A DNA stretch of 64,000 nucleotides from Prochlorococcus marinus CUG1433 (lineage in GTDB: Bacteria > Cyanobacteriota > Cyanobacteriia > PCC-6307 > Cyanobiaceae): positions 1,364,001 to 1,428,000 of the forward strand of contig JAEPLN010000001.1 in assembly GCA_017644425.1 (NCBI GenBank), given 5' to 3'. Both the position numbers and the translations under genes were made by a program. The notes below the pieces were generated by a model. The model was not told the DNA's origin. It saw only the letters and a program-made list of their open reading frames with translations, and ran no database searches. This document shows, piece by piece, positions 1-64,000 of the stretch; the first letter of the stretch is position 1; every line of letters starts with the position of its first letter.

Positions 1-865
1 CTCTTTTACCAACTTCATCTAAACCGCTACCTTCCCAAATAATACCCCCCCAGCCAAGTTCTTTTGCTGCCAACTCGATAAATTTCCTTACGCTTATTTG
101 TCTTCCTGTTGCTATTACAAAGTCTTCAGGTGACTTATGTTGAAGTATCTTCCATTGAATCTCTACATAATCTTTTGCGTGTCCCCAATCCCTTACAGCA
201 TCAATATTTCCTAGATATAAGTACTTTTCTAAACCCTGATCGATTTGAGTTAAACCCCTAGTGATTTTTCTAGTTACAAAAGTTTCCCCCCTTCTTGGGC
301 TTTCATGATTAAAAAGAATTCCATTGCATGCAAACATGCCATAAGCTTCTCTGTAGTTAATAGTAATCCAATAAGAATAAAGCTTTGCAACGGCATAAGG
401 ACTTCTAGGATAGAAAGGTGTATTTTCAGTTTGGGGAGTTTCCTGAACTAACCCATATAATTCTGAGGTGCTAGCTTGATAAAATTTTGCCTTATCAATC
501 ATTTTTAAATTTCTTATTGCTTCTAATATTCTTAAAGTTCCAAGTGCATCACTATTAGCCGTATATTCTGGAGTCTCAAAACTAACCGCTACATGACTTT
601 GAGCTCCTAAATTATATATCTCATCAGGCTTTACTTCTTGAATGATGTTTATAAGATTTAAGCTATCAGTAAGATCTCCATAATGCAGAAAAAAATTCGG
701 GTCCTCAGAATGGGGATCTTGATATAAATGGTCAATTCGTTCAGTATTAAATGAACTTGCTCTTCTTTTTATTCCATGAACTTCATAATTTTTTTTAAGA
801 AGAAATTCTGCCAGATAACTTCCATCTTGACCTGTGATCCCTGTTATTAATGCTATCTTTTTCAT
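1..865 (-). CDS. gmd: GDP-mannose 4,6-dehydratase, partial (3' end outside window)
   Basis: Converts GDP-D-mannose to GDP-4-keto-6-deoxy-D-mannose, the precursor of GDP-fucose, GDP-rhamnose or GDP-perosamine. I read 288 codons from an ATG at 865-863 running off the left edge. The N-terminus has the NAD(P)-binding GITGQDG (residues 9-15), followed by the family-typical [13 protein letters not shown] and YAVAK (catalytic Tyr/Lys) and the [16 protein letters not shown] stretch that is diagnostic of Gmd. The full family length is about 340-370 residues, so roughly the last fifth is missing. It is divergent from the aldolase gene that begins at 1126. The partner that would finish the sugar (fcl, rmd or per) is not in this window and may lie to the left. 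Identification is very secure. Confidence 0.96.
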
Positions 866-1125
866 GAAAAAAACTTAAATAAACAAATTAAAAGGTTTAA
901 AATATAATCTACATTTATGAATAGTAATCATGTCCACAATTTCAATCTCATTCATTCATATACATATTACTGTAAATAATGAAAAATTTATTAAGGGATA
1001 ATTCATTAGAAAATTTTACAAATAACTTTATTAAATTTTCTTTATGTTCATAATTAAATATAATTAACAAATATTCAACAGTATATCCACAATAAAAAGT
1101 CACTTATTTAAAAAATAATAATATT

Positions 1126-2682
1126 ATGAAAATTATTGATTGTACTTTAAGGGATGGTGGCTATCATACAAAATGGAATTTTGATAAAGATTTTTTAGAT
1201 TCCTATTTTAATCTTTTAAAATTAAATCCATATTTAGAATCAGAAATTGGATATAAAAGGCATTCTTTGTCAGTAGATGATTCAAGTTTGGGTAAATTGG
1301 CATTCTGCAATTCAAGTTTTTTAAATTATTTAGAGAAATTTAATTTGAAAAATAAATTGTGGATAATGATAGATGTTAAAGAATTAAAGGAATTAGGTTT
1401 AAGTTCATCAGACTATCTTGATAATTTATCAATCTTCAAAGACTCTTTGATGCCTCTCAAGTCTATTAGGCTAGCGGTAAGTTTAGAAAATTTGACTTAC
1501 GCCATTTCTCTATCTAAAGAATTAATAAAAAGAAATTACGAAGTTGCTATCAACATAATGAATATTTTTAACAGAGATATTAATGATATAAAATTGGGCT
1601 TAAAGCAAATTCAGAATTTATCAATATCAAGAATCTATTTTGCTGATTCAGAGGGAATTGGAACCCCTTTTAAACTTACAAATTTAATAACAAATATTCA
1701 ACCTCTTCTGAATGAAGAAATTGATTTGGGATTTCATGCTCATAATAACAATGGCATGGCAATTGCTTGGTGTTTAGAGCCCATAGCGAAAAATATATCA
1801 GCCTGTGATGGTTCATTTCTTGGATTTGGAAGGGGAGCGGGCAATGCATCCACAGAATCTTTAATTGCTTTTTTTAAAGAATTAACCCCTTTACAATGTT
1901 CTCGCATTATGGACTTTATAGAAAAATTTATAAAGCCTCTTCAAAATAAATATAATTGGGGCTCAAAACTTGAAACTATAATAGGTTCAAAATTTAAATT
2001 AAACCAAACACAACTTATTAATTTCTTAGAACCTCAACAATTTACTAATCTTGAAAAAGTATCTGCTATCTATAAATATGATTCTTTTAGAAATAAAATC
2101 ATTAAAGAAGAAAAATCTTTTTTATCAGTTAAAAACAATATTGAAAATCAGACAGTTTTAATTATTGCTCCTGGTAAAACTATGCAAGATAGGAGTTTTT
2201 CTGATTCAGTACTTACTTATATTAGAGAATTTAAACCTGTAGTTATTGAGATAAATGTAGTTAATTGTCTTGACAATTTTGAACCAAGGATAACTTGTGT
2301 AAATTCTATTGAGAGATTATGTCAGATATTATCTAGAGAGAGGATAGAACCAAACTTCTTCCTAACATCAAAAAAAAGAATTAAATCGTTAATAATAGAA
2401 AACAAAGAGAAATCTAAAGTTGATTTTTTTGATATGAATTTATTTAACAATAGATTTGATGACGAACAATTATCTCATTCTGTTTGTGTTGCTTTAGGTT
2501 ATTCAGAAATTAAAAAAGCTAAAAATATTATTATCGCAGGTGTTGATGGAGAGGAATCTTTGGCCTCAAGATTCTCTTTGGTTCAAAGAGCTATTGATAA
2601 TATTTCTAAAAATGTACCACTCTATAGCTTCACTCCTACAAGACATACTGTTCCTTTGAAATTAATACATTCTATTATCTAA
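1126..2682 (+). CDS. DRE-TIM metallolyase (4-hydroxy-2-oxovalerate aldolase-like) with extra C-terminal domain
   Basis: The N-terminal ~300 residues are a DRE-TIM barrel: DCTLRDGG at residues 5-12 carries the Arg-Asp pair, and HAH at 204-206 supplies the metal ligands, followed by an Asn-rich loop and GFGRGAGN. Family members of this shape (HMG-CoA lyase, MhpE/BphI) make or break C-C bonds next to a pyruvate enolate. In polysaccharide loci such a protein plausibly condenses pyruvate with an aldose to form an ulosonic acid; this is inference. Residues ~340-518 are an additional domain beginning VLIIAPGKT that I do not recognise with certainty. The stop overlaps the ATG of the KdsB-like gene by one base (TAATG), so the two are translationally coupled. 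Class call is good; the substrate is unknown. Confidence 0.8.
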   Translation: MKIIDCTLRDGGYHTKWNFDKDFLDSYFNLLKLNPYLESEIGYKRHSLSVDDSSLGKLAFCNSSFLNYLEKFNLKNKLWIMIDVKELKELGLSSSDYLDNLSIFKDSLMPLKSIRLAVSLENLTYAISLSKELIKRNYEVAINIMNIFNRDINDIKLGLKQIQNLSISRIYFADSEGIGTPFKLTNLITNIQPLLNEEIDLGFHAHNNNGMAIAWCLEPIAKNISACDGSFLGFGRGAGNASTESLIAFFKELTPLQCSRIMDFIEKFIKPLQNKYNWGSKLETIIGSKFKLNQTQLINFLEPQQFTNLEKVSAIYKYDSFRNKIIKEEKSFLSVKNNIENQTVLIIAPGKTMQDRSFSDSVLTYIREFKPVVIEINVVNCLDNFEPRITCVNSIERLCQILSRERIEPNFFLTSKKRIKSLIIENKEKSKVDFFDMNLFNNRFDDEQLSHSVCVALGYSEIKKAKNIIIAGVDGEESLASRFSLVQRAIDNISKNVPLYSFTPTRHTVPLKLIHSII

Positions 2683-3416
2683 TGACTAAGATTATTATTC
2701 CTGCAAGAATAAAATCAACGCGTTTGCCAGAAAAGGTATTGAGAGATGTAGAGGGACTGCCTCTTTTTGTGGAGACAGCAAACAAAGCTATTGAAATAAT
2801 TGGAAGAAAGTCTGTTATTGTTGCAACTGATTCAATAAAAGTTTTAGAAGCTTCTAAAAGATTTAACATTTCATGTGAAATGACTTCAGACAAATGTTTA
2901 ACTGGATCTGATAGGGTTGTTTCTTTAGCGAAAGAAAAAGGTTTTAAAAAAGTTATTAATCTACAGGCCGACGAGCCATTATTTCCATTAAGTTCTATAA
3001 AAGAAATGATCAATTATGTTGAAAATAATTATGTAAAAGGAGTTTTAGCTGGATATGAATTTACTAATGATAATGAGAAATATATGTCATTAAAAGTTCC
3101 TAAAATGATTATTTCTTCTGAAAAGAATTTAATATATACCTCTAGGCATCCACTACCTGCTTCAAAAAAATCAAATTCTTCAAAATTTGGAAATATTCAA
3201 GTTTGTATATATGCTTATAACATCGACAATGTTTTCTGCTATCACGAAAAAAGAAAAAAGGGTTTTTTAGAACAGTCAGAGGATTTAGAACTTCTCGCAT
3301 GTATAGAAAATAATGTAGAAGTTAAGTGTATCGAATTAGAAAATTCTCCTTTTTCAATAGATACCGAAGAAGATTATAGTAATTTAAAAAATTATTATAA
3401 AAAGAAAAATTTTTAA
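2682..3416 (+). CDS. kdsB: 3-deoxy-manno-octulosonate cytidylyltransferase family protein (KdsB-like)
   Basis: Transfers CMP from CTP to a 3-deoxy-2-ulosonic acid, giving the activated donor. The N-terminus IPARIKSTRLPEK (residues 6-18) is the nucleotide-binding signature of KdsB, and QADEP (95-99) contains the metal-binding Asp; TSDKCLTGSDR corresponds to the family's TS..H.SGTDR. Length 244 aa matches KdsB (about 245-250). It sits directly behind the aldolase with a one-base overlap, which suggests the aldolase makes its substrate. Because no kdsA, kdsC or lipid A genes are nearby, the true substrate may be a Kdo-like surface sugar rather than Kdo of LPS core. Family assignment strong, specificity uncertain. 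Confidence 0.85.
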   Translation: MTKIIIPARIKSTRLPEKVLRDVEGLPLFVETANKAIEIIGRKSVIVATDSIKVLEASKRFNISCEMTSDKCLTGSDRVVSLAKEKGFKKVINLQADEPLFPLSSIKEMINYVENNYVKGVLAGYEFTNDNEKYMSLKVPKMIISSEKNLIYTSRHPLPASKKSNSSKFGNIQVCIYAYNIDNVFCYHEKRKKGFLEQSEDLELLACIENNVEVKCIELENSPFSIDTEEDYSNLKNYYKKKNF

Positions 3417-3474
3417 TTTTTCTAAAAGTTATTCTAAATTTATTAAATTACAGAATTCGTAGTAATTTGATAAT

Positions 3475-4632
3475 TTACTTTTTAGATATTGAATTTATTA
3501 TTTTTTTGAAAGTTCTTGAAGAACATTCTTCCCAAGTAAATTTTCTTGATTTTTTTGAAGCTTCTAAAACAACCATATTCCTCCTCTCCACTGAATAAAT
3601 ACAATTTAAAATAGAGTTATAAATATCATTAACATCCGTTTCATTAAAATAGATAGCTCCTTTACCCAAAATTTCTTGATAAACTGTTGAACTAGATGCT
3701 AGTACAGGCTGGCCACTTAATATTGATTCGACGCCTGCCATTCCAAAACTTTCACAACTAGATGCATTTATTATTAAATTACTATTTTTATAGACATTGG
3801 GTAACAATTCATGGCTTATTTCAGGGATGTAAGAAAACCAAGATCTGACATCTTTATTTTGAGAAATTTGATAAAGTAGATTTTTTGCAAATTTTGAATT
3901 AGAGGAACCAATAAACTGTAGATGTAATGGTAAATTTTTTTTGTCAATAATCTCTTTAACGGCTTTAAAGACATTTAAGTGATTTTTGTAGACATCTATA
4001 ATTGATATATAGCTGATAATAAAAGGTTTATTTTGTGAGAAATGTTTGATACTTTTTTGAGGAGAGGGTGTGAAGCAGAAATTTTGATCTACTCCATGAT
4101 AAATAGTAGATAATGGTACTTTTGAATTAAAAAAAAACGAACTTGATATTACGTTTAAAGAGAATTTAGACGGAAAAATGATTGAGCAGGCAAAATGACT
4201 AGAAATTATTTGAAATATTCTTATTAAAATTAGGCGGAAAAAAGTTATTGAAAATTTGTATTTTTTTAAGTTAAACCATTGGAAGGGTATTAAATTCTGA
4301 AAAAAAAGAATTATTGGTAAAGGACTAAATAAACAAATTCCAGAGGGAACATAAAAAGCATGACATTGTTTTAGAAAATTATTCTTTGGTAATAAGAATA
4401 ATTGCCAAAAGAACCTAAGAAAAATGTTTTTAAAAATTTTTGGTAATTCGTGATGAACAATATAATTAGATTTTGGAAATCTTTCAAGGGACTCAGAAAA
4501 GCCCCAGATATTTATTTTATAAACATATTTATTCGGTAATTTTTGAGAAGACAAGATACCTTTTAAATGTAATAACCCTCCCTCTGAATGAATATTTGAA
4601 GCATCTATTGCTAAATTAATAGGCTTTCTCAT
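3475..4632 (-). CDS. Glycosyltransferase family 4 (GT-B, RfaG-like)
   Basis: A retaining GT-B glycosyltransferase that would add one sugar to the lipid-linked repeat at the cytoplasmic face of the membrane. The C-terminal nucleotide-sugar-binding half shows CESFGMAGVESILSGQPVLA at roughly residues 285-305, the E-x7-E motif of GT4 enzymes, after a YISIIDVYKNH segment equivalent to the family's 'G...KN' start of the second Rossmann domain. Length (385 aa) is typical. The N-terminal half is unusually rich in Phe/Ile, as in membrane-associated transferases. It lies six bases downstream of pseB on the same strand, so it is probably co-transcribed with it. Donor and acceptor cannot be told from sequence. 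Confidence 0.88.
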   Translation of the reverse strand: MRKPINLAIDASNIHSEGGLLHLKGILSSQKLPNKYVYKINIWGFSESLERFPKSNYIVHHELPKIFKNIFLRFFWQLFLLPKNNFLKQCHAFYVPSGICLFSPLPIILFFQNLIPFQWFNLKKYKFSITFFRLILIRIFQIISSHFACSIIFPSKFSLNVISSSFFFNSKVPLSTIYHGVDQNFCFTPSPQKSIKHFSQNKPFIISYISIIDVYKNHLNVFKAVKEIIDKKNLPLHLQFIGSSNSKFAKNLLYQISQNKDVRSWFSYIPEISHELLPNVYKNSNLIINASSCESFGMAGVESILSGQPVLASSSTVYQEILGKGAIYFNETDVNDIYNSILNCIYSVERRNMVVLEASKKSRKFTWEECSSRTFKKIINSISKK

Positions 4633-4638
4633 TTATGT

Positions 4639-5643
4639 TTAATTTCTTTCTTTTTTAAATTCATCAATTAGTATTTTTAATTCATCTTTAGATAAAAAAT
4701 TTTCATTTGTATCTGATGAATAGGCATTTACTCTTTTAGATATAAAAATTTCCTCACTATTATTATTTATCCATTTGGATTTATATTGCTCTCTTGGAAT
4801 TCCATTAGATATTACATACGTATTTGATGTTTCGAGAAGCTCATAACAATCTTGAGAATGAAATAATTCTTCATGATCTTTTTCTCCTGGTCGTCTACCA
4901 ATTATTTCTATATTTATATTCTCATCTATTGCTTCTGCTAATGTATTGAGCTTATAACTAGGCATTTTAGGTATGAATATTTCTCCACCTAATGATTTGA
5001 GCATAGAATATTTAACAAAATTAATTGCCTGTTTTAGAGTTATATTGAATCGGGACATATTGGGATCTGTTAATTTTAGGGCACCATTATTTAGTTGTTT
5101 CAGAAATACTGGAATTACTGATCCTCTAGAACCCATTACATTTCCATATCTCACTACACTACATTTTAATTTGTGACCTGAATATCTATTCGCAGCTATA
5201 AATAGTTTATCTGAACATAGTTTAGTTGCACCATATAAATTTATAGGTGATGAGGCTTTATCAGTACTTAAAGAGATTATATTTTTAACTCCACAATCTG
5301 ATGCTGCCTCTATTACATTCTGGGAACCATGTATGTTTGTATTTATGAATTCTGTCGGGTTGTATTCAGCTGCAGGAACTTGTTTTAAAGCAGCTGCGTG
5401 TATTATTGTATGGACTCCTTCGAAAGCTCTTCTTAATCTCTTGTAATCCCTTATGTCTCCAAGAAAATATCTAAGTTTTTTGAATCTTTCTTGAGGAAAT
5501 TTTTCTTGCATTTCCCATTGCTTTAACTCGTCTCTAGAAAAAACAATTATTTTATCCCATTCATTTTCTTCTGAAATCAGACTTGAAATAAACTTTCTTC
5601 CAAAACTACCTGTACCTCCTGTAATGAGAATTGATTTGGTCAT
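4639..5643 (-). CDS. pseB: UDP-N-acetylglucosamine 4,6-dehydratase (inverting), PseB/FlaA1 type
   Basis: Catalyses the first step of the pseudaminic acid pathway, UDP-GlcNAc to UDP-2-acetamido-2,6-dideoxy-L-arabino-4-hexulose. The extended SDR fold is clear: TGGTGSFG at 8-15, STDKA with D128/K129 and the short YGATK with Y137/K141, the Asp-Lys-Tyr set known from inverting dehydratases. The ALKQVPAAEYNP segment and the C-terminal GRRPGEKDHEEL are strongly characteristic. Length 334 aa is normal. The next enzymes of the pathway (PseC, PseI) are about 45 kb away at 49.9-56.0 kb, an unusual split. A 42-codon ORF ends 12 bases upstream on the same strand and a GT4 follows. FlaA1-like functions for other L-sugars (e.g. 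L-FucNAc via CapE-like enzymes) are the main alternative. Confidence 0.93.
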   Translation of the reverse strand: MTKSILITGGTGSFGRKFISSLISEENEWDKIIVFSRDELKQWEMQEKFPQERFKKLRYFLGDIRDYKRLRRAFEGVHTIIHAAALKQVPAAEYNPTEFINTNIHGSQNVIEAASDCGVKNIISLSTDKASSPINLYGATKLCSDKLFIAANRYSGHKLKCSVVRYGNVMGSRGSVIPVFLKQLNNGALKLTDPNMSRFNITLKQAINFVKYSMLKSLGGEIFIPKMPSYKLNTLAEAIDENINIEIIGRRPGEKDHEELFHSQDCYELLETSNTYVISNGIPREQYKSKWINNNSEEIFISKRVNAYSSDTNENFLSKDELKILIDEFKKERN

Positions 5644-5655
5644 TTTTAAATTAAT

Positions 5656-5784
5656 TTAATTTTGTAAAGAAAAGAAATCCCTTTCTAAATTAAATTCCCA
5701 TTCTTCATCTATACCAAAAGCTTCAATATTTTCAAGCTGAAAAGATTTACAATTTTCATAAATCATATTCTTTCTTTTTTTCAT
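5656..5784 (-). CDS. Small ORF (42 aa) directly upstream of pseB, function unknown
   Basis: ATG at 5784-5782 follows an AAGGA sequence nine bases upstream, a better ribosome site than most genes here have. It reads 42 codons starting MKKRKNMIYEN and ending RDFFSLQN, and stops 12 bases before the pseB ATG. The product is hydrophilic, with no membrane segment or known motif. It could be a genuine short protein, a translated leader for pseB, or the tail of a decayed gene. It is the only coding potential I see in the 338-base interval between pseB and the HAD gene. Confidence 0.4.
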   Translation of the reverse strand: MKKRKNMIYENCKSFQLENIEAFGIDEEWEFNLERDFFSLQN

Positions 5785-5981
5785 TTCTTTATCCTTTTGT
5801 ATTAAAACTGGAAACATTTAACATTCGTATTCCTTTTTTAGTGATTCCAATAATTACTGCAATCAGAAACAAATTTTCTAAGAATGCATTTTTGTTCTTG
5901 AATTTAATATTAAATCATAAACCTTGAATATTTATATTATGTAAAAATTTTTGCGTTAGTATAAAAAAAATTTATTTTTTT

Positions 5982-6620
5982 ATGGAATCTAAATTACATA
6001 TTTTTGATTGTGATGGGGTATTGATATTGTCAAATAGACTTAAAACTGAATCTTTTAATGAAATTGCTTCTAAATTTGTACCGAAAAAGCTTGTTAATAA
6101 ATTTATTGATTTTCACAAAGCAAATGGCGGGGTTTCAAGATGGGAAAAATTTTCTTATTTAAGAAATATTGCCTTAGATTATCAACTACCCAGTGTTGAT
6201 GATTTATGTGATCAATTCGCATCATTAGTAGATTCAAAATTCAATAAAATTTCTCCAGTTCCGGGCGCATTAGATTATATTGAACAACTTGTTAAAGAAA
6301 GTGCAATCATTTATGTTGTATCAGGTGGAGAACAATCTCAAGTTAGGCGAATTCTTATGAATCTTAAATTCAATATAGATCCTGAGAGGATTTTTGGTTC
6401 CCCAATTAGTAAAGATATTCATTTTGGAAATATTAGAAATATGCATAAATTTTTAGATACTATGACTTATGGCGACTCATTACTTGATGCAAAATGTGCA
6501 GAATCTATAAATTCCAAATTTACTTTTGTATCACAAGATAGTGAGACCACAAAAAAGGATATTAAAGACAATTTGCTAATAAACTTCTTAAGTATTAAAA
6601 ATTTTAATTGTTTAAATTAA
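5982..6620 (+). CDS. HAD-superfamily phosphatase
   Basis: A small-molecule phosphatase of the haloacid dehalogenase superfamily (beta-phosphoglucomutase/phosphoglycolate phosphatase-like). Motif I FDCDGV has the nucleophile D9 and acid/base D11; motif II is in VVSGGEQ (about residues 113-119); motif III/IV is YGDSLLDAK with D165 and D169. A helical cap occupies roughly residues 20-95. It starts a plus-strand operon and is followed after three bases by a GT-like gene. In this setting it probably dephosphorylates a sugar phosphate; a KdsC-like role in making the substrate of the KdsB-like enzyme is attractive but unproven. The first 15 bases of the gene are identical to a short decoy start at 57818. 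Confidence 0.8.
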   Translation: MESKLHIFDCDGVLILSNRLKTESFNEIASKFVPKKLVNKFIDFHKANGGVSRWEKFSYLRNIALDYQLPSVDDLCDQFASLVDSKFNKISPVPGALDYIEQLVKESAIIYVVSGGEQSQVRRILMNLKFNIDPERIFGSPISKDIHFGNIRNMHKFLDTMTYGDSLLDAKCAESINSKFTFVSQDSETTKKDIKDNLLINFLSIKNFNCLN

Positions 6621-6623
6621 TCT

Positions 6624-7976
6624 ATGAAACAGTTAAATCCAGATATTTTTTTATGGGCATCTCCACTATTCTGTAAAGATCCAGAGAAATCTTCATATGA
6701 GTATTCTTTGTTAAACCCTTTAATTCAAAAAAGAAAAATAATTTATTCTTTTATTTTTTTTACTAGGTCTTTTTATAGTGGTTTAAAAAAAATAAGTAAA
6801 AGAAAAATTTTTAAATGTAATTTTTTTAATAGTGGTCCTAGAAAAAATATTGTTTATTTGCCGGGGTCTTTTATTAATAATAAAGAAAAAAATTGTCCAT
6901 ATTTTCCTTCAGCGACAAATGAAACTTCATTTCTCATAATAGATAATGAAAGTAAATTATCAAGAAATTTCTTAAAAATATGCTTTAAATTATTTTTATT
7001 TATATTACCTGAATTCATTAGGTTTAATAAAAAAAATAATATTTTAGATAGATTCGTAAATTGGATTTTGCTTCTTTCCTATTTTGTTTCTTTAGATGCT
7101 TTGACTCATTATTACTTTGCTCTTTATATTTATGACTTGTCAATTTCTTATCCAAAGGCTAATCATATTTGCTTGCATGAGATGCATTCATATTCAAGGA
7201 TAGTTTATGGTGTCACAAGTATTACAAGATCAAATTCTACAACCCTACAGCATGCTTTTATACATCCAACCAGACTTATGTTTGATTTGAGGAATATAAA
7301 GATTAAACCTTATCTTCCTGTAACCATATTTGTTTGGTCAGAAGAGTCAAGAAATGTTCTTTTTAAGTTTGGATGGCCGGCAGCAAAAATTAAATTTTGT
7401 GCGACAGAAAGGTTTTTAAGATATAAAGAACTTTCTATGAATTCAGATTTAAAAGAAAGTTCTTTATTCTTAAACTATTTAAAGAACCCCGAAAAAGAAG
7501 AAATTTTCCTTTTCATCCCATCTTTATTAAAAGATGATTTTAAATTGTGTATTATTTCTGCCCTAATATTGAGATCTATCTATAAAGATATAAAAATAAT
7601 GATTAAGATACATCCATCCTATAAATTATCTTTCATAGAAAGTCTAATAACTTTATATTTGTCTTTAAAATCAATAAAATATACAAAATCTAATCTTAAT
7701 GATCTGTTTAAAAAAAGACCTTTGACATTTACGTATTCTTCAACAGCAATTTTTGAAGCGGCATTAAACAAATGCCCTTCGTATTTCATCCCAACTAGTT
7801 TAAAATATAATGGTAATGAGTTAGTCTTAAGAAACATTCTTTTAAAAATTGCTGATCAATATAAAAAAGGGAAAATACTTGAACAAAGCTCAAATCCTTT
7901 GTATATTTCAGCAGAACGATCAAATTCTTTCTTTGGTCTAGATAGGAACAATTTTTTTACTATTATTGATCGATAA
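6624..7976 (+). CDS. Putative GT-B-like surface carbohydrate transferase
   Basis: 450 aa with no close family that I can name. Its C-terminal half looks like the nucleotide-binding half of polysialyltransferase/CDP-glycerol-transferase-like GT-B proteins: KIHPSYK with H330, and TYSSTAIFEA at about 370-379, where a Ser/Thr-rich loop precedes a Glu-Ala as in those families. A hydrophobic stretch at about 120-165 may associate with the membrane. The product is Lys/Asn/Ile-rich, matching the extreme AT content. Its stop codon overlaps the ATG of the radical SAM gene (ATAATGA). A glycosyl- or glycerophosphotransferase role is inferred from fold hints and neighbours only. Confidence 0.5.
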   Translation: MKQLNPDIFLWASPLFCKDPEKSSYEYSLLNPLIQKRKIIYSFIFFTRSFYSGLKKISKRKIFKCNFFNSGPRKNIVYLPGSFINNKEKNCPYFPSATNETSFLIIDNESKLSRNFLKICFKLFLFILPEFIRFNKKNNILDRFVNWILLLSYFVSLDALTHYYFALYIYDLSISYPKANHICLHEMHSYSRIVYGVTSITRSNSTTLQHAFIHPTRLMFDLRNIKIKPYLPVTIFVWSEESRNVLFKFGWPAAKIKFCATERFLRYKELSMNSDLKESSLFLNYLKNPEKEEIFLFIPSLLKDDFKLCIISALILRSIYKDIKIMIKIHPSYKLSFIESLITLYLSLKSIKYTKSNLNDLFKKRPLTFTYSSTAIFEAALNKCPSYFIPTSLKYNGNELVLRNILLKIADQYKKGKILEQSSNPLYISAERSNSFFGLDRNNFFTIIDR

Positions 7977-8764
7977 TGAAGAGGATAATAAAAAGAGCAT
8001 TAGCATTACCCTATTCACTTAGAAGGATTAAAAATAGTTTTAACGAAATTGAAGTGGAAACAATTTCATTTTGTAATAGAAAATGCAGCTATTGCCCTAA
8101 TGTTTCTCTTGATAGATTTAATTCTGAGGGATCTGTTTTAATGGATAATAATCTATTAGATGAAATATTTAACCAATTAAAAGATATAAAATTCAATGGA
8201 GTATTTTCTCCACATATGTATGGGGAACCTTTGCTAGATCCAAGAATTGTAAATATTGTTGAAAGAATAAATAATTTAGGAGCAAAATCTAAGATCGTTA
8301 CAAATGGTGATTATTTAACTATTAATCTTTTGGATCAATTATTAGAAGCTGGTTTAAAAATATTATATATATCAAAGCATTCTCCTAAATTAGGTTCTGC
8401 AGCAAGAAAAAGTATTGAATATTTAAAAAGTAAATCTAATTTAAATTTAGAGTTTCAAGTCTTGGATTTTTATACTGACTTTAATACAGATAGAAACATG
8501 GTTGGGAACAGAGGTGGGAATCTAGACATTGAAACAAAAAAAAAGCCACCAATAATGTGCCCCTATGTTCTGTATCCCGTGATTGATGTTAATGGAACAT
8601 TAGTTGTTTGTTGTCAAGATTTTAATAGCGATTATCAGCTCGGTAATATATCAGAAAGACATATCTCTGAGATATGGAATGATCCAATGAATGTTTCAAT
8701 AAGAAGGAATATTTTTTTAGGGAAGTTTGATTTGTCTATATGCAAGCAATGTCTAATGGATTGA
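7976..8764 (+). CDS. Radical SAM protein with SPASM-like C-terminus
   Basis: Contains the canonical [4Fe-4S]/S-adenosylmethionine site CNRKCSYC (C33, C37, C40), followed by the MYGEPLLDP (GEP) motif and KIVTNGD typical of the partial TIM barrel. The C-terminal part has further cysteines (MCPYVLYP, VVCCQD, ICKQC), consistent with an auxiliary SPASM/twitch cluster, and the GNISERHISEIWNDP pattern common in SPASM proteins. Radical SAM enzymes of this type in glycan loci epimerise, dehydrogenate or otherwise modify sugars or peptides; the substrate here is unknown. It lies in the HAD-to-ABC operon, one base overlapping the preceding gene and three bases before a 92-codon ORF. Confidence 0.88.
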   Translation: MKRIIKRALALPYSLRRIKNSFNEIEVETISFCNRKCSYCPNVSLDRFNSEGSVLMDNNLLDEIFNQLKDIKFNGVFSPHMYGEPLLDPRIVNIVERINNLGAKSKIVTNGDYLTINLLDQLLEAGLKILYISKHSPKLGSAARKSIEYLKSKSNLNLEFQVLDFYTDFNTDRNMVGNRGGNLDIETKKKPPIMCPYVLYPVIDVNGTLVVCCQDFNSDYQLGNISERHISEIWNDPMNVSIRRNIFLGKFDLSICKQCLMD

Positions 8765-8767
8765 TTA

Positions 8768-9046
8768 ATGGATTACAATTGTAGAAAATTTCTAATTTTT
8801 ATTAAATTTTATACAAAAATGGGACATTATCTTTTTTTTATAAGAATCCCCTTTTATTTCATTTATATTTCTTCATTCCCTACCATTAGGAAAAAGAGAT
8901 TTAATATATGTAATTATCAAATATATAAATCTTCCATAGATTATTGGCAAAGATCTGTTAAAAAACCAAATATGATTAGCTTCCCTGAATCAAAAGAAAT
9001 TAGGAAAAAACTTTTCAAAGAATTTGTAAAGAAACCTAATGAGTAA
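8768..9046 (+). CDS. Small conserved-looking hypothetical protein (92 aa)
   Basis: Lies between the radical SAM gene and the heparinase-like gene, three bases after one and overlapping the other by eight bases (ATGAGTAA), which argues that it is translated. The product has a hydrophobic N-terminal half (about residues 8-40, one membrane-like segment FLIFIKFYT...FYFIYIS) and a basic, soluble C-terminal half with WQRSVKKP. No motif is recognised. It could be an independent small protein of the module or a detached fragment of a neighbour. Confidence 0.5.
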   Translation: MDYNCRKFLIFIKFYTKMGHYLFFIRIPFYFIYISSFPTIRKKRFNICNYQIYKSSIDYWQRSVKKPNMISFPESKEIRKKLFKEFVKKPNE

Positions 9047-10121
9047 AAATCTTATTTTTAAAAAGATAAATAATTATATTTTTAATATCAAAAAGGATAA
9101 AAAAATAAATAAATTTTTATATTTAATATATTCCTTTACTAGATACTATTTTTTGAGGCTTATAAACTTTTTAAAAGTAAGAATAGATGAAAATATTTTT
9201 TTATACCCTACGCAACTTATATTTCCAAGTATCATTTATCATAAAAAACTAGATAAAGTAAAGCTAAAAACTCCAAATAAAAAAATTATTAAAAATTCTT
9301 TTTCTGGGCGAATCTTAATTGACCATGGAATAGTAAAAGCAGAAATTCAGGATAATTGGCTATTAGATTCTAGTGATGAAGAAATTTCTTATTTACCACG
9401 ACGTTTATTTTGGCTGATATATGAATTAACAAAGCTGAATAACCCAAATATAACTTTATTAGATAATTATCTTAATAAATTTATTTCTTATTTCTATGAC
9501 TCAAATTATATAAAATATTTACCTCCTTATATTCTTTCTGAATGTATTTCAAATATTATTTTATTTAATAGAGCTAAAAATAAATCTTGGATAATTAAAG
9601 ATAATTTTCATAATAATTTTGCAATATTAGCTTGTAAATCACTTGTAAGTAATATTGAATTCAGAGGATCATTTTCAACTTGTAATCATCTTATAAATAA
9701 TTTTCGCGCACTTTATTTATCTTCTAGATTAATTCAACGAAATAAAGATAATTCATTTTTTCTTGTTTTCTGGGAAAAAATAAAAAAGAAAGTTTTTATT
9801 AAAAGTGGAAAAATTGCGGATGGATCAGTTCATTATCATTTTCTAATAACAAGGTGGTTATTTGAAATATGTATTTGTGCTTATGAATTAAATGATTATG
9901 AAATACTAAATAAGGTTAATCCATATTTGAAATCAAATCTTGAAATTGTTGGCTATTTATCTCGAGCTGATGTTTTACCTTTATTTGGAGACCTTTCACC
10001 AGATTGTCCAGTTGAATGGTTATTACCTATTGCAAATTATGTAAAAGAATCATGTCCTTATAGCGCTGTTGGTAACGGCACAAAAGGATGGGACAGAATT
10101 TGGAGCTTTGAAAATTTTTAA
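9039..10121 (+). CDS. Heparinase II/III-like protein, N-terminal part (frame interrupted)
   Basis: This 360-codon reading frame carries the all-alpha toroid half of a heparinase II/III or alginate-lyase-like protein: the GRILIDHGIV..., DNWLLDSS and LSECISNIILF segments and the NHLINNFRALY / DGSVHYHFLITRW motifs are typical of the (alpha/alpha) domain. It ends in a premature TAA at 10119-10121 immediately after a run of five Ts (10115-10119). Removing one T joins SFENF to NSFFDREAGW of the next frame, giving one protein of about 590 residues. In O-antigen-type loci such proteins occur beside asparagine-synthase-like genes and may cleave or transfer uronate-containing glycan; that role is inference. 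Confidence 0.75.
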   Translation: MSKNLIFKKINNYIFNIKKDKKINKFLYLIYSFTRYYFLRLINFLKVRIDENIFLYPTQLIFPSIIYHKKLDKVKLKTPNKKIIKNSFSGRILIDHGIVKAEIQDNWLLDSSDEEISYLPRRLFWLIYELTKLNNPNITLLDNYLNKFISYFYDSNYIKYLPPYILSECISNIILFNRAKNKSWIIKDNFHNNFAILACKSLVSNIEFRGSFSTCNHLINNFRALYLSSRLIQRNKDNSFFLVFWEKIKKKVFIKSGKIADGSVHYHFLITRWLFEICICAYELNDYEILNKVNPYLKSNLEIVGYLSRADVLPLFGDLSPDCPVEWLLPIANYVKESCPYSAVGNGTKGWDRIWSFENF

Positions 10122-10812
10122 TTCTTTTTTCGACAGAGAAGCTGGTTGGTTTTTTTTGGAATATGAACCATGGATAGTTTATTTACGTTTATTTAATCAA
10201 TTAGATTTACCAAGGCCATCTCATTGTCATCAGGATTTCGGATCGCCAATAATTTATCATAAGAAAAAAGAATTAATCATTGATCCAGGTAGATCATCAT
10301 ATTTAATAGATTCTAATAATGAAATAAAAGCTTCAAAACATTCTACTTTTTTAATAAATAAGGAGCCTACTGCTTATTCGGAGAGAGATTTGAAATTCTT
10401 TCCGCTGCCAATAAAACCTTATAAAGTTAAAAAATATCATCTTGGTAGTCAAATATATATTTTAATTCGTTACCCTCTATCATTAAAAGCTAATTTTAAA
10501 ATTAAATATGCTATCAGATTATTTGTAATTAATAAAAAATCTATTGAGATTAGAGATAGGATTTCTTTATTTAAAAAATCTAATATTATCACTCGCTTTA
10601 ATTTTTCATATCCATTAGATAAATTTAATAGATTATTTTCTTATAGTATTGATAACAATAAGACTAAGAATATACTCCTTGAAGAGGAATCAAAAGAACT
10701 TTGTAATTCTAAAAGATTCTTAGATTACAATAGAAAACATAATTATAAATCATTTTCTTTTAGAGCTGAAACAAATAAACATTTTTGCTCTAGATTTTTA
10801 ATCTCTGAATAG
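10069..10812 (+). CDS. Heparinase II/III-like protein, C-terminal part (frame interrupted)
   Basis: Continuation of the interrupted gene in the +1 frame; the homologous part begins at about 10121 and the nominal ATG at 10069 is only an in-frame codon. It has the beta-sandwich half of heparinase II/III proteins: HCHQDFGSPIIYH followed by LIIDPGRSSYL is the family signature (His-x-His...Asp-x-Gly). A typical domain length to the end is preserved and no other damage is visible, so the break is recent, a sequencing error, or tolerated by slippage. The asparagine-synthase-like gene follows after three bases. Confidence 0.75.
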   Translation: MVTAQKDGTEFGALKIFNSFFDREAGWFFLEYEPWIVYLRLFNQLDLPRPSHCHQDFGSPIIYHKKKELIIDPGRSSYLIDSNNEIKASKHSTFLINKEPTAYSERDLKFFPLPIKPYKVKKYHLGSQIYILIRYPLSLKANFKIKYAIRLFVINKKSIEIRDRISLFKKSNIITRFNFSYPLDKFNRLFSYSIDNNKTKNILLEEESKELCNSKRFLDYNRKHNYKSFSFRAETNKHFCSRFLISE

Positions 10813-10815
10813 CTT

Positions 10816-12636
10816 ATGTGCGGCATTTTTGGATATTTTTTAAAGACTCCGAATGAATATAGAAGTCAGGAATATGTAAGTAGATTTAAGTTAGATCTAT
10901 ATAATAGAGGCCCTGATTCATTTCACTACAAGTCAAGAGAAGGATGTGTGATTGGGATTTCTCGATTATCAATAGTTGATATTAGTCATGAAACACAGCC
11001 TTTTTCTATTGATGAAATAAATATCACAGTTGTTTTCAATGGTGAGATTTATAACTATAAAAGCTTAAGAGACCATTTGAGTTCCAAAGGGATTAAGCTC
11101 TTGGGTTATTCCGAAATTGAGGTAATTGCTAATCTTTATAAATTATATTCTGAGAAATTTATAAATTTCCTCGATGGAATGTTCGCCATAGCAATACTTG
11201 ATCATAAAAAACAAAGTTTTATTATTTTTAGAGATCCATATGGTATTAAACCCATATATTGGACATTAAATAATGGTGATTTTGCTTTTTCTTCTGATCT
11301 AACTCCTTTAATAAGTTGCTTTACTGAAAATAAATTGAATACTAATGCTATTCATGAATATCTTTTTCATGGTTACTGTTCATCAAATACTTGCATAGCC
11401 TCAAATATTCATAAAGTCCCCCCATCTTCGTATCTTAAATTCGAGAAAAACAGAGTAATTACTGGTAAATATAATTCTTTTACCCAAAATAAATATATTG
11501 ATGATTTTGAAGTTAGTGTTGATAATATTGACTTTTTACTCAAAGAAAGTATTTCTGAGCAAATAGCTGAGGAAGTCCCAATGGGTGTGATGCTTAGTGG
11601 AGGTATCGATAGTTCTTTACTAGCAAAATATCTTTCATTAGATAAAAAACTACCTAAAAAAATCAAATCTTATAGTGTACGCTTTTTGGATAAAAAATTA
11701 TCTAATGATTTTTCTTATGCAGAAAGACTTGCTAAAGAATTAAAATTAGATCATGAAACTATTACCATCAACTCAATCCAAGCATTAGAAATTTTGCAAA
11801 ATACGGCCTATAGTCTTGATGAACCAATAGCAGATTCAGGAATTATTGGAACTAATATTATATGCCAAAAGTCTAAAGAAGATAGCGTGAAAGTTTTGAT
11901 TTCAGGCACTGGTGCGGATGAATTATTTGGCGGATATATGAGACACTTTACTCCTAGTATTTTTACTTCTAAATATCTATCAGAGATGCCTTATGCTATC
12001 AGATTTCCAATGTCTAAGTTTTTCTCAATTTTTAATCGTTCATTTTCAGAAAGGATTTCTGATCCCCTTCTAAATTATTTCCTTGCGGTATCTGGTATGC
12101 CATCAGATTTATTATTTAAAATAATAAGAGATCCTATAAGAGGACTTCCTTTCTTTTCGAAATATCAAAAAGACTTTTCTAAAAATTATTCTCTATATTT
12201 TGATCAAAAATTCTATTTACCAGATTCATTATTGGCATACACAGATAAGGTTTCAATGGCTAATTCTGTTGAAATTAGAGTTCCATATTTATGTAAATCT
12301 CTTTCCCCTATTTTGTTTTTATATTTAAACGAATCCTTTAAAACAAAATATAGCAAACCTTTATTAAGGAAAATCTCATCAAAATATTTCAACAAAGAAT
12401 TTTTTAATAGATCTAAAGAAGGTTTTGATGCATCTGTTTATAGCTGGCCAAATGAAGTTATTTCATATCTTTTAAATTATATTCGTGATTATTCTGTACA
12501 ACTTAATTACATCGGAATTGACATTAAGCCTTTAATAAATGCAAAAGAAAATTTTGTTAGAGGATACAACAGAAACTTGATTTTTAGTTTATTTATTCTT
12601 ACTAAATGGTTAGTTAATAAGAATTTTATAAAATAG
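10816..12636 (+). CDS. asnB: Asparagine synthase (glutamine-hydrolysing)-like amidotransferase
   Basis: Two-domain AsnB family. The N-terminal class II glutaminase starts MCGIFGYF, so Cys2 becomes the catalytic N-terminal residue, with NRGPD and FNGEIYNYK downstream. The synthase domain has the ATP pyrophosphatase loop SGGIDSS at 261-267 and GTGADELFGGY. Length 606 aa is typical of the long form. It belongs to the radical SAM/heparinase-like module and is one of two such genes here (the other at 36258-37829). In polysaccharide clusters these enzymes are thought to amidate uronic acids or transfer ammonia to other carboxylates, but making asparagine cannot be excluded. Confidence 0.93.
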   Translation: MCGIFGYFLKTPNEYRSQEYVSRFKLDLYNRGPDSFHYKSREGCVIGISRLSIVDISHETQPFSIDEINITVVFNGEIYNYKSLRDHLSSKGIKLLGYSEIEVIANLYKLYSEKFINFLDGMFAIAILDHKKQSFIIFRDPYGIKPIYWTLNNGDFAFSSDLTPLISCFTENKLNTNAIHEYLFHGYCSSNTCIASNIHKVPPSSYLKFEKNRVITGKYNSFTQNKYIDDFEVSVDNIDFLLKESISEQIAEEVPMGVMLSGGIDSSLLAKYLSLDKKLPKKIKSYSVRFLDKKLSNDFSYAERLAKELKLDHETITINSIQALEILQNTAYSLDEPIADSGIIGTNIICQKSKEDSVKVLISGTGADELFGGYMRHFTPSIFTSKYLSEMPYAIRFPMSKFFSIFNRSFSERISDPLLNYFLAVSGMPSDLLFKIIRDPIRGLPFFSKYQKDFSKNYSLYFDQKFYLPDSLLAYTDKVSMANSVEIRVPYLCKSLSPILFLYLNESFKTKYSKPLLRKISSKYFNKEFFNRSKEGFDASVYSWPNEVISYLLNYIRDYSVQLNYIGIDIKPLINAKENFVRGYNRNLIFSLFILTKWLVNKNFIK

Positions 12637-12765
12637 TTAAATCGCTTTATATTATTTTCTATATTATTTAATTTTATTTGCTTTTGAAGTTCTTAACAGG
12701 CGTTAACGATAAAATAGTAAAATCAAAATTACCTAATGTTTTATCTTAGATGAAACTTTACTATC

Positions 12766-13554
12766 TTGAATAACAAAAATTCTATTTCTGTAATTTGTCC
12801 TTTTCATAATAATGAGGACACAATAGTTAGAGCAGCTAAAAGCATTTTTGATCAAACTCTTTCTCCTAATGAGGTTATTTTTGTTAATGATAATTCTCTT
12901 GATAGATCTTTAGAAAAACTAACTGAGTTCTTGCATAAAAATAAAAAGCAATTTGTAATTCAGATAATTTCAATTAATCACTCAGGCCCAGGACATGCAA
13001 GAAATGTTGCTATTCAAAGGAGTTCATCAAATTGGATTTCATTTCTTGATGCAGACGATTATTGGATGCCAGAAAAAATAAGTAATATTGATAAAGTTAT
13101 TCGAAAAAATGAATATGTAAATTTCATTGCTCATGATGAATTTACACAAAATAATAAGAAAGAAATTATTAATTCTAAGTTATCTCAATATTTTGACAAC
13201 AAGGCAAAAATTCCTACTCAAATTTATAAGCGTAATTTTTTATCAACATCTTCTTGCACAGTTTCCAAGTTATTAGTTGAGAAGTATTTATTTGATCCAT
13301 TTTTAGGTTCTTGCCAAGATTATGAGCTTTGGCTTGCTTTGTCATCTAAAATGAAACTAGTATTTATTCAAAAGCCTTTATGTTTCTATGATAATTCATT
13401 GAAAACATCCATCACTAATTCTAATCAAACAAAAAGATTAAAGAATCTTTTAATTGTTCTTTTTAGATATTCAAAATATGTAAGTTTTCCACTTTTTTGC
13501 TTTATAGTTTCTAAACATCTATTAGTTTTTATTATTTCATTTTTAAAAAAATAA
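12766..13554 (+). CDS. Glycosyltransferase family 2
   Basis: Inverting GT-A glycosyltransferase. SVICPFHNNEDTI at the N-terminus, FVNDNS (N41/D42) and the metal-binding FLDADDYW with D95-A-D97 are the standard GT2 features; the region after SCQDYELWLAL is the usual acceptor-side segment with the ED/QD...W pattern. A C-terminal hydrophobic helix (about residues 240-260) could anchor it to the membrane. The start is a TTG: the nearby ATG at 12750 is closed by a stop after seven codons. It opens a set with the deacetylase and ABC transporter, 129 bases after the asnB stop. Confidence 0.9.
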   Translation: MNNKNSISVICPFHNNEDTIVRAAKSIFDQTLSPNEVIFVNDNSLDRSLEKLTEFLHKNKKQFVIQIISINHSGPGHARNVAIQRSSSNWISFLDADDYWMPEKISNIDKVIRKNEYVNFIAHDEFTQNNKKEIINSKLSQYFDNKAKIPTQIYKRNFLSTSSCTVSKLLVEKYLFDPFLGSCQDYELWLALSSKMKLVFIQKPLCFYDNSLKTSITNSNQTKRLKNLLIVLFRYSKYVSFPLFCFIVSKHLLVFIISFLKK

Positions 13555-13556
13555 TT

Positions 13557-14390
13557 ATGTTTTTTATTAAGAAAAAGTTTCGTGATTATTTTTGTAGATT
13601 AATTAGTAAAGTTAATCTAAGTTTTCTTTTAAACTCAAAGTCAAGAATTCAATTAAGAGTACTTATTATACATTCAATTAATGAAGAAGAGAAATTACTT
13701 AATCTTTTAAAAAACTTAAACAAAAAATGGAGATTTATTACTCCAGACCAATTCTTTCAAATTCTTGATAATAAAAAAACAATTAATCAGTCTTCATTAT
13801 TAATAACTTTTGATGATGGATTCAAAGATAATCTAAATATTCTTCCAATACTTGATAAGTTTTCTATTTCGGCATTATTTTTTGTCTGCCCAGGCTTAGT
13901 TCAACTTCAAAATTCAAATACATTATTCCCTTTATTGGCAAAAAAATTATTCAGAATTCCATTAATTGATAAGGATATAGAGCTACTTAATTGGGATGAT
14001 CTTCGTTACATTCAGGATAGAGGCCACTCTATTGGAAACCATTCATTATTGCATTATCAAGTGAATAAATTATCAATTAAAGAATTAAAAGAAGATATAA
14101 ATTTATCAAAATCTTTATTAGAGGAAAATCTTAAGAAGAGTAAATCTTTAGAATCTTTTTCATATCCTTTTGGAGGAGCAGAACATATAAATGCAGTCTC
14201 ATTGCAGTTATTAGCAGAAAATTTTAAATATGTTTTCTCTGGGATAAGAGGAAATAATAATATTAATAAAGCAAACATTATATATAGAGATGAAGTCTCA
14301 ATTAATGATGATATTGAGATTACAAATTCTTTTCTGAAAGGAAGTTTTGATCTTTATTATCGATTTAAATTAATTAAGTTAATTTTTTAA
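13557..14390 (+). CDS. Polysaccharide deacetylase (NodB homology domain)
   Basis: Metal-dependent deacetylase of carbohydrate esterase family 4. The NodB motifs are all visible: TFDDG at 84-88 (catalytic and metal Asp), HSLLH at 162-166 (metal His pair), and SYPFGG near residue 200. Length 277 aa. It would remove an N- or O-acetyl group from the repeat unit or lipid-linked sugar; with the GT2 gene two bases upstream and the ABC exporter four bases downstream, it belongs to the same assembly step. No signal peptide is obvious, though the first 25 residues are amphipathic, so action on the cytoplasmic face is likelier. Confidence 0.88.
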   Translation: MFFIKKKFRDYFCRLISKVNLSFLLNSKSRIQLRVLIIHSINEEEKLLNLLKNLNKKWRFITPDQFFQILDNKKTINQSSLLITFDDGFKDNLNILPILDKFSISALFFVCPGLVQLQNSNTLFPLLAKKLFRIPLIDKDIELLNWDDLRYIQDRGHSIGNHSLLHYQVNKLSIKELKEDINLSKSLLEENLKKSKSLESFSYPFGGAEHINAVSLQLLAENFKYVFSGIRGNNNINKANIIYRDEVSINDDIEITNSFLKGSFDLYYRFKLIKLIF

Positions 14391-14394
14391 ATAA

Positions 14395-16122
14395 ATGCTT
14401 TTACCCTTAAGAGATATTCTAAAAATTTTAACTTATCTAGATAAAATTTCTAAGTTAAGAATAATCTTAAATCTATTATTATCAGTAATAAATTCTATTC
14501 TAGAGTCTTTAAGTCTATCCTCTTCTTTAATATTTTTCTCTGTTCTTTTTAACGGAAATATCTCTGAGATCGGTTTTATTAAAAACTATTTACCATTCTT
14601 AATTGATATACCTAAGTCTTATTTTTTGATTCTTTTTATTGTTATTTTCTCTATCACAGGGATTATAAGAATATATTACTTAAGAAGCACATTCTTTTTA
14701 TCAAGATATATAGCTAATCAATTATCATCATTGGCTTTTTTAAAAATTCTTAACCAAGAATATGAATACCATTTAGAAAAAAATACATCTCTACAAGTTT
14801 CTACGCTAACAAATGATATAGGTGAATCTGATAATTCTATCGCTGCGTTATTGCAAATCATAAGTTCCACTTTATCTTTATGTTCAATTATTTTTACTAC
14901 TCTTTTTGTTATTTCTGGCAAATTTATTACTTTTATTCTTTTTATACCTCTAATATATGCATTACTATATCTAAGTTATTCCAGAAAATTTAAAACCAAC
15001 AGTAAATTAATTTCTGATCTCAATGGTAAAATAATAGATTTTACTAAAGATTCTCTTTTCTCTATCAGAAATATTTTACTTTCTCATGATCAACAATATT
15101 ATTTCCAAACATTCAAGAGAATTGATGCTCAGTTAAAAGAAGCACAAGCTAAAAATAATTTCTATTCTGTATATCCAAGAAATGCTATCGAAGTATTTAT
15201 AGTTGGGAGTCTGGCATCATTATTTGTGATTTATCCAAAATTAGCCAGTCCAAACCTAATACCTATTTTTGGATCACTTATAATTGCAGTCCAAAGGATA
15301 TTTCCTCTTTTTCAGCAAATATATTATGGTTTTTCAACTATTAAGTCTCATGAGAGCGGAGTGTTAAAGCTAAAAACATTACTTACTCTTAAGTTAGTTA
15401 ATAATTTTCATTCAAGTAAACTACCTCTAAAACTCAAAACTATTTCATTCTCAAATGTTTCCTATATCTACCCTAATTCATCAAAAATTATTTTAAAAAA
15501 TATTTCTCTTGACATAAAATCTGGAGATAGGATTGGAGTTTATGGCCCAAGTGGTTCAGGTAAATCAACCTTTATAAATATTTTAATGACTTTGCTTTCA
15601 CCAACAAATGGAAAGATAAAAATTAATAACAGGTTATTAGATCCTCAAAGGAAAAGAAATATTTATCCAATCTATCAGGATAATATTTCGCATATTCCTC
15701 AGAGTATTCATTTAATTGATGAAGATATTCTTGCAAATATTGTTGGTCCTATAGATAATGCAAGCATTAATCAAAATAAATTAAACTTAGCCTTAAAAGT
15801 TTCTAATTTAAAGGATTTCGTTGATTCATTGCCAGATAAGATTAATACAAGGGTAGGGGAAAATGGCTCTCTTTTAAGTGGAGGACAGAAACAAAGAATT
15901 GGCATTGCTAGAGAGATTTATAAGATGAAACCTATCTTGGTTTTAGATGAAGCAACAAATGCTCTTGATCCAGTCGTCGAGGAACGCATTATTAAGGAAC
16001 TTTTTAAATTACATCATTTGCAGTTGATAGTGATAGTTAGTCACAAGAAATCCAATTTATCAGATTGTAATAAAATGTTTACCTTTAATAAAGGCCAGAT
16101 TTCTGTAAAAAATCAGTTGTAA
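14395..16122 (+). CDS. ABC transporter, fused permease and ATPase (MsbA/PglK-like lipid-glycan flippase)
   Basis: A half-transporter exporter: about six membrane segments in residues 1-320, then the ATPase with Walker A GPSGSGKST at 384-392, signature LLSGGQKQR at 493-501 and Walker B ILVLDEATN with D518/E519. Dimers of such proteins (PglK, MsbA) flip lipid-linked oligosaccharide or lipids across the inner membrane using ATP. Placed at the end of a glycosyltransferase/deacetylase operon, it probably flips the product of that operon, in parallel with the Wzx-like flippase at 39781. The last 10 bases overlap the convergent SIS gene. Confidence 0.9.
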   Translation: MLLPLRDILKILTYLDKISKLRIILNLLLSVINSILESLSLSSSLIFFSVLFNGNISEIGFIKNYLPFLIDIPKSYFLILFIVIFSITGIIRIYYLRSTFFLSRYIANQLSSLAFLKILNQEYEYHLEKNTSLQVSTLTNDIGESDNSIAALLQIISSTLSLCSIIFTTLFVISGKFITFILFIPLIYALLYLSYSRKFKTNSKLISDLNGKIIDFTKDSLFSIRNILLSHDQQYYFQTFKRIDAQLKEAQAKNNFYSVYPRNAIEVFIVGSLASLFVIYPKLASPNLIPIFGSLIIAVQRIFPLFQQIYYGFSTIKSHESGVLKLKTLLTLKLVNNFHSSKLPLKLKTISFSNVSYIYPNSSKIILKNISLDIKSGDRIGVYGPSGSGKSTFINILMTLLSPTNGKIKINNRLLDPQRKRNIYPIYQDNISHIPQSIHLIDEDILANIVGPIDNASINQNKLNLALKVSNLKDFVDSLPDKINTRVGENGSLLSGGQKQRIGIAREIYKMKPILVLDEATNALDPVVEERIIKELFKLHHLQLIVIVSHKKSNLSDCNKMFTFNKGQISVKNQL

Positions 16123-16706
16123 CCAATGTTATAGTCAATTCTTCTATTTGAAGTTGCTTCTTCATCTTGTATATTAGGGCAATTAAATCCAGCTCCATGA
16201 ATAAGCTGATAGAAAAACATTAACGTAAGAACTTCACCTGTATGGTACTCATTAACATCAAGAATAATAGTGTTGCTCCTAATTTTTTCAGAAGGGCTTT
16301 TGCCTGTTATTAGAGCAGTTTTGATATTTTGATCTTTAGCAAAATCTAGTGCTTTTTTAATATTTTTAGATACACCTGAACTGCTAATGCCTATGATTAA
16401 AGTCTCTGAAAATAATTCTTCCTTTATCCCTCTCATTGAGATGGCAACCCAATTTTTAACCCATTCATCATGAGAAGTCTCATGAATTAGAGAACTAGCA
16501 AGAATTCCACTGCCTGGTGCAAAAGCTGACTTATTTGTTAATCTTGCAACATCAATTGCTGCATGATCTGCAACTGCTAGATTTCCTCCATTCCCAACAA
16601 TCATAATCCTTTGAGAATTAATAAAGTCTTCTTGCAATGTTTGCCATTCTTTTGTTTTGAGGGTATTTATAAATTTCTCCTCAAATCCTTTAATCTCAAG
16701 ATGCAT
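16113..16706 (-). CDS. SIS-domain phosphosugar isomerase (GmhA-like)
   Basis: 197-residue single SIS domain with the phosphosugar-binding loops IVGNGGNLAVADHAA (about residues 36-50) and GISSSGVSKNI (about 105-115). Size and the ASSLIHETSHDEWVKNW stretch resemble sedoheptulose-7-phosphate isomerase GmhA, not the CBS-containing arabinose-phosphate isomerases. No hldE, gmhB or hldD is present in this window, so an ADP-heptose role is unsupported locally; it could feed another phosphosugar, possibly the aldolase/KdsB route. Converges with the ABC gene with a 10-base overlap and is 25 bases downstream of the fusion gene on the same strand. Confidence 0.82.
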   Translation of the reverse strand: MHLEIKGFEEKFINTLKTKEWQTLQEDFINSQRIMIVGNGGNLAVADHAAIDVARLTNKSAFAPGSGILASSLIHETSHDEWVKNWVAISMRGIKEELFSETLIIGISSSGVSKNIKKALDFAKDQNIKTALITGKSPSEKIRSNTIILDVNEYHTGEVLTLMFFYQLIHGAGFNCPNIQDEEATSNRRIDYNIGYN

Positions 16707-16731
16707 TTTTCTAAAATTATAGCTTAATATA

Positions 16732-18843
16732 TTATGTTATTGTAATAGATAGATTTGCATCCTCATGTAATGTTGGATTCAAACCTAGTTTAAATAAAGA
16801 TACACCAGGATTATTGATTTGATCTATTCCCCCTAAGTCAAAAAACAAGCAACCTTTTTTTTTGGCAAATATTATGCTCTCCCAAAGAAGTACATTAGAG
16901 ATATTCTTTACCCTTTTTTCACTATCATTAACAGCTAAAAGGTAGGTAGCAGTATTTTCATATAAACAAACAATAATTGAACCAAGAAGAATTTCGCTAT
17001 TCGAATTTTGGTTATATGCCTGAAATGCAATGAATTCAACATCATCATAGCTTGAATTAAAAAACCATTTTCTTAATAATGATGAATTTATCCCATCATA
17101 ATTTTTTTTCTTTTTATCCTCTTCGTATAAATCGAAAATTTTAAAAATATCCTCTTTGTTTTTGAAGCTTTTAATATTTAAATCTAATTTGAGTCCTTTT
17201 TTTAATGCATTTCTCCATCTTCCTTTCATTTTTGTTTTTATTACATCTTCATGATTTTTAAGATTTATTATGCCTGTTTGATATCCACGTATTTTGAATA
17301 ACTTTCTTAAATAATGTTTAAGTTTATTGTCAAGGCTGTTTTTTTCAATGGTTAATAAGATAAGCAATCCTTTTTTAAATTCATGCTTTAAAAAAATAAT
17401 TAACTTACTATAAATGATCTCAATTTCATAATCTTTTAGGGAATGATAATCTTTTTCAATCTTCATTCTATTTATAATGTAGAAATTAAAGTTATACTTT
17501 TTTTTGTAGCAAATACCAAATTTACCAATAATCTTCCCTCCTAATTTAATTTTATAAAAATAACATTTTTCGGAATATGACTTTAAATAAGATTCAGATT
17601 GAAGGTACGATGAGTAATCAATTTGATATTTTAATGATCTATATTCATATTCATTTATCCTAATAAAATTAATTTCATAATTTATATTATTAATAATTCG
17701 TTTCTTTATTATTCCGCACTTATCCTCATCTATTGAAGAATTACATATTATATACATTTTTTGATTCCATAAACTTAAAGTATTTATGAGTAAATTTTTA
17801 TTGATTTTTATTTTATTGTTTAATTGAGGCCATCTTAATAGAGGAAGACCAAATTGATTTAATTTCTCTAAAATATGAATATATTCTTCTTTTAAATTTA
17901 TCTCTATTCCATACTCTTTTAAAATTAAATCATTATTAGAGATTCCTGCCCATATTAGTAAATTTGAGACAATCTTTCTCGCTTTTTTGTTCTCTTTGTA
18001 TGTTTTTGAATAAAAACAAATTGGAGATTTAATTATAAGCTCGGAAAGCATACTTATTTTGTGATTACGAAGCTTACTTGTAACTTTTTTATTAGTTGAG
18101 TTTTTAAATGGATCTTGTATTAATCTCTCAATTCGACTTAAATATGGGGAATTATTTATTATTATTTTTTTTAAGATAAAAAATATATCTTGAAATAAAG
18201 TTTTAAAAGTGAAATATATGTTTTTCAAAAAATATACATAACTATTTATCTCATGACCTAAAACTAGATTTTTACTATATATCAAACATCCACCCTCTCT
18301 AATTGGAAAGTGCTTATATAAACTCATAATAATAAATTCATTTTCACTTTTTATATTTGAATTAGGTATTGATAAATGAGCATTATCATAAATAATTATT
18401 CCTTTATATATTTCTTTTAGATTATTTTTAAAAGTGTCATTATCAGACTCCCCAAAGTAATTACAAATTAAAATTGCATCAATTTGATTTTTATTAGAAG
18501 AATTTATAATGGAAGAAATCGGATCAGAAATATCATAAAATTTTATATGACATAATTCTTTAATAGAGTCTATTACTTCATTGCAATAATAAGCAGGTAT
18601 TCCTAATGTTGGCAGATCTTTTTTTCTCTTAGAAATTAAATTAATAATTATCTTTAAACTTGCCGTAGCAGATATAGTCCAAACAATATTTTGATCTTTA
18701 TAAAAAGTATCTATATATTTATAAATAGAGCAATCATTTTTACTATTAATAGTATTTAATGATGATCCGAGAATTCTAAAAGGAGGCGCACTTGAAATGC
18801 CAATCCCTTTTATGTATTTCTTTTTATTTCTATTAATAAGCAC
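16732..18843 (-). CDS. Aminotransferase-like (PLP fold) fused to a FemAB/GNAT-like aminoacyltransferase domain
   Basis: 703 aa, much longer than either family alone. Residues 1-~370 look like a DegT/type I PLP enzyme: VWTISATASLKIIIN resembles the substrate/PLP-phosphate loop, YDNAHLS has the pyridine-binding D153, and SLYKHFPIREGG has the likely Schiff-base K177. Residues ~385-703 look like a FemAB/FemX peptidyltransferase half: KMKGRWRNALKKGLKL, then a YLLAVNDSEKR segment, FDLGGID and SLFKLGLNP, all hallmark positions of that fold. FemAB proteins use aminoacyl-tRNA to acylate an amino group. A bifunctional enzyme that installs an amine on a sugar and then acylates it is a reasonable inference. 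Start is GTG; the composition is extremely Lys/Asn/Ile-rich. Confidence 0.7.
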   Translation of the reverse strand: MLINRNKKKYIKGIGISSAPPFRILGSSLNTINSKNDCSIYKYIDTFYKDQNIVWTISATASLKIIINLISKRKKDLPTLGIPAYYCNEVIDSIKELCHIKFYDISDPISSIINSSNKNQIDAILICNYFGESDNDTFKNNLKEIYKGIIIYDNAHLSIPNSNIKSENEFIIMSLYKHFPIREGGCLIYSKNLVLGHEINSYVYFLKNIYFTFKTLFQDIFFILKKIIINNSPYLSRIERLIQDPFKNSTNKKVTSKLRNHKISMLSELIIKSPICFYSKTYKENKKARKIVSNLLIWAGISNNDLILKEYGIEINLKEEYIHILEKLNQFGLPLLRWPQLNNKIKINKNLLINTLSLWNQKMYIICNSSIDEDKCGIIKKRIINNINYEINFIRINEYEYRSLKYQIDYSSYLQSESYLKSYSEKCYFYKIKLGGKIIGKFGICYKKKYNFNFYIINRMKIEKDYHSLKDYEIEIIYSKLIIFLKHEFKKGLLILLTIEKNSLDNKLKHYLRKLFKIRGYQTGIINLKNHEDVIKTKMKGRWRNALKKGLKLDLNIKSFKNKEDIFKIFDLYEEDKKKKNYDGINSSLLRKWFFNSSYDDVEFIAFQAYNQNSNSEILLGSIIVCLYENTATYLLAVNDSEKRVKNISNVLLWESIIFAKKKGCLFFDLGGIDQINNPGVSLFKLGLNPTLHEDANLSITIT

Positions 18844-19089
18844 AATTTGATTAATCTAATAATTTATCAAAAAAATTGGATAGGTTAACTTTATCATTTT
18901 TATTTTTTGGAGATAACTCTTTTCTTAATTAATTTCCTTACTGAATTTTAGCAGATTAACTTTTAGATGTATTTAAACATTCTAAAAAATTTCTTCTTTA
19001 GGCATAAATTATTTTAAGATATAATTTCAGATAAATGATTTGAGTTAATATAATTTTTTTTGTTTTTGAAAGTTTTTATAAAAAAATAT

Positions 19090-20571
19090 TCAAGAAATCT
19101 TTGAAAAGAGATATTTTGATAATCTTAGACTCATTGCAATTATTGTAAAAGTGGGATTATAAATACTTGAATTAGGGAATATTGAACTTCCTGCTATATA
19201 AAGATTCTTTAAATTGTAAAATTTAAGATTTTGATTTACAACCCCAATATTTTCATTTCCAATAATGGTCCCTCCATGATGATGATTTCCAGTTTCAAAA
19301 TTTAAAACTTCTAAATTTATTCTCTTTGCTTTAAATTCAGGAAATATTTTTTTTAAATTTGATTGATTCTCTGAAATTATATCTTTTAAAAAATTTAAAT
19401 TTTTTCTACTCAAACAGCTTTTTATTTCTAAAGAATTATATTTTTTATTAATTATGACTCTGTTTTTAGGACTTGGTAAATGTTCAAATGAAATAGCAAT
19501 ATCAATTTCTTTTGGGTCATTTTTATAGCATTTAAACTTATATATTAAATATTTAAAAATATCAAAAGAAATAATAAATTTGAGAAGAGTACTGAGAAAT
19601 GCATAAAAATTTTTTTCCAAAAATCTTCTTTTTATAATTTGGATTTTTTTCAGAATAGTTTTTGAAATAATATTTTTTTGTACTCTTGGTGATATGGATA
19701 TTCCATAATTTATTTTATTTTGGCTATCTTTATTATTATTTTTTAAAATAAATGCTTGGTTTAATTCTTTTAATTCTTTTTTACTAAAGTTATTATATTT
19801 ACCTATTGCAACCTTGCCAATATTTATATAGGGGTGGAATGTAATATATCGCCCAGCTGATTTACAGTTAAGATTATTTTTATAAATTAGATTTAATAAT
19901 ATTTTATTATTTTCGAAGCAACCAGTAGATAAAACAATTTCTTTAGCGAAAAATGATTTTTCCAAACCTTTATTATCTATAGTAATAATCTTTTCTACTT
20001 TATTTTTTGAATTATTTAAAACAATTTCTTTTAAATTTCTATTAAAAATAATATTTATATTTTTGGAGTCAAATATTTCTCTGCCTTTTTTTATAATAAA
20101 GTTCTCGTAATTTTTTCCAAAAGTAAAATGAGATGAAGCTATTTTTATTGAGTATTTCTTTCTCAAGGCTCTCCATCCTTTATTTTCTATTTTTAGATCT
20201 AAATTTGATAATTGATTACTAATATTTAGATATTTCCATGCTTCTTGATAAGCTTTTTTAAGTTCATTATATTCAATGCCCCATTTAAGAAGCCCTTTAT
20301 ATTCAAAATCAATTAAATCAAATTCCCAAAATGTACCTCCTACCCCTGGAGCTTTCCAGAGAGCAGAGGTACCAAAGAAAGCTTTCTTCCGCTCCTCTCT
20401 AAAATTTATTTTAAAGTCACCTTTGCTTTTGCTCTTTTTATAATCATAATTTAATATTTTATTTTCATTCCCACTTTCTATTATTAAAACTTTTTTATCA
20501 CTGTTTATAAAATACTCAGCTGTCGCAATCCCAGCTGGTCCGGAACCTATTATTATCAGGTCATACTGCAT
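19090..20571 (-). CDS. GMC-family FAD-dependent oxidoreductase
   Basis: FAD-binding N-terminus YDLIIIGSGPAG (GxGxxG at 9-14) and second FAD contact LIIESG at about 28-33. The C-terminal signature NLYIAGSSIFPNSS...NPTFTIIAMS is that of glucose-methanol-choline oxidoreductases, and HHHGGTIIG at about 425 corresponds to the conserved active-site His region. Length 493 aa is in range. Such enzymes oxidise a primary or secondary alcohol on a sugar or lipid-linked sugar. The gene lies 28 bases after the membrane-protein gene and 246 bases before the fusion gene on the same strand. The interval 18844-19089 holds only very AT-rich sequence with no convincing gene. Confidence 0.85.
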   Translation of the reverse strand: MQYDLIIIGSGPAGIATAEYFINSDKKVLIIESGNENKILNYDYKKSKSKGDFKINFREERKKAFFGTSALWKAPGVGGTFWEFDLIDFEYKGLLKWGIEYNELKKAYQEAWKYLNISNQLSNLDLKIENKGWRALRKKYSIKIASSHFTFGKNYENFIIKKGREIFDSKNINIIFNRNLKEIVLNNSKNKVEKIITIDNKGLEKSFFAKEIVLSTGCFENNKILLNLIYKNNLNCKSAGRYITFHPYINIGKVAIGKYNNFSKKELKELNQAFILKNNNKDSQNKINYGISISPRVQKNIISKTILKKIQIIKRRFLEKNFYAFLSTLLKFIISFDIFKYLIYKFKCYKNDPKEIDIAISFEHLPSPKNRVIINKKYNSLEIKSCLSRKNLNFLKDIISENQSNLKKIFPEFKAKRINLEVLNFETGNHHHGGTIIGNENIGVVNQNLKFYNLKNLYIAGSSIFPNSSIYNPTFTIIAMSLRLSKYLFSKIS

Positions 20572-20599
20572 TATTGATCAATCGAACAACTATTTTTGA

Positions 20600-21967
20600 T
20601 TATATAGTATTTATAAGATATGAAACACGAATCGAATTAATTAAAATTCCAATAATTAAAGGTATATTTATTAAAATTTCTATTGGTTTGGGCAACTTAA
20701 TTTTTTTCTCAATATATATTATTAGATATAGAATATTTATTGTAAAAATAAATGCAAATATAAAGGAATAGCCTTGTAGATGTACAGCAAAAGATTGCTG
20801 AAATAATAGACCATAAAAGAGAATAGACCAAGATAGAGGCATAAATATCCATTTAGCTTTTTTACTATTTTTTATAAAAACTATTAATCCAAAAATTGAC
20901 AATAAAGATAAAGAAAATAAACTAGCAATTGCAGATGAACAATTAAAATAGCTTATATATTTTTCCAGGGTTGATAAATTATCTAATTGACTGTTAGTAA
21001 AGCAAACACTGAATCTACTTCCCCCTAAGAATTGAAGAGCAGCAATTATACCTCCATGATGAATATTATTAAAGCTGTCAATACCAATGCGATAGAGTGC
21101 TTTACTTCCTGAATGATTTATATTCATAATTCTCAAAAAGAGAAGCTGAATACCATGGATAACTATTGGCATACCACAAGCTAATGAATACAAATAAAAA
21201 CCTTTTTTATTTTGAAGAGTATTTGGTAAATAACGATATGAATAATCCTTTTCTAATAAATTACCTAAAAAGAAACTTATTATTTTATTGAAAATTACAA
21301 ATATAAATAAAAAGAATATCCATATCCAATGCATCAATCCAGCTAAAAAAACAAATAATAATCCAAGATATTTTTTATTAAGGATAAAAAAATATATACT
21401 TAGCAAATAAAATGTCAGAAATGATACCTCGAACCAAGGAGCAATCATCATCCTATATGCCCATGGAGAAGTTAAAAATAAAGAGAATAAAATAGTGCCA
21501 TAAAATAGTGATTGAAACTTATTTCGTATTTCCATGACATATAAGCCTATTTCTGAAACTAAGAAACCCACAATCGAAATTAAAATGTAATCAAAAAAAC
21601 TGCCTAAATTAAGTAATTGATAATTTGGTATTAATTTATTTAAAAAAGCTTGGGGAAGATAACCTATCAAAGGCACTAAATATATTTCACCTATATTATT
21701 CTCCAGATAATTGGTAACTTCTTGGACACTATTCCATGAAGTGTATCCAATATAGTTAATTAAGGAATTTTCGGAAATATTTTCAATAGCATTTACTATT
21801 CTTTCAAAATGATATGGTCTCCATTTTATACCTAAAGGAGAGTATGTTTGCATGAAATAATAATAAAAAATTGTTATGAGAATATATAAAAATATCCTAA
21901 AAAGAATAGGTGAAAAAAATATTTGATATTCTCTTATATTTTTATTTTTTATATCTTTGCAAAGCAT
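20600..21967 (-). CDS. Multi-pass membrane protein, possible GT-C-like transferase or polymerase
   Basis: 455 aa with roughly ten to twelve hydrophobic segments spread from residue 20 to the C-terminus and a long, less hydrophobic loop at about 270-330 containing NHSGSKALYRIG and HHGGIIAALQFLGG. I cannot name the family. The layout (N-terminal helix, then an extracytoplasmic loop with acidic/aromatic residues, then many helices) fits GT-C glycosyltransferases or O-antigen ligase/polymerase-like proteins. It begins a minus-strand operon with the GMC oxidoreductase and the aminotransferase-FemAB fusion. Function not assigned. Confidence 0.6.
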   Translation of the reverse strand: MLCKDIKNKNIREYQIFFSPILFRIFLYILITIFYYYFMQTYSPLGIKWRPYHFERIVNAIENISENSLINYIGYTSWNSVQEVTNYLENNIGEIYLVPLIGYLPQAFLNKLIPNYQLLNLGSFFDYILISIVGFLVSEIGLYVMEIRNKFQSLFYGTILFSLFLTSPWAYRMMIAPWFEVSFLTFYLLSIYFFILNKKYLGLLFVFLAGLMHWIWIFFLFIFVIFNKIISFFLGNLLEKDYSYRYLPNTLQNKKGFYLYSLACGMPIVIHGIQLLFLRIMNINHSGSKALYRIGIDSFNNIHHGGIIAALQFLGGSRFSVCFTNSQLDNLSTLEKYISYFNCSSAIASLFSLSLLSIFGLIVFIKNSKKAKWIFMPLSWSILFYGLLFQQSFAVHLQGYSFIFAFIFTINILYLIIYIEKKIKLPKPIEILINIPLIIGILINSIRVSYLINTI

Positions 21968-22272
21968 TTTATAATGGAATTATATTAATAATAGTACGAA
22001 CTTAACCTTTTTTATTTTTCGATTAAAAAAGGCTAATCTAGATTATAAAAGTATGACAAAAATAAAAATCTACATTTAAATTATATTAATCCAATGCATA
22101 AGTAATTTAATTTTTTTTTCTTATCTATAACTATGACAAATTTTGAATTGAGATATAGTTAATATAGATAGGCTAATAAACAAATAAATCTATATATTAA
22201 AAAGGATGATTTTTCAAAAATATATCAATCAAAATTTATCTCCAAAATAATTTCTCGAATATATAAACTAAA
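21968..22272. other. Divergent intergenic region, 305 bases
   Basis: Separates the minus-strand membrane-protein gene from plus-strand wecE. It is almost pure A/T with several TATA-like stretches, and must hold divergent promoters, but I cannot single out a convincing -35/-10 pair and see no ORF, repeat or terminator hairpin. Confidence 0.3.
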
Positions 22273-23403
22273 ATGATTCCATTTAATAAAATATATCTTA
22301 CCGGAAAAGAGAAGTTATATATTGAAAAAGCTCTAAATACTCAAACTGCTGGGGATGGGAACTACACCAATAAATGTAGTAAATGGTTAGAAACTTTAAC
22401 TGGAGCGCATAAAGTGTTATTAACAACTTCATGTACTGCAGCACTGGAAATGGCCGCAATATTAATTAATATTAAACCCGGCGATGAAGTTATCATGCCC
22501 TCTTACACTTTTGTTTCAACCGCAAATGCTTTTGTTCTAAGAGGAGCAATTCCAGTTTTTATTGATGTTTATGAAAACGATTTAAACATAAATGTTGAAA
22601 ATATTGAGAAAGCAATAACAAAAAAAACGAGGGCTATAGTTCCAGTTCATTATGCAGGAAACAGTTGTAAAATGGAAAAAATCAAAGAAATCGCAAATAA
22701 ATATAGTTTATTCATCATAGAAGATGCCGCACAATGCATAATGAGTTTTCATAATGGAAAACATTTAGGAAGTACTGGAGATTTAAGTGCATTTAGCTTT
22801 CATCAGACTAAAAATATTTCTTGCGGAGAAGGAGGAGCTTTAGTTATTAATAATCCAAACCTGTTTGATAGGGCAGAAATAATTAGAGAAAAAGGTACTA
22901 ATAGAAGTCAATACTTAAAAAAACAAAGCAATTTATATACTTGGTTGGATATTGGTTCATCTTATCTTCCAAGTGATATTAATGCAGCATATTTATGGGC
23001 TCAGCTGGAGGGATCAAAATTTATAACTTCAAAACGTTTAAAAGTATGGAAAAATTATAAAGAGAGTTTTTCTTATATCGAAAAAGAAGGTTTAATTAAG
23101 GTGCAAACCGTTAGCAGTAATCAAGGTTACAATGCTCATTTATTTTATATATTATTAAAAGACGAAATCTTAAGGAATAAATTTATAAAAGATATGTACA
23201 AAAAAAATATAATATGCACGTCACACTATATTCCTCTTCATAGCTCTCCCTTTGGAAAGAAAGTGGGCAAAACACAAGATGATTTAAAAGTTACAGATTC
23301 TATAAGTAAAAGAATAGTAAGATTACCTATGTGGGTTGATTTAGATAAATTTCAAAACAAGATAATTGATAGCTCTATTAAAATTATTCAAAAACTGGTA
23401 TAA
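22273..23403 (+). CDS. wecE: dTDP-4-amino-4,6-dideoxygalactose transaminase (WecE/RffA-like)
   Basis: PLP-dependent sugar aminotransferase that converts dTDP-4-keto-6-deoxyglucose to dTDP-Fuc4N (TDP-thomosamine). DegT-fold landmarks: TTSCTAALE (51-59), D151 in IIEDAAQ, and the Schiff-base K180 in FSFHQTKN. The segments EKGTNRSQYL, LYTWLDIGSSYLPSD and AAYLWAQLE are nearly diagnostic for WecE. Length 376 aa is standard. Its substrate would be supplied by the rmlA-rmlB pair encoded convergently just downstream (28 bases between stops), so the three genes form a complete route to dTDP-4-amino-sugar. Confidence 0.92.
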   Translation: MIPFNKIYLTGKEKLYIEKALNTQTAGDGNYTNKCSKWLETLTGAHKVLLTTSCTAALEMAAILINIKPGDEVIMPSYTFVSTANAFVLRGAIPVFIDVYENDLNINVENIEKAITKKTRAIVPVHYAGNSCKMEKIKEIANKYSLFIIEDAAQCIMSFHNGKHLGSTGDLSAFSFHQTKNISCGEGGALVINNPNLFDRAEIIREKGTNRSQYLKKQSNLYTWLDIGSSYLPSDINAAYLWAQLEGSKFITSKRLKVWKNYKESFSYIEKEGLIKVQTVSSNQGYNAHLFYILLKDEILRNKFIKDMYKKNIICTSHYIPLHSSPFGKKVGKTQDDLKVTDSISKRIVRLPMWVDLDKFQNKIIDSSIKIIQKLV

Positions 23404-23431
23404 ATTTCAAATGATATTTAATTATTAACAA

Positions 23432-24487
23432 CTAAAAGAAATTTTTTAATCCTAACCTTTCGCAATTATAATCACTTTTAAATAATTGTTTTTCAACCCA
23501 TTTTTGATTATTTAGATACCAATCTACAGTAATTTTTAAAGCGGATTCAAAAGAATATTTTGGTTCCCAATTAATTTCTTTTTTGATCTTTTTAGTATCC
23601 AGTGCATAACGTTTATCATGGCCTGGACGATCTGTAACATAATATATAAGGTTCTTTGAAGATGATTTTTTGTTTAGTTTTTTATCTAAAATTTCACATA
23701 GTAGCTTAACAATCGCATTATTTGATATTAAATTATTTGCCCCTATACAATAGGATTCGCCAAATTTACCTAACTCAATAATCTTTAAGATTGCTTCTAC
23801 GTGATCATGAACATAAATCCAATCTCTAATAAATTCTCCATCACCATAAATAGGGATTTTAAAATTATTTATAACTTTGAATATTACAAGTGGGATTAAT
23901 TTTTCTGGAAATTGTCCAGGACCAAAATTGTTCGAACAATTACCTATTATTACGGGTAATTTATAAGTATGAAACCAACTCTTTACAAGAAAATCAGTAG
24001 AAGCCTTTGAAGCTGAATATGGTGATCTAGGATTAATTTTTGATTGTTCATTAAAATAACTATTTTCCTTTGCCGAACCATATATCTCATCAGTACCCGC
24101 ATGATAAAAAATAAATTTATTTTGTCGATCTTTATCCATTTTAAAATAAAGTTTTCTAGCTGATTCAAGTAAATTTAAAGTCGCTGAAATATTATTTTCC
24201 ACAAAAAGGCCTGGATCATCAATTGAACGATCAACATGAGTATCAGCTGCCAAATTAATAATTAAATCTGGATTAATTTGAAATATTATTTCTTGTATTT
24301 TACTACTATCAGAAAGATTATAATTTATAAATTTATATCTATCTTTTAGATTATTATCAATTATAATTTCAGCACTTGCATAACCATTTTTATCAATATT
24401 AACTATTTTATAGTCTGTATGAATTAGTAATTTTTCTATCAGATTCCTACCAATAAATCCAGAACCTCCTGCAATTAAGACTTTCAT
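23432..24487 (-). CDS. rmlB: dTDP-glucose 4,6-dehydratase
   Basis: Extended SDR that makes dTDP-4-keto-6-deoxy-D-glucose. NAD-binding GGSGFIG at 7-13, the dehydratase acid/base pair D133-E134 in GTDEIYG, and Y157/K161 in YSASK are all present, as is NCSNNFGPGQFPEKLIP, a signature of RmlB. 351 aa. It is 12 bases downstream of rmlA in the same operon. No rmlC or rmlD follows, so the keto sugar is likely routed to the WecE-like aminotransferase instead of dTDP-rhamnose. Confidence 0.96.
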   Translation of the reverse strand: MKVLIAGGSGFIGRNLIEKLLIHTDYKIVNIDKNGYASAEIIIDNNLKDRYKFINYNLSDSSKIQEIIFQINPDLIINLAADTHVDRSIDDPGLFVENNISATLNLLESARKLYFKMDKDRQNKFIFYHAGTDEIYGSAKENSYFNEQSKINPRSPYSASKASTDFLVKSWFHTYKLPVIIGNCSNNFGPGQFPEKLIPLVIFKVINNFKIPIYGDGEFIRDWIYVHDHVEAILKIIELGKFGESYCIGANNLISNNAIVKLLCEILDKKLNKKSSSKNLIYYVTDRPGHDKRYALDTKKIKKEINWEPKYSFESALKITVDWYLNNQKWVEKQLFKSDYNCERLGLKNFF

Positions 24488-24499
24488 ATTAAAACATTA

Positions 24500-25387
24500 T
24501 TAATTAAAATCCTTTTTCATATCAAGCAATCTCAACAAGTACTTTCCATAACTACTTTTTATTAAATATTGAGCTAAAGAATATAATTGTTTATCATCTA
24601 TCCAACCATTTCTCCAAGCTATTTCCTCAGGACAGCCAACTTTTAAACCTTGACGATTTTCCAAAGTTCTAACATAACTACCTGCATCATGAAGAGACTC
24701 AAAAGAGCCTGTATCTAGCCATGCCAAACCTCTACTAAATATTTTTGCCCTTAACTTATTTTCTTTTAGATAAAGTTTGTTCAAATCGGTAATTTCTAGT
24801 TCTCCTCTTATTGAGGGACGAACTTTTTTTGCCTTTTCAACTACTGTTTGGTCATAAAAATATAATCCTGTTATTGCGTATTGACTTTTAAAAGATATTG
24901 GTTTTTCTTCAATTGATTTAATTTCATAATTTTCATTAAATTCAACAATACCATAATTATGGGGATCACTAACAGGATATACCGTTATTGTTGCTCCGAT
25001 ATTTTCCTCCATAGATTTTTTAATTTGCCTTATAAAATTCTGCCCATGAAAAAAATTATCTCCCAAAATTACAACTGATGAATAACCTTTAATATATTCC
25101 TCGCCAATAATGAATGATTGAACAATTCCTGCAGGTTTTTCTTGAATAAGATAATTGATATTTATCCCAAGGGATTTACCATTTCCTAGAAGATCTTCAA
25201 ATAGATTATGATCTCTTTGTGAACATAATATAAGAATATCTTTTATTCCAGCCAACATAAGTATTGATAAGGAATAATATATCATTGGCTTATCATAAAT
25301 AGGTAATATTTGCTTACTAATCGAATTTGTCAATGGAGATAATCTTGTACCTTTTCCTCCAGCCAAAATTATCCCTTTATATTTCAT
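24500..25387 (-). CDS. rmlA: Glucose-1-phosphate thymidylyltransferase
   Basis: Forms dTDP-glucose from glucose-1-phosphate and dTTP. N-terminal ILAGGKGTRLSPLT is the nucleotidyltransferase signature, with the family-typical LPIYDKPMIYYSLS, VILGDNFFHGQ and LAWLDTGSFESL following. 295 aa matches RmlA (about 290). First gene of the rmlA-rmlB operon; the 507-base region to its right (25388-25894) must carry its promoter. Confidence 0.97.
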   Translation of the reverse strand: MKYKGIILAGGKGTRLSPLTNSISKQILPIYDKPMIYYSLSILMLAGIKDILILCSQRDHNLFEDLLGNGKSLGININYLIQEKPAGIVQSFIIGEEYIKGYSSVVILGDNFFHGQNFIRQIKKSMEENIGATITVYPVSDPHNYGIVEFNENYEIKSIEEKPISFKSQYAITGLYFYDQTVVEKAKKVRPSIRGELEITDLNKLYLKENKLRAKIFSRGLAWLDTGSFESLHDAGSYVRTLENRQGLKVGCPEEIAWRNGWIDDKQLYSLAQYLIKSSYGKYLLRLLDMKKDFN

Positions 25388-25894
25388 TTTTAAAACTTAA
25401 AAGGTATAGCTTTAATTTTAGTACAGAAAAGCTTTAAAATAAAAACAAATAATTTAATAATTAAAAAAACCTTTAAAAGGTATTGTGCTCGTTATTCAAA
25501 TACTGTTTTTATAAATTAAAAAATCTAAAAATATCATATAAGTATTTATTAAGAAAAAGATAGGGCTAATTGATATTAAGGAATTTTTATGGATTATTTT
25601 TCTGTAAACATTAACTATCGATTATAATTATTCTGTTTTCAAATTTTTTTTAAAAGCTATATTTTAGAAATTATTGATAAATATTACTCATGCTTGAGAC
25701 TAATCTAAGAATATAAATAATCCGAGAATTAATTTATATTTATATCTTCTTTTATTAATTGTTTGCTTACGAGATTAGCTGATTAAAAATACTAATTATT
25801 CATAAAAATCACTTTTATCTGTTAGAGATATGTGATCAATTTGAAATATTAATAAAAAAGACTTAAGCTTTTAAAGAATCTATCTCAAAACTAA
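25388..25894. other. Divergent intergenic region, 507 bases
   Basis: Lies between rmlA (minus) and a plus-strand GT-like gene. It contains short inverted repeats such as ACCTTTAAAAGGT near 25470 and many TATA-like stretches, but no ORF with credible coding character, no tRNA and no clear terminator. The longest start-associated frame I noticed is only about a dozen codons. Probably two promoters plus decayed sequence. Confidence 0.3.
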
Positions 25895-27244
25895 ATGAAC
25901 AATAAGTTCACAAGTCTAAGATTTTTATTGTTAATTTCTGATGGATATCAAATTAATTTGCAAAAACTAAATACAAAATTCACTCAATATCTTGAATTAA
26001 TAAGAAATACAACAGATATAAATAAAAAATCAAATTTTTTAATTAAAAATATTTTTTATGTCTTTTATCTTTTTTATTTAATTTCCCCAATCCATTTTCT
26101 ATTTTTGTTTTTATTTTACTTTTTTATTAATTATCTTTCGAACAAAAAAGTAATTCTAAGTCTAAATAGTTCTTTATTAAATCGCTGGAAAAGATTTATT
26201 AATTATAAAGGCGTTTTAACTGTAGTTCTTGATAATAAATTTAATAAAATATTTTTAAAAAGATTACCTTATAAATTATGTTTTTTTATAATTTGCAATT
26301 TCATAACTCTCTTAATTTCATATATATCTAATTCTAAGAGCAGAGAAAATATTATTGTTGACGTAATAACTTTTAAGAAATTTCTAAATGATTTTATGAT
26401 AGGTGTCTTTATTAGTGGACATAAGATTAACTCAAGTCTAGATGGCGCTGCTTATACTCTTACTTATTCAAAATATATTGGCATAAAATTTATAAACAAG
26501 AAAATTAATGTTAATGCTTTGCAGGTTCATGCAGCAAGTAAAGAGCCAATGATGATTTTCTTTCAAGCTGATAAAGTGCTATCTATGAACCTAAAAACTT
26601 CAATTGCATTACCTCAAGTAACTGGAGAAAGAAAGGAAATTATTGTTGGAAGTCGATTATTGGATAATTATATTAATAAAGATTATAGATCTTTGCTTTA
26701 TAAACCTTTAGATAATACATTTCTAGTTCTTTTTGGAAATACACACCATCCAAAAGGTCTATATTATGGCAGTCATCATAATACTATTTATAAGAAATTT
26801 TTAGACGATTTAATAAAATTATCTGAGATTTTTCCTGATTGGCAATTCTATTATCTCCACCATAGAAACTATAAATTAAATTATGAAAATAATTACCTAA
26901 TGGATTCCTCATTCAAAGAATTGGATTCAAAATTAAATGTATATTCAACTTCTCTTAAATACTCTTTTGTTGTTAGCTATGCAAGTACCGTAGTTACTGA
27001 GTTATATAGTTATCATCCTAATATATATTTATACTCTCCATTAGGTCAGAGTCCTTACAGAGTAATCGACGATAATTTTAGATTTATATCAAATTTCAGT
27101 ATTTTGAGAAAAAAGCTGGAAAATATAAACAAAGTAATCAATCAAAAGGATCCAAAAAATATTTATCATAGTTATATAGATTCTATAGATTTTGACGAGA
27201 GAGTTTACAAAGCTTGTCTAAATAAAAATGATAAAAGTTTTTAA
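25895..27244 (+). CDS. Putative GT-B-like surface carbohydrate transferase
   Basis: 449 aa, not assigned to a family with certainty. Hydrophobic segments at about 50-75 and 130-150 suggest membrane association. The C-terminal half has features of capsule-type GT-B transferases: FYYLHHRNYK with H322/H323 and SYASTVVTELYSYHP at about 361-375, where a Ser/Thr loop precedes Thr-Glu, comparable to the YSSTAIFEA loop of the protein at 6624-7976. LVLFGNTHHPKG near residue 280 resembles the start of the second Rossmann domain. No Shine-Dalgarno is visible before the ATG. Stands alone between two long intergenic regions. Confidence 0.5.
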   Translation: MNNKFTSLRFLLLISDGYQINLQKLNTKFTQYLELIRNTTDINKKSNFLIKNIFYVFYLFYLISPIHFLFLFLFYFFINYLSNKKVILSLNSSLLNRWKRFINYKGVLTVVLDNKFNKIFLKRLPYKLCFFIICNFITLLISYISNSKSRENIIVDVITFKKFLNDFMIGVFISGHKINSSLDGAAYTLTYSKYIGIKFINKKINVNALQVHAASKEPMMIFFQADKVLSMNLKTSIALPQVTGERKEIIVGSRLLDNYINKDYRSLLYKPLDNTFLVLFGNTHHPKGLYYGSHHNTIYKKFLDDLIKLSEIFPDWQFYYLHHRNYKLNYENNYLMDSSFKELDSKLNVYSTSLKYSFVVSYASTVVTELYSYHPNIYLYSPLGQSPYRVIDDNFRFISNFSILRKKLENINKVINQKDPKNIYHSYIDSIDFDERVYKACLNKNDKSF

Positions 27245-27377
27245 ATATTTAAGGCTTGTTTTTTAATTACGTAATTTTAAGTTTTAGAATTATCAAATTT
27301 TGGAATAAGAAAGAAATTAAGTTTTTACTGTTTGCTTTTTAATGATGATTTTGATCTAATTAATTTAATTAACTTCT

Positions 27378-27385
27378 GCTATAGT
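27378..27385 (+). promoter_or_regulatory. Candidate extended -10 promoter for the cupin-SDR-neuA operon
   Basis: TGCTATAGT provides a TGn extension and a five-of-six match to TATAAT, 32 bases before the cupin ATG, which would leave a leader of about 25 bases. No good -35 is seen at the usual distance. Supported only by position and match. Confidence 0.3.
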
Positions 27386-27416
27386 AATTCAGTATTGAAT
27401 GCTATTTTTATAAATA

Positions 27417-27845
27417 ATGAGTATAAGTGATTCAGATGTTAAAAACGTTCTAAAAGATGATGGGTTGGATGAAGACAAATTATCTATTTTTCATAAATAT
27501 GAAAATGAATCTGTAAGTCTAAAAAAACTTAGAAAGATACATGGATTAGGATCTTGGGCGGTTAGAATTGCTTATAATAGTAGATTTGGTGGAGTTGTAA
27601 TTCAGCAGCAACCTGGGGAAGGTAATAGGAAGCATTATCATCCAGATGCTGATGAAAATTGGGTAATAATGGAGGGAGAATGGGAGTGGTGGATAGAAGG
27701 TATTGGTACAACTAAAGTTAAAAAAGGAGACATAGTTGTTGTCCCAAAAGGTACATGGCATTTAATAAAGTGTACCGGTAACCAAGTTGGTGTAAGATAC
27801 GCAATTACTGCACCTGATGTTAATCATATTTACGAAGATGAATAA
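27417..27845 (+). CDS. Cupin-domain protein
   Basis: 142-residue single cupin. The metal-binding set is complete: H73 and H75 in RKHYHPDADE with E80, then G87, and the second motif GDIVVVPKGTWH with H115. The WVIMEGEWEWWIEG strand resembles the cupin half of mannose-6-phosphate isomerase/mannose-1-P guanylyltransferases, which suggests a phosphosugar or nucleotide-sugar isomerase, but the sequence alone does not fix this. Its final codons overlap the SDR start (ATGAATAA), and a NeuA-like gene follows, so the three are one operon. Confidence 0.85.
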   Translation: MSISDSDVKNVLKDDGLDEDKLSIFHKYENESVSLKKLRKIHGLGSWAVRIAYNSRFGGVVIQQQPGEGNRKHYHPDADENWVIMEGEWEWWIEGIGTTKVKKGDIVVVPKGTWHLIKCTGNQVGVRYAITAPDVNHIYEDE

Positions 27846-28557
27846 CAGAAATATTATTTTTAATTTTAAATCTAAGAATGTATTAGTTGTTGGAGGAAGT
27901 AGAGGGATCGGGAAAGAAGTTTGTAGACAATTTATTAATTGTGGAGCAAATGTCTATAATGCATCTCGATCAAAGTGTCTTTTAGATGGTGTTAAAAATA
28001 TTAAATGTGATATTTCTAAAGGTGATGATATAAAGAGTCTTTTTAAACAAATTAATGATTTAGATTTTTGCATAAATGTTGCAGGAACTAATCTTTGCGA
28101 GAAAATTGAGAATATTAATAGTGAAGAGTGGGACAGGGTATTAAATATAAATTTGAAATCTTTTTATATGATTTGTAAAAGTGCGATTCAAATTATGAAG
28201 AAAAAAAATGGTGGACGTATTGTTAACGTTTCTTCAATTGCTGGAAGAAGTAAAAGTGTTGTAAGTGGAGTGCACTACACATCCAGTAAGTATGGAGTTA
28301 TTGGCTTAACAAAACAGCTATCAAATGAAGTTTCTAAATATAATATCTTGGTTAATTGTTTATGTCCAAGTCAAACAAAAACAGAAATGTTAGTTGATTC
28401 TATGAACAAATCTCAATTAAATAAATTATTAAATTCTATTCCAATTAATCGAATAGCAGAAACGGAGGAACAGGCGTTGCCCATCTTATTTCTTTGCTCT
28501 GATGCTGCTTCTTATATTAGCGGTGCCACTATAGATGTTAATGGAGGGCAATTTTGA
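27838..28557 (+). CDS. Short-chain dehydrogenase/reductase (FabG-like)
   Basis: Classical SDR: GGSRGIG (19-25) for NAD(P), NVAGTN for the NAG motif, VNVSS with the catalytic Ser, and Y147/K151 in YTSSK. C-terminal GATIDVNGGQF is typical of FabG-like enzymes. I start it at 27838 (MNNRN) because that ATG overlaps the cupin stop by eight bases; a start at 27817 would add seven residues inside the cupin gene. Probably reduces a keto group on the sugar acid activated by the next gene. Confidence 0.88.
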   Translation: MNNRNIIFNFKSKNVLVVGGSRGIGKEVCRQFINCGANVYNASRSKCLLDGVKNIKCDISKGDDIKSLFKQINDLDFCINVAGTNLCEKIENINSEEWDRVLNINLKSFYMICKSAIQIMKKKNGGRIVNVSSIAGRSKSVVSGVHYTSSKYGVIGLTKQLSNEVSKYNILVNCLCPSQTKTEMLVDSMNKSQLNKLLNSIPINRIAETEEQALPILFLCSDAASYISGATIDVNGGQF

Positions 28558-29222
28558 AGGAAGGCAAATATACGGCAATTATTGCAGTGAGAGATGGATC
28601 AAAAAGGGTTCCAAGAAAAAATATAAAAAAATTTGCTGATTCATCATTATTACAAATAAAAATTGAGCATGCTATGAAAGCTAAAGGAATTGACGAAATA
28701 GTAGTTAGTTCAGATTCTGATGAGATGATCAGCTTAGCAAATGAAATGAAAGTAAAGACTATAAAAAGGCCAGCTAAGTTTTGTTCGGACTCTGTCCCAA
28801 TGAAAAATGTATATAAACATTTAGCTGAATCAGTTCAATGTGATCATATAGTTTATTTACACGTTACAAGCCCTCTATTAGAAATAAGTACTTTAAATTC
28901 TTGTATTTCTAAATATAAAGAACTTGATAATTCTTATAGTTCTTTAGCTACTGTTGAGCATCTTATGAAATATATATGGTTTAAAAATAAAGCGATAAAT
29001 TATGATCCTAAAAATCATCCAAGATCACAAGATTTAGAAAAATATTATTGCCTAAATTTTGCTGTTAACATAATCTCAAGAGGGCAAATGATTAATACTA
29101 AATCGATTTTAGGGAACAAATTTTATCCATATTTCTTAAACGAAATAGAATCTATCGATGTCGATAATCAAATACAATTTGATATGGCTGAATACGTATA
29201 TAAAAAAATAAAACTTAATTAA
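28554..29222 (+). CDS. Acylneuraminate cytidylyltransferase family protein (NeuA-like)
   Basis: CMP-sugar synthetase. AVRDGSKRVPRKNIKKF (about 11-27) is the CTP-binding signature of NeuA/PseF/LegF enzymes, followed by VVSSDSDEM and LHVTSPLL (TSP motif). 222 aa is usual for a single-domain member. It begins at TTG 28554, overlapping the SDR stop by four bases, with GGAGG about seven bases upstream, which decides the start. It would activate a nonulosonic or related acid with CMP; the exact sugar is not evident because the pseI synthase lies more than 20 kb away. Confidence 0.87.
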   Translation: MKEGKYTAIIAVRDGSKRVPRKNIKKFADSSLLQIKIEHAMKAKGIDEIVVSSDSDEMISLANEMKVKTIKRPAKFCSDSVPMKNVYKHLAESVQCDHIVYLHVTSPLLEISTLNSCISKYKELDNSYSSLATVEHLMKYIWFKNKAINYDPKNHPRSQDLEKYYCLNFAVNIISRGQMINTKSILGNKFYPYFLNEIESIDVDNQIQFDMAEYVYKKIKLN

Positions 29223-29331
29223 TATTAAAAGTTCAAATTTAAAATAATTAAACGCTATGAAGTACTATGGGAATTACGAAAGTTACAAAAGTTTTGTTAA
29301 AAGGACTGATATGAATAACATTTCGTGCTTT

Positions 29332-29404
29332 GGGGCCATAGCTCAGCTGGTAGAGCACCTGCATGGCATGCAGGGGGTCAGCGGTTCAAATCCGCTTGGC
29401 TCCA
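29332..29404 (+). tRNA. tRNA-Ala (anticodon GGC)
   Basis: Full cloverleaf: acceptor GGGGCCA/TGGCTCC with one G-T pair, D-arm A-box GCTCAGCTGGT at 29341-29351, anticodon stem CCTGC/GCAGG around loop ATGGCAT with anticodon GGC, and T-arm AGCGG-TTCAAAT-CCGCT. Discriminator A at 29404; CCA is not encoded. The length of 73 bases is normal. It sits between two polysaccharide operons and is the only RNA gene I find in the window. Confidence 0.97.
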
Positions 29405-29479
29405 TTACTAATTTATTTCAAAATTATCAGTATAATTAGAAAAAAATTATGCTTACGTTGATTTATTCAACTTAATGTA

Positions 29480-29668
29480 ATGACGAGAAATTACTACTTT
29501 TCAATTTTTTTAGCACCACTATTTTTGTTTTTTGGGTTGCACCCGATAGTATTTGTGGATACTAGAGATTCAACTATTCCTTCAAACTTTGGTGCTATTA
29601 ATATGTATTCAAATATAAATGAATTCGATATAATCTCGAGAGCTTCAAAAGATATTAAAAAAATATAG
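29480..29668 (+). CDS. Possible small secreted or membrane protein (62 aa)
   Basis: Starts with a basic residue then a hydrophobic run (YYFSIFLAPLFLFFG) resembling a signal peptide or single membrane helix, followed by a polar tail. It ends four bases before the PhyH-like gene on the same strand, so it could be translated with it. There is no clear ribosome site, an equally long frame exists on the opposite strand, and I recognise no family. Weak call. Confidence 0.3.
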   Translation: MTRNYYFSIFLAPLFLFFGLHPIVFVDTRDSTIPSNFGAINMYSNINEFDIISRASKDIKKI

Positions 29669-29672
29669 ATAA

Positions 29673-30413
29673 ATGTACAAATTATTATGTAATGGATTTT
29701 CAATAGTTTTTACATTTATTGAGGATTTTTTTTTAAAGAAAAATGTTCCCAAAAGCAATTTATTAAAAAATGGGTATGATTGTTATTTCGAGAATAACTC
29801 TTTATTTGAAAAGAAAATTAAAAAATATAGATATATAATCAAAAAAAAATATCAAAGATTATTCATTTTTAGTGATACAACTTTAAATGAAATTGTAGAA
29901 ATTGTATTTAGTAAAAATTTTAGAGAATACTTAACCCTGCAAACAGGTTTTAAATATTCAATTGACTTTATTACCTCCTATCAAAATTTACATATTTCAA
30001 GAAATGATTATAGAAGGAATTGGTATGGCAATAACTTTCATTTTGATAAGCCTTATACAAAAAATATGTTGAAAGTAATGGTGCCTATTCATAAAATAGA
30101 GGAAAAGGATGGACCTTTAAGTTTATTTGATAAAAATATTTCAAGATCTTATGGTAAAGGTCTAAAGTTATTTAGAAAAAGAATAAAGTTAATTGGGAAA
30201 TCTCAGGATAAACTTATATTCCTTCCAAATGTTTGCCTTCATAAGGCAGATAACCCTTATTTAAGAAGGTCTGCAAAATTAATTATGTTTCAATTAAATC
30301 CATCATCAGAATGGTCAGTAAATAAAAAAATCACTCAAAGACAAAAATATAAAGAACCAAAATTTCCATTTTTTTCTTATTTCTTTGATAAAAGATTTTC
30401 TATTGAAAGTTAG
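29673..30413 (+). CDS. PhyH-like Fe(II)/2-oxoglutarate dioxygenase
   Basis: Double-stranded beta-helix oxygenase with the iron triad H123-x-D125 in NNFHFDKPY and H190 in VCLHKADNP, and R198/R199 as the likely 2-oxoglutarate anchor. KVMVPIHKIEEKDGPLSLF is the strand order typical of phytanoyl-CoA-dioxygenase-like proteins. 246 aa. It would hydroxylate a sugar, lipid or amino acid. Located just right of the tRNA and convergent with the GumC-like gene (34 bases between stops). A second PhyH-like gene lies at 60607. Confidence 0.75.
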   Translation: MYKLLCNGFSIVFTFIEDFFLKKNVPKSNLLKNGYDCYFENNSLFEKKIKKYRYIIKKKYQRLFIFSDTTLNEIVEIVFSKNFREYLTLQTGFKYSIDFITSYQNLHISRNDYRRNWYGNNFHFDKPYTKNMLKVMVPIHKIEEKDGPLSLFDKNISRSYGKGLKLFRKRIKLIGKSQDKLIFLPNVCLHKADNPYLRRSAKLIMFQLNPSSEWSVNKKITQRQKYKEPKFPFFSYFFDKRFSIES

Positions 30414-30447
30414 TTTAACTTATTCAAAATAATTTCTAGAAGTAAAA

Positions 30448-32304
30448 TTAAGTAACATCTAGAATGATTAATCCTTTAACATTTAAATTTTGAATATTTA
30501 AAGACTCATTTAATTCATCCAAATCAAATTTGGTTGATAAATTGGTTTGAGCAAGCAAAAATTGGATATTTGCTTTTTTGTATTCTTTTGGATCACATGA
30601 AACAATTAATTTAAGGTCTTTCGACGAGGCACTTTTTTTAAAAATATTTAGTAACTTTTCTGATTCATCATTTATATAATTTTTTGATGTTGGTATTATT
30701 GCGCATTGATAATTTTTTTCGGAAAACATTTTATTTTCAATTAACAGATCAACAAAATCTTGCCAAGAATTTTTATTTCTTAATGAAAAAATTCTTAAAA
30801 GTGGATATGGTATTAAATCAATTAATGTATCTCTATTGTAGATTATTCCAGAAATTTTCTCTTTATAATAAGCACCTAAACATCCGATAACTAACCCAGC
30901 AAGTAATCCTGAAATAATAAAGCTTAATTTTTGTGGATGTACAGGATTTTTTAATAAAGAAGGGGTAGAAATAAGCTCCCATGGGTCTTCATTTCTTGCC
31001 TGCTCAAGTCCCAAAGCAGTTTTTTGAACTTCTAATCTTGATAGAGTGGATAAATCTCGAATTGCTCTTCTATAAAGTTCCTTGTATTTAGTAATAATCC
31101 CCTCAGGCCTTTTGCTTTTTTCTATAATTGCTTTTGATTCTGAAATTTTTGCTTTTAGAAAGGCCTTTGCTTGATCTTTTAATATTTGAGTAGTAAAGTC
31201 TCTTCTCTTTATTGCCTTTTGAATAGCAATATCCTTTTCTTTGAATTTTTTTCTTAAATTCATTAACTCAGTTTCCATGGTTACTAACTTATAGGGAAGA
31301 TCTTGCATATTTAGTTCTGGAATTGTACTAGTAATGTAGTAAAGTTTTTCGGAGATATTTTTTTCGGATTCAGAATTAAATAATCTATCAATTTCTTGAA
31401 TCTTATATTCAGCATCTTCTATCATTTTAGATGCTAAGATTCTTTGTTTTTCGAGATTTGTCTTAATTAATGGTGCTGATGGAAGTCTAAGTTCCTTAGA
31501 TGATATTAATGGTGATGAGTTAACACCAAGGGGTGAAGAAGATAAGGGTGTTGATCTAAAACCTGGGAGCATCGAAGATGATGATAATCCAATATCTTTT
31601 TGACTTTCAAAATTGAATGAATCTATTGGAAAAATATTATGTTCTAAAGCAAAGGCATCAAAAAGTTCTTGTGAATTACTACTTTTTTGGGTGTAAAAAT
31701 TTATTTGGTTATCAAGATATAGTAATCCTTTGTCAATACCTCTAATTCTATCCCTCTTTGAATATTCTTGATATTTATTGGAAAGTTTCTCCAGAACAGG
31801 TATTACTGTCATTTTATTTTTACTTTGGTATTTAATATTTAATACAGAGGTATTTGTCTCTAATTCAACTTTCAAATAATCTTCTTTCCAATCTTCATAT
31901 AATAAATCAGAAATATTTCCTCCTGATTCCGCTTCTATTTCTTTTACAAATTCAAATATAGGTTTTAATATTGATGTACTTTCTAAAATCTTTACTTCTG
32001 TTTCAAGCTTATTTTCTATTTGTGATCCCAATAATCTTCTTATTCCAGGTTGAGAATTAATTATCGCAGCACCTAATGATGAAGTAGATTCATTAGCGGT
32101 ATCTTTTAAAACAATTTGAAAAGATCCTTCCCATGTAGGTTTAATTAGAAAAGCAAAAGCAGTGGAAGTTAAGAAAGTAAATGCAGTTACATTTCTAACT
32201 AATTTTTTTTTCCTTATTGCGGTTTTGAAGAATTCTGAAAAATTTAGCTTTGATTCATTTTCGAAATCATTTATAGGGTAATTATTTTGTGATGAATTTT
32301 TCAT
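30448..32304 (-). CDS. GumC/Wzc-like polysaccharide co-polymerase without kinase domain
   Basis: Inner-membrane chain-length regulator that links the polymerase to the Wza channel. Membrane helix at about residues 37-55, a Wzz-type periplasmic domain, long coiled-coil-like stretches (about 180-430), a PVHPQKL segment ahead of the second helix at about 455-475 (a usual place for the proline-rich motif), then a ~140-residue cytoplasmic tail. The tail has no Walker A or Tyr-rich cluster, so this lacks the BY-kinase of full Wzc. 618 aa. The wza-like gene is encoded immediately upstream (5 bases), forming the export pair. Confidence 0.88.
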   Translation of the reverse strand: MKNSSQNNYPINDFENESKLNFSEFFKTAIRKKKLVRNVTAFTFLTSTAFAFLIKPTWEGSFQIVLKDTANESTSSLGAAIINSQPGIRRLLGSQIENKLETEVKILESTSILKPIFEFVKEIEAESGGNISDLLYEDWKEDYLKVELETNTSVLNIKYQSKNKMTVIPVLEKLSNKYQEYSKRDRIRGIDKGLLYLDNQINFYTQKSSNSQELFDAFALEHNIFPIDSFNFESQKDIGLSSSSMLPGFRSTPLSSSPLGVNSSPLISSKELRLPSAPLIKTNLEKQRILASKMIEDAEYKIQEIDRLFNSESEKNISEKLYYITSTIPELNMQDLPYKLVTMETELMNLRKKFKEKDIAIQKAIKRRDFTTQILKDQAKAFLKAKISESKAIIEKSKRPEGIITKYKELYRRAIRDLSTLSRLEVQKTALGLEQARNEDPWELISTPSLLKNPVHPQKLSFIISGLLAGLVIGCLGAYYKEKISGIIYNRDTLIDLIPYPLLRIFSLRNKNSWQDFVDLLIENKMFSEKNYQCAIIPTSKNYINDESEKLLNIFKKSASSKDLKLIVSCDPKEYKKANIQFLLAQTNLSTKFDLDELNESLNIQNLNVKGLIILDVT

Positions 32305-32309
32305 AAGAT

Positions 32310-33488
32310 TTAATCTTTAAATAATCTGATAAGTGCATATATGCCAGGAATTGGTCTTGTAATTTCAGTCGTTACATCTAATGTTGTAGTTAATGGAGAA
32401 TTTTTTATTCTTATGATGTCTCCGTTCATCAAAATTGGATTTTTTATTGAACCTATATCATTTTTAGGATTATAAGATAATACACGTCTATCAATTTCAC
32501 CATTATTTTGAAATCTTAAAAATTCAATATTACCTTTTAGGATTTTTGTTCCGCCCGCTATGCTAATAGCTTGGTTCAAAGAAGCTCCAGTAGGTACTTT
32601 TGTTGCACCAGGTAGGTTTATCCTCCCTGAAACGAAAACTGTAATGAATTCTGGGTTTAAATTATCTAGCCCAGTTTGCAGTAATTGGTCTTTAATTTTT
32701 AAATTTGTTTTTGATATAAATACTGTGTCACCATCTAGTAGTTGAATATTTTGAGATTGATCCCCATTTGTAATTAATTCAACAAGACTAATAGTCGTTT
32801 TTTTTCTACCTCCTCCATCACTTATAGAATTTTTTCTACTAATTTCAATATCCGAGATGTTAGAAAAAGGTGTTATGCCTCCAGCTTCCCTTATGGCATC
32901 AAATACAGTAGGCTTAAAACCTATATAAGTCCCGTATTCTTTATTATTAGATCTCTGTTGAGAACGTCTAATTTTTGGGATTTGATTATTACTTTTTAAG
33001 GTATATCTTTCTTCACATTGGGTAAAGGAAGCATTATCTGTTAGACCTGTTAATGTATAAAACCCAGGTCTTGCTATCTCTCCTCCAACATATACATCTA
33101 CACCGCGATATCTAATTATCTTAGTATCAATAATCGGATCTAAAAGAAAATCCTTATACTTATTTGTTAAAAAAAGATTTAATTCATTTATCGTTAAACC
33201 TTCAACATAAAGATCTTTAATTCTTGGTAAGTTTATGGTCCCATCTTTTTTTACAAAATAATTACCGCAAAATTCTGGAATATTATCTATGTCAATAGAA
33301 AAGCCATCCCCGGGACCAACAATATATGAATCAGAATTATTTTTACTCCTTAGTTCAAATTCTTTTTTTAAAATATCAGAAATTTCTTTTTCTTGTTGTT
33401 CAGAAATTACTTGGGAATTAAAAGGTAAAAAAGCAAAAATAACAAGGCTTAATGAAACTAGTTTTTTAGATAGGAAAAAGAGTTTCAT
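32310..33488 (-). CDS. wza: Polysaccharide export outer-membrane protein (Wza-like)
   Basis: Has an N-terminal signal peptide (KKLVSLSLVIFAFLPF, residues 9-24) without a lipobox Cys, so it is probably not a lipoprotein, as in cyanobacterial relatives. The poly-export domain follows (YIVGPGDGFSIDI, then DGTINLPRI and VEGLT), with VYVGGEIARPGFYTL beginning the SLBB repeats and a second SLBB around VFVSGRINLPGATKVP. 392 aa. Forms the outer-membrane exit channel for the capsule or O-polysaccharide; pairs with the GumC-like protein encoded next. Confidence 0.92.
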   Translation of the reverse strand: MKLFFLSKKLVSLSLVIFAFLPFNSQVISEQQEKEISDILKKEFELRSKNNSDSYIVGPGDGFSIDIDNIPEFCGNYFVKKDGTINLPRIKDLYVEGLTINELNLFLTNKYKDFLLDPIIDTKIIRYRGVDVYVGGEIARPGFYTLTGLTDNASFTQCEERYTLKSNNQIPKIRRSQQRSNNKEYGTYIGFKPTVFDAIREAGGITPFSNISDIEISRKNSISDGGGRKKTTISLVELITNGDQSQNIQLLDGDTVFISKTNLKIKDQLLQTGLDNLNPEFITVFVSGRINLPGATKVPTGASLNQAISIAGGTKILKGNIEFLRFQNNGEIDRRVLSYNPKNDIGSIKNPILMNGDIIRIKNSPLTTTLDVTTEITRPIPGIYALIRLFKD

Positions 33489-33553
33489 CTATATTTTAAA
33501 AGCTAAATAAAATAAACTTTATATTAAATTATATCATTCTATTCTATATATTT

Positions 33554-34333
33554 TTAGAGTTTAATTATCCCTAAATATTTATTTTTGAATTTCAATATTT
33601 GAAAATAAGAGTATTTTGTTTTATTTACTAAATAATAAAAAAATAAATCGTCTTGAATATCATCAAAAACAATAAATGCATTTTTGGATAAATATTTTGA
33701 GATTATTTTCAGAGTTCTTTTTTTATCTCTAAACCACTTAGAAGAGTCGTAATGAAATAGATCAACTTTCCCAACCCAATTTATAGGAATCTTGTTAAGG
33801 TTAAACTCATCGCCTTCTATATGAAGTAACCAATTTTTTCTTAATTCTTCATTTACTAAAATACCAATATATTTTTCACAATTGGGTATTTTTGGATAAG
33901 GATAGTCACTGCTAAACAATAATCCATTTTTGTTTTTACGTAGAGCTTCCAAGATTGCTGCAGAGGTGAATCCACTAGCTACTCCAGTTTCTATTATGTT
34001 TGATAGTGAATATTTTCTCGTCAAGAAATATAAAAGATGGTAGGCTCCGCCACCACCTAATTTAAAATCTATTCTGCGCATAATTTCTTTACTCTTTTTT
34101 TCAAAATTATTGAAATATGCCAAAGTTTCGGACCATATTACTTCATCTATTTTTTTTGCGTATTCTTCAATACTTATGTATTCATTTTTTATCCATTCAA
34201 TATTTTTTTTATTTTGAATAAAATTAGGTAAAGAAATGAATTTATTAAAAACTTTATTGATATTTACCTGTAGTTTTTGTAATTTTAGATTTTGTTTGAA
34301 AACATAAAATAATTCAAATAATTTTTTATTCAA
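33554..34333 (-). CDS. Class I SAM-dependent methyltransferase (Methyltransf_24-like)
   Basis: The Rossmann SAM site is NIIETGVASGFTSAAIL at about residues 115-131, with VDLFHYDSSKW and FIVFDDIQDD downstream matching the Asp-rich motifs of the Methyltransf_24/MTase_31 family. 259 aa including an N-terminal helical extension of about 80 residues. Likely methylates a sugar hydroxyl in the exported polymer. Sits between the wza-like gene and the phosphatase-superfamily gene in the long minus-strand operon. Confidence 0.8.
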   Translation of the reverse strand: MNKKLFELFYVFKQNLKLQKLQVNINKVFNKFISLPNFIQNKKNIEWIKNEYISIEEYAKKIDEVIWSETLAYFNNFEKKSKEIMRRIDFKLGGGGAYHLLYFLTRKYSLSNIIETGVASGFTSAAILEALRKNKNGLLFSSDYPYPKIPNCEKYIGILVNEELRKNWLLHIEGDEFNLNKIPINWVGKVDLFHYDSSKWFRDKKRTLKIISKYLSKNAFIVFDDIQDDLFFYYLVNKTKYSYFQILKFKNKYLGIIKL

Positions 34334-34447
34334 AGCGATTTAGTTTTTAATTTTAATCATTATAAATTATTAAAAATAATAAATTATTAGTTTGATATGA
34401 CTTTTTAAATTCTTTTAGTAATTTCTAAATATTTAATATTTTAAAAA

Positions 34448-35836
34448 TTAATGATAAGCCATATATTCTGGAGTTTTGATTTTGAAATGTTCTAGAATAA
34501 TAGGTGCTATATCTCTAGTATCTAATTTATTACCATATTTTTTCCTAATTTTATTATTCAAATCTTCATCATCTACAACTATTATTCCCTCAGGAATATG
34601 ATAACCGGTGCCTGGGTGTCGTTCAATTAATGAAAAGCCAAATTGTTTTAATTGAAAAACCTTACCCTTGAATGATAATTTTTTTGATTTTGCTACTTCT
34701 TTTGATCTTTCTAGAGATAAATTAAGCGTAAGACCTATAGGATCATAAACTTTTCTTAATAACTTCAACCCTCTTGAATCGATAATAAATTTAACATTTA
34801 AAAGTAACTTTTCTAGACTTTCTTTATCAGCACATTTGATAGAAATATCTGGTTGCATAGCTGGCATTAATATATATTTTTTGGGATTAAGGCCTAAATT
34901 TTTTGTTAGATCATTTAAATTCTCAAGATAAAGTTCTGGAATATATTTTTTTCTTTTTATTGAATCTTGACCCATACTACTTAAAATTAATATCGCATAA
35001 TTATTTTTTTCTGAAAATTCTTGTAATTTTTTTAATTGATTTTCTGCAATATTTAAAGAATAAATAATGGAATTAAAATGAAAAATATCAAAATCTTCTA
35101 AACCAATTACTGTTTCTCCAGGAAATAAATGCCCCCAATACTTGTGTTGCATTCCAGCTACATGATTAGTAAAAAAAGTTGCAAAATGGGGAGATTTATT
35201 TTTTAAAATCCTTAAAAAAATATCAAATCCTATTATTGGTTGAAGAAGACTCCTTCTGGTTTTGTATCTTTTAAATAAAAATTCTAAAAAAACTTGTTGG
35301 ATAATTTTTCTCAAAGAAAAAAATGATAATTTTATATTTTTTATTAACTTAAGGAATTTAAAAATTGAATCCAATGTATATCCTCTCGTCAAACCCTTAT
35401 TTCTACTTGTCATAGATAAATTAAATTGTTGATAAGCCTCTAAATATTTTGGGTGACATTCATGGCTAGGGGCAAATGTATCTGGGATATAAAAACTAGT
35501 TTTTTTAGTATTTAATGGCGGGAAAGATTGAAGTGAACCAAATACACCAATACTAATATTATTTTTTTCTAGTATTTCCCATATGGGTGGAAAATCTTTT
35601 GCATTATTTAGATCCTGATTAATGAAACGAATATTATGTTTTTGATTATTTACTCCTCGATGTACTGTCGGCCAAGTACTCCATGGATGTAATTCTCCAT
35701 TATCAGTTGTATGAGTTTTGAAATAGCCGTTCTTTTTTACTATTCTTGCTAAATTTGATTTTGGATTTATTCTTATATAGTATTCCAATAATCTGGGTGA
35801 TATTTCATTAAGCTCGTATAAAATAATTTTCTTCAT
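34448..35836 (-). CDS. Alkaline-phosphatase-superfamily (nucleotide pyrophosphatase/phosphodiesterase-like) protein
   Basis: Opens with the metal-site ELNE in place of the usual D-G-x-R, then HPWSTWPTVHRGV at about 50-62, where the Thr/Ser nucleophile of NPP-type enzymes lies. FTNHVAGMQHKYWGH and a late HPGTGYHIPEG supply further metal-binding His and Asp positions. 462 aa, no signal peptide, so cytoplasmic. NPP-like enzymes hydrolyse phosphodiesters and related proteins transfer phospho-groups to glycans. Directly adjacent (11 bases) to the TagD-like and CDP-alcohol genes, it may handle the phospho-alcohol group. Activity is inferred. Confidence 0.7.
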   Translation of the reverse strand: MKKIILYELNEISPRLLEYYIRINPKSNLARIVKKNGYFKTHTTDNGELHPWSTWPTVHRGVNNQKHNIRFINQDLNNAKDFPPIWEILEKNNISIGVFGSLQSFPPLNTKKTSFYIPDTFAPSHECHPKYLEAYQQFNLSMTSRNKGLTRGYTLDSIFKFLKLIKNIKLSFFSLRKIIQQVFLEFLFKRYKTRRSLLQPIIGFDIFLRILKNKSPHFATFFTNHVAGMQHKYWGHLFPGETVIGLEDFDIFHFNSIIYSLNIAENQLKKLQEFSEKNNYAILILSSMGQDSIKRKKYIPELYLENLNDLTKNLGLNPKKYILMPAMQPDISIKCADKESLEKLLLNVKFIIDSRGLKLLRKVYDPIGLTLNLSLERSKEVAKSKKLSFKGKVFQLKQFGFSLIERHPGTGYHIPEGIIVVDDEDLNNKIRKKYGNKLDTRDIAPIILEHFKIKTPEYMAYH

Positions 35837-35847
35837 TTTTTTATTTA

Positions 35848-36258
35848 TTAATCAAATCTATTTTCTTCTAAAATCGAATTTATTTTTGTAGAACTTACAG
35901 ATCTTGTATAGGGTATGAAAATAATTTTTGCAGGACTTATTTTCTCTTCTAAATCTCTCCATTGATCCTTTCCATACCAATCATCTCCAACGAAAAGTAA
36001 ATCAAATTTTATTTTTAAATAAGCTTTATATTTATCTAAATCATATTGGCCAATTACTATATCGACATATTTACAAGATTCAACCACAGCTTTTCTGTCT
36101 TCAAAACAAATTACTGGTTTTTTGTTTTTGTAAGCTACTAACTCATCTGATGTTACAGCTACGATTAATTTGTCACACAAGCCTCGAGCTGTTTTCAGCA
36201 TATTAACGTGCCCAACATGGAACAGATCAAAAACTCCAGCAGTGTAACCTATAATCAT
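35848..36258 (-). CDS. Glycerol-3-phosphate/alcohol-phosphate cytidylyltransferase (TagD-like)
   Basis: 136-residue nucleotidyltransferase. GYTAGVFDLFHVGHVNML contains the HVGH motif (H14, H17), and SVSSTKI near the C-terminus is the RxxxSTS-like ISSTKI signature of this family; DDWYGKDQW is typical of TagD/PCYT2-like members. It forms CDP-glycerol or another CDP-alcohol from CTP. The partner that would use such a product, a CDP-alcohol phosphotransferase, is encoded 1.5 kb upstream in the same operon. Its ATG shares one base with the stop of the asnB-like gene. Confidence 0.88.
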   Translation of the reverse strand: MIIGYTAGVFDLFHVGHVNMLKTARGLCDKLIVAVTSDELVAYKNKKPVICFEDRKAVVESCKYVDIVIGQYDLDKYKAYLKIKFDLLFVGDDWYGKDQWRDLEEKISPAKIIFIPYTRSVSSTKINSILEENRFD

Positions 36259-37829
36259 TAGAGATTTTTATTTTTATAGTATAAATCATTTATATATATA
36301 TACATATCCTTTTTATTCATATTCGGTAGTAATGTCCTAAACCCAATTTTTGGTATTTGGTTAACAAAAGAATATTCTGAATCCTTAAGTATTTTTCTTA
36401 ATGGAATTTTAGAATAATTTTTGCTTATCCTTCTTTTATATGGTTGTCTATACATAAAGTCTATTAATAATTTTGAGCAAAATGGTACCCTTGCTTCTTT
36501 CCCAGCTGCCATTGAAGATTTATCAACTCTCATTAATAATCCTGGAAGATGAAAATTTAAGAAAAAGTCCTCTATAAAATCCAAGGCTAAGTTGTTATCT
36601 TTCAGGATATTAGATATATATTCTAGGAATCTTTGGGGTATATTTTTTGAATTGCTATAAGCATATTTTTCGAGGAATATATTAATAAAAATTTTCTCTG
36701 AAGATATTTCCCCATATTTATATGCCCATCTAAATATCTTGTCATAACCAAAAAAAATTTCGTCAGCCCCTTCTCCTGTTAGAAAGACTTTTCTTTTATC
36801 TCCAAGCTTCTTGCATAAAGCATAAATTAAAACTTCATTTGGAACCGAAATTGGTTCTTTTTTTTTGTTTATATACTCTAATGCAAGTTCATTGTAAGAA
36901 TTAGCAATAATTTCTAAACAGGTAATCTTTATTTGAGATAAGTCTGCAACTTTTTTTGCAGTAAAAAACTCATTATCATGTTTAAATCCTACAGAATACA
37001 AATGTGATGGCTTAGCGTATTTTGTAACTATGGTACTATCAATACCACCACTCTGAAAGCCACTAATTGGGACATCACTAACTGTATTTAGTTCAATGGA
37101 ATTTTTAATAATTTTTTTGATTTTTTGATATGAAAAATTATTATATGAATTCTTAAAAAAGGAGTTTTTCCATCTTTTTGGCTTTGAATTATATGTTCCA
37201 GTTAAAAAATTACCAGGTAATAATTCCTTAACACCTTCGAAAAAAGAAAAACCTGGAGTTGGTCTTCTAAAAATACGAATCTCTTCTTCTGAAATTGGAT
37301 CTATCTTTTCGTGACACCACATTGCTATTGGATATGCTTCGGAAGATGCAATTAATTGATCTTGAAAGAAGCGATAATAAAGTGGTTTTATACCAACAGG
37401 ATCTCTTACCAAATAATAATTTTTACTTGATAAGTCATAAGAGCAAAAGGCAAACATACCATCAAATTTTTCTAACAAATCTAATGGATCTGATTTTCTA
37501 GAAAATACTTCTGAAATCAATTCAGTATCACCAGAAATATCTTCAGTAAGTAAATCTGATCTTAATTCTTTATAGTTATATATCTCCCCGTTAAAACAAA
37601 TTATATTTTGTTTATTTTTACTTAAGTGAGGCTGGGAGCTTCTATTTGATAGGTCAATTATAGATAGTCTGTGGTGTGAAAAAAAACTACCATTATCCGA
37701 TATGTATTCATTAGTTTGGTCTGGACCTCTATAAGCAATTTGACCAGAACATTTTTTTGCGAAATCGTAATCTATCTGCTTATTATCTGAGTGGTTTTTT
37801 AAGTTTAGGACAATAAAAAATCCACACAT
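36258..37829 (-). CDS. asnB: Asparagine synthase-like amidotransferase (second copy, short form)
   Basis: MCGFFIVL begins with the glutaminase Cys2; RGPDQ and FNGEIYNYKEL follow. The synthase domain has QSGGIDST (S260-T266) and GEGADEIFFGYD. At 523 aa it is shorter than the paralogue at 10816-12636 and has a different C-terminus, so it is not a recent duplicate. It is tightly packed between the TagD-like and CDP-alcohol transferase genes, which suggests the amidation belongs to the phospho-alcohol branch or to a uronic acid in the repeat. Function on a glycan is inference; asparagine synthesis remains possible. Confidence 0.9.
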   Translation of the reverse strand: MCGFFIVLNLKNHSDNKQIDYDFAKKCSGQIAYRGPDQTNEYISDNGSFFSHHRLSIIDLSNRSSQPHLSKNKQNIICFNGEIYNYKELRSDLLTEDISGDTELISEVFSRKSDPLDLLEKFDGMFAFCSYDLSSKNYYLVRDPVGIKPLYYRFFQDQLIASSEAYPIAMWCHEKIDPISEEEIRIFRRPTPGFSFFEGVKELLPGNFLTGTYNSKPKRWKNSFFKNSYNNFSYQKIKKIIKNSIELNTVSDVPISGFQSGGIDSTIVTKYAKPSHLYSVGFKHDNEFFTAKKVADLSQIKITCLEIIANSYNELALEYINKKKEPISVPNEVLIYALCKKLGDKRKVFLTGEGADEIFFGYDKIFRWAYKYGEISSEKIFINIFLEKYAYSNSKNIPQRFLEYISNILKDNNLALDFIEDFFLNFHLPGLLMRVDKSSMAAGKEARVPFCSKLLIDFMYRQPYKRRISKNYSKIPLRKILKDSEYSFVNQIPKIGFRTLLPNMNKKDMYIYINDLYYKNKNL

Positions 37830-37830
37830 A

Positions 37831-38541
37831 TTATTTTTGGTAAGTTCTTTTCTGAAGAATCCTTAATTTAAGGATACATCCAATATTAAAAAACAAAATA
37901 TATGAGATCATTACAATAAAAAGTAAAGAGTTATTTACATCATCTCCGAAAAAACTATTCTTCCTTACTATTCCTAAAATTGCAGTAGTCATTATAAGCC
38001 CTTCTTGAGTAAATAAATTTCTTAAAAGTATGAAAGTAAACTGATTCTTTTTAACTTTTTTATAGTCGTAAGAAAGTTCACTATCTAAAGAGGTTATTTT
38101 ATTAAAAAGCATATATATCAAATAAAAGGGTATAAGTAAAATAGAAGTTAAAATCAGGTAGATAACTCCACTTTGTCCACTGGGTAATATTATTAAAGCG
38201 CCAAATATAAGAGTGTTTACTAGTAAATGAATTATTTTATCAATACTTTTAGCAAGTTGGTTGAAATTTTGTGTAGCTCTTGCAATATTTCCATCGGCCA
38301 TATCTATTATGATATGCATTCTCCAGAATACATAACCCATTAAAAATTGATTATGAATAAAAAAGTTTGCAGCTAATACTCCCATTAGACCAAACAAGAA
38401 TGTTACTTGGTTTGGTGTTAATTTAATTTTGTAGAGGTAATAGCTTACCAAAACAGAACTTTTTGATGAAAAAAAATGTAGTTTATCGTTTATTTTTTTG
38501 TTGGATCTTTTGGTATTTTTACTAAATTCTTTAAATTTCAT
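37831..38541 (-). CDS. CDP-alcohol phosphatidyltransferase family protein with altered catalytic motif
   Basis: About six membrane helices and a CDP-alcohol motif D80-x2-D83-G84-x2-A87-R88. The second half departs from the consensus: the Gly is A97 and the final, catalytic-base Asp is H105 (AKSIDKIIH), while D101 is kept. The enzyme family transfers a phospho-alcohol from lipid-CDP or CDP-alcohol. 236 aa, one base from the asnB-like gene and overlapping the GT4 gene by four bases. It may add a phospho-alcohol to a polyprenyl-linked sugar, use His as the base, or be inactive. Confidence 0.82.
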   Translation of the reverse strand: MKFKEFSKNTKRSNKKINDKLHFFSSKSSVLVSYYLYKIKLTPNQVTFLFGLMGVLAANFFIHNQFLMGYVFWRMHIIIDMADGNIARATQNFNQLAKSIDKIIHLLVNTLIFGALIILPSGQSGVIYLILTSILLIPFYLIYMLFNKITSLDSELSYDYKKVKKNQFTFILLRNLFTQEGLIMTTAILGIVRKNSFFGDDVNNSLLFIVMISYILFFNIGCILKLRILQKRTYQK

Positions 38542-39665
38542 TTCTTTAGATTAAGTAACTCTTTATAGGCATTTATTTGAATATTTGAATAGTTTTCCCA
38601 AGAATAGTTTTTAGCTATTTTTTTTGATTTCTCAGAATATATTTCAGAAATTTTATCATCATTGATCAGTTTTAAAAGGGCATTCGTAGTTTCCATCACA
38701 TTTTTATGCTGTATTATTATTCCGCATTTTTTTAAAACATTTTTACACTCGCCAACATCACTTGAAATACATGCACATCCACTTGCCATGGCCTCAATTA
38801 AAGATTTAGGTAAACCTTCTGTAATTGAATTTATAAGGTAAATTCTTGATTCCCTAAGTTCAGTTGCAACATCCTTTCTAGATAGATTACCTCTAAGTAT
38901 AACCTTTGATTCGAGATTATATAGAGTAATTAAATTTTTTAAATTTCTTAATTCAGGACCAATTCCGATGATTATTAATTTCCAATTTTTAATTTTTTTT
39001 GAGATTTCAAAAAAAGATTTAATTATTGTTGCGTAATCCTTTTTCCAGGTTAAAGATCCAATGCAAATTATATTTTTTTTTCTTTCTTGATATTTTTTTT
39101 CATTATTAAATAATTCGAAATCAACTCCATTTGAAGCAAAAATGATTTTCTTTTTTGGAAAAATTTTTTTGAATTGGTTTACTTGTGATTCTGCCATACA
39201 AAATATAATATCTACTTTTTGCAAAAAGATTCTTAAGAGAAAAGAATTAGACACTGTAAATGAATCATATCCATGTGAGGTATAAGAGCAAATACTTCCT
39301 CTAAATTTTGCAAATATAAAAAGAGGGGAATAAGCAGGGTTATGAATATGTACGACATCATAGGTATTAAAAACTTCTCTTATTAAAATCTGTATATTTG
39401 CAAAAAAATAAACAAATAAGTTTAAAAATGTTTTAATTTTTTTAGCTGAATTACTAAGTTTTTGAGCATTTCTATTTTTCAATAAAAGGTATTTACGTAA
39501 AGTTAAATTTTTAAATTTTAAAGGAATTAAGGAATCATTGAAACATTGATATGGAGTAAATAATGTTGTTTTCAATTTTTTATTCTTTGATAATACATAA
39601 CAAGCCAAACCTCTACCAGGAAACTTTTTTGAAGGCATTTCTCCAACTCTTAAAACTCTTATCAT
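38538..39665 (-). CDS. Glycosyltransferase family 4
   Basis: GT-B retaining glycosyltransferase. IICIGSLTWKKDYATIIKSF is the start of the C-terminal Rossmann half, and EGLPKSLIEAMASGCACISS at about 300-320 has the E-x7-E donor-binding motif. VVHIHNPAYSP marks the N-terminal acceptor half. 375 aa. Overlaps the CDP-alcohol gene by four bases at its 3' end, and is the first gene of the long minus-strand operon, transcribed from the divergent promoter region shared with wzx. Confidence 0.9.
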   Translation of the reverse strand: MIRVLRVGEMPSKKFPGRGLACYVLSKNKKLKTTLFTPYQCFNDSLIPLKFKNLTLRKYLLLKNRNAQKLSNSAKKIKTFLNLFVYFFANIQILIREVFNTYDVVHIHNPAYSPLFIFAKFRGSICSYTSHGYDSFTVSNSFLLRIFLQKVDIIFCMAESQVNQFKKIFPKKKIIFASNGVDFELFNNEKKYQERKKNIICIGSLTWKKDYATIIKSFFEISKKIKNWKLIIIGIGPELRNLKNLITLYNLESKVILRGNLSRKDVATELRESRIYLINSITEGLPKSLIEAMASGCACISSDVGECKNVLKKCGIIIQHKNVMETTNALLKLINDDKISEIYSEKSKKIAKNYSWENYSNIQINAYKELLNLKK

Positions 39666-39700
39666 CCTAGAGAAACCTGTAAATTTTTTATGAGTAAAAT

Positions 39701-39740
39701 ATTATACGACCTAATAAAAATCACACTATATTATTATAAT
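39701..39740. promoter_or_regulatory. Divergent -10 elements between GT4 and wzx
   Basis: Perfect TATAAT is present on the minus strand (39706-39701), 36 bases before the GT4 ATG, and on the plus strand (39735-39740), 41 bases before the wzx ATG. The -35 matches are weak, as is common in this AT-rich DNA. The placement of both elements in a 115-base divergent gap is what supports them. Confidence 0.4.
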
Positions 39741-39780
39741 AGATAGAAGTAAATATTAATATATTAATTAAAAATTTTCA

Positions 39781-40998
39781 ATGAGAAGTTTTTATAAGAT
39801 AAAGAAATTTTTTAATTTAAAAAAAACAGTATATTTGGTTAATTCCTTTACTGTATTAATTCAATTTATAACTGCATCTCTTTGTTCAATTATTTATCCA
39901 AGAGAATTAGGATTAGCAGCTATATTTATATCTATTTTTGGGATTTTCTATCAGGCTGCACAATTTGAAGGTAGTTACCTATATCTGTCAGGAAAATTAA
40001 GTTACTCAGAATTATTAAATAAATCTTTTACTACTTCAAATATACTATTTATTTTTCAAATTTTAATTTCATTATATTTTTTATTATCCAGAAATTTTGT
40101 GTCTTTGACATTCTTTAATCAATTTTCGATTTTATGCTTAGGTTATTGGATAGTTGATTTAACTACTGGGAAAAATAGAATTTTAGATACAAAAAATAGT
40201 GAGCTTAAATATCAACAAGACATAATATTGAATTTATCTATTTATGCGATAATTCCTAACTTAATTTCTATTTTTATCCTTTCCTATTTTCCATTTTTCA
40301 AATTCATTTGGTTAATTTTTTCGTTTGTTTTATTTTTAAAATGCTTTTTGATGATTTTCAATATTTATTTACTCGCTATTAAAAATAATTCATCTAATAA
40401 AATCTTATTTGAATTTCCTGAATTAAGATATATTTTGGCTCCAACTATTAAAAGGGCAGAAAGTTCTTCTTTTTTAATAATTATTGGTTTATTACTTGGA
40501 CCAACATTTTTTGGGTTACTGCAACCTTTAATAAAGGTAGCAAAATCATCTAATATTTTGACACCTATAATTATGAAATTAAATTTTTTAGAGATAGATA
40601 GAAAAATTAAAAAGAAATGGCTTTTCCCATTGCTTTCTTTTAATTACTTATTAACTTTGATTTCTGCAATATTTTTATATCCTTTTTTCCCAGACTCATT
40701 AAAAGTAGATGTAAGTATCCTGCTTGCCGTATTAATTTTTCTTAATTTTGCATCTACAAATAACAAAACTTTTCTTTGGACACTAAATTATAAAGTAGGA
40801 AAATCTAATCTTATTTTTAAACGCAGAACATTACTTTTATCATCAAAAATTATTATATTTTTAGTTTTTTATATAACTAATAATTTTATTAATGTGAATA
40901 ATTCATTAATTGTTGCATCCTTAGTTATATTTGAAATTATCTGGATTTTATTTTCTAATAATTATATTACAAACAAGCAAATCGCAAATAATGTATAG
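39781..40998 (+). CDS. wzx: Wzx-like flippase (polysaccharide biosynthesis/MATE-type membrane protein)
   Basis: 405 aa with about ten to twelve hydrophobic helices and short polar loops, beginning after an N-terminal basic segment. It lacks any enzyme motif. Size and charge pattern, and the wzy-like gene next to it, fit Wzx, which moves the undecaprenyl-linked repeat unit across the inner membrane. Wzx sequences diverge strongly so the call rests on topology and position. Followed after 23 bases by the polymerase-like gene. Confidence 0.65.
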   Translation: MRSFYKIKKFFNLKKTVYLVNSFTVLIQFITASLCSIIYPRELGLAAIFISIFGIFYQAAQFEGSYLYLSGKLSYSELLNKSFTTSNILFIFQILISLYFLLSRNFVSLTFFNQFSILCLGYWIVDLTTGKNRILDTKNSELKYQQDIILNLSIYAIIPNLISIFILSYFPFFKFIWLIFSFVLFLKCFLMIFNIYLLAIKNNSSNKILFEFPELRYILAPTIKRAESSSFLIIIGLLLGPTFFGLLQPLIKVAKSSNILTPIIMKLNFLEIDRKIKKKWLFPLLSFNYLLTLISAIFLYPFFPDSLKVDVSILLAVLIFLNFASTNNKTFLWTLNYKVGKSNLIFKRRTLLLSSKIIIFLVFYITNNFINVNNSLIVASLVIFEIIWILFSNNYITNKQIANNV

Positions 40999-41021
40999 TT
41001 AATAATAAGTTTTAATAGGTT

Positions 41022-42230
41022 TTGAAAGCATCAAAAATTTACGATAAGTTTTTTACAATTAGCAGAGATTCTATTATTGGAGTTAGTAGCTTTACTATTT
41101 TAATATATATATTTGGATATATTATATTTTTTGCATCTGGTTATAAATATGGTGTTGACACTAATCTTCTTAGACTTAATCAAAATGCAAAAGAAATTTA
41201 TTCAATATTGACCGTTTCTGCTAACTTGACGGTTTTCTTTATTTTTAGATTTTTTCTGAATAAATATTTACCAAAACAAATATTTTTACCAATCGCAAAA
41301 AATTCATTTTTTAAATGGATTTTATGTTCAACTCCATTATTATTAATAAATTTTTATTACTTAAGTAATGCTGGAGATAGATTGATGGCTAAAGAAATTT
41401 CATATAATATATTTATAATTAACTTTATTTATTTATCATTAGCATTTCATTCATGGATAATTTTAACTTGTCGTAATAAATTTTTAATTCTACTTTCTTC
41501 CTTAACTGTATTATTTACATCTTTAATTACTTTTGAAAGAGAGCCCTTTTTGATATGTTTTTTTGCTCTTTTACTGAGGATGATAAATACTTTAAAAACA
41601 AAAAAATTATTAATCTCATTAGTTTTATTGATCTCTTTTTTTATATCAGTTTTTTTTACTTCAAAAATAATATCTCAAGTTATTTATAAAGATAATGTTT
41701 CTGATTTTTCTGCAATTAAAGAATGGAGTTCAAAATTTGGTAATCCAATTTTAAAATTATCAGGTGAATTATCTCATAAACTCATATTAGAAAATATTTA
41801 TTTATCTGATAATTTTCGGCCTAATTATGATCCAAAAAGAATATTTATGCCTATTCAAATTGAAAGATTTCTATTTAATAATATTCAAAATCCCAAAACT
41901 AATGGAAAAATTGCAACTGAGTCATATAGCGCATCTACTATTATAAATAAATTTAAAGGATTAGGGTTTAGCGTATTTCTGGATTTTTATATCTCATTTG
42001 GATTTGCAGCATTATTTTTCTTGCCAATTTTCTTTATGATTGTTTTTAGATATGTTTGTCTCTCCAAAATAAACTTTCTTATGTTAGTGCCTTTGCAAGT
42101 ATGGTTTTTCAAGTTAATGAGATCAGATTTGTGGCCGCCATTTATTCCATATTTATTTCTAATTTTTATATCGATATTAATAAATTTCTTTGTATTTAAA
42201 AAATCTGAAAGAAAACAAATAAATATTTGA
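41022..42230 (+). CDS. wzy: Wzy-like O-antigen polymerase candidate
   Basis: 402 aa, about ten membrane helices with one long hydrophilic loop (about residues 225-305, containing KEWSSKFGNPILKLSGE and a PKRIF segment) between helices. This arrangement is typical of Wzy polymerases, which join repeat units on the periplasmic side. Starts with TTG at 41022; AGG lies about five bases upstream. It directly follows the wzx-like gene, and the chain-length/export pair is at 30.4-33.5 kb. Family similarity is weak by eye. Confidence 0.65.
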   Translation: MKASKIYDKFFTISRDSIIGVSSFTILIYIFGYIIFFASGYKYGVDTNLLRLNQNAKEIYSILTVSANLTVFFIFRFFLNKYLPKQIFLPIAKNSFFKWILCSTPLLLINFYYLSNAGDRLMAKEISYNIFIINFIYLSLAFHSWIILTCRNKFLILLSSLTVLFTSLITFEREPFLICFFALLLRMINTLKTKKLLISLVLLISFFISVFFTSKIISQVIYKDNVSDFSAIKEWSSKFGNPILKLSGELSHKLILENIYLSDNFRPNYDPKRIFMPIQIERFLFNNIQNPKTNGKIATESYSASTIINKFKGLGFSVFLDFYISFGFAALFFLPIFFMIVFRYVCLSKINFLMLVPLQVWFFKLMRSDLWPPFIPYLFLIFISILINFFVFKKSERKQINI

Positions 42231-42272
42231 TAATTATTTTGAATTAATTATTAATTTTAATAAATTACTTAA

Positions 42273-43409
42273 TTACTTACATTTTGAAAACATTTCAATG
42301 ATTAAATTATTAATTTTTTTACAATTATAATTTTTAATAATATATGTTCTTGCATTCTTACCTAATTTTAATCTTAGTTCATCATTATTTATCATTTTTT
42401 CTATAGAAAGAGATAATGATTTTATATCATGGGGCTTTACTAATAATCCTGTTTTAAGATGTTGGATAATTTTATTACAACCAGGAACATCGTAGCTTAT
42501 TAATCCAGTTTCCATAGATCCAGCTTCTAGCAATATCCTTGAAAAACCTTCTCGCCAAGAGGGGAGAACAAGGATATCGATAGAATCCAATAATGACTTT
42601 ATATTATCAACATGCCCTAAATAATTTAAATTTTTTGCTTTGCTAATCTTTCGAATGTACTCATCACTTATGCAACTTTTATTATTTTTATCTATTATGC
42701 CAGCTAATAATAATTCAAAATTTATTTTCTTTTTCGACAAAATATCAAAAGCATCAATAAGTTCTTCTACACCTTTTTCTTTAGTAAGCCTAGATGCAAA
42801 TAAGAGTCTTGTTTTATATTTTTTATTACTTTTTTCTTTTTCTCTTTTATTTTTAAAATAATCTGTATCAATTCCAGAACCTTGAATTAGATATATATTC
42901 TTGGAATTTATAATTTTTTTTCTAATGTAATATTCCATATCTTGTTCATTTTGAAAGATACATTTAATATTTGTCTCTTTTAAAGAAATATAATAAAAAA
43001 AGTTAGTAATTTTTACTAAAAACTTGTTGAAAATATCTTTATTAATATGAATATGCCCTCTACCAGTAAAAAAATTATGTATATTTTTAAATTTTAAAAA
43101 TCTACAAGCAATAGTTCCATAAAGAGAAGCTTTTATTGTAAAGTTTGCAACTATCTTTGCATCAATGCTTTTAATTATCTTAACTAATTGGACTAATGTA
43201 AATAGCTCTTTTAATGGATTTGTTGAATGAGATTTTACATACCAATTGATACAATTAATTCCTTTATTTTTGAATTTATTTATATATTTATCATATGGAG
43301 CTACTAAATAAATCTCGTAATTATTTTTTAGCAGAGTTTGAATTAAATCATATCTGAAATTATAAAAATACCAAAAAGAATTTGAGATTAATAATATTTT
43401 ATTTTTCAT
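42273..43409 (-). CDS. Glycosyltransferase family 4 (PglA/WbpT-like)
   Basis: GT4 with LLFASRLTKEKGVEELIDAF opening the C-terminal half and SWREGFSRILLEAGSMETGL at about 285-305 containing the E-x7-E motif; the GRGHIHINKD region is characteristic of GalNAc- or FucNAc-type transferases such as PglA. 378 aa. It ends convergently with the wzy-like gene (42 bases between stops) and is 3' to the UDP-uronate genes whose sugar it may use. Confidence 0.88.
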   Translation of the reverse strand: MKNKILLISNSFWYFYNFRYDLIQTLLKNNYEIYLVAPYDKYINKFKNKGINCINWYVKSHSTNPLKELFTLVQLVKIIKSIDAKIVANFTIKASLYGTIACRFLKFKNIHNFFTGRGHIHINKDIFNKFLVKITNFFYYISLKETNIKCIFQNEQDMEYYIRKKIINSKNIYLIQGSGIDTDYFKNKREKEKSNKKYKTRLLFASRLTKEKGVEELIDAFDILSKKKINFELLLAGIIDKNNKSCISDEYIRKISKAKNLNYLGHVDNIKSLLDSIDILVLPSWREGFSRILLEAGSMETGLISYDVPGCNKIIQHLKTGLLVKPHDIKSLSLSIEKMINNDELRLKLGKNARTYIIKNYNCKKINNLIIEMFSKCK

Positions 43410-43457
43410 TTTTTTTTTTAAATTATTTTTAAAAGTTTTTGTTTGAGAATAAGCTAT

Positions 43458-44468
43458 TTAAATATTTTTGTAGTAATTTGAATACCAATCACAAAATTCC
43501 TTAATGCCTTCTTTTATAGATGTATTAGGTTTAAAACCTGTTAATTCATAAAGAAGGTTGCAGTCTGCAAAGGTTTCTTTTACATCTCCTTGTTGCATAG
43601 GCATTAAATTTTTAGTAGCTTTGCAGTTTAAATTTTTCTCAATTTCTGAAATAAAGTCACTTAAGTTTTGACTACTAGAATTTCCTATATTGACAACACG
43701 CCAAGGAGCTATTGGTGACAAAGAATCTGATTTTGTTTTTTTGACCCCCCTTTCTGGAATACATTTTATTAATAATGAAATCGATTTAACTAAGTCAGAA
43801 ATATAAGTAAAATCCCTCTTCATTAAGCCATTGTTATAGACATCAATAGGCTTATTTTCTTTTATTGCTTTTACAAATTTGAATAGGGCCATATCGGGCC
43901 TGCCCCATGGACCATAAACTGTAAAAAATCTAAAATTAGTTATTGGTAAGTTATGAATATGAGAAAAAGAGTGTGACATTATTTCGCAGGATTTCTTTGT
44001 GGCAGCATAAAAAGACATTTGTGTTTCTGTTTTTTGTTTTTCCTCAAAGGGCATTTCTGTATTTGATCCATAAACAGAAGATGTGGATGCAATTAAAGTA
44101 TGAGATACATTGTATTTTTTGATCAACTCTAAAATATTAAAAGTTCCAACGATATTAGAATCTAGATATGACCTTGGATTCTCAATGGAATATCTAACTC
44201 CAGCTTGTGCTGCTAAATGAATTACATATTGCGGTTTATAATTTTTAAATATATCTTCTAATAAATGATGATTTTTAATATCTAATTTTTCTTCAACAAA
44301 GTTTTTGTTTTGTCTTAAAATTCTTAGTCTTGATAATTTAAGTTCTACATCATAATAATTAGTTATGGAGTCTATTCCTATTACTATATTCCCCTCATCG
44401 ATTAAAAGTTTACTTAGATGGAAGCCTATAAATCCAGCAGATCCAGTAACAAATATAATTTTTCCCAT
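43458..44468 (-). CDS. UDP-glucuronate 4-epimerase-like NAD-dependent epimerase
   Basis: Extended SDR: VTGSAGFIG at 7-15, STSSVYG at 128-134 and Y154/K158 in YAATK. The HLAAQAGVRYSIENP and YGPWGRPDMALFKF segments are strongly typical of UDP-GlcA 4-epimerases (CapI/LpsL type). 336 aa matches the family. It would convert UDP-GlcA, made by the ugd at 47995, or a related uronate, to the galacto epimer. Its start lies four bases after the dehydrogenase gene in the same operon. Confidence 0.9.
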   Translation of the reverse strand: MGKIIFVTGSAGFIGFHLSKLLIDEGNIVIGIDSITNYYDVELKLSRLRILRQNKNFVEEKLDIKNHHLLEDIFKNYKPQYVIHLAAQAGVRYSIENPRSYLDSNIVGTFNILELIKKYNVSHTLIASTSSVYGSNTEMPFEEKQKTETQMSFYAATKKSCEIMSHSFSHIHNLPITNFRFFTVYGPWGRPDMALFKFVKAIKENKPIDVYNNGLMKRDFTYISDLVKSISLLIKCIPERGVKKTKSDSLSPIAPWRVVNIGNSSSQNLSDFISEIEKNLNCKATKNLMPMQQGDVKETFADCNLLYELTGFKPNTSIKEGIKEFCDWYSNYYKNI

Positions 44469-44472
44469 ATTT

Positions 44473-45759
44473 TTATAATGTTAAATCAACATCCTTGAAT
44501 GAATAAATACTTTTGAGATCAAATATAATTGAATTTGGAACGCAAAGTTTTCTAAGAAATTTAATTCTTAATGATTTAAATATTTCATGTTTTACAGTTA
44601 CAAAAATTCCTGCATATTTGTGTTCTAAATCACTATTCAATTCCTTGAGAATTTTATAACCAGATATTTTTGAACAGTTTGCTACCGGATCATAAATATC
44701 TATATCTAATCCATATGTAATTAACATTTCTAGAACTTCTATTGATTTTGAATTTCTTATGTCAGGACAGTTTTCTTTAAAAGTTATACCCATCAATAAT
44801 ACTTTTTTTGAGAATTTGAACAAATTTCTTTTTACTGCTAATTTTAAGAAATTATTTACAACCAGCTGCGGCATCTTATCGTTGATATTTCTTCCTGCTA
44901 AAATAAGATTTGGTTTCATTCCTATTTGATTGGCTTTGTAAGTTAAATAATATGGGTCTACACCAATGCAATGACCACCAACCAAACCAGGTTCAAAGTT
45001 AAGAAAATTCCATTTTGTATTAGCTGCCTCAAGAATTTCTTTGGTTGATATTTTAAGTTTGTTAAAAATCGTAGAAAGTTCATTCATTAATGCAATATTT
45101 AGATCTCTTTGAGTATTCTCTATAACCTTTGCTGCTTCAGCAACTTCTATGGAAGTAACTTGAAAAGTTCCAGCTTTAATAATACTTTTATATAAGTAAT
45201 CTACAAGTTCAAGGGTTTTTTCGTCACTGCCACTAGTTAATTTAACAATATCTTTGATTGTATGAGATCTATCTCCAGGATTTATTCTTTCGGGAGAATA
45301 ACCTACTCCAAAATCAATATTCAATTTCAATTGAGAAAATTTTTCTAAAATAGGTATGCAAATTTCTCTCGTAGCTCCAGGATAAACTGTAGATTCGAAA
45401 ATTACAATATTACCTTTTACTATATACTTAGCAATAAGTTTGCAAGCTTTTTCTACAAAAGAAAAATCAGGATTTTTAAAATTATTAACAGGAGTTGGAA
45501 CTGTAATTATAAAGATATTATTTGATTTTAAATCTGCTTCATCGTAACTGAACTTAATTCTACTTTTTAATAATTCATCCCCAGATATTTCCCCTGTTAT
45601 GTCAATTCCAATCTTTAATTCATTTATTCTATTTTTATTAATGTCATATCCTGTTGTATCGAAGTATTTGCCAAATTCCACAGCTAAAGGAAGCCCTACA
45701 TAACCTAATCCGATAATAGCTATCTTTAAATTTTGAGTTTCATAAGACTTAGTTTTCAT
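44473..45759 (-). CDS. UDP-N-acetylhexosamine 6-dehydrogenase (TviB/WbpO-like)
   Basis: NAD-dependent four-electron dehydrogenase. GLGYVGLPLAVEFG is the dinucleotide site and C264 in GGHCIGVDPYYL the catalytic Cys; the SPERINPGDR and FKENCPDIRNS segments separate the UDP-HexNAc branch (TviB, WbpO) from UDP-Glc dehydrogenases. 428 aa. It produces UDP-GalNAcA or UDP-GlcNAcA, giving an acidic sugar that the AsnB-like enzymes could amidate. In an operon with the epimerase (four bases) and the WecA-like gene upstream. Confidence 0.9.
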   Translation of the reverse strand: MKTKSYETQNLKIAIIGLGYVGLPLAVEFGKYFDTTGYDINKNRINELKIGIDITGEISGDELLKSRIKFSYDEADLKSNNIFIITVPTPVNNFKNPDFSFVEKACKLIAKYIVKGNIVIFESTVYPGATREICIPILEKFSQLKLNIDFGVGYSPERINPGDRSHTIKDIVKLTSGSDEKTLELVDYLYKSIIKAGTFQVTSIEVAEAAKVIENTQRDLNIALMNELSTIFNKLKISTKEILEAANTKWNFLNFEPGLVGGHCIGVDPYYLTYKANQIGMKPNLILAGRNINDKMPQLVVNNFLKLAVKRNLFKFSKKVLLMGITFKENCPDIRNSKSIEVLEMLITYGLDIDIYDPVANCSKISGYKILKELNSDLEHKYAGIFVTVKHEIFKSLRIKFLRKLCVPNSIIFDLKSIYSFKDVDLTL

Positions 45760-45782
45760 AGACTAAAAAGATAAAGAATAAA

Positions 45783-46790
45783 CTAGGATTTTACGTTTGA
45801 ATTGTAAAGTTGATAAGCCATTATTAGAAAAGGGAAGAAAATAAGAAATATATTTTTAGTAAAAATAGCTAAACCGACTGATGAAAAAAATAAAGTCATA
45901 CATATGACTATTTTTACAGTCGCATTATGATTAATACCACTATCGTGTAAATAATAATGAAAATGTCTTCTATCAGGATAAAAAATTGAGGAATTAGATA
46001 GAAATCTCTTGGCTATTACAAAAATCATATCTGTTAATGGAATAAACAGTATCGGATAAATTATTAGTAAGTTAATGTTGGAAGATAATGGCTGTGTATA
46101 AATTTGATTAAAATTACTTGTTGAAATTAAACTTAAGAAAGCAAGTGAAGATCCTAATAAATAGGAGCCACCATCACCCATAAGAACTGAAGAGGGATAA
46201 TAGTTATATTTTAAAAATCCTAAAAAAGAACCAGCAATTATTATTCCAATTATGCTTTCATTTAAAAAGTTATTTTGAAAGCATATGTAACTAATAGCCA
46301 ACAACATTATGATTGATTGGCCTGCAGCGAGACCATCTAGGCCATCAATCCAATTTATTGCATTTACTAAACCTGCAAACCATAAAATTGAAAAAATTAA
46401 GCTTGTAAAATTACTTAATTCAAAAATAAATTGATTACTGAAGGGAAAGAATAAATTTAGCGTTTCTACTCTGTATCCGAATTTCCATATAAATATACCA
46501 AAAAGTATTTGCATTAAAAGTCTCTTAAATAATCGAATACCATAAATATCTTCAAATAGACCTAGAAAAAAATAAAAAATTAGAGACGAAATCAAATAAT
46601 AATTTAATTCAAATTCGAAAGGATATATATTGAATTGATTCAGAAAAAAACAAATGAATATTGAAAGTAAAATTGATAAAAAAGGAGCTATTCCACCAAT
46701 TCTTACTTTTTCTTTATAGTTTCTTTTTCTTTTTATATCGGGTTGGTCAAATAATCTAAATTTAGTACCAATTTTTATAATAAAAGGCAC
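45783..46790 (-). CDS. WecA/MraY-like polyprenyl-phosphate HexNAc-1-phosphate transferase
   Basis: Starts the lipid-linked repeat by moving a sugar-1-P to polyprenyl phosphate. The helices hold NAINWIDGLDGLAAG (~145-160), a LMGDGGSYLLG stretch (~200-210), FEDIYGI in place of the DD motif, and RRHFHYYLHDSG near the C-terminus. The only start in this frame is GTG at 46790, which begins inside the first membrane helix; the missing N-terminus (VFLFFFIVSFTLS by frame change) is encoded immediately upstream behind an ATG at 46840 and AAAGGAG, but a run of eight Ts puts it out of frame. See the finding on this interruption. Confidence 0.85.
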   Translation of the reverse strand: MPFIIKIGTKFRLFDQPDIKRKRNYKEKVRIGGIAPFLSILLSIFICFFLNQFNIYPFEFELNYYLISSLIFYFFLGLFEDIYGIRLFKRLLMQILFGIFIWKFGYRVETLNLFFPFSNQFIFELSNFTSLIFSILWFAGLVNAINWIDGLDGLAAGQSIIMLLAISYICFQNNFLNESIIGIIIAGSFLGFLKYNYYPSSVLMGDGGSYLLGSSLAFLSLISTSNFNQIYTQPLSSNINLLIIYPILFIPLTDMIFVIAKRFLSNSSIFYPDRRHFHYYLHDSGINHNATVKIVICMTLFFSSVGLAIFTKNIFLIFFPFLIMAYQLYNSNVKS

Positions 46791-46891
46791 AAAAATAGTC
46801 GATAAGGTAAAGCTGACTATAAAAAAAATAAAAATACCATTATTTTTTATAATCTCCTTTTACCTTTTTAAACAAACCTTTTTTATTTTAA

Positions 46892-46918
46892 TTGTATTAA
46901 TCTAAAAAATCCTATAAT
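46892..46918 (+). promoter_or_regulatory. Candidate galE promoter
   Basis: A perfect TATAAT at 46913-46918, preceded 15 bases earlier by TTGTAT (46892-46897), ends 19 bases before the galE ATG at 46938. This would leave a short leader of about 12 bases. Spacing is slightly short. Confidence 0.4.
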
Positions 46919-46937
46919 ATTAAAATTTCAGATAAAA

Positions 46938-47993
46938 ATGAAAACAATATTAGTTACCGGAGGTTTAGGCTTTGTTGGAAGTCATACCTGCGTAACATTA
47001 TTAGAAAAAGGTTATAAAATTTTAATTGTAGATTCATTAATAAATAGTAAAAAAAAAGTAATAGAAAGAATAAAAAAAATTATCTTATCTACTAAAAACG
47101 ATTTTAATAAACAACTATTATTTTATCAATGTGATTTAAGAGATGAATCGAAACTAGAAAATATATTTAAAAATAATACATCAGAGTCAAAACAAGTTGA
47201 TGCCGTTATCCATTTTGCCGGTTTAAAAGCAGTTTCAGAATCAATAAAGGATCCTTTGAGGTATTTTGATTTTAATGTTATAAGTACAATTAATCTTCTA
47301 AAAATTATGGAAAAATTTAATTGTAAGAAGATAGTCTTTAGTAGCAGCGCAACAATTTATGGAAATAATGGAGAGTATTGTAATCTAAAAGAAGATACAA
47401 ATGCAGAACCCATTAATCCTTATGGAGAAACAAAAATAATAATTGAGAAAATTCTACAAAATTTATATTTAAGTTCGAATAGCTGGTCGGTATCAATATT
47501 GAGATATTTCAATCCTATAGGAGCGCATCCATCTGGCTTAATTGGAGAAAACCCCTTAGATCCGCCAAACAATATATTCCCAATTATTAATGATGTAGCA
47601 TTAGGACAAAGAAAAAAATTAATTATTTATGGAAACGACTGGGATACATATGATGGAACGGGAGTTAGAGATTATATTCATGTTATGGATTTAGCAGATG
47701 GACATGTATCTGCTCTTGAGTACTTATTCAAAAATAATGGAGAAATAATCCATTTAAATTTAGGTACAGGAAATGGAACAAGTGTTTTAGAACTTATTTC
47801 AATCTTTCAATCTGTAAATAATATAGAAATTCCTTATTTTTTCTCAAAAAAAAGAAAGGGTGATGTAGCTCGTTTAGTCGCTGACATAACTTTAGCTAAA
47901 GAAAAACTTAATTGGCTGCCTATTAGAGATTTAAAAATGATGTGTAGAGATGGATGGCAGTGGAAAAAACAGAACATTAATGGTTACGAATAG
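46938..47993 (+). CDS. galE: UDP-glucose 4-epimerase
   Basis: GalE-type SDR: VTGGLGFVG near the N-terminus (7-15), SSSATIYG (135-142) and Y162/K166 in YGETK. RYFNPIGAHPSGLIGE and GTGVRDYIHVMDLADGH are GalE signatures. 351 aa is a little long because of extra loop residues around 45-85. Interconverts UDP-Glc/UDP-Gal (or GlcNAc/GalNAc), supplying galactose-type donors. Ends one base from the stop of the convergent ugd gene. Confidence 0.95.
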   Translation: MKTILVTGGLGFVGSHTCVTLLEKGYKILIVDSLINSKKKVIERIKKIILSTKNDFNKQLLFYQCDLRDESKLENIFKNNTSESKQVDAVIHFAGLKAVSESIKDPLRYFDFNVISTINLLKIMEKFNCKKIVFSSSATIYGNNGEYCNLKEDTNAEPINPYGETKIIIEKILQNLYLSSNSWSVSILRYFNPIGAHPSGLIGENPLDPPNNIFPIINDVALGQRKKLIIYGNDWDTYDGTGVRDYIHVMDLADGHVSALEYLFKNNGEIIHLNLGTGNGTSVLELISIFQSVNNIEIPYFFSKKRKGDVARLVADITLAKEKLNWLPIRDLKMMCRDGWQWKKQNINGYE

Positions 47994-47994
47994 T

Positions 47995-49431
47995 TCACTC
48001 TTTTACTCCATCACCCAATCTCCAGACATTCAACCCAGCTGCTCTAATTGTCTCTTTTTTAGTTATTGATCTTGCATCAAAAACCCAACCTGGCCTCCTC
48101 ATTTTTTTTGAAATATTATTCCAATCAATTTCTTTATAAATGTCCCATTCTGTAAGAATTATTATCGCATCTACATTATCAAATGCATCCAAATGATTAT
48201 TTACGAAAAACCAATTTCCTTCACAAATGGAATGTGAATTGATTTTATTTTCATCACCAGGTATTTTTTGCTTAATTCCTAAATCAATTTCAATTTGCTT
48301 GAAAGATACTTTTGGGTCATGAATATAAAGATCTGCACCTTCCTCTAATAAATCTTTGCATATCTGAATTGCAGCTGATTCTCTAGTATCATTTGTATTG
48401 GCTTTAAATGCGAAACCTAAAATAAGTATTTTTTTGTTTGCCAAAGTTCCAAACAACTTCTTAGTAACAAGATTGGAAATCCTATGTTGATGCCACTTGT
48501 TTAAAGTAACAACACTTTCCCAGAAATCTGCAACTTCTTGAAGTCCAAAATGTTCGCACAAATAAACTAAATTTAAGATATCTTTTTTAAAACAACTTCC
48601 GCCAAATCCAGGACCAGAATCTAAGAATTTTGAGCCTATCCTACTATCAGATCCAATAGCTCTTGAAACTTCTCTTACATCAGCTCCTGTCGCTTCACAT
48701 AAGGCGCTTATTGAATTTATTGAACTAATTCTTTGAGCCAAAAAAGCATTCGCAGTAAGCTTAGCTAATTCACTACTCCATATATTTGTTCGTAATATTT
48801 TTTCTTCTGGTACCCATTCTTTGTAAATACTGCATAACATCTCAATAGCTTCTTTACTTTCTCCTCCAATAAGAACTCTATCTGGATTCTCAAGATCATC
48901 AATTGCTGTTCCTTCTGAGAGGAATTCAGGATTAGACAAGACATCAAAAGTTGTTTCTCCTTTAATTTCTTTGGATGTATTATTTGGGGCTTTTAGAATA
49001 GATTTAATTACTTCTGCCGTTCTGACTGGTAAGGTACTTTTCTCGATCACAATAGTGTGCCCGCTTGAAAACTTTGCGACTTGTCTAGCACAAGCCTCCA
49101 CCCATTTGAGATCACTTGCTTTCCCGGCACCTACTCCAAATTTTTTTGTGGGAGTATTTACCGAGATAAAAACCATATCTGCAGATTTAATTTTTTCTTC
49201 AATTTTGTTGGAAAAATGTAAATTTTTCCCTCTGCGCCTTTTAACAATATTCGCAAGACCGGGTTCATAAATTGGAAGTTGCGTAAGATCACTATTATTC
49301 CAGTTTTTAATTCTATCTTCGTTTAAGTCAACAACTTCAATCTGTAAATTTGGACATTTATCTGCAATCACTGCCATAGTTGGACCTCCAACATATCCTG
49401 CACCAATACAACATATATTTTTAATTTCCAT
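47995..49431 (-). CDS. ugd: UDP-glucose 6-dehydrogenase (animal-type)
   Basis: Oxidises UDP-glucose to UDP-glucuronate. IGAGYVGGPTMAVIA and VVDLNEDRI form the NAD site; GFGGSCFKKD has the catalytic C280. The sequence type (CIGAGYVGG, VEKSTLPVRTAE, NPEFLSEGTAI) is the longer animal-like branch, distinct from the shorter bacterial Ugd; length 478 aa agrees. Its product feeds the UDP-GlcA epimerase at 43458. Codon and amino-acid use are visibly less AT-biased than the neighbours on either side, which suggests a conserved core gene or separate ancestry. Confidence 0.95.
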   Translation of the reverse strand: MEIKNICCIGAGYVGGPTMAVIADKCPNLQIEVVDLNEDRIKNWNNSDLTQLPIYEPGLANIVKRRRGKNLHFSNKIEEKIKSADMVFISVNTPTKKFGVGAGKASDLKWVEACARQVAKFSSGHTIVIEKSTLPVRTAEVIKSILKAPNNTSKEIKGETTFDVLSNPEFLSEGTAIDDLENPDRVLIGGESKEAIEMLCSIYKEWVPEEKILRTNIWSSELAKLTANAFLAQRISSINSISALCEATGADVREVSRAIGSDSRIGSKFLDSGPGFGGSCFKKDILNLVYLCEHFGLQEVADFWESVVTLNKWHQHRISNLVTKKLFGTLANKKILILGFAFKANTNDTRESAAIQICKDLLEEGADLYIHDPKVSFKQIEIDLGIKQKIPGDENKINSHSICEGNWFFVNNHLDAFDNVDAIIILTEWDIYKEIDWNNISKKMRRPGWVFDARSITKKETIRAAGLNVWRLGDGVKE

Positions 49432-49864
49432 TTAATCCTTATTCAGTCATAAGTTAATATTATAAATTATAATTAAATTTTTTAATCTGAATTTAACTTT
49501 GAAGAAAAACCCCTACTTAAATTAACCTAGAAGATGGATTTAGATAATGGTCTAAATATATGAATTTATTTTTGTTGAGATTTGGAATTAATCAAGAATT
49601 GCAAAAATTTGTATATTAATACTGGATTAAGATATTTTGCTTATTCAATTGGTTTAGTTTATATAAATTCTAAAAATATATGATTTCATAATATGAATTT
49701 GTTCCCTTAATACATATTGTTTGGTTCTCTAAAAATTAATCAAATAAATCTTCGTAAACAATTTATATAGTAAATAATTTTATTTATTTTTTTAGTATGA
49801 AGAAAAAGTTGTTAGATCAAAATTAATATGAATAATTAAAAGACTCTTTTTAAAATATTTTTGT
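49432..49864. other. Intergenic region, 433 bases
   Basis: Between ugd and pseI, both on the minus strand. It is extremely AT-rich and contains no ORF of coding character, no tRNA, and no clear terminator or repeat. It should carry the ugd promoter. Confidence 0.3.
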
Positions 49865-50914
49865 TTATGTAAATACTTCCCAGCTTGTAGGGTCTCCTCT
49901 ATATACATTAGTTTTAAGTTTTTTCCCAATAATTTTTTCTTCAAATTTGGGAGAAAGTCCATTGCCTGGTCTTATCCTTTTAATATCATTTTTTGTCACT
50001 ATTTCTCCTGCTTTTTTATCTTTAATGAAATAAATAGATCTTCTAAGAAGTTTACTTTGAGATTCAACATTATCTCTATCAAAACCCTCATTTCCCAAAG
50101 ATAGCCAAGCCTTTTTTGTACTTTTTCGAAGTGTAGTTAGTTCTTGTGGCTCTATAGAAAATTCACTATCAGGACTTTTTTCAGCGCGGTTTAACGTAAA
50201 GTGCTTCTCAATAACAGATGCGCCCAAAGCAACAGCAGCAGTTGAAACTGTTGTCCCAAGGGTATGATCAGATAGGCCAGAAATTACATTGAATTTATTT
50301 GCAATATTTTTTATTTGATTTAAGTTGGACTTTTCAGGAGGAGCTGGATAACTACTAATACAATGAAGGAGAATTATTTGGTAATTATTTTCAGCATGCA
50401 TAGTTTCTATTGCTTCTATAATCTCCTTCTCAGAAGACATGCCCGTTGAAAAAATAACTGGTTTTTGCTTACTTGCAATATATTTAATTAGTGGAATATC
50501 TATTAGTTCAAAAGAGGCAATTTTATAAGCTGGAGTATTTAATTTTTCTAATAAATCAACAGCTGTCTCGTCAAAAGGAGTAGAAAAAATTGTGAGACCT
50601 AAACTTTCTGCATATTTAAATAACTTTTCGTGCCAATCATAGGGAGTTTCAGCCCATTTATATAAATCGTATAATTTGAATCCATTCCATAATCCTCCCT
50701 TGATCAAAAATTCTTCATTATCAGAATCTATTGTCATTGTATCAGCTGTGTAAGTTTGGATTTTAATAGCGTCGGCTCCACATTCAGAAGCTACCCTTAT
50801 AGTCTCTAAAGCTTTTTCTAATGATCCATTATGATTGGCAGACATTTCCGCTATTAAATAGGGAGGATGATTTGGTCCAATTTTTTTATCTTTTATTTTT
50901 AATTCTTTGACCAT
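49865..50914 (-). CDS. pseI: Pseudaminic acid synthase
   Basis: Condenses phosphoenolpyruvate with 2,4-diacetamido-2,4,6-trideoxy-L-altrose to give pseudaminic acid. The NeuB-type TIM barrel is complete: YLIAEMSANHNG (about 19-30), IKIQTYTADTMT, FSTPFDETAVD, GLSDHTLG and IEKHFTLNR are the conserved strand ends. Residues ~285-349 are the SAF antifreeze-like domain (RRSIYFIKDKKAGE). The TADTMT and LSDHT forms match PseI more closely than NeuB. Last gene of the minus-strand operon 49865-55983. Confidence 0.94.
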   Translation of the reverse strand: MVKELKIKDKKIGPNHPPYLIAEMSANHNGSLEKALETIRVASECGADAIKIQTYTADTMTIDSDNEEFLIKGGLWNGFKLYDLYKWAETPYDWHEKLFKYAESLGLTIFSTPFDETAVDLLEKLNTPAYKIASFELIDIPLIKYIASKQKPVIFSTGMSSEKEIIEAIETMHAENNYQIILLHCISSYPAPPEKSNLNQIKNIANKFNVISGLSDHTLGTTVSTAAVALGASVIEKHFTLNRAEKSPDSEFSIEPQELTTLRKSTKKAWLSLGNEGFDRDNVESQSKLLRRSIYFIKDKKAGEIVTKNDIKRIRPGNGLSPKFEEKIIGKKLKTNVYRGDPTSWEVFT

Positions 50915-50931
50915 TTATAAAAATATTTCTT

Positions 50932-51069
50932 TTATTGCACTAAGTTTACAAAAAGAAGTAAAAAATTTGATTCATTAAATTTTTCTGCAGCCATAAAATT
51001 TAAAAAACCATCTTTTAGGAGTCTTTTATTTTTTTCATTTACTTTATGCTTTGAATCTAAAAAGTGCAT
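50932..51069 (-). CDS. Small ORF (45 aa) between DUF4910 gene and pseI, function unknown
   Basis: ATG at 51069-51067; the frame ends 17 bases before the pseI start. A perfect -10 (TATAAT on the minus strand at 51099-51094) sits about 25 bases upstream. The product (starts MHFLDSKHKV, ends LLLFVNLVQ) is Lys-rich with a hydrophobic tail. The frame stays open for 11 more codons upstream of the ATG. It may be a short gene, a leader, or the decayed end of a larger gene. Tentative. Confidence 0.33.
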   Translation of the reverse strand: MHFLDSKHKVNEKNKRLLKDGFLNFMAAEKFNESNFLLLFVNLVQ

Positions 51070-51093
51070 AAAATCTCTAAAAGGATGATTATT

Positions 51094-51099
51094 ATTATA
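51094..51099 (-). promoter_or_regulatory. Candidate internal promoter -10 upstream of pseI
   Basis: TATAAT (read on the minus strand) is about 25 bases upstream of the 45-codon ORF and 180 bases upstream of pseI. A matching -35 is not evident. If used, pseI could be transcribed separately from the rest of its operon. Confidence 0.3.
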
Positions 51100-51139
51100 T
51101 CAAATTATTTAGTAAAGATTAAATGATTGGTAAAGAATT

Positions 51140-52429
51140 TTATTCAACAATATTTTCTTTCTTTAGTAATTTATATTCTTTGAGTAGTGAATATAAATCA
51201 CAATTAATAATTTTGCATATATCAAATATATTTGTTTTGCCATCACAATAAGCCATGAAATCCATTCTGAGTTTTACTGAATTAATTTTCTCACTTTTAC
51301 TCAAATTAGGATATAAATTTCTTCTACCTAATTGCGGTTCTCCATAAGTTAACAATTTTGGATACAGTCCTTCTTCAAAAGCATCTATTATTGTTTTTAA
51401 TACATCTAATGATTCATTTAATCCTTTATTAGTTACAAGATTTAAATTATCTGCATCTGAATGATATTCAGGATATTCTCCGAATTTACTTCTCGAAAAA
51501 GTTATTAATGGTAGTTTTATCCTTGGGGAGCAGTATTGCCTTTCGTCTGAGCCTCTTTCAAGAAATGAATATTTCTTAAAGCTCCTAAATTTACTAATTG
51601 CAGAATATATTGCCTTATCAGCTAATGTATTTTCAAATGGACTACTTACATAAGAGTATGCTCTTTCATCGCCTACACAGCTTAAATTAAAACCACAAAT
51701 AACTTTTTTTATAAGCTCGTCTTTAAATTTTGATAGATAAGCTATTGACCCAATCGTCTCTGGTTGCATTATAAATCTGTATGTATATTTTCTTTTTTTG
51801 TAATTTGTTTTTATATAATCAAGAAGCGCATTAAGAACCACAGGCCCGCTTAGCTCATTATTTGCCATAGAGGGATGACATAAGTAAGAGCTAAATAATA
51901 TTTCCTTTGTGGAATTACCTTTAATAATTGCATGACTTAAATTTAATTTCCCCTTTTTAAGGGTTGAATTAATAAAAACTTTATACAAACCTTTTTTCAA
52001 AGAATCTTTTTCTTTCTTAGACATACAAAAACCCCAGTATTTCTTGTAGTAACTAGTTACATAAGGAATTAAATATTTATTATCTTTATGGATATGAATT
52101 CTTTCTGAAAATTCATCTAAGTCAAGCGTTTTATTTATTGGCACTGAATACCCAACAATATGCAGATTATTTTTCTTGAATTCTGCAAATCTTTCTTTTG
52201 TTATTAAATTTTCAATATAGGCATCTTTGATATTCCATTCTAATGGCACTACCCAGTCAAAAATTTTTTCACCAGTTTTAAATTCTAGTCTTTGGTACTC
52301 CTTATGGTATTTCTCAAAATAACTTAAACTTAAACTTATTCCATCTCCTGTTATTGATCTACAGATAGGAAATAACTCCTTTAAATGATCAAATAAACTT
52401 TTGTCACTGTAATTCAGTTTATTTACCAT
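51140..52429 (-). CDS. DUF4910 aminopeptidase-like protein
   Basis: 429 aa with the M28-like zinc peptidase fold known from DUF4910/DUF2172 proteins of polysaccharide loci. Probable metal-site segments: LCHPSMANNELSG (about 185-198), RGSDERQYCSP and YHSDADN; QPETIGSIAYL is also typical. The C-terminal ~90 residues look like a winged helix. Start chosen at 52429 (MVNKLN) because a GGAGG lies exactly nine bases upstream; the ATG at 52438 immediately abuts that GGAGG. It overlaps the SDR gene's 3' end by seven bases. Activity is unknown; a deacylase or amidase on sugars is as likely as peptidase. Confidence 0.82.
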   Translation of the reverse strand: MVNKLNYSDKSLFDHLKELFPICRSITGDGISLSLSYFEKYHKEYQRLEFKTGEKIFDWVVPLEWNIKDAYIENLITKERFAEFKKNNLHIVGYSVPINKTLDLDEFSERIHIHKDNKYLIPYVTSYYKKYWGFCMSKKEKDSLKKGLYKVFINSTLKKGKLNLSHAIIKGNSTKEILFSSYLCHPSMANNELSGPVVLNALLDYIKTNYKKRKYTYRFIMQPETIGSIAYLSKFKDELIKKVICGFNLSCVGDERAYSYVSSPFENTLADKAIYSAISKFRSFKKYSFLERGSDERQYCSPRIKLPLITFSRSKFGEYPEYHSDADNLNLVTNKGLNESLDVLKTIIDAFEEGLYPKLLTYGEPQLGRRNLYPNLSKSEKINSVKLRMDFMAYCDGKTNIFDICKIINCDLYSLLKEYKLLKKENIVE

Positions 52430-53187
52430 GAAGTCCATCCTCCATCAACAGGTATATCAGCACCTGTAATGTAGGAGGAAGATTCTGAAAGAAGAAATTC
52501 AATTATTCCTGCAGCTTCAGAAGCATTCCCAATTCTTTTTAAATGGGTATTATTAGCTAATCTTTTGACAAAGTCTGGCTTCGAATTTTGAACTTTTTTT
52601 GATGGAAATACTCCATAACTTACTGAATTAACCCTAATACCCTGTGGAGCTAAAGTCATTGATAGAAATTTGGTTGATTGTATTAAAGCTGCTTTAAGAC
52701 TGCCATAGAGAATTGGATTTATTTCTTTAACAGTTTCATACATGCTTGGTCGAGGTGATACTTTTCCATAAATGCTACTGATATTTACAATACTTCCTTG
52801 ATTATTATTCTTTACTAAATTGGCAAATTCGATTGCAAGTCTTACTTGTAAGCCAAATAAACCTTCGGCGGAATCTTTTACTGATTTTTTATCAATAGCA
52901 AGAGAGGAGGATGGGTAAGAAGTGAATGCATTATTCACTAAACCTCTAGGCTCACTATTTAGTTCAATTAGTTTCTCTTTTATTTGGGAAATAATTTTTG
53001 AAATTTCCTCCCGTCCTAAATCTATATCTAAAGGTAAATAAGTACCTTTTGGAGATGATTTCTTAAAAATAGATGTAAGTTTAGAAGCAGATCTACTTAT
53101 ACCTATGACGTTATAATTTATTATTAATTTTTTTAGAATCTCAATCCCAAGATGACTTGTTGGACCTGTTAAAATTATTGTATCCAT
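52423..53187 (-). CDS. Short-chain dehydrogenase/reductase
   Basis: Classical-type SDR with the unusual NAD loop TGPTSHLG (7-14), in which one Gly position of the GxxxGxG pattern is replaced. NNAF, VNISS and YGSLK supply the remaining motif set (Ser, Tyr, Lys), and DIPVDGGWTSW ends the protein like FabG relatives. 254 aa. Its ATG shares one base with the stop of the cytidylyltransferase (TAATG), and its stop lies in the DUF4910 start region, so the genes are coupled. Likely a keto-sugar reductase in the nonulosonate branch. Confidence 0.87.
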   Translation of the reverse strand: MDTIILTGPTSHLGIEILKKLIINYNVIGISRSASKLTSIFKKSSPKGTYLPLDIDLGREEISKIISQIKEKLIELNSEPRGLVNNAFTSYPSSSLAIDKKSVKDSAEGLFGLQVRLAIEFANLVKNNNQGSIVNISSIYGKVSPRPSMYETVKEINPILYGSLKAALIQSTKFLSMTLAPQGIRVNSVSYGVFPSKKVQNSKPDFVKRLANNTHLKRIGNASEAAGIIEFLLSESSSYITGADIPVDGGWTSW

Positions 53188-53942
53188 TAATTTTCTAGGG
53201 GATGATTTCTAGTTGTGTAAAATTCAGTACCCTTTAATTTTATGTAATTTATAATGAGACTTACAAAGTCGTCTTTACGCCAATCACAATTATATTCTTT
53301 TTTTACTTTTTTAATGAGTTTTGAAACTTTTACATAATCTTCAAGATTATCAATTGTAAAACTCATTTTTTCATATTGATTATTTTTATAACCCAAATAA
53401 TTATTAATTAAGAATTGTTCTTTAATAGAAATTTCTCTCATATGAGAAGTAACATGTTCAAGATTTTCTTCACTTTTATCATTTTTAAAAGAATCTTTTA
53501 GGGCTTTTGAAGAGAAAATTTCTAAATTGGTACCTTCTGGACAAATTTTATTATTCATAGTTGCATAAAGGTAGTTCTTACTTATTACAAAATTGGATAA
53601 TTCATTTATAAATCTAAATTCAGTTAATGGATTATCAGCGGTGACTCTAATTATATAATCTGCATCTGTTTTATTTGATAAAGAAATAAACCTACTTAAC
53701 ACATTTTTTAAAGAACCTCTAATAATCCCATCCACCCCTAAATTTCTAGCTTCAGTCTCTAAAATATCATCTGATTTTTCTTCACTTGTTAAAAGGTAGA
53801 CTTGATATCCACTAAGTATTGCTCTTGTTAAACACATCCCCAAAACAGTTGTGTCTTCAAGCTTTAATAGTGCTTTCCCAGGGAGTCTTGATGATGAAAT
53901 TCTACATTGAACTCCTATAACTAATTTGTTTTTATTAATCAT
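53187..53942 (-). CDS. SpsF/NeuA-type cytidylyltransferase
   Basis: Nucleotidyltransferase with GVQCRISSSRLPGKAL (about 10-25), the SpsF-type variant of the CMP-sugar synthetase signature, and VTADNPLTEFRFI for the metal-binding Asp region. 251 aa. It is positioned between an aldo/keto reductase and an SDR and would activate the pseudaminic-acid-type product with CMP (PseF role) in this operon. A different substrate is possible, as a separate NeuA-like gene sits at 28554. Confidence 0.85.
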   Translation of the reverse strand: MINKNKLVIGVQCRISSSRLPGKALLKLEDTTVLGMCLTRAILSGYQVYLLTSEEKSDDILETEARNLGVDGIIRGSLKNVLSRFISLSNKTDADYIIRVTADNPLTEFRFINELSNFVISKNYLYATMNNKICPEGTNLEIFSSKALKDSFKNDKSEENLEHVTSHMREISIKEQFLINNYLGYKNNQYEKMSFTIDNLEDYVKVSKLIKKVKKEYNCDWRKDDFVSLIINYIKLKGTEFYTTRNHPLEN

Positions 53943-54812
53943 TCAAAAATTCCATTTTGATGGATTTATCAGATCTTCATCTATGCAGGTCAAGAATTTT
54001 AGTTCTAGTTCGGTCGAGATTTTAGGGATATTCATTAATTCTAGTAATTGAATTTCATTCTCTACTCCTACTATTACCTTGTCGATTAATTTTTGAGATG
54101 CAGAAAAAGTTAAAGCAACTGATTTTGGCGATGAATTGATTGTAGAACAATAATGTTGCCATTTTTCAAGATGTGCACTCCATTTATTAAAGTATTTTGG
54201 GATCTTTGAAATATCCATTAGTAATAACCCCTGCAAAAACGAAGATCTAGCATGAATTTCTATATTCAAAGATTTAAGTAATTCTAAAGTTCCATCATGG
54301 AGCAAACTTTGGTCAAAAACGTTAAATGGAAGTTGAATAATATCTGGTTTAAAAAATTTTAACGCTTTCAGTATTTGATTTTTATTGTATGCAGAGAAAC
54401 CAATCTTACTAACATACCCTAGATTTTTAAGATCCATTAATTCATTTATTTTAGTTTTAGAATCACGAGAGAAAATTTCATCGCAATTATGTAGTAATAA
54501 ACCGTAAATTTTTTTTAAACCTAAATTATCTAAAGATTCAAAAAAACTTGTGTTTATAGTTTTGTTTGGTCTTATCAAACTTGGATTAGTTTTTGTGACA
54601 ATCTTGAATTCATTTAAATTGCTTTTTCCAATAATTTTTTCAGAATCCCCATATATACTTGCTGTATCAATTATTCCTATTCCTGCTGAAGATGCTAATT
54701 CTAATATTTTTCTAACTTCCTTTTTAGATGATTTTCCAGCAGTGTTAGATATCCCATAATCTAATCCCCATTGAGCAGTACCTAATCCTAATTTATGGAT
54801 ATATTTAAACAT
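53943..54812 (-). CDS. Aldo/keto reductase
   Basis: TIM-barrel NADPH reductase: LGLGTAQWGLDYG at the N-terminus, IIDTASIYGDSEKIIG with the catalytic-type Asp/Tyr (GIIDTA..YG), LLHNCDEIF near the His position, and KIGFSAYN. 289 aa. It overlaps pseC by eight bases and abuts the SpsF gene. In this operon it may reduce a sugar intermediate or alter the nonulosonate side chain; canonical pseudaminate synthesis does not need it. Confidence 0.88.
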   Translation of the reverse strand: MFKYIHKLGLGTAQWGLDYGISNTAGKSSKKEVRKILELASSAGIGIIDTASIYGDSEKIIGKSNLNEFKIVTKTNPSLIRPNKTINTSFFESLDNLGLKKIYGLLLHNCDEIFSRDSKTKINELMDLKNLGYVSKIGFSAYNKNQILKALKFFKPDIIQLPFNVFDQSLLHDGTLELLKSLNIEIHARSSFLQGLLLMDISKIPKYFNKWSAHLEKWQHYCSTINSSPKSVALTFSASQKLIDKVIVGVENEIQLLELMNIPKISTELELKFLTCIDEDLINPSKWNF

Positions 54813-55983
54813 CTAAAGCTTTACTTATCATCTTTACAACATATTTAATTTCATCACTTTTTAGTCCTGGATAAAGAGGTAATGAAAAACAAGATTTTGC
54901 GTAGGCCTCTGATTCGGGGAAATCTCCATCAGTAAAACCTAAATCCCTGTAATAAGTCTGTAAATGCACAGGGGAATAATGTAATTGGACTCCTATTCCA
55001 GAATCTCTCAAAAACTTAAAAACTTTTTTATGAGATTTAGAATTAGATTCTTCCAAACGAATTATGCCTAAATGTACTGATGATTTTACACCTTTCATAA
55101 TTTTAAGCAAATTTACTGGAAGATCTGATAGCAATTCATCATAAATAATATATTGTTTATTTCTCTCTGAAACAATTTTTTCAAGTCTTTTTAATTGACT
55201 AATTCCTAAGGCAGCCTGGAAGTCAGTCATCCTGTAATTGAATCCAAGTGTTTGTTGCTCATATGCCCATGGCCCAGGAGATTCTCTTTTAAATCTACGT
55301 TGATCTTTTGTAATACCATGACTCCTTAAATCATACATTTTCTGGGCAAGATTTTTTTTATTTGTAGTTGCAAGACCTCCCTCTCCAGTTGTTATTATCT
55401 TTACTGGATGAAGGCTAAATACACAAATATCACTATATTCGCATGAACCTACTGGTTTACTTTTGTACATACCTCCTATGGCATGACTTGCATCTTCAAT
55501 AATTGAAAATTTGTATTTCTTTGCTAAATCTCTAATTCCCTTCATATCACAACTAGCACCAGCCAAGTGGACTGGTACAACAATTTTTGGAATTTTCCCT
55601 TGAATCTCAGCTTTTTTAAGTTTTATTTTCAAAGCCTCTACACTCATTAGACCCGTAAGAGGGTTTATATCCACGAAGTCAACATTCGCTTTACAATATA
55701 ATGCGCAATTAGCAGATGCAACGAAAGTGATTGGAGAGGTCCAAAGCCAATCACCCTCTTCCAGCCCAAGAGCTAAACATGCTATATGTAAGGCACTAGT
55801 AGCACTATTTACAGCAATAACGTTGTTAGCTCTAACTTTTGTAGCGATTTTTTTTTCAAATAATGAGACAGTTGGTCCTTGGGTTATGGTTGGACTTTTG
55901 AGGATTTCAACAACAGCTTCAATATCTTTTTTTGTTATATTTTGCCTGCCATAAGGTAAATGTACTTTTTTATTTTTTTTCAT
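54805..55983 (-). CDS. pseC: UDP-4-amino-4,6-dideoxy-N-acetyl-beta-L-altrosamine transaminase
   Basis: Second step of pseudaminate synthesis, installing the C4 amine. DegT fold with VNSATSALHIACLALG (PLP phosphate site, 58-73), D164 in IIEDASHAIG and Schiff-base K195 in FSLHPVKIITTGEGG. The PYGRQNIT start and HGITKDQRRF are typical of PseC. 392 aa. First gene of the operon running to pseI; the facing acetyltransferase at 56342 is the likely next enzyme (PseH). The pseB enzyme lies at 4639-5643. Confidence 0.92.
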   Translation of the reverse strand: MKKNKKVHLPYGRQNITKKDIEAVVEILKSPTITQGPTVSLFEKKIATKVRANNVIAVNSATSALHIACLALGLEEGDWLWTSPITFVASANCALYCKANVDFVDINPLTGLMSVEALKIKLKKAEIQGKIPKIVVPVHLAGASCDMKGIRDLAKKYKFSIIEDASHAIGGMYKSKPVGSCEYSDICVFSLHPVKIITTGEGGLATTNKKNLAQKMYDLRSHGITKDQRRFKRESPGPWAYEQQTLGFNYRMTDFQAALGISQLKRLEKIVSERNKQYIIYDELLSDLPVNLLKIMKGVKSSVHLGIIRLEESNSKSHKKVFKFLRDSGIGVQLHYSPVHLQTYYRDLGFTDGDFPESEAYAKSCFSLPLYPGLKSDEIKYVVKMISKALDV

Positions 55984-56341
55984 TTAGATAAAAAGATAGT
56001 TTTGATTTTTTCAAAATTAATAAAAAAGAAATAAATTAAACTCTACAGATAATCATTATAGTTTGCTCTATTAAAAAATTTTAAGAAATTAAAAAATTAT
56101 TTTTTTATTTTTAAAAATAAATAAGAGATATTCGTAAAGATTCTATGAGATAGAATCGAGAGTTTTTAAAAATAAAGCCGCTTATTAATTTTATTGTCGT
56201 TGAAAAGCAAAAATTTTTAGGAGTAAACGCAGAAAATGATTAACTAAGCACTTATAACTTCGACAAGTATATATTTTATAGTAGATATAAAGAGGTTTAC
56301 TTATAGTTAGAATATAAAAATGCAAATTGGATAGACACTAG
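55984..56341. other. Divergent promoter region, 358 bases
   Basis: Between pseC (minus) and the plus-strand acetyltransferase. AT-rich with some GC-containing words around 56180-56260, no ORF, no RNA and no obvious inverted repeat. Must contain both start sites, but no clean -35/-10 pair stands out. Confidence 0.3.
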
Positions 56342-56797
56342 ATGCCAATCATTCGCAAAGCTAACTACTTTGATAGCAGAGATATATTTAATTGGCGAAA
56401 TGATGAACTTACAAGATATATGTCGAAAAAAACCGACTTAATTGATTGGAAAGTTCATTCCACTTGGTTCGCGACATCACTTGTTAATACAGATAGACTG
56501 CTTTTAATATGTGAGGATGAAAGCACTAGTGAAAAAATTGCAATAGTTCGTTTTGATGTAGAAGATAATAGAGCTATTATTTCAATCAACCTATCTCCAA
56601 AAATGCGTGGTAAACGTAAAACGAAAGGATGTCTAATAGATGCTATATCTTTCTTTCAAAAGTCTTTTTCAGGAGTTAGATTTATTGATGCTGAAATAAA
56701 GTCGATTAATATCCCAAGTCAAAAATCATTTAAGGCTGTGGGTTTCCTTCTCGTTAAGGAAGATGCTGATATTTTGTATTACGAGTATGCTGTATGA
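56342..56797 (+). CDS. GNAT-family N-acetyltransferase (PseH-like)
   Basis: 151-residue GNAT/RimJ-type acetyltransferase. IRKANYFDSRDIFNWRND and LSPKMRGKRKTKGCLI (acetyl-CoA pyrophosphate loop) and INIPSQKSFKAVGF are the typical segments. Placement opposite pseC suggests PseH, which acetylates UDP-4-amino-sugar at N4, although the sequence does not settle the substrate. Starts five bases after a TAG and lacks a visible Shine-Dalgarno. Codon use is less AT-biased (CGC, CGT) than genes around it. Confidence 0.75.
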   Translation: MPIIRKANYFDSRDIFNWRNDELTRYMSKKTDLIDWKVHSTWFATSLVNTDRLLLICEDESTSEKIAIVRFDVEDNRAIISINLSPKMRGKRKTKGCLIDAISFFQKSFSGVRFIDAEIKSINIPSQKSFKAVGFLLVKEDADILYYEYAV

Positions 56798-56875
56798 AAT
56801 CTTATAGTCTACCTTTCACTATGCCATTGACGATATTGTCATTATATGAAAAATTTGGCTAAGGTTTGAATACTT

Positions 56876-57295
56876 ATGATTCTTAATTTTGAAAAAATTA
56901 TCCCAACATCTAAACAAGTTAGTGAATTGTATGAACTGTTATTGGATAGAAAAAATTCAATAAGTCATAAAGATACTCCATCGTTAATAGAACACAATAA
57001 TTTTGTTTTATCTAATCCTTATATAGCTTGGTATTTGATTTATAAAAAAGAGAAGCTGATTGGTTCTTTATATTTGCATTCCGATAATTCGATTGGTTTA
57101 AATAGCAACAAATCAAAAAAAGAAGATGTTACTGAAATTATTGCTTTTGTTAAAGCTAACCATAAACCTTTGCCACCTATAAAGTCAGTTCGTAGAGGAG
57201 AATTTTTTATTAACGTATCTTCCAACAATGGGGTTTTGTTAAAAATCTTAAAAAAAATAGGTAAAAATGAAATCCAACGTTCGTTTATATTGTGA
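56876..57295 (+). CDS. Small GNAT-like protein
   Basis: 139 aa. LYELLLDRKNSISHKDTPS, then NPYIAWYLIYKKEKLIGSLYLH and a C-terminal SSNNGVLLKILKKIG reproduce the strand-helix layout of GNAT acetyltransferases, but the acetyl-CoA loop is reduced, so activity is uncertain. It follows the PseH-like gene after 78 bases on the same strand and could be a second acyltransferase of the branch. A frame on the opposite strand is a shadow. Confidence 0.55.
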   Translation: MILNFEKIIPTSKQVSELYELLLDRKNSISHKDTPSLIEHNNFVLSNPYIAWYLIYKKEKLIGSLYLHSDNSIGLNSNKSKKEDVTEIIAFVKANHKPLPPIKSVRRGEFFINVSSNNGVLLKILKKIGKNEIQRSFIL

Positions 57296-57479
57296 ATTAA
57301 AAAGGTTTCTCCAAACATTTAACTTGAGGAGTTGATTTCAAAGTGATATACCTCTTTAAAATATATTTTTAGAGAAGCACTAGTAGTTAGAAATTAGTTA
57401 GGAATAAAAAATAGAATGTTAATAAACAAAATTCTTTATAAATATTATTGAAAACTAGTTCATGGCTTGTAAGACAATG

Positions 57480-57647
57480 AAGTAATAGTTTCTCATTTAG
57501 AGAGTTTTTGGAACCCTAAAGTTTTTCTAGGAATTAATTGAGTATTCTTTAAATGAGAAAAGTATTGGAATACCAAAGAAATCATTAAAAGGAAAATTAA
57601 ATCCGGGATTTTTTCGAGAAATCGCTATTTTATTAATTCATGAATAA
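57480..57647 (+). pseudogene. Possible decayed gene remnant in a 538-base intergenic region
   Basis: The interval 57296-57833 has no intact gene. Within it two short stop-free stretches in different frames look protein-like: ESFWNPKVFLGIN near 57500-57540, then a frame from 57531 to 57647 reading through KSIGIPKKSLKGKLNPGFF to LLIHE and a stop. Neither has a proper start. This is compatible with a frameshifted remnant of an unidentified gene, but coincidence is possible in such AT-rich DNA. The remainder of the interval shows nothing recognisable. Confidence 0.2.
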
Positions 57648-57833
57648 ATCAAAGGATAATGTTAATTATTAAATGAATTTTTTTGTGTGCATCAATTTTT
57701 AATAATAACCAAAGAATGGATAGGATTTTAAAATATATATATTTTACTATTCCTTCTCTTTGTTAAGTAAATTTGGGAAGAGAAACTTTTTTGGTAAGAA
57801 TATCAAAAGGAGAATATATGGAATCTAAATTAA

Positions 57834-59261
57834 ATGGATTTAAATAGTTTAGAACATGAAGCTGATAATCAGAAATTAAGCATAAAAAAAAGATTTTTAA
57901 GGACAAATTCCTTATTTAAAAAGGAATTAAAAAAGATTAAAGATAATCTTATTAAAGAAAGAATTCAAATTGATAGCTTAAGATATATATCGATTATTGA
58001 ATATCAAAATATTCAAAATAATCTCAATAGACGCGAAAATAAAAAAGTTACCATATCTAAATTAATAAACCATAACAATTTTATAGTAGATATAAATATT
58101 CCCAAATTAATAAAAATAAAATTATTTTTATACCAAATAATTTCATTAATAAGGTGGCTACAAGATAGTAAAAGAAGTATTAAACTTAATATTTTAATTA
58201 TGCATTCTGTAGCAGAAGATTTGCTTCAACATATTAATAAGAAAAAAAAAGATCATAATCTTGAAATAATAATTCCAGCAGAATTGATTATTTTTTCAAA
58301 AAAAAAGCTTTTTAAAAATATAAAATTAAATCCTAATCGAAGAAAAATTGAACCCTTAAAATTTTATATGGATAAATTATATGAATTAAGAGAAATTTAC
58401 TATACAAAAACTGAATTAATAAGTAGAGAAATTTATAGATTTATTATCTTTTTGTCAAAGTTTAAAATTGTAAATTCAATTGTTTGCTACGCAAATCATC
58501 AATCATACCTTGAAAATCATTTATCTAGACAAAATAAAAAAATAAGTAAGAAATGGAAGGGTGTCTACATAGCATTACACGGGGGGTGTTATGGAATTTC
58601 TTGTGGAAATCCCATAATGAATCACCATTGTGAGGATAATTTAGAGCAAAGCCCAAATTTTCTCCTGCCAATAGAATTGCATAAACACTTTTTCGATGAT
58701 ATAGATTTTTTTAACAAGCAATTATCATCAACCTTATTTAATAAAAGAAAGATTATTAAAAGGCAATATGGCTTCGAGATCATTAAAAATGATAAATATC
58801 CAAAATTAAAAAATAATGATTTATATGTTTTTGCAAATAATTTAGTCCCTTATGCAGATCCTTGGACAAACTATTATTCAGAATTTCATATTGATAAAAC
58901 TATTGAAAGATGGAAAGAATTTAGGAAAATTTGGGTAAAAGGAAAAACATATATTGTTGTTAGACCAGCATGTAAGAATTATCTATTTAATTTTTATAAA
59001 CAACAAGTTAATGAAATTAATGTGATTACTATGAATAAACAATTTAATTTAAATAATAGCTATATGATCTTTGAAGGACAAACATCTGCTATTAGAGAAT
59101 TTTCAAGAAAAAGTAATCTTTCTTTAATTTACTTACCCAAAAGAATCTTCTTTTTATCTAAAAACAATTATGTAAAACAAGATTTACATTTCAAGAAAGA
59201 TAGTATAAAAATTATTAAAGATGAAAAAGTTTTATTTAAATTGCTTCGAAAGTTAAATTAA
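57834..59261 (+). CDS. Unknown surface-carbohydrate transferase-like protein
   Basis: 475 aa, very Lys/Asn/Ile-rich. The first 60 residues are charged and helical; the middle has short aromatic segments. ALHGGCYGISCGNPIMNHHC near residue 245-265 and FEGQTSAIREFSRKSNLSLIYL near 415-435 resemble the paired nucleotide-binding loops of unclassified GT-B-like surface carbohydrate transferases (LIC12162-like), but I do not recognise a family. The only strong Shine-Dalgarno (AAAGGAGA) precedes an ATG 16 bases earlier in another frame, so translation start is odd. Begins the last plus-strand operon. Confidence 0.5.
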   Translation: MDLNSLEHEADNQKLSIKKRFLRTNSLFKKELKKIKDNLIKERIQIDSLRYISIIEYQNIQNNLNRRENKKVTISKLINHNNFIVDINIPKLIKIKLFLYQIISLIRWLQDSKRSIKLNILIMHSVAEDLLQHINKKKKDHNLEIIIPAELIIFSKKKLFKNIKLNPNRRKIEPLKFYMDKLYELREIYYTKTELISREIYRFIIFLSKFKIVNSIVCYANHQSYLENHLSRQNKKISKKWKGVYIALHGGCYGISCGNPIMNHHCEDNLEQSPNFLLPIELHKHFFDDIDFFNKQLSSTLFNKRKIIKRQYGFEIIKNDKYPKLKNNDLYVFANNLVPYADPWTNYYSEFHIDKTIERWKEFRKIWVKGKTYIVVRPACKNYLFNFYKQQVNEINVITMNKQFNLNNSYMIFEGQTSAIREFSRKSNLSLIYLPKRIFFLSKNNYVKQDLHFKKDSIKIIKDEKVLFKLLRKLN

Positions 59262-59433
59262 AAATAAATGCTTGTATAGTTTTTATATATGTTTCTTCAA
59301 ATATAAATTTGTCTAGATTGAGTCTAAGGAATATTGATCATTGCCCACAAACTTTACAAAAAAGATATATTTAAAGTGACAACTATAAAGTTTATATATT
59401 TATATTGATTTTCAAATTAGTTAATCCCTAGGA

Positions 59434-59443
59434 ATGCTATCAT
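59434..59443 (+). promoter_or_regulatory. Candidate extended -10 upstream of methyltransferase gene
   Basis: TGCTATCAT has a TGn extension and five of six matches to TATAAT, 16 bases before the ATG at 59459. It would give almost no leader. No credible -35. Weak. Confidence 0.25.
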
Positions 59444-59458
59444 AACCAAAAAATATAA

Positions 59459-60550
59459 ATGAATAACTGCCCAATTTGTAATAGTCGCACAGAAACAGTT
59501 CTAGAACTTATTGATTTTCCAGTTATAATGCCTTCTCTTCCAGAGGATCATAAATTAAAAAAAATAAAACCAATTGGGGACTTACACATTGAAAAATGCT
59601 TGAATTGCGGCTTTATTAGTAATAAAAAACAAAAAGTTGAATTTTATAAACACTTATATACCAATACCCCTAAGTATCAAGTAAAAAAAAATCATATACA
59701 TTGGAAAAAAACATTCGATAGATTCAAACCAATTAATGTACTTGAAATAGGTGGAGGTATAAATAATGTGGGATCTATCCTAGACAAAAAAACTAATCTT
59801 TCAGTGTTAGATTATTCTATAGAAAATGAACAAAAAATAAATTGTAATGAAAACATAAGATTTATTAAGCAAGATCTAAAGGAACATTTAAATGATTTTT
59901 CAGGTTTTGTTTATGATGCGATTTTTATGTCACATGTTTGTGAGCATATTCCAGATATTAGTGATTACTTTGATCTGCTATTGAAAAGTGAAGCTTGCAG
60001 AAATGCCAAAATATTTATTGAAATCCCATCTTTTGATTTTTACTCAAAATTTGCACCATACTATTTATTTAATTTTGAACACTGTACTCACCTAAATACA
60101 TTTTATTTGAAAACTATAATGAACAGATATGATTATAAGCTTTCTGAATTTTTTAGTATTGGAATAAAACAAGATTGTTTATGCTATGTCTTCGAGAAAG
60201 GAAATAATGTGAAAATAGCTGAAAATGATGAAATTATAGATAACACTAAATTAATACAAAATTTCGAAAGATCAATTAAAAATTTGACTACTTCTATAGA
60301 TAGATATATTAAAAGAATAGATCAAAAAATAGCGCTAAAAAAAGGTTCTGGCGGAAGTGCAAATCTTTTTATGTTTTATTTAAAAAATGAATCTGATGAT
60401 TATTTAAAATTAGTACCGACCGATAATATCAGATTAGGAAATATTATGTCATCTACTAATCAAATGATTGTCAGTGAGAACTTGTTTAATAATTTTATTG
60501 AACTTAATCCATATTTTGAGAATGGATATCATTCAGGTTTTCTTTCCTAA
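59459..60550 (+). CDS. Class I SAM-dependent methyltransferase with N-terminal zinc motif
   Basis: Begins with a probable zinc-binding pair C4-x2-C7 and C47-x2-C50 (NCPICNSR, KCLNCGFIS), typical of sugar C-methyltransferases and related proteins. The SAM site is NVLEIGGGINNVG near residue 95-107, with FMSHVCEHIPD as motif IV/post-motif and FNFEHCTHLN (catalytic Tyr/His region of NovU/TylC3-like enzymes) at about 200. 363 aa. Methylation of a nucleotide sugar or other metabolite is inferred from neighbours. Precedes the PhyH-like gene by 56 bases. Confidence 0.8.
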   Translation: MNNCPICNSRTETVLELIDFPVIMPSLPEDHKLKKIKPIGDLHIEKCLNCGFISNKKQKVEFYKHLYTNTPKYQVKKNHIHWKKTFDRFKPINVLEIGGGINNVGSILDKKTNLSVLDYSIENEQKINCNENIRFIKQDLKEHLNDFSGFVYDAIFMSHVCEHIPDISDYFDLLLKSEACRNAKIFIEIPSFDFYSKFAPYYLFNFEHCTHLNTFYLKTIMNRYDYKLSEFFSIGIKQDCLCYVFEKGNNVKIAENDEIIDNTKLIQNFERSIKNLTTSIDRYIKRIDQKIALKKGSGGSANLFMFYLKNESDDYLKLVPTDNIRLGNIMSSTNQMIVSENLFNNFIELNPYFENGYHSGFLS

Positions 60551-60606
60551 TCTTTATATTGTAGTTTTTGATGATTAAAGGTGTAAAATAATAAAAAATC
60601 AGAAAA

Positions 60607-61488
60607 ATGTTTATTAATAATGGCTTTGAATATATAGGTAATATTGATACAAATTATGCTGAAAAATTAGGAAAGAAAATACTTAAAGAGATAGATATAG
60701 AAAATTTGTTTATCAACGATAAAAAAGATTGTGAGAAATATATAAACATTAAAACTAACCCTATGCCAGGCAGAAATATTGCAGAAAAAATGCAAATTTC
60801 GAATTTTTTTGAGAATGAAGCTATCACAAATTCTTTTAAAAGGATTTGCGGAGAAAGATATAGAATATTAGATTATAAATTTGTCTTAGGAGTTCCTACT
60901 AGTTATATGCCAGATTGGGTCAGTAATGATTTAGGAGGAAAAGCTCAGGCAAATCTAGGAAAATATATAAAACCAGATAAAAGATTAATGACATATTTTA
61001 ATGGTATTGATTTTCATCAAGATATAATCGATTTTCCCTCTAGAACCCCTGATTTTGTGACTTTTTATTATTACTTAACTAATGTTTCTCTTAAAGAAAG
61101 TCCTCTCGTTGTATTAAAAGATAGCCATAAATTTGGTCCTATGGTATTTCCACATGAAATAGAAATTAAGAATAAAAAAATATTTCTTAAAAATGAAATT
61201 TTTGAAGAAGAAGTTTTAATAGGTAGACCAGGAGAGTTTTATGTATGGCATCCGTACATTCTTCATGGCACTTACCCGACACATGAAGGTACACCAAGAG
61301 TTTCACTTAGGATACTAGTGGAAAGAAATGCTGATTTAATTACTAATTGTCAATTATGTGAAGTTAATGATTCCTTATTAAATAGTAATGCACAAAAAGA
61401 AGTTAGAAAAGTTGGAATGAATTCTTCACAAAGTAAATTAGCTTCGATTAAAGATATGCTTCTAGCAAAATATAAAAATAAGATTTAA
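60607..61488 (+). CDS. PhyH-type Fe(II)/2-oxoglutarate dioxygenase
   Basis: 293 aa with the complete iron triad H137-x-D139 in DFHQDI and H220 in PYILHGT, and R231 in TPRVSLR as the 2-oxoglutarate anchor. SPLVVLKDSHKFGP is the conserved strand of phytanoyl-CoA-dioxygenase proteins. It would hydroxylate a carrier-bound acyl or sugar substrate. It is four bases from the phosphopantetheinyl transferase gene, so the two are probably co-translated. Distinct from the shorter PhyH at 29673. Confidence 0.85.
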   Translation: MFINNGFEYIGNIDTNYAEKLGKKILKEIDIENLFINDKKDCEKYINIKTNPMPGRNIAEKMQISNFFENEAITNSFKRICGERYRILDYKFVLGVPTSYMPDWVSNDLGGKAQANLGKYIKPDKRLMTYFNGIDFHQDIIDFPSRTPDFVTFYYYLTNVSLKESPLVVLKDSHKFGPMVFPHEIEIKNKKIFLKNEIFEEEVLIGRPGEFYVWHPYILHGTYPTHEGTPRVSLRILVERNADLITNCQLCEVNDSLLNSNAQKEVRKVGMNSSQSKLASIKDMLLAKYKNKI

Positions 61489-61492
61489 TAAG

Positions 61493-62164
61493 TTGAAAAT
61501 TGATCAAAATATAATTAGTAAAGATAATTTTTTTAACCAGGATAAAACTAGATTATGGTTTTTTAAGTTGAAAGGCTATCAGAAAATTAATTCTGATGAG
61601 GAAATAAAAATAGCTAGAGATTTATCACCAAGAATGTCAGAAAGATTTCTAGAGACAAGAGGTTATATAAGAGAATCCCTTAGCAGTTTATTTAAAATAG
61701 AGCCACTTTCAGTTCCAATAATAGCTTATCCTAACAAACCACCACAACTACCTAATAATCTAGGTTATATAAGTATTAGCCATACAAAAGATGCCCTTAT
61801 TATTGCTTGGGATAAAAAAAGAATAGGTGTTGATATGGAACGAAAAGACAGGATATTTAATTATAAATTGCTTTCTAAAAAGTTACTTAGAAATAGTAAT
61901 CAAGATGTTTTCAAAGATAAATTTGATATTCTAAATTTTTGGTGTGGTTTGGAATCAGCAATAAAATGGGAAAGAGGATCTATTATTAGGGATATGGATT
62001 CATGGAAGTTCAATAAAAGAAATAATATATTTAGTAATAAAGATAAAAAAATACATTTATCTATTAATCAATTTTATTTTTATAGTTGGACAATATCTAT
62101 TGCATCAAAGAAAGAATACAAAAATCATATAGTTTGTACTAAAGAGAATGAAAAATTCTTATAA
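61493..62164 (+). CDS. 4'-phosphopantetheinyl transferase (Sfp-like)
   Basis: Moves phosphopantetheine from coenzyme A to a Ser of an acyl or peptidyl carrier protein. SISHTKDALIIAWD (S96/H97), RIGVDMER with D114/E116 (Mg-binding GVDxE) and the degenerate WxxKEA-type motif W150-x3-E154-x3-K158 (WCGLESAIK) define the family. 223 aa. Starts at TTG 61493. This is the only sign of a carrier-protein-based pathway in the window; the carrier itself is not present and may lie beyond the right edge. Confidence 0.85.
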   Translation: MKIDQNIISKDNFFNQDKTRLWFFKLKGYQKINSDEEIKIARDLSPRMSERFLETRGYIRESLSSLFKIEPLSVPIIAYPNKPPQLPNNLGYISISHTKDALIIAWDKKRIGVDMERKDRIFNYKLLSKKLLRNSNQDVFKDKFDILNFWCGLESAIKWERGSIIRDMDSWKFNKRNNIFSNKDKKIHLSINQFYFYSWTISIASKKEYKNHIVCTKENEKFL

Positions 62165-62279
62165 TAAAAACAAATTAAAGAGAGAACTAAATTTATCTAT
62201 TTATAGAATTAAAAGATTTTTTGGTATCTTTTTTGATAAATCACTAAATATTTTTTTTGATGAATTTACGATTAAATAA
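62148..62279 (+). CDS. Small ORF (43 aa) after the phosphopantetheinyl transferase, function unknown
   Basis: ATG at 62148 lies inside the last codons of the upstream gene with AAAGAG just before it; 43 codons to a TAA at 62279, 21 bases before the formyltransferase start. The product starts MKNSYNKN and is basic with a hydrophobic middle (IYRIKRFFGIFF). It is too small for an acyl carrier protein (about 80 aa) and lacks the DSL Ser motif. May be real or leftover sequence. Confidence 0.3.
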   Translation: MKNSYNKNKLKRELNLSIYRIKRFFGIFFDKSLNIFFDEFTIK

Positions 62280-62300
62280 CTAAAATTCTCTTAATAATAA

Positions 62301-63215
62301 ATGAAAAATATTGAAACTAGAAAAGATCATACTTATAAGGTAATTTTTTTTGGATCTGAATCGGCTGGTTTAAGATGTCTGAAATTTTTAATAAAACAAA
62401 ATAATATAAAAATCAGTTTTTTAATAACTAACGAAAAAGGTATTAGTAATAAAGCATTTTTTAAAATTGCTAGAGAAAATAACATTTGCATAATAAGTAA
62501 AGTTGAACTTTTAGAAAAAATTAATCAATCAATTATTATTCGTAATCAAATAGATTTTATCTTAAGTGTTTTTTCACCTTTTATAGTTGATGATTTAATT
62601 CTAAATCATACAAAATATGGAGGCTATAATCTTCATCCAGGAAGACTCCCTGAATATGCAGGCTTAAATCCTACAAGCTGGTCAATTTATAATAATGAAA
62701 AATATCATGAAGTCACTTTACACAAAATGAATAACATTATTGATGGTGGAGAAATAGTAGATAGTAAAAGAATTGAAATCAGTAAAGAAGAAACTGCTAT
62801 CTCATTACTCATAAAGTCAACTAATGAAGGAATTACCTTGATTAAAGACTTTATTATGTTTCTCACTCAGGATAATATTGGAAACATTTCGACAAAGAAG
62901 CAAGACTTAAAAAAGAGAAAATATTATACTAATACAAATCCTCTTTCTCAACCAATAGATTGGAATGAGTCAATAAATAAAATTGATAGGATTTTTAGAT
63001 CATCTTATTTTGGTATTAAGAGATCTCCATGGGGTTTCCCAAAAACATTAGTTGATGATCAAATAGTTGAGTTAAAAAATTATAAGTTTTTTAAGTGTCA
63101 ACAAAATGAAAGTATAGGTAAAGTTCTTTATATTTCGGGAAATTTAATTGAAATTGCATTTAAAAATGGAATAATTAAAGCAGAAATCGTAAATGGAGAT
63201 AATATAATCGAATGA
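62301..63215 (+). CDS. Formyltransferase (methionyl-tRNA/ArnA-type family), sugar N-formylation candidate
   Basis: N10-formyltetrahydrofolate-dependent formyltransferase. The catalytic N-H-D set is N110, H112 (NLHPGRLPEYAG) and D148 (IIDGG). N-terminal VIFFGSESAGLRCL is the usual dinucleotide-fold start and residues ~215-304 form the smaller C-terminal domain. 304 aa. Similar enzymes N-formylate amino sugars (e.g. Qui4N, Fuc3N) in O-antigens. Its stop overlaps the ATG of the AAC(3)-like gene by ATGA, implying a coupled step on one amino group or sugar. Confidence 0.85.
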   Translation: MKNIETRKDHTYKVIFFGSESAGLRCLKFLIKQNNIKISFLITNEKGISNKAFFKIARENNICIISKVELLEKINQSIIIRNQIDFILSVFSPFIVDDLILNHTKYGGYNLHPGRLPEYAGLNPTSWSIYNNEKYHEVTLHKMNNIIDGGEIVDSKRIEISKEETAISLLIKSTNEGITLIKDFIMFLTQDNIGNISTKKQDLKKRKYYTNTNPLSQPIDWNESINKIDRIFRSSYFGIKRSPWGFPKTLVDDQIVELKNYKFFKCQQNESIGKVLYISGNLIEIAFKNGIIKAEIVNGDNIIE

Positions 63216-64000
63216 ATTTTAAAGATGAATTAATATCAAAATACAATGAATTTAAGCTGTCTAATTGTGAGGTAATTTATATTTACTCTGATCTAAGAGG
63301 ATTTTCTCAATATATGGACCAATTCTCAGGAAAGGATAATTTCTTAAAAACATTTATTGAACCTATTTTAGAAAGAAATATCACAGCTATTATCCCTACT
63401 TTTTCTTATACAACAAAAGGTATATTTGATACTAAAAAAACAAAAACTAGTCTTGGAGCCTTAAATAGTTGGTTTATAAATAATTCTGAAAGTGAAAGAT
63501 CAGAACATCCATTATTTTCTTATTGTTCGATAGGTCCCAAATCCAAAGAAATTGTCAATAATATTGGTAAAAGTGCATTTGGTTATGATTGTATTTTTGA
63601 AAGAATACTAAAATTAAACACAAAATTTTTACATATTGGAAGACCTTTAAATTATGGTAATACAATGATTCATTATATAGAACAATTATGCGGAGCTACA
63701 TATAGATATAATAAAAAATTTAATGTTGATGTCTACAAAAACGGTCAATATATAGGGAATAACTATTCAGCTTTTTTAAGAATTAGGAATCATAAAAAAA
63801 ACTATTATGGGTTTGATTTTAATAGAGCTTCAAAAATCTTAGAGAGCGAAAATATCGTAAAAAAATGTCAAATTTCTAGTAAATTAACTAACCTTGAATT
63901 TTATGATGCAGAAAAAACATTTAATATTCTTGTAAAAGAGTTTTATAAAAATAATATGATATTTTTAAAAGACGGAACTAAAGAACCGATCTTGGATTTA
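63212..64000 (+). CDS. AAC(3)-type (Antibiotic_NAT) N-acetyltransferase, partial (3' end outside window)
   Basis: 263 codons from an ATG at 63212 to the right edge. Family features: VIYIYSDLRGF at the start, ITAIIPTFSYT, SERSEHPLFSYCSIGP with the conserved H99, and FLHIGRPLNYGNTMIHYIEQ, a match to the coenzyme/active-site loop of aminoglycoside 3-N-acetyltransferase relatives. Such proteins in glycan clusters acetylate amino sugars and need not confer resistance. Overlaps the formyltransferase by four bases. Roughly 0-40 residues are missing at the end compared with the family. Confidence 0.82.
   Translation, partial: MNFKDELISKYNEFKLSNCEVIYIYSDLRGFSQYMDQFSGKDNFLKTFIEPILERNITAIIPTFSYTTKGIFDTKKTKTSLGALNSWFINNSESERSEHPLFSYCSIGPKSKEIVNNIGKSAFGYDCIFERILKLNTKFLHIGRPLNYGNTMIHYIEQLCGATYRYNKKFNVDVYKNGQYIGNNYSAFLRIRNHKKNYYGFDFNRASKILESENIVKKCQISSKLTNLEFYDAEKTFNILVKEFYKNNMIFLKDGTKEPILDL

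Follow-up and report, generated by a model that had tools for sequence, protein, structure and literature searches.

Does one reading frame of Prochlorococcus marinus CUG1433 encode both an enzyme that installs an amine on a sugar and an enzyme that attaches an amino acid to it? A sequence-only reading of the 64,000-nucleotide stretch analyzed here (the window), taken from a genome of 1.70 Mb in 4 contigs, had proposed that an aminotransferase of the PLP type and an aminoacyltransferase of the FemAB type share a single chain of 703 residues. We asked whether the frame is real, whether its two halves are what they were said to be, and what the protein might do.

A 703-codon frame conserved as a fusion

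The frame was present exactly at the interval given in Table 1, starting with GTG and lying on the minus strand, which the sequence-only reading had not named; read on the plus strand, the same interval contains 67 stops. D153, K177, WRNALKKGL, FDLGGID, and SLFKLGL were all found where that reading had placed them. A search with the 703-aa protein matched 6 of the 266 genomes of the genus, and the proposed look for the same architecture elsewhere yielded one further full-length fusion among the 265 other genomes. This protein, of 698 aa (genome G204), is 50% identical to that of the window (genome G000) over the full length and has ATG at the place aligned with the GTG start. The existence of a second fusion, at 50% identity and in another genome, rules out a chance ORF or an assembly join. 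Both halves of the two fusions are ca. 50% identical, most of the differences falling at third codon positions, and the dN/dS ratio between them is ca. 0.36 for the N-terminal and ca. 0.31 for the C-terminal half, both rough values since dS (1.1 to 1.3) is near saturation. The 703-aa ORF is therefore real, and the domain fusion it encodes, between enzymes of two known kinds, is conserved.

It could be argued that one or both halves have decayed to a noncatalytic state and that the fusion is a neutral by-product of neighboring genes, as the strong divergence of the protein and the failure of either half to pass its Pfam cut-off might suggest. We consider this very improbable: the key residues are kept in all six members of the family described below, the dN/dS ratios are those just given, and the two proteins have diverged to 50% identity while staying fused.

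Table 1. Location of the fused gene, its parts, and its neighbors in the window
Feature	Positions	Strand	Basis
Fused gene, 703 aa	16732..18843	-	ORF; full-length fused relative in G204, 50% identical
Aminotransferase-like half, ca. aa 1-385	17689..18843	-	Alignment with split relatives; boundary approximate
FemX-like half, ca. aa 386-703, two GNAT-like domains in model	16735..17688	-	Alignment, model
D153, aligned with PLP-binding Asp of DegT proteins	18385..18387	-	6/6 cassette members; 24/24 rows
K177, aligned with Schiff-base lysine of DegT proteins	18313..18315	-	6/6 cassette members; 24/24 rows; lysine of 1o61
W338-P339, invariant in six cassette members	17827..17832	-	Alignment
WRNALKKGL (aa 543-551), basic helix opening second GNAT-like domain	17191..17217	-	W543 in 6/6
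DLGGID motif (aa 669-674)	16822..16839	-	Profile alignment, cassette alignment
K685, aligned with Lys305 of Weissella FemX	16789..16791	-	Weak profile alignment; 6/6
SIS-domain (GmhA-like) gene, just downstream	16113..16706	-	Domain search
GMC-type FAD oxidoreductase, upstream	19090..20571	-	Pfam
Hydrophobic protein without Pfam match, membrane protein by eye	20600..21967	-	ORF, Pfam
WecE-type dTDP-sugar aminotransferase	22273..23403	+	543.7 bits vs cut-off 375
dTDP-glucose 4,6-dehydratase (RmlB)	23432..24487	-	385.5 bits vs cut-off 365.1
Glucose-1-phosphate thymidylyltransferase (RmlA)	24500..25387	-	414.7 bits vs cut-off 360.65

Fused and split forms of the pair

In four genomes (G010, G250, G299, and G135) the same two enzymes are encoded by separate genes, directly adjacent and on the same strand, with a gap of 3 bases in G010, 33 in G299, and 34 in G135 and an overlap of 4 bases in G250. 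The G010 pair is 26% identical to the 703-aa protein. The two fused and four split forms are referred to here as cassette members.

A profile of the FemX half matched 11 of the 266 genus genomes, six of which carry the aminotransferase-FemX pair; the scores of 1e-134 and better for these six arise by construction, the profile having been built from them. The remaining five matches were weaker (E 1.8e-12 to 0.0097). Four of them (G240, G033, G184, and G206) are FemX-like genes with no DegT-like ORF in the 12 kb examined, and the fifth (G169) is a weak FemX-like fragment with stops and no aminotransferase neighbor, so the idea that pairing is general among FemX-like proteins of the genus was discarded.

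At the level of the class, FemX-like matches were obtained in 26 of 388 genomes, G000 included, with 25 lying outside the genus. None of 15 class loci from outside the genus showed an aminotransferase ORF to DegT profiles in the 7 to 12 kb examined. The commonest layout among the outside-genus loci was that of L076 (5190-9240), from other cyanobacteria, in which a FemAB-like gene is flanked by DUF350 and a spermine-synthase-like gene, DUF4178 lying farther out; the Pfam run covered L076, and L075, L077, L080, and L082 to L088 have genes of similar sizes. A locus of this type may perhaps serve tRNA-dependent modification of polyamines.

Scanning genome contigs with the G010 and G250 aminotransferases recovered only G010 and G250. 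Nothing useful came from the genome-contig scan with the 703-aa protein, the viral-contig scans, tblastn of phages with the 703-aa protein or the FemX-like protein of L002, or tblastn of plasmids with the latter. Plasmid tblastn with the 703-aa protein matched its C-terminal part only, in 20 records, none covering 80%. Trees of both halves were drawn with chosen rows (13 of the 15 class loci for the FemX half and 12 rows of the DegT set for the aminotransferase half). The six members did not form one clade in either tree, and each tree gave two changes, the least number forced being one; the trees have long branches and uneven composition, and they do not force more than one origin of the pair.

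The N-terminal half resembles DegT aminotransferases

Because the window protein reaches no Pfam or NCBIfam cut-off, the reading of its two halves rests on relatives, profile comparison, and fold searches. PF01041 did not match the 703-aa protein up to an E value of 1. The split aminotransferases of G010 (377 aa) and G250 matched it at 1.2e-20 and 1.8e-24, reaching 74.5 and 87.1 bits against a gathering score of 19.8. The G299 partner stayed below the PF01041 cut-off and had no Pfam match; it was identified by alignment and by its weak similarity to other aminotransferases in a single-sequence search (E 1.6e-8 to 4.6e-4), among them a G188 protein confirmed to be DegT-like. A general DegT profile likewise matched only the G010 and G250 members and missed the fused ones and those of G299 and G135. 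The partners in the last two genomes (L071:10013-11413 and L072:7537-8940) are ca. 466 aa long, exceeding those of G010 and G250 by ca. 90 aa at the C terminus, and no Pfam match was found in L071, the one scanned. When a profile of the two fused proteins alone was compared with ordinary DegT proteins by hhalign, the N-terminal half aligned at E 1e-5 with a probability of 82%.

Six residues of this half (D153, H156, S174, K177, W338, and P339) were invariant in all cassette members; K177, the loss of which had been set as a possible refutation of the fusion, was thus kept throughout. The spacing before the lysine was SxxK in the six members versus Sx4K in all 17 ordinary DegT rows, that is, two residues shorter. 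The start of another short-spacing aminotransferase, with N replacing S before the lysine, was seen in G172 (L119:5796-6311), where it is cut by the contig end. Compared with the DegT sugar aminotransferases WecE (4piw), ArnB (1mdo), WlaRG (5u20), mimivirus L136 (7mfo), and 1o61, the N-terminal half has in common the PLP fold-type-I core and the aligned Asp and lysine; it differs in its identity of only ca. 20%, in the shortened spacing, in giving no PF01041 match as part of the 703-aa protein, and in its fusion to an acyltransferase.

AlphaFold models were made of the two halves separately, because full-length alignments placed the aminotransferase rows in the wrong half. The mean pLDDT was 45.6 for the first half (4 rows) and 47.0 for the second (3 rows), and from these low-confidence models the PLP and GNAT/FemAB folds expected by the sequence-only reading were recovered. 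For the first half, PLP fold type I was seen in the core only (ca. aa 40 to 205), the C-terminal part being hardly modeled, and one WecE row in the alignment may have helped the model. Foldseek returned aminotransferases with sugar ones leading (L136, KabA, WlaRG, WecE, and ArnB), at a best E of 1.4e-7 and a TM of ca. 0.3 over a matched part of ca. 160 to 200 columns of the low-confidence model. The top row of VIA-align was histidinol-phosphate aminotransferase (HisC; Z 15.1, rmsd 3.1, 161 residues), an amino-acid-type enzyme, and a sugar substrate is therefore not favored by that method.

These results bear on whether the substrate is a sugar at all. The N-terminal half could be a PLP enzyme of amino-acid or lipid metabolism, with the FemX half acylating, for example, the amine of a lipid or polyamine, and the first rank of HisC, the SxxK spacing, and the FemAB-like gene beside a spermine-synthase-like gene in one other cyanobacterial locus are in line with this. 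Against it stand the PF01041 matches of the split relatives, the predominance of sugar aminotransferases in the top Foldseek rows, and the setting in a polysaccharide island, and we regard such a non-sugar role as quite unlikely. From alignment and model together, the N-terminal half is predicted to be a very divergent, noncanonical PLP fold-type-I aminotransferase of the DegT-like kind.

The C-terminal half resembles FemX

PF02388 gave no match to the 703-aa protein up to an E value of 1. Its E values for the split FemAB-like proteins were 1.8e-9 (G010, 331 aa), 6e-10 (G250), and 4.2e-13 (G299), and the split relatives reached 37.4, 38.9, and 49.3 bits against a cut-off of 24 bits. The 703-aa protein itself left two traces below cut-off, Acetyltransf_6 (E 0.051) and pepcterm_femAB (E 0.02), scored 13.9 bits with TIGR03019 against a cut-off of 260.35, and had no sequence match in the PDB. 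By hhalign, the C-terminal half of the two fused proteins aligned with FemAB-like proteins from other bacteria, chiefly cyanobacteria, at E 1.4e-13 and 98% probability.

A profile of the C-terminal half matched Staphylococcus FemX at 3.2e-6, the aminoacyl-tRNA-dependent synthases Sbb17 and Sba18 at E 6.4e-4 and 1.2e-3, and Weissella FemX (1ne9) at a whole-sequence E of 0.025, with the lysine of the FK pair falling on residue 305. W543, D669, F684, and K685 were invariant in the six cassette members. In the ligand-residue alignment that had been called for, the Schiff-base lysine was aligned in 24 of 24 rows; the alignment of K685 with the FemX lysine was weak (E 0.025). The helix formed by WRNALKKGL may have a role involving tRNA. 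With FemX of Weissella viridescens and FemA and FemX of Staphylococcus (1ne9, 1lrz, and 6snr), the protein shares the DLGGI...FK block with its lysine at the place of Lys305 and, in the low-confidence model, what looks like a double-GNAT arrangement; it differs from them in very low identity, in the lack of a peptidoglycan-bridge context, and in the aminotransferase on the same chain. The streptothricin-type synthases Sbb17 and Sba18 are FemX-like, and their FDLSGI...FKLGF block matches the profile of the C-terminal half, whereas these two and Orf11 of BD-12 are stand-alone antibiotic enzymes with no aminotransferase on the chain.

In the model of this half, the order of secondary structures fits two GNAT domains (mean pLDDT as above, rmsd ca. 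10 over the length). FemX led the Foldseek list, followed by Sbb17 and FemA (E 2.1e-6 to 7.4e-5, TM ca. 0.3, rmsd ca. 10), with some acetyltransferases interspersed. VIA-align gave a lysylphosphatidylglycerol-synthetase domain (Z 9.6), YycN (9.2), FemX (9.1, rmsd 8.9), Sbb17 (8.7), and FemA (8.2), its top rows including the acetyltransferases YycN, VipF, and tandem GNATs.

Would the acyl donor be an acyl-CoA? Pairs of an aminotransferase and an N-acetyltransferase are known (PglE/PglD and QdtB/QdtC), and were the C-terminal half an acyl-CoA N-acyltransferase, the fusion would make an ordinary N-acetyl (or N-acyl) amino sugar. The sole Pfam trace in the 703-aa protein is indeed the GNAT model Acetyltransf_6, and CoA-dependent tandem GNATs appear alongside FemX in both structural lists. 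However, the acetyl-CoA-loop pattern Q/R-x-x-G-x-G/A was absent, as judged by regular expression only, from all six cassette members and was present at the expected place in two of the four unlinked FemX-like proteins of the genus, and the DLGGID...FK block is as in FemX and Sbb17. An acyl-CoA donor thus seems unlikely to us. The regular expression also matches elsewhere in 5 of 13 class rows and 3 of 4 alphaproteobacterial rows. The two unlinked genus proteins with the CoA-loop-like pattern, unlike the cassette members, read RSTGIG (L113:5549-6514) and QRTGTA (L114:5337-6335). Returning to the FemX-like reading, each half of the fusion probably works like its namesake, DegT or FemABX, and is not formally a member of it, since neither passes its Pfam cut-off.

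Genomic setting

The fused gene lies in a surface-polysaccharide island of Prochlorococcus, within a same-strand run of genes for a hydrophobic protein, a GMC-type oxidoreductase, the fusion, and a SIS protein. RmlA, RmlB, and the WecE-type aminotransferase were called above NCBIfam cut-offs (Table 1), and the island also holds glycosyltransferases, a polysaccharide deacetylase, an ABC transporter, Wzz, and an export protein. The fusion of G204 has other neighbors (an SDR, a cytidylyltransferase, and a DHQ-synthase-like protein), and the sugar is therefore not fixed by context.

Two further features of the window were recorded. A radical SAM/SPASM protein is encoded within the polysaccharide island (7976-8764, plus strand). 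Also on the plus strand, ORFs 9039-10121 and 10069-10812 overlap in different frames, the second matching Hepar_II_III_C at E 4.6e-6; they look like one frame-broken heparinase-like gene or two overlapping genes.

Proposed function and precedents

The evidence supports the claim that one chain bears a PLP-type half, in which K177 and D153 are conserved, and a FemX-type half. We tentatively propose, with confidence close to even but short of it, that the protein is a bifunctional surface-glycan enzyme by which an amine is made on a (nucleotide-)sugar and then N-acylated, plausibly from aminoacyl-tRNA. The N-terminal half would use K177 to transaminate a keto group, most likely that of a nucleotide-sugar; the FemX-like half would then acylate the new amine, most likely with a tRNA-carried amino acid, and K685 would act as Lys305 does in FemX. 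Here we infer the sugar substrate, the order of the steps, the aminoacyl-tRNA donor, the amino acid concerned, and the polysaccharide destination. The linkage of the pair, with two fused and four adjacent same-strand cases among 266 genus genomes, was counted for this mechanism. The poor models, the five of 11 FemX-positive genus genomes that lack an aminotransferase neighbor, and the different sugar genes beside the two fusions were counted against it, and our confidence in it as a whole was lowered because the alignment to Lys305 is weak and VIA-align does not favor sugar aminotransferases.

Precedents exist for separate parts of the scheme. Orf11 of BD-12 is reported to convert streptothrisamine to glycylthricin with Gly-tRNA (PMC12945691), so that the aminoacylation of a small-molecule amine by a FemX relative has a precedent. 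In Rubrivivax, a PEP-CTERM/XrtA FemAB (TIGR03019) gene is described beside a polysaccharide deacetylase gene in an exopolysaccharide cluster (PMC3684757). There too a FemAB-related gene adjoins one expected to bare an amine, although the amine source is a deacetylase and the genes are separate, unlike in the 703-aa fusion. In Aliiroseovarius (L035:5545-7274), there is a four-base overlap between a FemX-like gene and one for a polysaccharide deacetylase. Such deacetylase-FemAB gene pairs are a precedent for a FemAB protein acting next to an enzyme that would expose an amine. The sequence-only reading knew of no described fusion of this kind, and our literature searches bore this out: they showed no paper in which an aminotransferase of the sugar type is joined on one chain to an enzyme of the FemX type. 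Nor did they yield a paper linking Prochlorococcus with FemAB.

Sugars bearing amino acids are known from bacterial polysaccharides, and phages and grazers may select on variable islands of this kind. It is possible, though we lean somewhat against assuming it, that a single polypeptide both aminates a sugar of the surface glycan and caps the amine with an amino acid delivered by charged tRNA, as a variable decoration in a minority of lineages. The fusion links two proteins, both very divergent and hard to annotate, in one testable reaction and supplies candidate genes for N-aminoacyl amino sugars. If the proposal is true, the translation machinery would feed directly into the cell-surface polysaccharide of Prochlorococcus, and the known range of aminoacyl-tRNA-dependent chemistry would come to include surface glycans in a phototroph that is abundant in the sea.
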